Position numbers and translations under genes: made by a program
Part shown: positions 1 to 20,039 of the stretch, one piece after another
How the letters are laid out: each line of letters begins with the position of its first letter
How positions within the stretch are numbered: the stretch's first letter is position 1
Notes under the pieces: generated by a model
Database searches by the model: none
What the model saw: the letters and a program-made list of their open reading frames with translations, nothing else
Told to the model about the DNA's origin: nothing
From: a virus
DNA: 20,039 nt
Virus record (IMG/VR): IMGVR_UViG_3300023220_000031
Location: 1-20,039 of that record
Direction: 5' to 3' (one strand)

Positions 1-496
1 TAATCCGTGTTAATGTCGGACGTGACACGTCATAGTCGCCCATTAGCTTGTCAAATGTCTTGCCGCTATGGTGTAGGGCATACACTTCCTTTTTATCGTC
101 CAATGTAAGCTTAGGAGGTCTTCCACCCTTAGCGCGCCCTGTGCGCTCGCTTAACACGGTATTCTTTCTTTTGTTTTTGGCGTCCATTGCTTGTGTGATG
201 TCGCTATTGACGCAACAATCATATAATTTATCATCGACAACACTGTATAAAAGACCTTGATGAACACAGATACGATCCATTACCCTAAATATTTGTTCAC
301 CGGAACCAAGCACCACTTCATTCATAACAACAATAACTTCATTGCCCCGCGTCATGTCACCATAAACAGCCTCTAAATTGTCATGCACTTGATCACAATG
401 TTTGTTTAAATATTTCAATTGTTCTTTGACAGGACAAACGCCAACGGCGGCTTTATAATAACCTATATAGTGCTTGTTTTCGTCTTTTTTTAACAT
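1..496 (-). CDS. Serine-recombinase-like protein, catalytically degenerate (partial, runs off the window)
   Basis: I translated this by hand from the ATG at 496 on the minus strand, which has AAGGA about 7 nt upstream. The 165 visible residues follow the plan of a small resolvase/invertase. There is an N-terminal GYYKAAVG strand (residues 12-19), a middle part EVVLGSGEQIFRVMDRI resembling the 'RLDRLGRS..LIETVEEL' segment of resolvases, then the hinge SERTGRAKGGRPPKLTLDD and a C-terminal Hin-like helix-turn-helix (KTFDKLMGDYDVSRPTLTRI). Active enzymes of the family have a YARVST motif with a catalytic serine; here it reads YYKAAV, so the serine position is alanine (A17). The conserved arginines of RLDRLGR are also absent. 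It probably binds DNA but cannot recombine it, so I infer a regulator. The C-terminus lies outside the window. An alternative is a decayed recombinase, but the frame is open and has a good ribosome site. Confidence 0.75.
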   Translation of the reverse strand, partial: MLKKDENKHYIGYYKAAVGVCPVKEQLKYLNKHCDQVHDNLEAVYGDMTRGNEVIVVMNEVVLGSGEQIFRVMDRICVHQGLLYSVVDDKLYDCCVNSDITQAMDAKNKRKNTVLSERTGRAKGGRPPKLTLDDKKEVYALHHSGKTFDKLMGDYDVSRPTLTRI

Positions 497-511
497 TTCA
501 TATCCTTTTAG

Positions 512-560
512 GTATTGACTTATGATTTAAGTTATGACATGTTGAGGAATAAGTCAATAC
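512..560. promoter_or_regulatory. 11-bp perfect inverted repeat in a divergent control region
   Basis: The arms GTATTGACTTA (512-522) and TAAGTCAATAC (550-560) are exact reverse complements separated by 27 bp. They lie between the leftward recombinase-like gene and the rightward gene at 611. Each arm contains a TTGACT hexamer. The right arm supplies the -35 of the proposed leftward promoter and lies within the spacer of the proposed rightward promoter. The left arm sits near the leftward transcription start. This fits an operator for a dimeric regulator, perhaps the neighbouring recombinase-like protein. The palindrome is seen directly; the binding partner is inferred. Confidence 0.6.
529..557 (-). 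promoter_or_regulatory. Candidate leftward promoter for the recombinase-like gene
   Basis: On the minus strand TTGACT (557-552) is followed after 17 nt by TAACTT (534-529). The -35 matches 5 of 6 consensus bases and the -10 is weak. The expected start lies about 26 nt upstream of the ATG at 496, which leaves room for the AAGGA ribosome site. Confidence 0.45.
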
Positions 561-570
561 TAATTATGAA
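542..570 (+). promoter_or_regulatory. Candidate rightward promoter for the gene at 611
   Basis: TTGAGG (542-547) and TATGAA (565-570) are spaced 17 bp apart, each 4 of 6 matches. The expected start is about 577, upstream of the ATG at 611. The right arm of the inverted repeat lies in the spacer. This is a modest match. Confidence 0.35.
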
Positions 571-610
571 ATTACTTTACGCCCATCTTAATTGGGCAGG
601 GATAAAAACA

Positions 611-1048
611 ATGGAAGCCACAACAAGAATAATAGATGTTCCTGATATACCTACTGAATTTCGTTGCAATGTTGCTAATGAGATTGTTTTAGGTGCTGAA
701 TATCATTTTGGTCATAGAGATAAAAAACCTTATGAATATGTTATTGATGAATTAACTCATAATATAGCTAACGTATTGAGAGATAAGAAGATGTACACCC
801 TCACAAGTCGTGTTGGATATACAAGAATGGAAGTGGTATTAATGGTTGGTGAAGATGCAAAAGACGCCGCCATAATGAGACAGTTAAAACAGGAAATTAG
901 ATATTTAATAAAGTCTCGAAATGTAGTGGCGCGACATACAACTGCGGGGCAGACCAGAGAAGCTATTGCGGTGCGTGATGTACTAACAAATATCATACGT
1001 GAAATGGATAGTAATATTCATTCGCTTGAAGCAACAATTAAAACGTAA
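611..1048 (+). CDS. Phage protein of unknown function, 145 aa
   Basis: I chose the ATG at 611, preceded by GCAGGGA, over the longer reading from a TTG at 515. The TTG lies inside the palindrome and has no ribosome site. The protein (MEATTRIIDVPDIPTEFRCN...) is soluble and mixed alpha/beta, with a helical C-terminal third (residues about 85-140) rich in charged residues that could pair in a coiled coil. I see no signal peptide, membrane segment or metal motif. It stands alone, divergent from the recombinase-like gene and convergent with the recombination operon that ends at 1130. This suggests an independently regulated accessory gene controlled from the palindrome at 512-560. I do not recognise the family. 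Confidence 0.75.
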   Translation: MEATTRIIDVPDIPTEFRCNVANEIVLGAEYHFGHRDKKPYEYVIDELTHNIANVLRDKKMYTLTSRVGYTRMEVVLMVGEDAKDAAIMRQLKQEIRYLIKSRNVVARHTTAGQTREAIAVRDVLTNIIREMDSNIHSLEATIKT

Positions 1049-1058
1049 CTAAACGCCC

Positions 1059-1098
1059 ATAAAAATAGCGGGACTGGCCGTTTTAAAACCAGTCCCGC
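1059..1098 (-). terminator. Rho-independent terminator of the leftward recombination operon
   Basis: A perfect 10-bp stem, GCGGGACTGG (1068-1077) with CCAGTCCCGC (1089-1098), encloses an 11-nt loop. Read on the minus strand it is followed by TATTTTTAT (1067-1059). The other side has no T-tract, so it mainly serves the leftward operon ending at 1130, though the stem may also slow rightward transcription from 611-1048. Confidence 0.8.
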
Positions 1099-1129
1099 AT
1101 CTCACAATAGGGTATAGGGCTATAACCTA

Positions 1130-1447
1130 CTATGAGTATTCCTCTAAAATCCTCAAGCCCACATCATGTAAATTAATCCCGTATCTCGCGTAGAATAAAT
1201 CATGCGAGCCTAGCCCATGATAACCTATCGGCCCCTGGTGATGCTCTGGACATAACGGAGTAACATGCCAGTGGCTTTTGCTTATGCGCTGGTTGCCGTT
1301 GGATATTATATGGTGTATGGAAGCGTCCTTTTGGCATACCAAGCAGGTCATAGCCCTTACATAGTCGTGGAAACGCTTCTGTGCGGCGTTTGGCGTAGGA
1401 TTATATTTTTCTTTTATCCTGCCGTGGTTAGGGGCTTTGGGTCGCAT
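1130..1447 (-). CDS. HNH-type nuclease resembling the P1 Ref RecA-dependent nuclease family
   Basis: The 105-aa protein has a basic N-terminus, then CLVC (C35, C38), SIHHIIS (H45, H46), TPLCPEHH (C66, H69, H70) and IGYHGLG (H77). This spacing of paired cysteines, a double histidine and a C..HH block followed by a histidine in a G.HG.G context is what I recall for Ref-like recombination-enhancement nucleases, which cut single-stranded DNA at RecA-made displacement loops. The start ATG has a GGATG-like site. The gene overlaps the upstream LexA-domain gene by 34 bp and is last in the leftward operon, just before the terminator. Its neighbours (NinB, Rad52-like) support a recombination role. The nuclease fold is fairly sure; the RecA dependence is inferred from the family. 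Confidence 0.7.
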   Translation of the reverse strand: MRPKAPNHGRIKEKYNPTPNAAQKRFHDYVRAMTCLVCQKDASIHHIISNGNQRISKSHWHVTPLCPEHHQGPIGYHGLGSHDLFYARYGINLHDVGLRILEEYS

Positions 1448-1740
1448 TTGTCATCCAATATAAATTCGGGCGTTTTAAAGAATACCCACACGCCATTTTC
1501 AGCTCGTATTTGTTGGTGATGGACTGCTTGTGCCGGTAAACTGATTAATTCGATTGTTCTTGCGTGTCCCGGTATGTGGCGGATCATTCCTTGTTCAACA
1601 AGACACTTGACCATACGGTGAATACCAGACTTCGAACGCAATTTCATATATTCCATCATTTCCTGATAGCTTGGCGAATATTCGTTTATACGGATAGACA
1701 TCCGAATATAGTCCAAAAGTATTTTTTGCTGTCGGGTCAT
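1414..1740 (-). CDS. LexA-type winged-helix DNA-binding protein without peptidase domain
   Basis: I chose the ATG at 1740 (MTRQQKILLDYIRMSI...), which has AGAGGTG 6 nt upstream and overlaps the stop of the preceding gene as ATGA. A longer reading from a GTG at 1749 would start within the ribosome site. Residues 1-65 match the LexA N-terminal domain: helix QQKILLDYI, then SPSYQEMMEYMKLRSKSGIHRMVKCLVEQGMIRHIPGHARTIEL. The remaining 43 residues contain no S24 peptidase Ser/Lys dyad and no Ala-Gly cleavage site in context. Self-cleavage is therefore not expected. It could repress phage or host SOS-type promoters, or act as an operon autoregulator; the targets are unknown. Confidence 0.8.
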   Translation of the reverse strand: MTRQQKILLDYIRMSIRINEYSPSYQEMMEYMKLRSKSGIHRMVKCLVEQGMIRHIPGHARTIELISLPAQAVHHQQIRAENGVWVFFKTPEFILDDKCDPKPLTTAG

Positions 1741-2024
1741 GAAAAGCACCTCTTGAAAACAATCTCGTTATTGCCCCATTCGTTTTCGCGGCGTTCTCCG
1801 GTGTCTTCAATAAGCTTTTGTTGCAGCAATTCCGTTGTGCGTGGCCGTGAACTTAATATCGACATGCCGACACGTTTAGCAACTTCGCTTGCGGTGCTTG
1901 GAATTGTGTATCCATCATAAACCATCCGCCTCATGCGCGGAAGTTCTGGAATTAGTTTCATCGCGGCTTCTCTTGACGTATCGGTTTTGCCTAGTGCTGG
2001 CATGTAGTCGAATAAATCAGTCAT
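1737..2024 (-). CDS. Winged-helix phage protein
   Basis: The 95-aa protein has the pattern I associate with a common phage family: a TDTSREAA segment near residue 15, a middle winged helix (STASEVAKRVGMSILSSRPRTTELLQQKLIEDTGERR), and a final strand ending ...NEIVFKR. The layout suggests a small MarR/ArsR-like winged helix. A strong AGGAG ribosome site lies upstream (AATAGGAGAAAGAC before the ATG). It sits between NinB and the LexA-domain gene, with a 4-bp overlap with the latter. It is probably an accessory DNA-binding protein of the recombination operon; its target is not visible. Confidence 0.7.
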   Translation of the reverse strand: MTDLFDYMPALGKTDTSREAAMKLIPELPRMRRMVYDGYTIPSTASEVAKRVGMSILSSRPRTTELLQQKLIEDTGERRENEWGNNEIVFKRCFS

Positions 2025-2033
2025 GTCTTTCTC

Positions 2034-2435
2034 CTATTGATTAAGGTGAATATCTTCTGCGCGATTAGGCCATTCCACTTTGAAATTAGCCTCCAACTCT
2101 AACCAGTAATAACACTTTTCCAGATACGCGCTGAATTTGTCAGGCTCTAGCAATTTGGCGCATTTAATGAAAGTTGCGGTGCCGTTGATATTGCGTTCCA
2201 CTATCGGGCAAAGCTCATCTTCAAAGTGTTTATAAATAATTTCTTTCGGGTTGCCTGTCTCGTCACCGTATTGCTGACACCAAACCCACAAGAGCGCGTT
2301 CTGATCTAATGACCGCTTTTTCTTTACCGGCTCTAAAACAACCTTCATATCCTTTGGCATTTTCTCAACATTGAGACTAGCTAGTTTTGCAACGGCATCA
2401 TTTAGATCGTCTCTGTTGTTTTTACGTATAATCAT
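2034..2435 (-). CDS. ninB: NinB/Orf-family recombination mediator
   Basis: The 133-aa protein carries the NinB hallmark KKKRSLDQNALLWVWCQQYG (residues about 38-57) followed by an acidic helix and KFSAYLEKCYYWLELEANF. Lambda NinB (Orf) binds single-stranded DNA and SSB and substitutes for RecFOR in loading recombinase. The length matches the family. Its ATG overlaps the end of the Rad52-like gene by 4 bp (ATGA), so the two are translationally coupled, which fits cooperation in strand annealing. The short QNALLW block and gene order carry most of the weight. Confidence 0.85.
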   Translation of the reverse strand: MIIRKNNRDDLNDAVAKLASLNVEKMPKDMKVVLEPVKKKRSLDQNALLWVWCQQYGDETGNPKEIIYKHFEDELCPIVERNINGTATFIKCAKLLEPDKFSAYLEKCYYWLELEANFKVEWPNRAEDIHLNQ

Positions 2436-3229
2436 TGGAGTGGATTAACGAAATCCTTCTCCTGCTGTTCATACATATCTTTATCACTTTGAAGGCGCTT
2501 TTTGTGATCCGTAATTTGATCGTTGTAAGTTTTGGTTTGTTCCTCGCTTTGGCACTCTGTCATATATTCAGGCCATTCTTTAGTTATTTTATTCAGAGGT
2601 TCTTTATAGTCTATCTTGACCTGTTTAAATTCCTCCAATGAGGTTGTCGACAGTATTGCAGAAAGAAATGGACGAATGTTTTTATCAAGGTTGTGACTGC
2701 CTTTTGGTTTCTTTGGGGCTGTCATTTCGTCGCCCTCATCATCTGCGTGAAGATCGCCTTTGTGCCATAGGTCAAGAGCAGCACCAAAGCGCATCGCGGC
2801 ATTTCTGAGCGCATCGCCTATAACTTCTTTTTCACGGCTTCCTATGTCTTTCCATTCCGAACCTGCCGCGTGACCATAGCCATACCGTGTTACGTCCAAA
2901 ACTGTTAGCTCAATCCACAAACCGCCTGATTGGTCGAAGGCTGGCAAACCAAGATCAGTAAATGCCACTGGCTTCCATGTCCATTTAGGATCACAGTCTA
3001 GCAATTTATCAGTAAGCGCAGCATGTCCGACATAATCTAAATGAATTACATCTTTATGATGATATCCGCCACATACCATACACTTACCGCCCGTTGATTT
3101 GTCTTCTTTATATTTTTTGGTTTGCCATGCTAACGGCTTAGGCAGCTTGCCTATTTGGTTATCGTCAAAGGGTTCGCGCAATAATTCAAGGCCTGTTTTT
3201 TTAGTCTTCTTTTCTTTCTTCTCAGTCAT
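2432..3229 (-). CDS. Rad52-like single-strand annealing protein
   Basis: The 265-aa protein has a Lys-rich start, then LREPFDDNQIGKLPKPL, a zinc-knuckle-like CMVCGGYHH (C50, C53, H57, H58), and the core HLDYVGHAALTDKLLDCDPKWTW...GLWIELTVLDVTRYGYG...EVIGDALRNAAMRFGAALDLWHK. I recognise this core from phage proteins assigned to the Rad52 fold, which anneal complementary single strands. The C-terminal third is charged and helical and probably contacts SSB or partners. It has an AAGGA ribosome site, is coupled to NinB downstream, and shares the region with RusA and a Ref-like nuclease. The family assignment is from memory of the motif, not from a search. Confidence 0.75.
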   Translation of the reverse strand: MTEKKEKKTKKTGLELLREPFDDNQIGKLPKPLAWQTKKYKEDKSTGGKCMVCGGYHHKDVIHLDYVGHAALTDKLLDCDPKWTWKPVAFTDLGLPAFDQSGGLWIELTVLDVTRYGYGHAAGSEWKDIGSREKEVIGDALRNAAMRFGAALDLWHKGDLHADDEGDEMTAPKKPKGSHNLDKNIRPFLSAILSTTSLEEFKQVKIDYKEPLNKITKEWPEYMTECQSEEQTKTYNDQITDHKKRLQSDKDMYEQQEKDFVNPLQ

Positions 3230-3238
3230 ATTCTTTCC

Positions 3239-3403
3239 TTAACACTTTACAAATAATAGGGCGATTGGGAAGGCAAGGCAAAATCCGCTTACCGACCATA
3301 TAAAATTGTTTATAATTTTGTCCACGTCCGGCGAACGATATTTTCTTTTTTCGAACTTGGCGATAGCGCGGTCAATTTCCTGTTTGATTGGATGGTCTTT
3401 CAT
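3239..3403 (-). CDS. Small C-terminally anchored membrane protein, 54 aa
   Basis: I chose the ATG at 3403 (MKDHPIKQEIDRAI), preceded by GGAGGAAGTACA, over an ATG ten codons upstream that lacks such a site. The ATG overlaps the stop of the preceding gene as ATGA. The first 35 residues are charged and helical. Residues about 36-54 (NFIWSVSGFCLAFPIALLFVKC) form one hydrophobic span ending the protein, so it should be tail-anchored with its charged part in the cytoplasm. The function is unknown. Superinfection exclusion or membrane tethering of the recombination apparatus are guesses only. Confidence 0.7.
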   Translation of the reverse strand: MKDHPIKQEIDRAIAKFEKRKYRSPDVDKIINNFIWSVSGFCLAFPIALLFVKC

Positions 3404-3762
3404 TGTACTTCCTCCGTATATAAAGCATCGCAATGAATTAGACCTTTAAATTCACACTTAATGTCTGCAATGATATTATTCATGTGGATATCTTCCGTCA
3501 TATGAATCGGGAACTGAGGATTGTCAAAATCATCGCCACTGTCTCGTTTTATTTCCGCTTCAATTCTGGCGTTAACTATTAATTTACCCTCTTCAATCAT
3601 GATCCAGTTAACTTCAAAACCTTCAAATTCGTAGCCGTCATCATCATAAATATCAATGACAAATTCACGCTCTATATCTTCTGCATGAAACTTTTGGTCT
3701 GTGTGTGGCATAATTGTTAATTCACAATCGGCAATTATTTTTACTGTTGTTTGATAATCCAT
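3400..3762 (-). CDS. Acidic phage protein of unknown function, 120 aa
   Basis: The start is the ATG at 3762 (MDYQTTVKIIADCELT), preceded by AGGAGAGAAGAAA. Longer readings run into the promoter. The protein is strongly acidic (blocks such as DIYDDDGYEFEGFEVNW and EIKRDSGDDFDNP), with alternating strand-like segments and no membrane span. It is the first gene of the leftward operon. Acidic early phage proteins sometimes mimic DNA or bind host regulators, but nothing here proves that. I do not recognise the family. Confidence 0.75.
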   Translation of the reverse strand: MDYQTTVKIIADCELTIMPHTDQKFHAEDIEREFVIDIYDDDGYEFEGFEVNWIMIEEGKLIVNARIEAEIKRDSGDDFDNPQFPIHMTEDIHMNNIIADIKCEFKGLIHCDALYTEEVQ

Positions 3763-3780
3763 TTTCTTCTCTCCTAATAT

Positions 3781-3863
3781 TGAACAGCATACACTCATAA
3801 AAATATATGTCAACCCATCTTTTGCGCTTTTTATGAACATATACTCTTGACTTTGTGTTCATA
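3781..3863. promoter_or_regulatory. TGAACA/TGTTCA operator boxes between divergent promoters
   Basis: TATGAACA (3832-3839) and TGTTCATA (3856-3863) form an exact 8-bp inverted repeat centred on the rightward -35. A further TGAACA (3781-3786) abuts the leftward -10. One protein bound to these boxes could control both operons. The ribbon-helix-helix candidate encoded immediately downstream is an obvious suspect, but that is inference. Confidence 0.55.
3786..3813 (-). promoter_or_regulatory. Leftward promoter of the recombination operon
   Basis: On the minus strand a perfect TTGACA (3813-3808) is followed after 16 nt by TATGCT (3791-3786). The expected start lies just downstream, with the AGGAGAGAAGA ribosome site of the first gene close behind. 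The -10 end touches a TGAACA box (3781-3786). Confidence 0.7.
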
Positions 3864-3874
3864 TAGTTTATAAA
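3847..3874 (+). promoter_or_regulatory. Rightward early promoter
   Basis: TTGACT (3847-3852) and TATAAA (3869-3874) are spaced 16 bp apart, each 5 of 6 matches. The expected start near 3881 lies upstream of the gene at 3904. The -35 is flanked by the TATGAACA/TGTTCATA inverted repeat, so repression by steric block is likely. Confidence 0.7.
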
Positions 3875-3903
3875 GGAGTTATTAATTAATTTAAGGATTT
3901 CAA

Positions 3904-4044
3904 ATGTCAAACAAAGAACACGTACATCTAACGCTAAGACCTGGCTATCGATCTAAGCTAAAGAGGCTCGCCGTGAAAGAGGGTGTGAGCGCCGGTAAAA
4001 TTGTGGAAAATCATCTTGATAAGGTGAAAGAAGACAAGGAATGA
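3904..4044 (+). CDS. Ribbon-helix-helix candidate regulator, 46 aa
   Basis: This short gene was read directly: MSNKEHVHLTLRPGYRSKLK and on to ...EDKE. It has AAGGAT 6 nt upstream. The layout is that of Arc/CopG-type proteins: one amphipathic strand (HVHLTLR) near the N-terminus, a first helix (GYRSKLKRLAVKEG), a turn (VSAG) and a second helix (KIVENHLDKVKEDKE). Such proteins dimerise through the strand and insert it into the major groove. It is the first gene of the rightward operon, directly behind the divergent promoters with their repeated TGAACA boxes. This fits an autoregulator, and it couples to RusA by an ATGA overlap. The fold is a pattern-based guess. Confidence 0.65.
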   Translation: MSNKEHVHLTLRPGYRSKLKRLAVKEGVSAGKIVENHLDKVKEDKE

Positions 4045-4406
4045 ATAGCTGGTCAATTACATTACCGTTTCCGCCTTCAACGAACAACTTGCATAGAAAC
4101 GTGAAGGTTAATGTAAGGCCTAAGTCAAAGGTTTACACCAAATGGATTAAAAATTCAGACGCCCTTGCATTGGCACAAAAGCCATTTTGCATCTTCGATA
4201 ACAGGGTAGATATTATAGTTTATATAAATGGCGGTACTGACCATTACGATTGCGATAATTTTCTGAAAGCCCCGATAGATTACATAGTAAATCTCGGTGT
4301 TATCAAAGACGATAAAAAGCCTCATGTAAAAAGCGCCAAGGCGGAATGGAACGATGATATTCCAAAAGGTAGCTGCATGATATTTGTAGAAGAATGTTTA
4401 ACATAG
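4041..4406 (+). CDS. rusA: RusA-family Holliday junction resolvase
   Basis: The 121-aa protein begins SITLPFPPSTNN, the usual RusA opening, and carries HYDCDNFLKAPIDYIVNLGVIKDD. The acidic residues D70, D72 and D91 and lysine K76 fall at the same positions as the essential residues I recall for E. coli RusA, so it should be active. It resolves four-way junctions by paired nicks, with magnesium and as a dimer. Its ATG overlaps the stop of the small regulator (ATGA). Together with NinB, the Rad52-like protein and the Ref-like nuclease it completes a phage recombination set, although here it is in the opposite operon. Confidence 0.93.
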   Translation: MNSWSITLPFPPSTNNLHRNVKVNVRPKSKVYTKWIKNSDALALAQKPFCIFDNRVDIIVYINGGTDHYDCDNFLKAPIDYIVNLGVIKDDKKPHVKSAKAEWNDDIPKGSCMIFVEECLT

Positions 4407-4416
4407 GAGAGAGAAG

Positions 4417-4638
4417 ATGAAAATCAAACAAATAACAAGCCAACACAGAAGAGATTTTAGTGCCATATATGAGTGCGAACATTGCGGCCACGAAACCAAA
4501 GAGCAGGGAGGCGGATATGACGGTGCCTTTTATCATAACAATGTCATTCCTAAAATGCAATGTCCTGAATGTGAAAAAACAGCCAGCGACGATTACCGGC
4601 CTCTTACTACGAAGTATCCTGATGGCATGGTTGTTTAA
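4417..4638 (+). CDS. Small zinc-ribbon phage protein, 73 aa
   Basis: Two CxxC knuckles, YECEHCGHE (C20, C23) and MQCPECEK (C49, C52), are separated by a 25-residue loop containing YDGAFYHNNVIP. This pattern is common in small phage proteins of unknown role and should bind one zinc ion. The ribosome site AGGAGAGAGAAG directly abuts the ATG. The gene lies just behind RusA, within the early rightward operon and before a hairpin at 4677-4706. Nucleic-acid binding or a protein-protein role is plausible; no enzyme motif is visible. Confidence 0.75.
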   Translation: MKIKQITSQHRRDFSAIYECEHCGHETKEQGGGYDGAFYHNNVIPKMQCPECEKTASDDYRPLTTKYPDGMVV

Positions 4639-4676
4639 AGTTCCCCAACGGTCGTTACACATAGCGACCAAAACTC

Positions 4677-4706
4677 AGGCGGGGGTTGTTACAGCTTCCC
4701 CCGCCT
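4677..4706 (+). terminator. GC-rich hairpin, partial terminator or attenuator
   Basis: A perfect 9-bp stem, AGGCGGGGG (4677-4685) with CCCCCGCCT (4698-4706), has a 12-nt loop and is followed by ATATTTG. A weaker 5-bp hairpin (GGTCG 4650-4654, CGACC 4665-4669) precedes it. The trailing run is short of T, and genes continue in the same direction, so it probably reduces rather than ends transcription, or protects the upstream message from 3' decay. Confidence 0.55.
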
Positions 4707-4725
4707 ATATTTGTAAGGAAATATA

Positions 4726-4857
4726 ATGGAAAAGCACGATGAACACTGGCAAGAAGAAGACCCGCTAAACCCCGCTATAGGCGTTTTCGGTTGGTCAGCA
4801 ATAATGGCTATTTGTTGGATGATAGTTTATTTAATTTATAGGGCGGTGGCGTCATGA
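4726..4857 (+). CDS. Small single-span membrane protein, 43 aa
   Basis: This gene was read directly: MEKHDEHWQEEDPLNPAIGV, followed by a hydrophobic span (about residues 18-40, FGWSAIMAICWMIVYLIY) and RAVAS. AAGGA lies 7 nt upstream, and the stop overlaps the next ATG (ATGA). The acidic N-terminus and the arginine after the span suggest the N-terminus is outside and the C-terminus in the cytoplasm. The function is unknown. It lies in the early region away from the endolysin, so a lysis role is less likely than host interaction. Confidence 0.7.
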   Translation: MEKHDEHWQEEDPLNPAIGVFGWSAIMAICWMIVYLIYRAVAS

Positions 4858-5351
4858 TACCCCGTAAAGAAATCATATTTGCAATGGGAAGTGGCGACAT
4901 AAGCGACAGGGCGTTATTTCACATGTTATCAAAATATGTAACGGTTTGCATGACCGAAATTGAAGACATTATCAAACACGGCATTAAAGGCTGGTTACGT
5001 CCTTATGTGGCTTTTGTGCTGAGAATTAAGGATCATATACCAAAGGGTTTTAACCCGCCATTAAAGGTGATTAAGTTCAAGGTCAAAGACTTGCCCCGTC
5101 AGTTGACGTTTGACCATTTAACAAGGCCAGGTGTAAAGGGTCAAGCCCATCATTGGTCAAAGGAGCAACGCAAGAAAAACGACCGTACCTTATGGGCCGA
5201 TAAGGAAATTGGAAGGGCAGTAAGATTGCGAGAATCTGGCCTGACATATAAAGAGATTGGCGACAAAATAAACCGCACCAGAGTATGTGTTACCGGACTG
5301 TTTCGCCGAATAGCTGCCAGAGCGCGCAAAGCAGAACTTAAGGACATATAG
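4854..5351 (+). CDS. DNA-binding protein with GcrA-like C-terminal helix-turn-helix
   Basis: The 165-aa protein has an N-terminal half of unknown fold with hydrophobic stretches (residues 20-60). It ends in a basic C-terminal domain: LWADKEIGRAVRLRESGLTYKEIGDKINRTRVCVTGLFRRI, starting at W114. The W..E......L.E.GL.Y.EI...I..TR..V.G..RR pattern resembles the DNA-binding part of GcrA, the alphaproteobacterial cell-cycle regulator that works on methylated promoters, and also generic HTH_38-type domains. A phage copy could redirect host transcription or regulate phage genes. It couples to the upstream membrane protein by ATGA. The HTH is well supported; the GcrA relation is weak. Confidence 0.65.
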   Translation: MIPRKEIIFAMGSGDISDRALFHMLSKYVTVCMTEIEDIIKHGIKGWLRPYVAFVLRIKDHIPKGFNPPLKVIKFKVKDLPRQLTFDHLTRPGVKGQAHHWSKEQRKKNDRTLWADKEIGRAVRLRESGLTYKEIGDKINRTRVCVTGLFRRIAARARKAELKDI

Positions 5352-5360
5352 GAGAGAAGA

Positions 5361-5636
5361 ATGGGCGATAAAATGAAACAACATTACGCAAATGAGGATG
5401 GATGGAGCGAACCAGATACCCCTGTTATGCGCGGTTATAAGCTTTGTTGTTGTGATTGTGGTCTTGTTCATAATGTTGATTTCAATGTTCTTCAGGTAAC
5501 TGGATACAATAAAGACGGAACATGGAACGCCGAATACTTACCTATAGAGAATTACCGTGTCGAATTGCGTATGCAGAGAAACAACAGAAGCACCGGACAA
5601 ATTAAACGACATATGATTAACAGAAAGGATAGATAG
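5361..5636 (+). CDS. Conserved phage protein with a cysteine-rich CCDCG motif, 91 aa
   Basis: Residues 22-36 read MRGYKLCCCDCGLVH, and the C-terminus reads YRVELRMQRNNRSTGQIKRHM. I associate this pairing (a short cysteine cluster followed by an arginine-rich RNNR.TGQI segment) with a recurring phage family of unknown function. The cysteines may bind a metal but a second CxxC is missing, so completion by histidine (H36) or dimerisation would be needed. The ribosome site AGGAGAGAAGA directly precedes the ATG. The next gene follows without a gap. Confidence 0.7.
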   Translation: MGDKMKQHYANEDGWSEPDTPVMRGYKLCCCDCGLVHNVDFNVLQVTGYNKDGTWNAEYLPIENYRVELRMQRNNRSTGQIKRHMINRKDR

Positions 5637-5816
5637 ATGAGTCAAGAACATTACGAAAGGATGGCGGAAAAGATATTAAAATCTTATGGCGCCGATACGA
5701 AAATAGAGAACATTCAAAATTTACGTGAATATTTAGTCACTGAATATAACAACGGCTTTCAGATGGGTTTTGATGCTTGCGGTGATCAAATTAAAGGATT
5801 GCTTGGAATGGGTTGA
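5637..5816 (+). CDS. Small helical phage protein, 59 aa
   Basis: This gene was read directly: MSQEHYERMAEKILKSYGAD, then a helical stretch ending in DQIKGLLGMG. AAAGGA is about 8 nt upstream, and the start directly follows the previous stop. It has no motif, signal or membrane span. Its last codons overlap the -35 of the promoter at 5813-5840, so the coding end and the start of the RNA unit share bases. The function is unknown. Confidence 0.65.
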   Translation: MSQEHYERMAEKILKSYGADTKIENIQNLREYLVTEYNNGFQMGFDACGDQIKGLLGMG

Positions 5817-5840
5817 TTAATAATTGAAACCGTCTATAAT
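5813..5840 (+). promoter_or_regulatory. Promoter of the small RNA
   Basis: TTGATT (5813-5818) and a perfect TATAAT (5835-5840) are spaced 16 bp apart. The expected start is 5847-5848, immediately at the G-run that begins the structured RNA. The -35 overlaps the stop codon of the preceding gene. Confidence 0.7.
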
Positions 5841-5846
5841 AGAGGT

Positions 5847-5907
5847 GTGGGGGCTAGATCAGGCCGATCGAACCCCGTAGTCTCACGGACTGCCCCCTAA
5901 CATTTTT
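5847..5907 (+). ncRNA. Candidate small structured RNA, about 60 nt
   Basis: The RNA can close as GGGGGC (5849-5854) with GCCCCC (5892-5897). Inside are a hairpin GATC-AGGCC-GATC (5857-5869) and a second hairpin, either AGTC (5879-5882) with GACT (5888-5891) or CCGT (5875-5878) with ACGG (5885-5888). This makes a three-way junction. TTTTT (5903-5907) follows shortly after, as in an intrinsic terminator. A competing fold pairs GGGG (5849-5852) with CCCC (5873-5876), so the element may switch. A consensus -10 lies just upstream. It could be a trans-acting phage RNA, or a 5' attenuator for the replication genes that begin at 5936. It matches no family I know, and it is too short for a tRNA. Confidence 0.6.
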
Positions 5908-5935
5908 ACAGAGACAGCCAAGGAGACTAAGGCAA

Positions 5936-6085
5936 ATGAAATTACCACCGCACATAGACCGTCTTTTCCAAGACTACCTCAATCTCAAAGCTAAATACAA
6001 TATGCGCATGGCAACATACGATGATATGTATGCCAAGAAACAATTGTATCTGATTGCTTACAATGATTATTTGGGGCGGTTTTAA
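5936..6085 (+). CDS. Small tyrosine-rich phage protein, 49 aa
   Basis: This gene was read directly: MKLPPHIDRLFQDYLNLKAK, ending ...AYNDYLGRF. It has AAGGAGAC upstream (spacing somewhat long, about 10 nt) and joins the replication initiator by a TAATG overlap. The protein is helical and rich in tyrosine, with no membrane span. Its position directly after the RNA element and directly before the initiator gene suggests it belongs to the replication unit, perhaps as a leader or accessory subunit. The function is unknown. Confidence 0.65.
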   Translation: MKLPPHIDRLFQDYLNLKAKYNMRMATYDDMYAKKQLYLIAYNDYLGRF

Positions 6086-6765
6086 TGGCTGAGTTTTATA
6101 TGCGTGATATTAGAGCGTGGCGTGATAGTACAATCAAACTGACATTTGAAGAGCAGGGTTATTTTTCAGCATTACTTGACCTTATTTATATATACCATGA
6201 TTGCTTAATAGACGACGACGATTTAATTTGCCGGGCAATGCCGGTTAATAAAAAGGTTCATTTAAGGCTTAAAAAAAGGCTCATCGAAAATGGATTTATA
6301 AAGATACAAAGCGGGTTCTACTTCAACTCAAGATCAACTCAAGAGCTACTCAAGATCAACTCAAAGTCAGTTCAAAACAAACTCAAAGCCGATAAGAGAT
6401 GGGCTAAGTCACGGAAAACAAAAGAAATGGTTGATGCTGTAGCACTGCAACGGCAATGCGAAGGTGAAAGTGAAGGTGAAAGTGAAGATAATAACCCTGA
6501 CGGGTTATTACGCGCGTACAAGTTTGAAGGCAATGTTATTCGATTAAATTTCAAAGATTACGACAAGTGGAAACAGAGTTATCATGCAATACCAGACTTT
6601 GATGCACAGCTTCAATCGGCAGATGATTGGATTAGCGGAGAAAGCGATAAAAATCAAAAAAGATGGTTTCATGTGATTAGTTCAATGCTTGGGAAAAAAC
6701 ACCAACAATATTTAACTGACGCCAAAAAAGAAATGAACGGCAGCAAAAAGGGGTGGATGCTGTGA
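6085..6765 (+). CDS. DUF1376-type phage replication initiator, 226 aa
   Basis: The N-terminus (MAEFYMRDIRAWRDSTIKLTFEEQGYFSALLDLIY) is the DUF1376-like winged-helix start found in phage initiators, reaching to about residue 85. A variable, repeat-containing linker follows (residues 80-140), with two 11-residue repeats (NSRSTQELLKI, NSKSVQNKLKA) and an EGES repeat. A C-terminal domain, DDWISGESDKNQKRWFHVISSMLGKK, resembles the tails of O/DnaT-like proteins that recruit the helicase. The helicase gene follows with a 4-bp overlap. The repeats arise from 11-bp DNA iterons within the gene, as in lambda O, where the initiator binds iterons inside its own gene. No catalytic motif is expected. The initiator role is inferred from domain and context. 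Confidence 0.75.
   Translation: MAEFYMRDIRAWRDSTIKLTFEEQGYFSALLDLIYIYHDCLIDDDDLICRAMPVNKKVHLRLKKRLIENGFIKIQSGFYFNSRSTQELLKINSKSVQNKLKADKRWAKSRKTKEMVDAVALQRQCEGESEGESEDNNPDGLLRAYKFEGNVIRLNFKDYDKWKQSYHAIPDFDAQLQSADDWISGESDKNQKRWFHVISSMLGKKHQQYLTDAKKEMNGSKKGWML
6324..6389 (+). repeat. Six tandem 11-bp iterons, candidate replication origin
   Basis: Units begin at 6324, 6335, 6346, 6357, 6368 and 6379, with consensus CAACTCAAGAT: CAACTCAAGAT, CAACTCAAGAG, CTACTCAAGAT, CAACTCAAAGT, CAGTTCAAAAC, AAACTCAAAGC. The CTCAA core is kept in five units (TTCAA in one). Eleven bases is about one helical turn and not a multiple of three, so the codon frame shifts from unit to unit. The repeat is therefore not explained by a simple amino-acid repeat. 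It lies in the linker of the initiator gene, as the lambda origin lies in O. Confidence 0.7.
6489..6510. repeat. 9-bp perfect inverted repeat downstream of the iterons
   Basis: TAATAACCC (6489-6497) and GGGTTATTA (6502-6510) pair perfectly around TGAC. It lies within the initiator coding sequence about 100 bp after the iterons, and codes for ordinary linker residues. It could be a melting or primer-start structure of the origin. A 12-bp tandem GGTGAAAGTGAA (6463-6486) lies just before it. Confidence 0.6.
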
Positions 6766-8186
6766 AAAAAGCAGAATTACAAAAACTGAATATTGAAAGC
6801 AATGTTGTTGAATGGTTTGAAAGCCGTGGTATTGAAATGGATATTCTGACCTATGCGGGGATATATACCGGAACGCCGTATATTGGGACAGGTGTTTACA
6901 TAACATTTCCGCGATATAGCCTTGACGGTGATGTTGTAAATAATCGAATGGGGACTTTGATCGATGGTGAGCTGATAGATATTTGTTCAAGCGATACGGG
7001 GCAAGATTGTTTTTATAACGCTCAGGGTCTTGATTTGGCAGTGTCGGAGGAAAAACCGCTTGTCATATGTCAACGTGAAATGGATTCTCTTTCATTGATG
7101 CAATCAGCCCATGCATGGACAATAGCTTATGTTGAGGGCGATGATTTAATATGGAACAACAAAGATAAATTCAGGAAAATAAAAAAAGTTGTGCTGGCTG
7201 GCTTTAATAATGAGCGCGGGAAAGAATTTAACGAAATAATCAGCAAGCAACTGGGAATAGAGAACTGCGAGTTCATTGTTTATCCAGATGATTGCATGAC
7301 CGTAAACGATGTTTTGGTTAAGCATGGGAAGAATAGAGTTCTGCAATTAATCGAAACCGCAAGAGATTATCCTGTTGTTGGTCTGTATCGGCCTGATGAG
7401 TTCCCGCCGATACCAGAAGAACTGAAAAAGGTTCATACAACAAATTTAGGCAATGAACATAACCACCGAATAAAAATAATGCTTGGCAAGTTTATGGTTG
7501 TTACTGGAATACCTGGACATGGTAAATCGGAGTGGGCGGATGGTTTGGTTATGGACTTAGCAAAAAAACATAATTGGAAAGTTTGCGTTTGTTCAACAGA
7601 AATCGACAACGAGGAATATCAAGAAAATTCTATTCATAGATATTTGAGACGACCACTTGATGATGTCGGCGAGAAAGAACCGGCGAAGGCTTTGCGATTT
7701 TATCAAGACCATTACACGTTTATAACCAACAATACGATGGATGATGAAATTGAACTGACTTTAGAAAAATTAATAGAGCTTGCCAAGATAGCTATCGTTC
7801 GAGATGGGTGCAAAATATTATTGCTTGATCCGTGGAACGAGATAGAGCATTGCCGGGGCAGAAACGAAACCGAAACCGAATATACGGGCCGCGCTATTCG
7901 AATGCTTAAGAAGCTTGCCAAGCAATTCAGAATTTTGGTTATAGTGGTGGCCCATCCAAGTAAACCACCACACGGAAAGCAGGAATGCCCGAACCTGTAT
8001 AGCATTAACGGCTCGGCGAATTGGGCGAATAAAGCGGATTATGGAATTATAATTTGGCGCGAAAACAAAGACAGCGACCTTAGTGAAATAAGGGTTGCCA
8101 AGATTAAACGACATGGGCCTATGGGATACGAGGGCTCAATATCAGTTAAGTTGAATGATGCGGCAAAGCGATTTGAAGAAATTTAA
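6762..8186 (+). CDS. Twinkle/DnaB-type replicative helicase with degenerate TOPRIM domain
   Basis: I place the start at the GTG at 6762 (474 aa), which overlaps the previous stop as GTGA and has AAGGGGTGG upstream. A GTG at 6753 is possible. The N-terminal part lacks a primase zinc finger. Residues about 100-195 follow the TOPRIM plan, but the EGE motif reads ICQREMD (101-107) and the DND motif reads AGFNNERG (146-153), so catalytic acids are lost. The helicase core has Walker A GIPGHGKS (249-256), Walker B ILLLDPW (about 352-358), VVAHPSK, and the NKADYGIIIW segment of DnaB/Twinkle proteins. It should unwind DNA at the fork as a ring but not make primers. Gene order and the 4-bp overlap tie it to the initiator. 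Confidence 0.85.
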   Translation: MKKAELQKLNIESNVVEWFESRGIEMDILTYAGIYTGTPYIGTGVYITFPRYSLDGDVVNNRMGTLIDGELIDICSSDTGQDCFYNAQGLDLAVSEEKPLVICQREMDSLSLMQSAHAWTIAYVEGDDLIWNNKDKFRKIKKVVLAGFNNERGKEFNEIISKQLGIENCEFIVYPDDCMTVNDVLVKHGKNRVLQLIETARDYPVVGLYRPDEFPPIPEELKKVHTTNLGNEHNHRIKIMLGKFMVVTGIPGHGKSEWADGLVMDLAKKHNWKVCVCSTEIDNEEYQENSIHRYLRRPLDDVGEKEPAKALRFYQDHYTFITNNTMDDEIELTLEKLIELAKIAIVRDGCKILLLDPWNEIEHCRGRNETETEYTGRAIRMLKKLAKQFRILVIVVAHPSKPPHGKQECPNLYSINGSANWANKADYGIIIWRENKDSDLSEIRVAKIKRHGPMGYEGSISVKLNDAAKRFEEI

Positions 8187-8214
8187 CGTCTCACAAGTTG
8201 ATAAATAACCCTTA

Positions 8215-8243
8215 TTTACAATAAAACCGTTCTGGTTTATACT
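8215..8243 (+). promoter_or_regulatory. Promoter of the lysis and late block
   Basis: TTTACA (8215-8220) and TATACT (8238-8243) are spaced 17 bp apart, each 5 of 6 matches. The expected start, 7 nt after the -10, is at about 8250, which is the first base of the endolysin ATG. It occupies most of the only gap between the helicase and endolysin genes. Confidence 0.6.
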
Positions 8244-8249
8244 TGGCTT

Positions 8250-8606
8250 ATGGCTAGGTTGACTAAAAACTTTAAACGCGAGGAATTTTCCTGCAAGTGT
8301 GGTTGTGGATATAACACGGCCGACTTTGACTTGGTTAACATATGCCAGGAAATAGCAGATCATTTCGAAGACGTTGTTAATATAACTTCTGGTTGCCGCT
8401 GTCATGGCCATAACAAGGCCGTGGGCGGTAGCGCAAACTCACAACACTTATTGGGTCGGGCCGCTGATTTAAAACTCAAGCATACCGATCCAGAAGAAGT
8501 ACAAGAGTATCTCACAAGCCAATATCCAGATAGTCTCGGAATTGGCAAATACAACACATTCACACACATAGACACCCGTGATGATATCGCGCGGTGGGAA
8601 GGATAG
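8250..8606 (+). CDS. Peptidase M15 endolysin (peptidoglycan peptidase)
   Basis: The 118-aa protein is a complete M15_3-type D-alanyl peptidase. It opens LTKNFKREEFSCKCGCG, and the zinc ligands are H66 and D73 (SQHLLGRAAD) and H106 (TFTHID), with GSANSQH as in Hedgehog/VanY-like folds. It cuts peptide crosslinks in the cell wall. There is no signal peptide or membrane anchor, so it needs a holin or similar to reach the wall. No Shine-Dalgarno site precedes the ATG, although the start is supported by the usual N-terminus of the family. The promoter 7 nt upstream suggests leaderless translation. It is followed by a 33-aa membrane protein that may be the holin. Confidence 0.93.
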   Translation: MARLTKNFKREEFSCKCGCGYNTADFDLVNICQEIADHFEDVVNITSGCRCHGHNKAVGGSANSQHLLGRAADLKLKHTDPEEVQEYLTSQYPDSLGIGKYNTFTHIDTRDDIARWEG

Positions 8607-8609
8607 GTT

Positions 8610-8711
8610 ATGATTGAAGATTTACAAACAGGAACGCTTATAGCGTGGGTAGCATGGACAGCATTTACGCTGTTCGTTGGCTGGAAAGCACATGAAAAGT
8701 TAGGTAAGTAA
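8610..8711 (+). CDS. 33-aa single-span membrane protein, holin candidate
   Basis: This gene was read directly: MIEDLQTGTLIAWVAWTAFT, continuing LFVGWKAHEKLGK. It has AGGATAGGTT before the ATG and sits 3 bp after the endolysin. One hydrophobic span (about residues 9-25) is bounded by an acidic N-terminus and a basic C-terminus, so the N-terminus faces the periplasm. Position next to the endolysin is typical for holins, and pinholin-like proteins can be this small in hydrophobic core. However, most holins are longer, so the role is an inference. Confidence 0.6.
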   Translation: MIEDLQTGTLIAWVAWTAFTLFVGWKAHEKLGK

Positions 8712-9053
8712 ATGGCGTTATCAACACAGCAACGAGAAATATTTGTAGACAGCATTGAAAATGTAGCGCGCAGTATGCTTGATCTAAATCGAGACATTAA
8801 ACGACTTAACGATAGTGTTACGGCATTTGGTATTTTAAATGATACTCAGTTCACGGGATTACCGGCGGCTAAAAAGCAAGACCTTCAAAAACTATTCTCT
8901 ATTGCCAAAAGTTATGAATTATTCATGGATGGTACGGAGGACGTTTACCCGGCTGCGGGACTATTCGACGGATCTGACCCTGCGACGTGGGTTTCAAACG
9001 GATCGGTGACGCCAAGAGTTGAACTAGCTAAGTATGTGCTTGATAAGAGGTAA
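8712..9053 (+). CDS. Phage protein of unknown function, 113 aa
   Basis: The start directly follows the preceding stop (weak site TTAGGTAAG). The protein (MALSTQQREIFVDSIENVARSM...) has an N-terminal helical pair (residues 1-35), a middle part with LNDTQFTGLPAAKKQDLQKLFSI, and a C-terminal part GSDPATWVSNGSVTPRVELAKYVLDKR. There is no membrane span. It opens the run of virion-type genes behind the lysis genes. A small head-tail or tail-assembly helper would fit, but no family is recognised. Confidence 0.65.
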   Translation: MALSTQQREIFVDSIENVARSMLDLNRDIKRLNDSVTAFGILNDTQFTGLPAAKKQDLQKLFSIAKSYELFMDGTEDVYPAAGLFDGSDPATWVSNGSVTPRVELAKYVLDKR

Positions 9054-9056
9054 TTA

Positions 9057-10379
9057 ATGACCGTCTTTTACGTAGACAGCGCAGCAGTAGGATTGAACGA
9101 CGGCACAAGCCCCACTAATGCGTGGGTGTTAATAGCGTCGGCGGTTACTAACGTCACGACCAAGGGTGATATAGTTTATACAAGCCACGCCCACAGCGAA
9201 ACTCCAGCGGCCACCATGACGCAAGCGTGGAGTAGTAACGGCATTAAGGTAATATCGGCTGATTTTGGTAACATTGTAGGCGGCTTTCCTGTTCGGCGCT
9301 TCGGCGCGGCGTTAAAACCCACTGGCAGCGGCTCTGATATTGTTAACACTGGAGATATATATATGTCCGGGTTTGATATGGATTCCCCCGATAAGTTCAC
9401 ATTGGGGGCTGGAGGAGTCGGTGGATTTAATATTTATGAAGGCTGTACTCTTGAGCTAACGGATGATGGCATTCTTACAAGTGGGGAGGGTTCAACTACT
9501 ACTTTTATCGATACAGATTTTAACCAAGTAACAAACGATTTCATGAGTATGGCTAGGGCATCTGTGTTTGAAATGTTTGGTGGCTCGTACACCAGAGCGG
9601 CGGGTAGTAATGGGTGCTGGAGCATTGGCACGACACAAGCAGGGGTAAGGTTTGAATTTTCGGGGGCTGACTTAACCGGCATACCGGCTGCGACACCCTT
9701 TATACAGACCTTTTCACGACCAATTTTTATGTCTTTTAGTAAATGTAAAATGAACTCCAGCTTTACAATAGGCACGTTGTTGGCAGGGACAGTTGTTGAA
9801 TTGGTTAACTGTGAAGTAGGTACATTGACAGCCGCAGCATTCACATACCAACGGTTTGATTTTTATGGAGAGAGTGAAACTGTTTTAACGCATTTTCGTA
9901 CAGGCGGCGCAGACGATGGCGAGCAAGCAAACGCCTATTCCCAAAAAGTAACGGCGCTGGCAAACCAGACCATTAAGGGCTTCAGGTCAACCATGTTTCC
10001 TGTGTCATTTTATATCGATGATGAAGACAATGGATCAAAAACTTTTAAAATCCATATGGCGCATGCCGGTGTTGGCTCTGGCACAGCAGGAGCGCTGCAA
10101 GATGACGAAGTATGGCTACAGGTAACAGCCCCTTCTGATGCAGGAACGCCCATTGCGTTAGGGTTCTCTCTTAACACGGTTGCCGACGATAACCAGGTAT
10201 CGGATTTAGCGACGGAGGCGGGCGAAACATGGAACGGAACTGGTGTAGGTACGAAACAGTCAATATCTTTTAGCTATTCACCGACTATTAATGGTACAAT
10301 AGAAATAGAGGTACACTTTGCAACTAGTTCTGCTTCTGACGTAATTATATACGTTGACCCAAAGATTGAGGTATCATGA
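9057..10379 (+). CDS. Virion structural protein with a beta-helix-like N-terminal region, 440 aa
   Basis: The N-terminus VDSAAVGLNDGTSPTNAW (residues about 6-23) and the following turns resemble the 'DDGTS..NAW..l..A...GD.vy' pattern that opens right-handed beta-helix proteins of virions. The middle (residues 90-280) is a string of short strands rich in Gly, Ser and Thr. The C-terminal 130 residues (TALANQTIKGFRSTMFPVSFYIDD...) look like a beta-sandwich ending in IEIEVHFATSS. It has GAGGT 6 nt upstream and overlaps the next gene by 4 bp. No enzymatic residues are clear. It could be a decoration or host-contact protein; tailspike length is larger, so I leave the role open. Confidence 0.65.
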   Translation: MTVFYVDSAAVGLNDGTSPTNAWVLIASAVTNVTTKGDIVYTSHAHSETPAATMTQAWSSNGIKVISADFGNIVGGFPVRRFGAALKPTGSGSDIVNTGDIYMSGFDMDSPDKFTLGAGGVGGFNIYEGCTLELTDDGILTSGEGSTTTFIDTDFNQVTNDFMSMARASVFEMFGGSYTRAAGSNGCWSIGTTQAGVRFEFSGADLTGIPAATPFIQTFSRPIFMSFSKCKMNSSFTIGTLLAGTVVELVNCEVGTLTAAAFTYQRFDFYGESETVLTHFRTGGADDGEQANAYSQKVTALANQTIKGFRSTMFPVSFYIDDEDNGSKTFKIHMAHAGVGSGTAGALQDDEVWLQVTAPSDAGTPIALGFSLNTVADDNQVSDLATEAGETWNGTGVGTKQSISFSYSPTINGTIEIEVHFATSSASDVIIYVDPKIEVS

Positions 10380-10570
10380 ATAGATTATTAGGAAACACAT
10401 CGTTTTTCACGGGAAACACAGGATTAACAAAGATAATACAAAAATCATTTCTTGAGGATGTTGAGGTGGCACCCCCTGTTGGCGGGCGTATTATGTCAAG
10501 TCTGGCAGGTTATGGTGGATTGGCTGGATTGGGCGGCATCGCAGGTAAAGGCGGAGGATTAGCCGGATGA
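10376..10570 (+). CDS. Glycine-rich small phage protein, 64 aa
   Basis: The protein begins MNRLLGNTSFFTGNTGLTKI and ends in a glycine/alanine/leucine-rich tail (YGGLAGLGGIAGKGGGLAG). It overlaps the genes on both sides by 4 bp (ATGA), so it is translated as part of the structural unit. A low-complexity flexible tail in a virion operon suggests an assembly or minor virion component. It is not long enough to be a fibre. I recognise no family. Confidence 0.65.
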   Translation: MNRLLGNTSFFTGNTGLTKIIQKSFLEDVEVAPPVGGRIMSSLAGYGGLAGLGGIAGKGGGLAG

Positions 10571-11850
10571 CAGATTATTCATTAAGTGACACGATATATC
10601 AAATGTTTACAACAAGGGCATTTGCTACAGGTATTCCCACAGTTTTAGCAGGAACTCCGATTGTTTCAGCTTATGAAAACGATAGTGTAACGCAGATCAC
10701 GGCGGGAATAACGCTTGGCGTGTCTCATGATGGCGTGGTTGGTATGAATTTACTTACTATCGTAGCGACCGGCGCGAATGGTTTCGAAGCGGGAAAAGAT
10801 TATAATTTAGTTATCACGACTGGAACCGTGGGCAGTGTGTCGGTGGTTGGTGAGGTTGTTGGGACATTTAGTATTGAACGCAGCGCTGCTGTATCAGACA
10901 TCGCGGCATTGAATGACGTAGCCGCAACTGACATTGTTAGTGCTGGTGCTATAACCACCTTGGCCGGCGCGATTGTTAACGTTGATCTTGTTGATACCAC
11001 GACAACGAATACAGATATGCGCGGTACAGATAGCGCGTTCTTGGCGGCTTCCGCGCCAACAAACTTTAGTTCTATGGTTATTAGTGGCGCTGGCGCGGTT
11101 GATGCATTAACGCAGGGTTATTTAAATACGCTTCTCACCGAAGCGACGGCGGGGCGTATAGCTGGAAACTTTGACATATTCTTTGAAAACGCCGACGCGG
11201 TTACAACGCAGGTTGTTGACGATGTTGGCGGCGGCGCAGGCGGAACTGATTGGAGCGCGGCAGAACGCAATGAAATACGCGGAAGGCTTGGCATAACAGG
11301 GACCACGGCAGCGGGCGGTAACCCGCCTACGCTGTCGCTTCAAAGTTCAATCGACGCGTTAAATGATTTTAACCCCGCAAGTGATGCAGTCGCTAATGTT
11401 ACTCTGGTGGCGACCACCACCACCAATACAGACATGAGAGGAACGGATAGTGCTTTATTGGCAGCGAGCGCCCCAACTAATTTTGGCGATCTTGCGATTA
11501 CAGTAACTACTGGACAGGTCACTGTTGGAACAAATAACGACAAATCTGGATATGCAATATCAGGAACTATCACGACACTAGATGGTTTAAACAACTTTAA
11601 TCCGTCTACAGATGCTATAGCAAACGTAACTTTAGTCGCGACAACTACCTCAAACACGGATATGCGCGGCACTGACAGCGCAGCTACTGCGGCAGCGCTC
11701 GCAACAGTTGACGCAAATGTTGATGCAATTAAATTAACAACAGATAAGTTCGTGTTTACAATAGCGGGCGTGGTTGATTGTAATATTCAAAGAGTAAATG
11801 ATGTCACGGTGAACGGAACTGGCGCCGCTGGTAATGAATGGGGGCCATAA
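10567..11850 (+). CDS. Repeat-containing virion protein, 427 aa
   Basis: The N-terminal about 105 residues look like an Ig/beta-sandwich attachment domain (GMNLLTIVATGANGFEAGKDYNLVI). After that a segment recurs three times: TNTDMRGTDSA at residues 147-157 and 286-296, and SNTDMRGTDSA at 362-372. Copies 2 and 3 are preceded by LN.FNP..DA.ANVTLVATT, and copies 1 and 2 are followed by LAASAPTNF. At DNA level the copies are clearly diverged, so the repeat is old and kept at protein level. The C-terminus VNDVTVNGTGAAGNEWGP is a pattern I recall from phage and bacterial virion-type proteins. The repeats may form a shaft or collar fibre. There are no enzymatic motifs. Confidence 0.7.
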   Translation: MTDYSLSDTIYQMFTTRAFATGIPTVLAGTPIVSAYENDSVTQITAGITLGVSHDGVVGMNLLTIVATGANGFEAGKDYNLVITTGTVGSVSVVGEVVGTFSIERSAAVSDIAALNDVAATDIVSAGAITTLAGAIVNVDLVDTTTTNTDMRGTDSAFLAASAPTNFSSMVISGAGAVDALTQGYLNTLLTEATAGRIAGNFDIFFENADAVTTQVVDDVGGGAGGTDWSAAERNEIRGRLGITGTTAAGGNPPTLSLQSSIDALNDFNPASDAVANVTLVATTTTNTDMRGTDSALLAASAPTNFGDLAITVTTGQVTVGTNNDKSGYAISGTITTLDGLNNFNPSTDAIANVTLVATTTSNTDMRGTDSAATAAALATVDANVDAIKLTTDKFVFTIAGVVDCNIQRVNDVTVNGTGAAGNEWGP

Positions 11851-12042
11851 ATGGCAGTTCGTGACACATGGGGCGGCTCTTGGTTAACGTCGTGGTTAAC
11901 AAGCTGGTCGCCTGATGATGAGAAATGGGTTGTTCAACCACCGGATAATACTGTATACTCAACACAACCAGTAGATAGCACCTCATACACCAAACAAAAC
12001 GAAGACGCTACAATCTGGACAATCCAACAGGAGGATAATTAG
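11851..12042 (+). CDS. Small tryptophan-rich virion-type protein, 63 aa
   Basis: The protein opens AVRDTWGGSWLTSWLTSW, a WGxSW repeat seen in small proteins of phage structural operons, and continues with QPPDNTVYSTQPVDSTSYTKQNEDATIWTIQQEDN. Here TVYSTQP, TSYTKQN and TIWTIQQ form three 9-10-residue repeats, probably strands. It follows the preceding stop without a gap. It probably packs against the neighbouring virion proteins; its exact place is unknown. Confidence 0.65.
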   Translation: MAVRDTWGGSWLTSWLTSWSPDDEKWVVQPPDNTVYSTQPVDSTSYTKQNEDATIWTIQQEDN

Positions 12043-12312
12043 ATGGCAGACGATGATTTTTACACAGTGACGTCAGATTGGACAGCGGTCGAAGCAAACG
12101 GTGCTGATATTACAGGTGGGACTTTTACAGTTTTTAACTTAGGCGATAGGCGTGTGGGTGTTATTAAAAGCGCAGGAGTTCCCACAGTTGAAAACGGCGT
12201 GGCGTTTATGGATAAAGCAAAGGATTCTCTAAAGTATACGTTAGGAGCTACTGAAGAGCTTTATGCAAAAACGGATACGGGAACGGCTGAAATCGGAGTT
12301 ATTCCAGCATGA
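12043..12312 (+). CDS. Small beta-rich virion-type protein, 89 aa
   Basis: The protein is beta-rich: GGTFTVFNLGDRRVGVIKSAGVPT, then KYTLGATEELYAKTDTGTAEIGVIPA. The pattern FTV.NLG...V.V..S..P plus a final strand with LYAKT..GTAEIGV resembles small phage barrel proteins that trimerise on the capsid or tail. The ribosome site AGGAGGAT is strong. It starts directly after the previous gene and ends in an ATGA overlap. A head-decoration role is an inference from size and fold pattern. Confidence 0.6.
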   Translation: MADDDFYTVTSDWTAVEANGADITGGTFTVFNLGDRRVGVIKSAGVPTVENGVAFMDKAKDSLKYTLGATEELYAKTDTGTAEIGVIPA

Positions 12313-12830
12313 CCATGTCGGACTTTACAACTGGTGTTCCTACTGATAACTTCTCTGGTGGCACCTTTGATGTATCTGATACGGCAACAACCTCAACACC
12401 TATAGTTATTCCCGGAACAAACACGTTTACCAAGCTAACTAATAATGGACTAGGTACTCAAACTAATAATAGTAATGGCCCTGTTGGAATAACTGAACTG
12501 TGGGACACAACAAACGATGAGTTTGATTTTTCCCAATTAAAGATGGGTGACGTTGTTGATATTCGTCTAGATGTAGATGTGATAACGGCATCGCCGAATA
12601 CCCAAGTACAAGTAAGGTTAGAGGCTGGGTTAGGCGTGTTTGCCTTTTCCGTAGGTTGGGATAATGTATTTTATGGTTCAAGTGACACATTCCCGCTAGT
12701 TAGATCGTCATTTGTTGCGATGCAGACAACTGCCATTTTGACGGGAACAGCAGAATTTCAATTAGCCGCAGACAAAGCATGTACCGTTATTGTTAATGGC
12801 TGGAATTATGCTATAAGGGTGAGGGGATAA
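12309..12830 (+). CDS. Beta-sandwich virion-type protein, 173 aa
   Basis: MTMSDFTTGVPTDNFSGGTF opens a protein with alternating strands, KMGDVVDIRLDVDVITASPNTQVQVRLEAGLG and a closing VIVNGWNYAIRVRG. The GD.vdiRld... and final WN..iRV pattern is one I associate with phage head-fibre or decoration beta-sandwiches. It overlaps the previous gene by 4 bp (ATGA). A second ATG two codons in is an alternative start. No active site is seen. Confidence 0.65.
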   Translation: MTMSDFTTGVPTDNFSGGTFDVSDTATTSTPIVIPGTNTFTKLTNNGLGTQTNNSNGPVGITELWDTTNDEFDFSQLKMGDVVDIRLDVDVITASPNTQVQVRLEAGLGVFAFSVGWDNVFYGSSDTFPLVRSSFVAMQTTAILTGTAEFQLAADKACTVIVNGWNYAIRVRG

Positions 12831-12832
12831 TA

Positions 12833-13003
12833 ATGGCAGATTTTACAGGAAGTCCCAATATGGTTTTAGCCTCAATGACTGAAACGGAAAGAGACGCAAT
12901 GGACACACCTTTAGCACCTCAGATGATATTCAATACTACTACTGGTGAAGTTAATTTTTATGATGGGACGGAGTGGAGAAAATTCCAAACACAAGCAGCA
13001 TAA
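12833..13003 (+). CDS. Small virion-type protein with tail-fibre-like repeat motif, 56 aa
   Basis: This gene was read directly: MADFTGSPNMVLASMTETER, then DAMDTPLAPQMIFNTTTGEV and NFYDGTEWRKFQTQAA. The 'sMT..eRDAm....g.mIfNttt...nfYdGt.W' pattern is a widespread short unit in phage tail and fibre proteins, where it often precedes receptor-binding parts. It starts 2 bp after the preceding stop with GAGGGGATAATA as ribosome site. It may be a stand-alone cap or adaptor. Confidence 0.7.
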   Translation: MADFTGSPNMVLASMTETERDAMDTPLAPQMIFNTTTGEVNFYDGTEWRKFQTQAA

Positions 13004-13027
13004 GACGCTAAATAGAAAGGACATAGC

Positions 13028-13138
13028 ATGCCCAAACACACAGCAGCAAAACGCAAAATCAACCGCAGCCTAAAAAGCAAACTACAAGCAAAGCCGCGTG
13101 TGATTAAAAAAACAGCGAAAAGGATTAAACGTAAATAA
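13028..13138 (+). CDS. Very basic 36-aa phage protein
   Basis: This gene was read directly: MPKHTAAKRKINRSLKSKLQ, then AKPRVIKKTAKRIKRK. Lys and Arg make up over a third of the residues. AGAAAGGAC is just upstream, and the stop shares bases with the TerS start (TAATG). Such peptides probably bind DNA or the acidic parts of virion proteins. Position directly before TerS makes a packaging accessory role possible, but this is a guess. Confidence 0.65.
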   Translation: MPKHTAAKRKINRSLKSKLQAKPRVIKKTAKRIKRK

Positions 13139-13605
13139 TGGGAAGACCTACAAAATATAATGCAAAACTCTCAGAAACTATATGTACGCGTATCATGGAA
13201 GGCCAAGGAGTAAGAGAGATAGGGCGAGATGATAAAATGCCCGATGCGTCGACTATATTTGTATGGTTAGCTAAACACCAAGAGTTTCAAGAGCAATACA
13301 CGCGCGCGAAAATGATCCAAGCAGACGCATTTGAAGAAGAACTCTTTGAAATCGCTGATGATTCCGCGAATGACTACATGGAGCGCAAGAATGCAGACGG
13401 GTCAACATATGAGGTTGTTGATAGCGAGCATATCAACAGATCAAGGTTGAGAATAGAGACGCGTAAGTGGGTTATGTCCAAACTTAAACCCCAGAAATAC
13501 GGCGATCGCGTACAACAAGACGTAAACTTGACTGGCAGCGTAACAGTCAATAACCTAGAAGCAGGCAGAAAACGTGCATTAACGCGTAAAAAGCCCAAAG
13601 AATAG
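13138..13605 (+). CDS. terS: Terminase small subunit
   Basis: The 155-aa protein opens with an HTH domain, GRPTKYNAKLSETICTRIMEGQGVREIGRDDKMPDASTIFVWL (residues 2-45), then EFQEQYTRAKMIQADAFEEELFEIADD and a helix HINRSRLRIETRKWVMSKLKPQKYGD. This order (DNA-binding head, oligomerisation helix, basic tail) is that of the Sf6/SPP1-like small terminase, which recognises phage DNA and hands it to TerL. The start overlaps the basic 36-aa gene (TAATG). TerL lies 2.6 kb downstream, separated by a cassette with its own promoter, which is unusual since the two are normally adjacent. Confidence 0.88.
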   Translation: MGRPTKYNAKLSETICTRIMEGQGVREIGRDDKMPDASTIFVWLAKHQEFQEQYTRAKMIQADAFEEELFEIADDSANDYMERKNADGSTYEVVDSEHINRSRLRIETRKWVMSKLKPQKYGDRVQQDVNLTGSVTVNNLEAGRKRALTRKKPKE

Positions 13606-13646
13606 CGCCCATCCCCTTCTTTCCCCTCAACGGTGGCGCTTGAAAG

Positions 13647-13679
13647 CCCTGGTTTCTCGCGAAATCGGGGTTTTCTCTT
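13647..13679 (+). terminator. Rho-independent terminator after TerS
   Basis: CCCTGGTTTC (13647-13656) pairs with GAAATCGGGG (13661-13670) across a TCGC loop with two G-T pairs, followed by TTTTCTCTT. It closes the transcription unit that carries the structural genes and TerS. Confidence 0.7.
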
Positions 13680-13682
13680 GGA

Positions 13683-13714
13683 AAATGATGCAATATTCGC
13701 CCGGTGTATCATTT
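13683..13714. promoter_or_regulatory. 10-bp near-perfect inverted repeat upstream of the cassette promoter
   Basis: AAATGATGCA (13683-13692) and TGTATCATTT (13705-13714) are reverse complements except one position. The repeat ends 5 bp before the -35 at 13720. It is a likely operator or activator site for the cassette promoter. Confidence 0.5.
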
Positions 13715-13719
13715 AAGTG

Positions 13720-13748
13720 TTGACATGTAGGTGGAATACGCCTATATT
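13720..13748 (+). promoter_or_regulatory. Strong promoter of the TerS-TerL cassette
   Basis: A perfect TTGACA (13720-13725) and TATATT (13743-13748) are spaced 17 bp apart. This is the best promoter match in the window. The expected start is about 13755, upstream of the AAAGGGAAAGAACG ribosome site of the gene at 13781. Confidence 0.8.
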
Positions 13749-13780
13749 GTAGTTATAGAAACAAACAAAGGGAAAGAACG

Positions 13781-14014
13781 ATGACTAAATTTCAACAAGG
13801 TAAAACTTATTTCTTCGGTTCAGTATGTGATGCAGACTTTCGTCAAGAGGTTAAAATCACTAAGCGTACGGAGAAAAGCATTTGGTTTAGATGCCCAATG
13901 AAGAAAAGAATAATCCGTAAAAGCATATACATTTATGATGGTATGGAACGTGCTAAGCCTTTCGGTTCTTATTCGATGGCTCCTATTATGTCAGCCAGTA
14001 AGGTGGCGGCGTGA
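13781..14014 (+). CDS. Small phage protein of unknown function, 77 aa
   Basis: The protein (MTKFQQGKTYFFGSVCDADFRQEVKITKRTEKSIWF...) looks like a small beta-barrel that I associate with short accessory proteins of the form 'F..GKTY...S.CD.....f.I.kRT.kt'. There is no membrane span or signal. It has AAAGGGAAAG before its ATG and is first in the cassette behind the strongest promoter. Expression should therefore be high and independent of the structural unit. The function is unknown. Confidence 0.7.
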   Translation: MTKFQQGKTYFFGSVCDADFRQEVKITKRTEKSIWFRCPMKKRIIRKSIYIYDGMERAKPFGSYSMAPIMSASKVAA

Positions 14015-14265
14015 CACCCAGCCAATACGTTAAATCACAAGGGTTACCCTCTCTGGCTTATGTAGCTAGGGAGAGTGCCACGCCTATACGCACACTATTC
14101 GACTGGTATCATAAACGGTTTAAGCTGTTTGAGGTGGTTGTGGCTGGTGTTTATCATGTCGATGTTTGCAAGGTCAAAGAAGATATAGACGCAAACCGGG
14201 TTGTGTTGGTGGGGAAAGAACAGTTTAAGATAATGACGGACCATGAGGAGAAAGGCGATAAGTAA
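14011..14265 (+). CDS. Small phage DNA-binding-like protein, 84 aa
   Basis: The start is a GTG overlapping the previous stop (GTGA). Residues 1-36, TPSQYVKSQGLPSLAYVARESATPIRTLFDWYHKR, look like a short helix-turn-helix in the manner of phage excisionase or regulators, followed by a two-strand part FKLFEVVVAGVYHVDV. The HTH call is weak. It could control the cassette promoter with its palindrome at 13683-13714, but I see no direct evidence. Confidence 0.6.
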   Translation: MTPSQYVKSQGLPSLAYVARESATPIRTLFDWYHKRFKLFEVVVAGVYHVDVCKVKEDIDANRVVLVGKEQFKIMTDHEEKGDK

Positions 14266-14452
14266 ATTTTATCCGTTGGACTGTGTAATCCATACTGGAT
14301 CATTTAAAATACAATATGGTGCGTTTATTTGGACCATATTAAATGGAGTGGCTGATATTGAGCTTGTTGAAACGGGAGAGCTAAAAAGCGTAAGTATTGA
14401 TAGTTTGAGGAAAAGCAACACACATGAAATTTTCATGAAAGAGAGAAGATAG
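14243..14452 (+). CDS. Small phage protein of unknown function, 69 aa
   Basis: The open frame from the ATG at 14243 overlaps the previous gene by 23 bp and has only a weak GACGGA site. The sequence MRRKAISKFYPLDCVIHTGS continues KIQYGAFIWTILNGVADIEL and has a beta-rich character with no motif. An internal non-ATG start closer to the AGGAGAAAGG run (14245-14254) cannot be excluded. The frame lies within a tight series of small genes, which supports it as real. Confidence 0.5.
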   Translation: MRRKAISKFYPLDCVIHTGSFKIQYGAFIWTILNGVADIELVETGELKSVSIDSLRKSNTHEIFMKERR

Positions 14453-14453
14453 A

Positions 14454-14612
14454 ATGAAGCACCTGACTAACGAATGCTTGTGGCAAGAAAAGCCATATCA
14501 AGTTACGAACACAGATACTGCGGCATATTGTTCTGAACAGGGCCGGATTGATTTGCTTAGGGAAAACGCGAGCTTCTATAATTTAATCAAACAAGGGAAT
14601 GAACATGATTGA
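14454..14612 (+). CDS. Small phage protein of unknown function, 52 aa
   Basis: This gene was read directly: MKHLTNECLWQEKPYQVTNT, then DTAAYCSEQGRIDLLRENAS and FYNLIKQGNEHD. AAAGAGAGAAGATAGA precedes the ATG, a relative of the purine-rich leader used elsewhere in the window. It overlaps the start of the HNH gene by 8 bp. No motif is seen. Confidence 0.6.
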   Translation: MKHLTNECLWQEKPYQVTNTDTAAYCSEQGRIDLLRENASFYNLIKQGNEHD

Positions 14613-15111
14613 TTTAGACCGAGTACAATTAAAATCGATCTTACATTATAATCCTGACACGGGGGAGTTTATCAGAATTGAGGGCGCGGGCAGTGCCAGG
14701 GTGGGCGATGTCGCAGGGGCAATCACTCCTTACGGATATCTTCGAATAAGTGTGAAAAGTAAATTATATTTTGCTCATAGATTGGCCTTTTTGTACATGA
14801 CTGGAAACTGGCCTAGCGATCAACTTGATCATATCAATAGGATAAGAGATGATAATCGGTGGAATAATCTACGTGAATGTAATCAATCTGAAAACAGTGC
14901 GAATGGCAGCTCACGAAAAAACAACACGTCCGGCTTTAAGGGGGTGTGCTGGAATAACCGAGATAAAAAATGGCAGGCGGGAATAGGGTTTGAAGGTAAA
15001 ATGATTGCTATAGGGCTATACAAACAAAAGGAACAGGCCGCTTTAGCATACAATGAGAAAGCGCTCGAATTATTTGGTGAATTTGCCTATTTAAACGAGG
15101 TTAGATTATGA
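14605..15111 (+). CDS. HNH homing-type endonuclease with AP2 domain, 168 aa
   Basis: I chose the ATG at 14605, with AAGGGA at proper distance, over one two codons upstream. The N-terminal half has NPDTGEFIRI, YGYLRISVKSKLYFAHRLAFLYMTGNWPSDQLDHINRIRDDNRWNNLRECN. This is an HNH_3 nuclease, with catalytic H (AHRL), the DHINRIRDDNRWNNLR core and its final N. The C-terminal half, NTSGFKGVCWNNRDKKWQAGIGFEGKMIAIGLYKQKEQAALAYNEKALELFGEFAYLN, is an AP2 domain that binds DNA. Such genes spread by cutting unoccupied sites. This one sits as a free-standing gene in the middle of the TerS-TerL cassette, not within an intron I can see. Confidence 0.9.
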   Translation: MIDLDRVQLKSILHYNPDTGEFIRIEGAGSARVGDVAGAITPYGYLRISVKSKLYFAHRLAFLYMTGNWPSDQLDHINRIRDDNRWNNLRECNQSENSANGSSRKNNTSGFKGVCWNNRDKKWQAGIGFEGKMIAIGLYKQKEQAALAYNEKALELFGEFAYLNEVRL

Positions 15112-15569
15112 AAATAGCAATAGTCGGCATGGCCGATGATGATAGGGAAATCCCCGACGATCACGAAATATGGATCATCGCGCAATACATAGGACACTTC
15201 GATAAATACCACCGCGCATTTGAATGCCATGATTACGAGCCTCACGGTGTGTGGAAAATGTTTGTTGATGATCCGTGGTTGCCGTTCTTTGTACCGGAGC
15301 ATCTAGCTTATATGTACCCGGAGGCAAATCACATACCGATTGAGGAGCTATCTAACAAATATTACCGCTCGTTTGGTTCAACAATATCTTACATGCTTGC
15401 CCAAGCCATTCATGACAAGGTTGATGAGATAGCTTTATATGGCGCGGCAATGTGTGATGAATACGAAGGGCAAAGACCATCGGCATTTTATTGGCTTGGC
15501 GTGGCGAACGGGCTGGGAATTAAAACCAGCGGATTATTAACAGAAGAAATGTACGGAATGAATACTTGA
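15108..15569 (+). CDS. Conserved phage protein, Rossmann-like, 153 aa
   Basis: MKIAIVGMADDDREIPDDHEIWII opens with a strand-turn of a nucleotide-binding type (KIAIVGMA). The rest contains a FECHDYEPHGVWKMF segment, PVYM-like 'LAYMYPEA', and the block YYRSFGSTISYMLAQAIHDKVDEIALYGAAMCDEYEGQRPSAFYWLGVANGLGI. I recognise this as a recurring phage family (pattern SSI.YMLA.AI......I.L.G..M....EY..QRP...Y.LG.A.G.GI) whose function I do not know. It overlaps the HNH gene by 4 bp (ATGA). Rossmann character is an inference. Confidence 0.7.
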   Translation: MKIAIVGMADDDREIPDDHEIWIIAQYIGHFDKYHRAFECHDYEPHGVWKMFVDDPWLPFFVPEHLAYMYPEANHIPIEELSNKYYRSFGSTISYMLAQAIHDKVDEIALYGAAMCDEYEGQRPSAFYWLGVANGLGIKTSGLLTEEMYGMNT

Positions 15570-15730
15570 CACTACTTAAGTTGAAAGAGGCGCACTTAGA
15601 CCCGAAATTTGGTGGCAAGTGCTATATGAACGGCAAGCTATTTGGTAGATACAGCAAACGGCTGATATTGATTAACCCCAACACCTATGCTAAACTGTCT
15701 GCGGCACTCCAGCCCAGCAACAAGCAATAA
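15566..15730 (+). CDS. Small basic protein with TTG start, 54 aa
   Basis: This frame was read directly, from a TTG overlapping the previous stop (TTGA): (M)TLLKLKEAHLDPKFGGKCY, then MNGKLFGRYSKRLILINPNT and YAKLSAALQPSNKQ. It is open to the next gene and fills the only gap there. The ribosome site is weak (CGGA); the ATG at 15626 is a shorter alternative. The protein is basic with no motif. Confidence 0.45.
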   Translation: MTLLKLKEAHLDPKFGGKCYMNGKLFGRYSKRLILINPNTYAKLSAALQPSNKQ

Positions 15731-15744
15731 GCAAAGGAAATGCA

Positions 15745-16194
15745 ATGACACAACGATCAATATATGGCCGGGTACTTCAGCTCGGTAACGAGAACCAACT
15801 ACAATCACGCTCTATCGATATCACACAGCCATGCGTAGCTGCGACAATCACGGTAAGCGCGGAGGGAGCGACAACGGCAAACACGCGCGATATCACAATC
15901 CAGCTACTTGATAGCGAAGGACGCGACATTGATTATGTTGAAACTGTCGAGATAGTCATGTTTTTAAACGCTGCACGAACCGCTTTCGTCGTGACGGGCG
16001 GATCAACAGGTATTGATGTTGGTACAGATGGTGCACTTCTTGACGTTGTTGCCAAGAAAATGTTTCTTGCTACATCAGAGGCAGATGGTGACATTGACCT
16101 TGAATGGCTTGACACAGGAACAGAGGTGGCCTTCTTAGGATTGCGTCTACCGAATGGTAACTATGTAATGTCGAGCGCACTCACTAACGTATAA
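15745..16194 (+). CDS. Virion-type protein beside TerL, 149 aa
   Basis: The protein (MTQRSIYGRVLQLGNENQLQ...) is beta-rich throughout: TITVSAEGATTANTRDITIQLLDSEGRDIDYVETVEIVMFL, then DGDIDLEWLDTGTEVAFLGLRLPNGNYVMSSALTNV. Proteins of this kind lie among head and decoration genes of several phages. It has AAAGGAA before its ATG and is 7 bp from TerL. No enzymatic residues are seen. A head-completion or decoration role is inferred from position. Confidence 0.65.
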   Translation: MTQRSIYGRVLQLGNENQLQSRSIDITQPCVAATITVSAEGATTANTRDITIQLLDSEGRDIDYVETVEIVMFLNAARTAFVVTGGSTGIDVGTDGALLDVVAKKMFLATSEADGDIDLEWLDTGTEVAFLGLRLPNGNYVMSSALTNV

Positions 16195-16201
16195 GGGTAA
16201 T

Positions 16202-17665
16202 ATGTCCCAAGTAAAGTACAACAATGATTTATCCGAGGAGGTTTCACAGTATTACGCTGACCCCCTCGGATTTGTTTTGTTTGCGTTTCCGTGGGGCGAA
16301 GGAACATTACAGCACGAGGCGGGGCCGCGAAAGTGGCAATGGGAATTTCTCGAAAAATGGGGCGAGGAAATTAAAGCACGAGGATTTGACGGTAACGAAC
16401 CGGTTGATCCTATTCAGTTTAGTTTTTCAAGTGGTCATGGTATTGGCAAGTCCGCCCTTAGTGCTTGGATCACTCTGTTTATTATGTCCACGCGTCCGTT
16501 TTCAAAAGGAACAGTGACAGCCGTTACAGCGCCACAACTTAAAACAAAAACATGGTCTGAATTATCTAAATGGAAGAATCTGTGCATTACCAAAGATTGG
16601 TTTAAACTAAATGCAGGCCACGGCAATATGAACCTTGTCCACAATGATCATCCAAAAACTTGGCGGACAGACGCTTATACGTGCCGAGAGGAAAACTCAG
16701 AAAGCTTTGCTGGTCAACATGCTAAAAACTCAACGTCTTGGTATTTGTTTGACGAAGCCAGCGGCGTACCAGAGAGTATTCTCACAGTGTCGGAGGGCGG
16801 TTTAACAGATGGCGAGCCGATGCGTTTTCTATTTGGCAACCCAACCAAGAACACAGGGTTTTTTAAAAAGACGTTTGGCTCCTTAAGGCATAGATTTAAC
16901 ACAATGCAGATAGATAGCCGTGACGTTAGAGGAACCAATAAAAAGCTGTTTAAAACATGGGCAGACGATTACGGCGAGGATAGTGATTTCTTTCGCGTTC
17001 GTGTTAAAGGTCAGTTTCCAAGAGCAAGCTCAACACAGTTTATTAGCGGTGAGGTGGTAGACGAAGCGGCGAATAAAGATTGGGTTGAAGATACTGTTAA
17101 TCCGTGGATACTTGGCGTAGACGTTGCCCGCTTTGGTGATGATGCCAGTGTGATTTACATGAGAAAGGGCCGTGACGGTCGTTCGGAAAAGTATATAAAA
17201 TATAGAGAATTAGACAGCATCCAACTATCGGGGCGCGTAGCTGAGTGCATTAAGAAGTATAAACCGGCCAAGGTATTTGTTGACGGTACGGGCGGCTATG
17301 GGTCGGGTGTGGTTGACCAATTGAACGCAATGGGGTATTCTGATACCATTGTTGATGTTCAATTTGGGTCGAAGGCAATAGAGCATGAAGTGTATTTTAA
17401 CAAACGCGCCGAGATGTACGGCAAGATGAAAGAATGGCTTGATTATGGTACGATACCAAATGAACAGGAACTTATAGACGATTTGACCGGTGTTGAATAC
17501 GGATTTGCCCGCGAGAACAAGATTCAGTTGGAAAAGAAAGAAGACATGAAGAAGCGAGGATTAGCCAGCCCAGACATAGCGGATGCATTAGCTTTAACCT
17601 TTGCCTTTCCGGTTGCGGCTAAAAAGAGCAGACCCATAATTGTAAGTACAGGACATATTCCATAA
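16202..17665 (+). CDS. terL: Terminase large subunit (packaging ATPase and nuclease)
   Basis: The 487-aa protein has Walker A SGHGIGKSAL (G78-S84), a coupling TAPQLKTKTWSEL segment, and Walker B WYLFDEASG with D184 and catalytic E185. In the RNase H-like nuclease the acids are D307 (GVDVARFGDD), D361 (VFVDGTGGYG) and D458 (SPDIADALALTFAFP). All key residues are present, so it should drive DNA into the prohead and cut the concatemer. The length is typical. AGGGTAAT precedes the ATG. It joins the portal by TAATG. The small subunit is 2.6 kb upstream beyond a cassette with separate promoter. Confidence 0.95.
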   Translation: MSQVKYNNDLSEEVSQYYADPLGFVLFAFPWGEGTLQHEAGPRKWQWEFLEKWGEEIKARGFDGNEPVDPIQFSFSSGHGIGKSALSAWITLFIMSTRPFSKGTVTAVTAPQLKTKTWSELSKWKNLCITKDWFKLNAGHGNMNLVHNDHPKTWRTDAYTCREENSESFAGQHAKNSTSWYLFDEASGVPESILTVSEGGLTDGEPMRFLFGNPTKNTGFFKKTFGSLRHRFNTMQIDSRDVRGTNKKLFKTWADDYGEDSDFFRVRVKGQFPRASSTQFISGEVVDEAANKDWVEDTVNPWILGVDVARFGDDASVIYMRKGRDGRSEKYIKYRELDSIQLSGRVAECIKKYKPAKVFVDGTGGYGSGVVDQLNAMGYSDTIVDVQFGSKAIEHEVYFNKRAEMYGKMKEWLDYGTIPNEQELIDDLTGVEYGFARENKIQLEKKEDMKKRGLASPDIADALALTFAFPVAAKKSRPIIVSTGHIP

Positions 17666-19845
17666 TGGCATTATCAGACCAAGAAATATTAACCATGATC
17701 CAGTCCGAGGAGCGAAACGCTATCGGGTTGGGTGATGAAAGTTCAGACTTAAGCAAACAGCGCACCAAGGCACTTGATTATTACAAGGGCGAGATGGATG
17801 ATTTAAATCCTTCGGACAACAGCACAAGCCGAGTTGTAAGCCGCGACGTGTTTGAGGTAGTGGAAGGGGCTTTGCCCGAATTAATAGATATATTTACCAG
17901 CGCAGATAATGCTATGGAGTTCACCCCTGTTGGCGAGGATGACGTTGACGCCGCCCGGCAGGAAACAGACGTTATTAATCATGTGTTTTATCAGGAAAAT
18001 GACGGGTTTATGATTCTTTATTCATTTATTAAGGATGGGTTACTAAGCAAAACAGGATACACGAAAACCTCTTATCAAGAACGCTCTACGGATGAGGAGG
18101 AACATTATTTTGAAATAGACGACGATACTTTGGCCGCGCTTCGGGCTGACGACGAAGTAGAAATCACAGACATTAAAACCACTACAGAACCAGAAACCCT
18201 AGAAGTTATCGATTTGAGAACAGGGCAGCGGCAACCGCAAGATATTGAAACCAAAACGCATGATGTAGTCTTGGTTCGCAAAAAGGATAAGTCAGGTGTC
18301 GTTGTTGAAGTGCTGGCCCCGGAAGATGTTTCAGTATCACGCAGAACCACCAGAATCCAGGATGCTAATTATGTACGCCATGAACCGCAAGAAGTAACGC
18401 GGGGGGATTTGATAGAGCTAGGGATAGACAAAGACTTGGTTATGCGTCTCCCTAAATCATCTTCGAACAAACAAAACACGCAGTCATCAGAAAAACAGGC
18501 GCGCGATACGATACAGGGTGACGATAGCCCGCAAAGTACAGAGAACTCGATTAATGAATTTGTCGATGTTGCTGATAACTATATACGTATGGACGTGAAT
18601 GGTAACGGCAAGCCGGAATTGTGGCACGTTATGACAGCAGGCAGAGAAGACACTCATTTACTTGAAAAGGAACGCATTGAAAGAATACCGATTGCTTCAT
18701 GGTCGCCCGTTCCTATCACACATGAGTTTTTCGGGCTGTCTTTAGCTGATAACACCTTGGACATACAAAGAATTAAAACCTTCTTTGAACGGGCCGCAGT
18801 AGATAACGCCGCATTTCAGAATAACATGCGGCCTATTATTAATAAAAACCAAGAGACAGATACCACAATAGACGATGTTCTGAGAAATCGTCCCGGCCAG
18901 CCTGTCAGAGTTGAAGGCGATGCGCGGACGGCAATATCGATGATGCCAAACAATAATATATCTGCCGAAATGCTTGCTATGGTTCGTTACTACGACGAGG
19001 TGCGGCAGGATCGTACCGGCGTAACGGATTTAGGTCAAGGTCTTGACCCTGATTCACTCAATCAAGCATCGGGTACAGCAACAGGCTTTACCGGTTTGAT
19101 GGATAAATCGATGCTTCGGTTAAAATTGGTTGCAAGGATAGCAGCGGAAGGTCTTAAAGATACGTTTTGTAATATCCACTGGCAATTACAAAAGCACCAA
19201 GACAAGGAAACAGCATTTAATCTAAATGGTGAATGGGTTCAAGTTAACCCGCGCGAATGGAAAATGCGAACTAACATGAGAATTAATGTTGGTTTAGGCA
19301 CAGGATCAAAAGCCCAACAAGTGGCCGCGCTAAACAGCACGCTGCAAAATCAGATATTCGCAATGCAACAAGGCACAGGTCAAACTGACATGGGCAAGAT
19401 TAACCTTACCTTGAGACGGATTGCCGAGTTGAGCGGGCTTGGTGATGGAGATCAATTTTATAATAGGGTTAGTTCGGATACCCCGCCACCGCAAGCACCA
19501 CCGGACGCAGCCGCGATTAAAGCGCAGGCTGATGCACAGAAAGACGCTGCCGATATTCAGAACGACCAACAGGAACTACAATTAAAAGCACAAGATCAGG
19601 AATTTAACCAAGCGTTCCGCATTCAGGAATTACAGGTTAAGGCGACTATTGAAATGGCTAAAATTTCAGGGAACAGCGATAAGGTTCAAATAGAGGCATC
19701 CCTGAAAGATAAACAGTTGGATGCCGAAGCATTCCTCAAGAATAAAGAGCTTGACCAAGAAGCGGAAATTGCCGGAACCAGATTCGGGTCGGACGTAGCT
19801 AAAGAAATAGGCGCGAACATTAGGCCAGGAGGCGACAGACTATGA
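17665..19845 (+). CDS. P22-type portal protein, 726 aa
   Basis: The N-terminus MALSDQEILTMIQSEERNAIGLGDESSDLSKQRTKALDYYKGEMDDL is the opening of the P22-like portal family. The length of 726 residues agrees with P22 (725). The centre includes LEKERIERIPIASWSPVPITHEFFGLSLADN, the stem-loop region RTGVTDLGQGLDPDSLNQASGTATG, and then a long helical C-terminus rich in Gln, Ala and Asp (residues about 620-715), which would form the barrel. Twelve copies form the DNA channel at the head vertex, where TerL docks. It overlaps the following gene by 4 bp (ATGA). A podovirus is therefore the likely form. Confidence 0.9.
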   Translation: MALSDQEILTMIQSEERNAIGLGDESSDLSKQRTKALDYYKGEMDDLNPSDNSTSRVVSRDVFEVVEGALPELIDIFTSADNAMEFTPVGEDDVDAARQETDVINHVFYQENDGFMILYSFIKDGLLSKTGYTKTSYQERSTDEEEHYFEIDDDTLAALRADDEVEITDIKTTTEPETLEVIDLRTGQRQPQDIETKTHDVVLVRKKDKSGVVVEVLAPEDVSVSRRTTRIQDANYVRHEPQEVTRGDLIELGIDKDLVMRLPKSSSNKQNTQSSEKQARDTIQGDDSPQSTENSINEFVDVADNYIRMDVNGNGKPELWHVMTAGREDTHLLEKERIERIPIASWSPVPITHEFFGLSLADNTLDIQRIKTFFERAAVDNAAFQNNMRPIINKNQETDTTIDDVLRNRPGQPVRVEGDARTAISMMPNNNISAEMLAMVRYYDEVRQDRTGVTDLGQGLDPDSLNQASGTATGFTGLMDKSMLRLKLVARIAAEGLKDTFCNIHWQLQKHQDKETAFNLNGEWVQVNPREWKMRTNMRINVGLGTGSKAQQVAALNSTLQNQIFAMQQGTGQTDMGKINLTLRRIAELSGLGDGDQFYNRVSSDTPPPQAPPDAAAIKAQADAQKDAADIQNDQQELQLKAQDQEFNQAFRIQELQVKATIEMAKISGNSDKVQIEASLKDKQLDAEAFLKNKELDQEAEIAGTRFGSDVAKEIGANIRPGGDRL

Positions 19846-20039
19846 ATACAGAAGAAAAATTTGATCAGGCTAGGTTATCGGCGAGTTGTATTCCTGTTAT
19901 TGAGCAAAAAATACAATTAATAGAGCAGGAATTTGTGCAGGCCATTAAACAAACATCTCATGCCGACGACAAAGGTCGCCGCAATATGGTGACGGCTTTA
20001 CAAATATGTGAAAAGGTATTAGAATACCTTGTTAATGAC
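19842..20039 (+). CDS. Small helical protein downstream of the portal (partial)
   Basis: This frame was read directly from the ATG at 19842 (overlaps the portal stop as ATGA): MNTEEKFDQARLSASCIPVI, ending in KVLEYLVND with no stop before the window end. The 66 visible residues are helical. A short helical gene with a pattern of conserved E..I...E......H.DD..RR....AL...E.VL..L follows the portal in many P22- and N4-like phages. Its function is unknown, probably assembly. Confidence 0.7.
   Translation, partial: MNTEEKFDQARLSASCIPVIEQKIQLIEQEFVQAIKQTSHADDKGRRNMVTALQICEKVLEYLVND

Follow-up and report, generated by a model that had tools for sequence, protein, structure and literature searches.

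The stretch of DNA analysed here (the window) comprises the 20,039 bases of virus record IMGVR_UViG_3300023220_000031, in which a structured leader follows a 59-aa ORF and precedes a replication operon encoding a 49-aa ORF, a DUF1376 or primosomal protein and a DnaB-like helicase or primase-helicase (Table 1). The proteins tested from the 20-kb fragment included no identifiable integrase. Elsewhere in the window, a candidate phage repressor is encoded on the minus strand at 1414-1749 in a leftward gene block; this small protein carries a LexA DNA-binding domain (PF01726, E 4e-13). The predicted protein of 10567-11850 has several near-copies of a repeat that includes TTxTNTDMRGTDSA and seems to be modular and to belong to the virion or to be associated with the tail.

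Architecture of the leader

The initial annotation of the leader, as a possible phage small RNA or switching attenuator, listed a promoter, a three-way junction at the expected transcription start, a competing fold and a T-run shortly before the replication genes, and this anatomy was confirmed. The TTGATT and TATAAT elements are separated by a 16-nt spacer, agree with the consensus at 10 of 12 positions and rank among the three best-scoring promoter-like sites in 3700-8300, a region with 11 such sites and hence no excess over shuffled sequences (13.2). The closing stem P1 (GGGGGC with GCCCCC) encloses two hairpins, P2 and P3, and the alternative pairing of GGGG with CCCC yields a fold of near-equal energy (-19.9 kcal/mol, compared with -19.8 for the three-way junction). 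This two-state folding may bear on whether the P3 loop is exposed. The first gene of the operon starts 28 nt after the T-run.

The structured leader RNA, its apparent own promoter and its two folds thus stand from the earlier proposal, whereas its reading as a ligand switch (considered below) and the T-run as a terminator do not: no intrinsic terminator was called at 5903-5907, and the T-run is unlikely to work as a simple terminator. Since the feature includes the target sites and the start codon, its limits are better set at about 5813-5938.

Table 1. Positions of the leader elements and operon genes in the window, and of the leader RNAs in two related phages
Feature	Position	Strand	Remarks
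-35 element TTGATT	5813..5818	+	overlaps stop codon of the upstream 59-aa ORF
-10 element TATAAT	5835..5840	+	places the predicted transcription start on, or next to, the first base of P1
int-alpA-like three-way-junction RNA	5847..5913	+	full RF02996 model, 28.0 bits, E=2e-4
P1 5' strand GGGGGC	5849..5854	+	pairs with 5892-5897; CCCC 5873-5876 competes
CUAG conserved in the int-alpA family	5854..5857	+	alignment and descriptor
Hairpin P2, GAUC-AGGCC-GAUC	5857..5869	+	followed by conserved CGAA 5869-5872
Hairpin P3, CCG-UAGUCUCA-CGG	5875..5888	+	stem of only 3 bp; int-alpA alignment and fold
Anti-Shine-Dalgarno loop UAGUCUC	5878..5884	+	exact complement of GAGACUA 5923-5929
P1 3' strand GCCCCC	5892..5897	+	int-alpA alignment and fold
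U-run	5903..5907	+	no intrinsic terminator called
Target site 1, GAGAC	5911..5915	+	5-nt match to P3 loop
Target site 2, GAGACUA	5923..5929	+	7-nt match to P3 loop; overlaps Shine-Dalgarno AAGGAG 5920-5925
49-aa ORF, first gene of replication operon	5936..6082	+	start codon 22 nt past RF02996 model end, typical of the family
DUF1376 / primosomal protein	6085..6765	+	
DnaB-like helicase / primase-helicase	6753..8186	+	
Leader RNA of L002	3910-3969		directly 5' of replication genes
Leader RNA of L004	3029-3088		directly 5' of replication genes

The key element, missed in the initial annotation, is the complementarity of the P3 loop to the downstream Shine-Dalgarno (SD) sequence. The match with site 2 extends to nine of ten positions (5875-5884 with 5923-5932), and site 1, about 15 nt 3' of P1, supplies a second one. 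In leader shuffles, both matches occurred jointly with p about 7e-4, while the 5-nt match of site 1 by itself gave p 0.08; none of the leaders of 80 other int-alpA RNAs (the family treated below) matched UAGUCUC at both sites. GAGACTA is present at only two places on the plus strand of the 20 kb, and at a start site only here. No further start-site target was found in the window, GGAGAC occurring on the plus strand only at the leader's own SD. The duplex of loop and SD was calculated at -10.1 kcal/mol, compared with -8.5 for the SD with the 16S anti-SD. Purine-rich SD sequences favour partial matches to pyrimidine loops, which for the family is covered by the swapped control described below. 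Pairing of loop and site in cis with P1 intact corresponds to a pseudoknot, a structure beyond the folding programs used.

Resemblance to the int-alpA family and loop-target covariation

The statement in the initial annotation that the structure matches no known family has to be revised, as the leader aligns over the full model of the widespread int-alpA family (RF02996) and shares the plan of the C4/CI RNAs. The RF02996 score of 28.0 bits is below the gathering score of 35.8, which places the RNA outside the curated membership rule, and the E value was computed for the search of a short region (111 bases x 4227 families). The alignment includes the closing stem P1, the hairpins P2 and P3, of which P3 is short, and all the junction letters of the family, namely CUAG after P1, CGAA after P2 and UG before the P1 3' strand. 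A motif descriptor consisting of closing stem, CUA, P2, GAA, UG and closing stem matched once in the window, at the leader RNA, with 0.09 matches expected per shuffled window. R1, a covariance model made from 46 int-alpA RNAs without the window and apparently without down-weighting (effective number 46), gave the leader RNA 9.9 bits and E 0.36, the second-best score in the window; the search of the whole window against Rfam at gathering thresholds returned no match. Judged from these alignments, remote homology of the leader RNA to int-alpA is likely, though not proved.

A close relative of the exact window RNA was not found in the searches. The int-alpA model had no match in 11 records, mostly of related viruses, although the window's own RNA was likewise missed there, which weakens this negative, and R1 had no convincing match in 45 related loci. 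In annotated phages, neither DNA similarity searches with the leader and with the operon nor tblastn with the DUF1376 protein produced a match, and pattern scans of viral contigs returned the two known relatives of Table 1 or nothing. No description of int-alpA function was found in the literature, the mention found being a presence/absence entry only and the original description of the family lying outside the search.

Of 398 Pseudomonadota genomes, 51 yielded a total of 89 int-alpA RNAs, and loop-target complementarity across the family was measured in the 80 left after removal of near-duplicates. Site 1 was taken to be the 20 nt immediately 3' of P1 and site 2 the stretch 14-50 nt after P1, and each was scored by the longest exact complement to the P3 loop. 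Mean scores with the own loop exceeded those with swapped loops at site 1 (5.15 vs 3.78, sd 0.11) and at site 2 (4.86 vs 4.00, sd 0.10), and 0 of 20,000 permutations reached the observed mean at either site. The preference was retained with one entry per distinct loop (n=66; 5.09 vs 3.71 at site 1 and 4.74 vs 3.95 at site 2) and among elements less than 70% similar (z 8.8 and 6.2, respectively). The P2 hairpin, used as a negative control, showed no own-site preference, and C4 RNAs as a positive control gave z 14. The loop letters vary widely (CCUUUCA, CCUCA, UCCUGG, CCGCA, ACUCCA), with the targets varying in step. The aligner shifts the loop, which left the hand-set P3 pairing on alignment A4 only 49% paired; the loop-target statistics were therefore obtained by permutation. 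The loop-target rule is provisionally regarded as new for int-alpA.

Clusters of int-alpA RNAs, each RNA 5' of a related or different ORF, occur in some genomes, among them L205 (411-476 and 1103-1168) and L221, as if the RNA-plus-gene unit had been duplicated or shuffled; the survey counted up to six of the RNAs per genome. In L188, L196, L198 and L207, the loop is UUCCUGG or near to it and stands 5' of a recurring protein family with the motif FWPDxISAC / AxxWLExN; in this subgroup the loop is nearly constant, in contrast to the remaining family.

Leader RNAs of related phages

Relatives of the helicase were found at 55-61% identity and one relative of the DUF1376 protein at 60%. In the leaders of two related phages, L002 and L004, a TTGA(A/T)T box stands 16 nt from the -10 box, the spacing of the window promoter; a closing stem GUGGCG/CGCCAC follows 6-7 nt after the -10 box, and the loop CUUUCC is complementary to two GGAAAG sites 5' of the start codon (two-site shuffle p 0.005 and 0.002, respectively). 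Neither leader matched int-alpA, and the CUAG/CGAA core is absent. They have in common with the window RNA the type of promoter, a closing stem, the position and the pairing of one loop with two sites in the SD region, and differ from it in their letters. Position and logic are conserved among the three phages, while the letters, and possibly the RNA lineage too, change.

A weak CRISPR-repeat match in L004 (E 0.16) was judged to be chance. The element is absent 5' of the primosomal gene of L072, a close relative. In L003, a further related phage, the region 3020-3110 contains TTGATT/TAAAAT and then a hairpin ACGCC...GGCGT; the roughly 300 nt from there to the replication genes show no obvious gene. 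No loop-SD match was seen in this leader, which may contain a leader RNA of a different type or some other non-coding RNA.

Proposed function and comparison with C4/CI and int-alpA RNAs

The C4 RNA of phages P1 and P7 is described as an antisense RNA of three stems that masks ribosome binding sites with its b' loop (PMC5320573). The CI RNA of the satellite P4, likewise an antisense RNA, is described as shutting off the replication genes by pairing with seqA and seqC, two complementary sites of the transcript that contains it (PMC4825925). P4 CI RNA scores as a C4 member (RF01695, 74.9 bits), and the SD of the following ORF, UUCACAGGA, is complementary to its P3 loop, UCCUGUGAA. The window leader shows the corresponding relation, in that its loop UAGUCUC is complementary to GAGACUA, which lies in the same leader at the ribosome binding site for the gene that follows.

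An antisense leader RNA restraining the replication operon is considered the best reading, because plan and place are as in P4 CI while the letters differ; the leader RNA is probably a self-encoded, int-alpA-like antisense RNA with which the phage represses its own replication operon. Transcription would start at stem P1, and the RNA would fold as a three-way junction with the P3 loop exposed, ready to pair with site 1 and with site 2 over the SD of the first replication gene. Such pairing would block ribosome binding, and the untranslated transcript could then terminate early, as in C4/CI. The RNA could act on its own transcript or in trans, as a separate RNA some 50-60 nt long, on the leader of an incoming genome, with a putative role in immunity or copy control.

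Among the alternatives, a leader acting only in cis, as a translational switch resembling an RNA thermometer, fares best. The anti-SD strand would pair alternately within P3 and with the SD of the same mRNA, and neither a discrete small RNA nor immunity would be involved. This agrees with the near-isoenergetic folds, with the unconvincing T-run and with the predicted fold of the full leader, where site 2 is paired with the anti-SD strand at probabilities of 0.82-0.98 over most of GGAGACU. Site 1 would be superfluous in such a switch, and two targets together with the int-alpA/C4 three-way junction typify antisense RNAs of this plan, so that a cis-only switch is regarded as unlikely.

It is quite improbable that an ordinary GC-rich leader fortuitously acquired its int-alpA and SD matches. 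The folding energy is unexceptional (z -1.3 against shuffles), the Rfam score is sub-gathering and the family-derived model returns 9.9 bits, all as expected of chance. The leader is nevertheless placed above chance because of the rarity of the descriptor, the full-length int-alpA alignment and the loop match to two downstream sites, independent lines that converge; the family-typical distance to the start codon and the like anatomy in two related phages also speak against coincidence.

The ligand-binding riboswitch or transcription attenuator of the initial annotation drew on the compact junction, the competing fold, the U-run and the 5' leader position. No riboswitch family of Rfam 15 was matched at gathering thresholds, nor at E up to 5 on 5800-5960, no terminator was called, and in relatives the loop changes along with its target and no aptamer core is kept, all of which makes such a device very improbable here. 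Least probable of all is a host-directed small RNA acting on bacterial mRNAs with an incidental self-match, for although C4-class RNAs of phage origin are proposed regulators of host transcripts in Acinetobacter (PMC5320573), the self-match here covers 7 nt on the SD and shows covariation both within the family and among related phages.

Beyond the single locus, we lean slightly towards viewing the int-alpA RNAs, with the window RNA as a remote phage version, as a second C4/CI-like class, in which one fast-changing loop is locked to two sites in its own leader and would give each phage or island a private RNA lock on replication or on the next gene; the leaders of L002 and L004 would be a third lineage of the device. 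The antisense leader RNA proposed here links int-alpA to a testable mechanism, a loop covarying with two downstream sites of which the second lies at the start of the next gene. If this is true, int-alpA would stand next to the immunity RNAs C4 of P1 and CI of P4, RNA-based brakes on the replication operons of phages would seem more frequent and more diverse than those of the known family, and loop sequences would predict mutual silencing among phages.

With int-alpA, the window RNA shares the P1/P2/P3 three-way junction with CUAG, CGAA and UG, the P3 loop complementary to two downstream sites and the distance from model end to next start codon (about 20-25 nt; mostly 12-28 nt in the family). 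It departs from the family in its sub-gathering score and 3-bp P3 stem, in the sigma70-like promoter match at P1, where a -10-like box is present in 3 of 89 int-alpA RNAs, and in its position 5' of a replication operon. Its flanks are this operon and the 59-aa ORF, in place of the integrase/alpA genes next to which the family is located in prophages.

With C4/CI, it shares the encoding of a phage RNA in a leader, the P1/P2/P3 plan and a P3 loop directed against the SD of the next gene; P4 CI RNA likewise sits in the leader of its replication operon, which it controls. The window RNA is shorter and of different sequence, and the C4 covariance model (RF01695) had no match in the leader region at E up to 5. 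It uses one loop for two sites, whereas C4 has separate a' and b' loops, and its predicted start site lies at P1, in contrast to C4/CI RNAs, which are released by RNase P from a longer transcript.

Follow-up and report, generated by a model that had tools for sequence, protein, structure and literature searches.

A probable phage replication origin built from 11-bp iterons and short repeats inside a DUF1376 initiator gene

The segment at 6324-6510 of the window, the 20,039-nucleotide stretch of viral DNA that we analysed (positions 1 to 20,039 of IMG/VR record IMGVR_UViG_3300023220_000031), is probably a phage replication origin that lies inside the initiator gene and combines iteron binding, opening over a short-repeat array and helicase entry. 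The sequence itself shows the repeats, how they are constrained and spaced, in which order the arrays stand and which genes lie alongside; from these we infer that the initiator binds, that the DNA opens, that the helicase is recruited and that the segment acts as an origin.

The initiator gene (6085-6765, plus strand) encodes a 226-aa protein with a DUF1376 N-domain, a long helix followed by a disordered linker, and a helical C-domain. The DUF1376 winged-helix domain spans residues about 4-88, and its PF07120 match of 36.7 bits lies above the curated Pfam cut-off of 30.1. DUF1376 was the sole Pfam match and a RepA_N domain was not detected; there was also no O-like match in Pfam or PHROG, where only DUF1376, primosomal and unnamed families appeared. 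The named PHROG matches are primosomal proteins; DUF1376 itself is catalogued without an assigned function, while phage families containing it are named primosomal. In the AF2 model (mean pLDDT 71), the winged helix occupies residues 21-81 with pLDDT 85-92, and residues 82-122 form one long helix. A fold search with the initiator returned a generic winged helix, with many repressors among the matches; the N-domains of pSK41 Rep and DnaD were present without standing out. The next gene (6753-8186, plus strand) encodes a primase-helicase with a DnaB-like C-domain (phrog_239, E=2e-55; PF03796), which is likely the partner of the initiator.

The initial annotation had placed six tandem 11-bp units in the initiator gene, and the tandem-repeat scan bears this out: six ungapped iterons with the consensus CAACTCAAGAT occupy 6324-6389 on the plus strand. 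The units start at 6324 (CAACTCAAGAT), 6335 (CAACTCAAGAG), 6346 (CTACTCAAGAT), 6357 (CAACTCAAAGT), 6368 (CAGTTCAAAAC) and 6379 (AAACTCAAAGC). This array is the top-scoring tandem repeat of the whole window, in which the scan found no second iteron cluster. Matches to the iteron with up to three mismatches number 70 across the window against a shuffle mean of 57, and 5 of 100 shuffles reach 70; the iteron signal is therefore one of clustering, because the total count is near chance. The array codes for residues 80-102, which come straight after the winged helix and belong to a part of the protein that is modelled as helix and not as disordered.

Since 11 is not a multiple of three, a function at the DNA level had been favoured for the array, and synonymous-codon shuffles within the gene (protein and codon usage fixed, n=300) indeed fail to recreate it: the observed repeat score is 23, compared with 10.2 ± 2.5 in the shuffles, none of which scored as high. 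The six units traverse all three reading frames, so that TCAA recurs as S, Q and L-K codons. Between the window and the related locus L014, every one of the 14 conserved-residue codons in the iterons is identical, whereas upstream the figure is 20 of 43 (p=0.0003). In a second relative, L001, a C-to-A change recurs at one unit position in five of the six units; it turns CTCAA into CTAAA in most units and hits differing codon positions, and two of the changes are silent while the others are Q-to-K or S-to-Y. If the changes were placed at random, such a concentration in one column would have P=0.012, which is a weak test. At the sequence level these data show that the 11-bp array is constrained as DNA, and together with the 11-bp period across the family, the second array and the hairpin they give the reading as an iteron origin inside the initiator gene good support.

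Downstream of the iterons, a short-repeat array of GAAGGT/GAAAGT hexamers (GTGAAR x4; GTGAA starts at 6464, 6470, 6476 and 6482) lies at 6460-6487 on the plus strand. It is absent from the initial annotation, directly precedes a hairpin and corresponds to the 6-7 bp arrays of other family members. In L001, L009, L010 and L012, GTGAA units stand in two reading frames inside one array, which points to a DNA-level role. The hairpin, which had been reported as a 9-bp stem about 100 bp past the iterons, is present at 6489-6510 and is separated from the last unit by 99 bp; its arms are TAATAACCC/GGGTTATTA and its loop is TGAC. No other hairpin of the initiator gene ranks above it, and its own significance is modest (p=0.015). 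L001 and L014 have hairpins of other sequence at the corresponding place; each of the three is weakly significant (p 0.015-0.029), and the combined value of 0.0009 refers to an interval that was picked after looking. A hairpin as a family-wide feature was rejected, with support in these three genes only.

From these elements a mechanism can be proposed. The N-terminal winged helix would bind the six direct repeats with about one protein per helical turn, and the initiators, lined up on one DNA face, would assemble into a short nucleoprotein filament. The DNA over the adjoining short-repeat array at 6460-6487 would then be opened by strain and supercoiling, and the exposed strand together with the hairpin at 6489-6510 may be where the primase-helicase of the following gene enters, brought in by the C-terminal domain of the initiator. 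Counting against the origin reading, the proposed melting region is not AT-rich: as had been remarked, the stretch after the iterons shows no marked AT-richness, with 45% GC at 6390-6520, above the 38% GC of the iterons. GC skew, which had been suggested as a check on the origin, tracks gene direction and leaves no mark at 6324-6510.

Relatives of the N-domain come mainly from contigs of Emcibacteraceae, Kordiimonadaceae and other Alphaproteobacteria, which suggests, without proof, a host for the window phage. Searches for DNA similarity between the window and phage records gave no match, and L001 was the only close relative among viral contigs. The 11-bp array occurs in two of ten N-domain relatives (L001 and L014), while the eight close relatives L006-L013 keep the gene and the GTGAA units but have no clear 11-bp array. 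Absence of the repeat from relatives that keep the gene had been named as evidence against an origin, and this partly applies: L001 and L014 carry the array, and L006-L013 are the main evidence against a universal array requirement within the clade of close relatives.

A wider survey covered 83 DUF1376 initiator genes, collected by PF07120 and profile searches of Pseudomonadota genomes together with close relatives; it is unweighted by phylogeny, and a redundancy filter was applied to the second set of 33 genes only. In the first 50 genes, the mean z was 2.21, 1.73 and 1.25 at lags 11, 22 and 33, with a further peak at lag 7, compared with 0.12, 0.05 and 0.37 at lags 11, 22 and 33 in 109 neighbouring control ORFs. 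The lag-7 peak, spotted in this first set, was then tested on the second set, which gave z values of 2.37 at lag 11, 1.55 at lag 22 and 2.27 at lag 7, with smaller peaks at lags 6, 12 and 22; the 78 controls of this set were flat (0.18, 0.22 and -0.09 at lags 11, 22 and 7). When arrays were called by local tandem matching at z above 3.5, a long array was found in 31 of 83 genes, a short array in 28 and both in 18, and 52 genes had no long array above this threshold. The two calls overlap in 3 of the 18 genes, mostly as one repeat seen at two lags. Wherever the arrays are separable, the short one lies 3' of the long one (15 of 15 genes), at a gap that ranges from adjacent to 294 bp. Almost all arrays start near or past the domain end (28 of 30 long and 25 of 25 short). 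The unit sequences are unrelated between many genes (e.g., ATGCGAACGCA, CGTGCAACGAC, GGCGTTCCAAC and CGAAAACGCGC), and the short units are often CCA-centred (AACCATA, CACCAGA, CCCATCT), some having other cores.

We weighed three other explanations of the repeats. The array might be an operator through which the winged-helix protein represses its own gene and the downstream helicase, and we regard this as unlikely. Winged helices are common in repressors, many of which came up in the fold search, and intragenic repeats could block transcription; however, a primase-helicase is encoded next, the PHROG matches are to families of replication proteins, and an operator would leave the ordered second array and the hairpin superfluous. 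Operator and origin functions could also coexist, as they do in iteron plasmids. A neutral minisatellite or slippage by-product in a tolerant linker-coding stretch, with no function at the DNA level, is slightly less probable still. Disordered linkers do tolerate repeats, the short arrays of L112, L110 and L114 resemble simple-sequence repeats, and the unit of some short repeats, at 6 bp, stays in frame. Yet slippage within a coding gene should not favour a unit of 11 bp, which changes the frame. The lags of 11, 22 and 33 come back in genes with unrelated units but not in controls, the iteron codons are unchanged at conserved residues between the window and L014, the array order is fixed, and the stretch encoded by the iterons is modelled as a helix and not as disordered. 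Finally, an 11-bp period imposed by the protein, in which the 3.6-residue repeat of an amphipathic helix would yield ~11 bp in DNA, is very improbable even though the model has a single long helix at residues 82-122 and a stretch of 11 residues recurs (NSRSTQELLKI/NSKSVQNKLKA), because synonymous shuffling keeps the protein, abolishes the repeat and never reaches the observed score, and because TCAA recurs in all three frames.

The initial annotation had called the segment a lambda-like origin in the initiator gene. The presence of iterons within the gene holds, the iteron form and the AT-rich tract do not, and lambda is thus used here as an analogy only; the accompanying remark that the units are shorter and contiguous and that the initiator family differs agrees with the 11-bp direct repeats and DUF1376. 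In lambda, the iterons are imperfect inverted repeats of ~19 bp bound by O dimers, and an AT-rich tract adjoins them (PMC7466680, PMC5043065). As proposed for the window, the lambda origin in gene O and the origins of Stx phages have the repeats bound by the initiator midway along its gene, with an opening region after them, and a helicase-recruiting gene comes next in the operon. The lambda origin, however, has four such repeats spaced 20-23 bp (lags 20 and 23 in our lag test) where the window has six contiguous direct repeats, an AT-rich tract where the window has a short-repeat array, and the O protein with the P loader where the window has a DUF1376 initiator and a primase-helicase gene.

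A second comparison is offered by RepA_N plasmids. The winged-helix N-domain of pSK41 Rep binds repeats that lie where the rep gene encodes the linker, and the RepA_N N-domain and origin are exchangeable as a unit, as in pPR9 (PMC5703833). The predicted sites of the window likewise lie in the linker-coding part of the initiator gene, whereas the four Rep boxes of pSK41 come with an A+T-rich tract, its Rep has a different C-domain, and no RepA_N domain was detected in the window protein. The window origin, by analogy, would work like the lambda and RepA_N origins and belongs to neither, because its iteron form and lack of an AT-rich tract fail the lambda comparison and its protein domain fails that with RepA_N. 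Tandem 11-bp direct repeats also serve as initiator sites in the bind locus of pMV158 RepB, a likeness to the window; unlike the window, pMV158 is a rolling-circle plasmid with a relaxase-type initiator and a binding site outside the initiator gene.

Three loci with DnaD-like or O-like initiators (L017, L020 and L041) resemble the window in carrying 11-bp ACTCAA/AACTCA arrays, with an ACTCA core, right behind the N-domain, which differs from that of the window in not being DUF1376 by Pfam. None of the three has a second 6-7 bp array at z above 3.5. Totals of ACTCAA-type arrays in viral contigs were rejected as evidence, since a permuted hexamer gave a similar count (16 versus 13 loci). Location says more than the totals: arrays inside initiator genes amount to 7 of 16 for ACTCAA, 1 of 13 for AACTCA and 0 of 7 for ACTGAA, in small sets in which the 7 loci represent about two lineages. 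Nine 11-bp ACTCAA arrays in viral contigs lie outside recognised initiator genes (L015, L016, L019, L023-L027 and L030). The initiators of Escherichia phage Louie (L003) and Hafnia phage yong1 (L004) share the C-domain of the window initiator and carry 7-bp based repeats (CCTGATT/CCCTTAA), ahead of which Louie has a weak 11-bp array. From these sequences, the two-part layout may extend beyond DUF1376.

The gene context bears on how binding domain and sites are inherited. L052/L138 are homologous to the window over the initiator (27% identity) and the full-length primase-helicase (30%, E=5e-67) in the same gene order, and their repeats differ from those of the window: CGAAAACGCGC (11 bp) and CTAGAAG (7 bp). 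L001 has the N-domain and array of the window type, a different C-domain and an AAA+ loader-like protein next; this retention of N-domain and array type with a changed C-domain fits an exchangeable module as in plasmid pPR9. By this analogy, the binding domain and its sites would be a module swapped between initiators. In L138, highly repetitive ORFs readable on both strands lie at 1159-2075, near the initiator region.

Origins inside initiator genes are already well known from lambda and RepA_N. Our search of an open-access library found no papers on origins in DUF1376 genes or on 6-7 bp arrays, and although such absence is no proof, the recurrent one-turn direct iterons in DUF1376 genes and the ordered second array may be new. 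It is conceivable, and we advance it tentatively, that the origin used by DUF1376 initiators is of a previously undescribed two-part kind located in their own gene, in which 11-bp iterons taking one initiator per turn are followed by a 6-7 bp single-strand loading track; the latter, often CCA-centred and here GTGAAR, would be sequence-specific and would replace the AT-rich tract. The origin anatomy could then be read from the gene itself, allowing origin prediction in many prophages, and initiator specificity would become testable because each gene carries a binding domain and its sites. This poses the questions of how DNA opens without an AT-rich tract and what role the second 6-7 bp array has.

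Other features were observed nearby. At 5847-5913, just downstream of a TATAAT at 5835-5840, the window contains a weak full-length match to the int-alpA RNA (RF02996; 28.0 bits, under the gathering score of 35.8; E=0.0019), and nine related loci gave no match to this RNA. Upstream of the initiator, L007 and L010-L013 have GC-rich inverted sequences (e.g., GAGCGGGTGGG...CCCACCCGCTCA) followed by T-rich stretches, which are possibly terminators or small RNAs. On the minus strand, window positions 1414-1749 encode a 111-aa protein with a LexA DNA-binding domain (PF01726, E=4e-13), probably a phage repressor.
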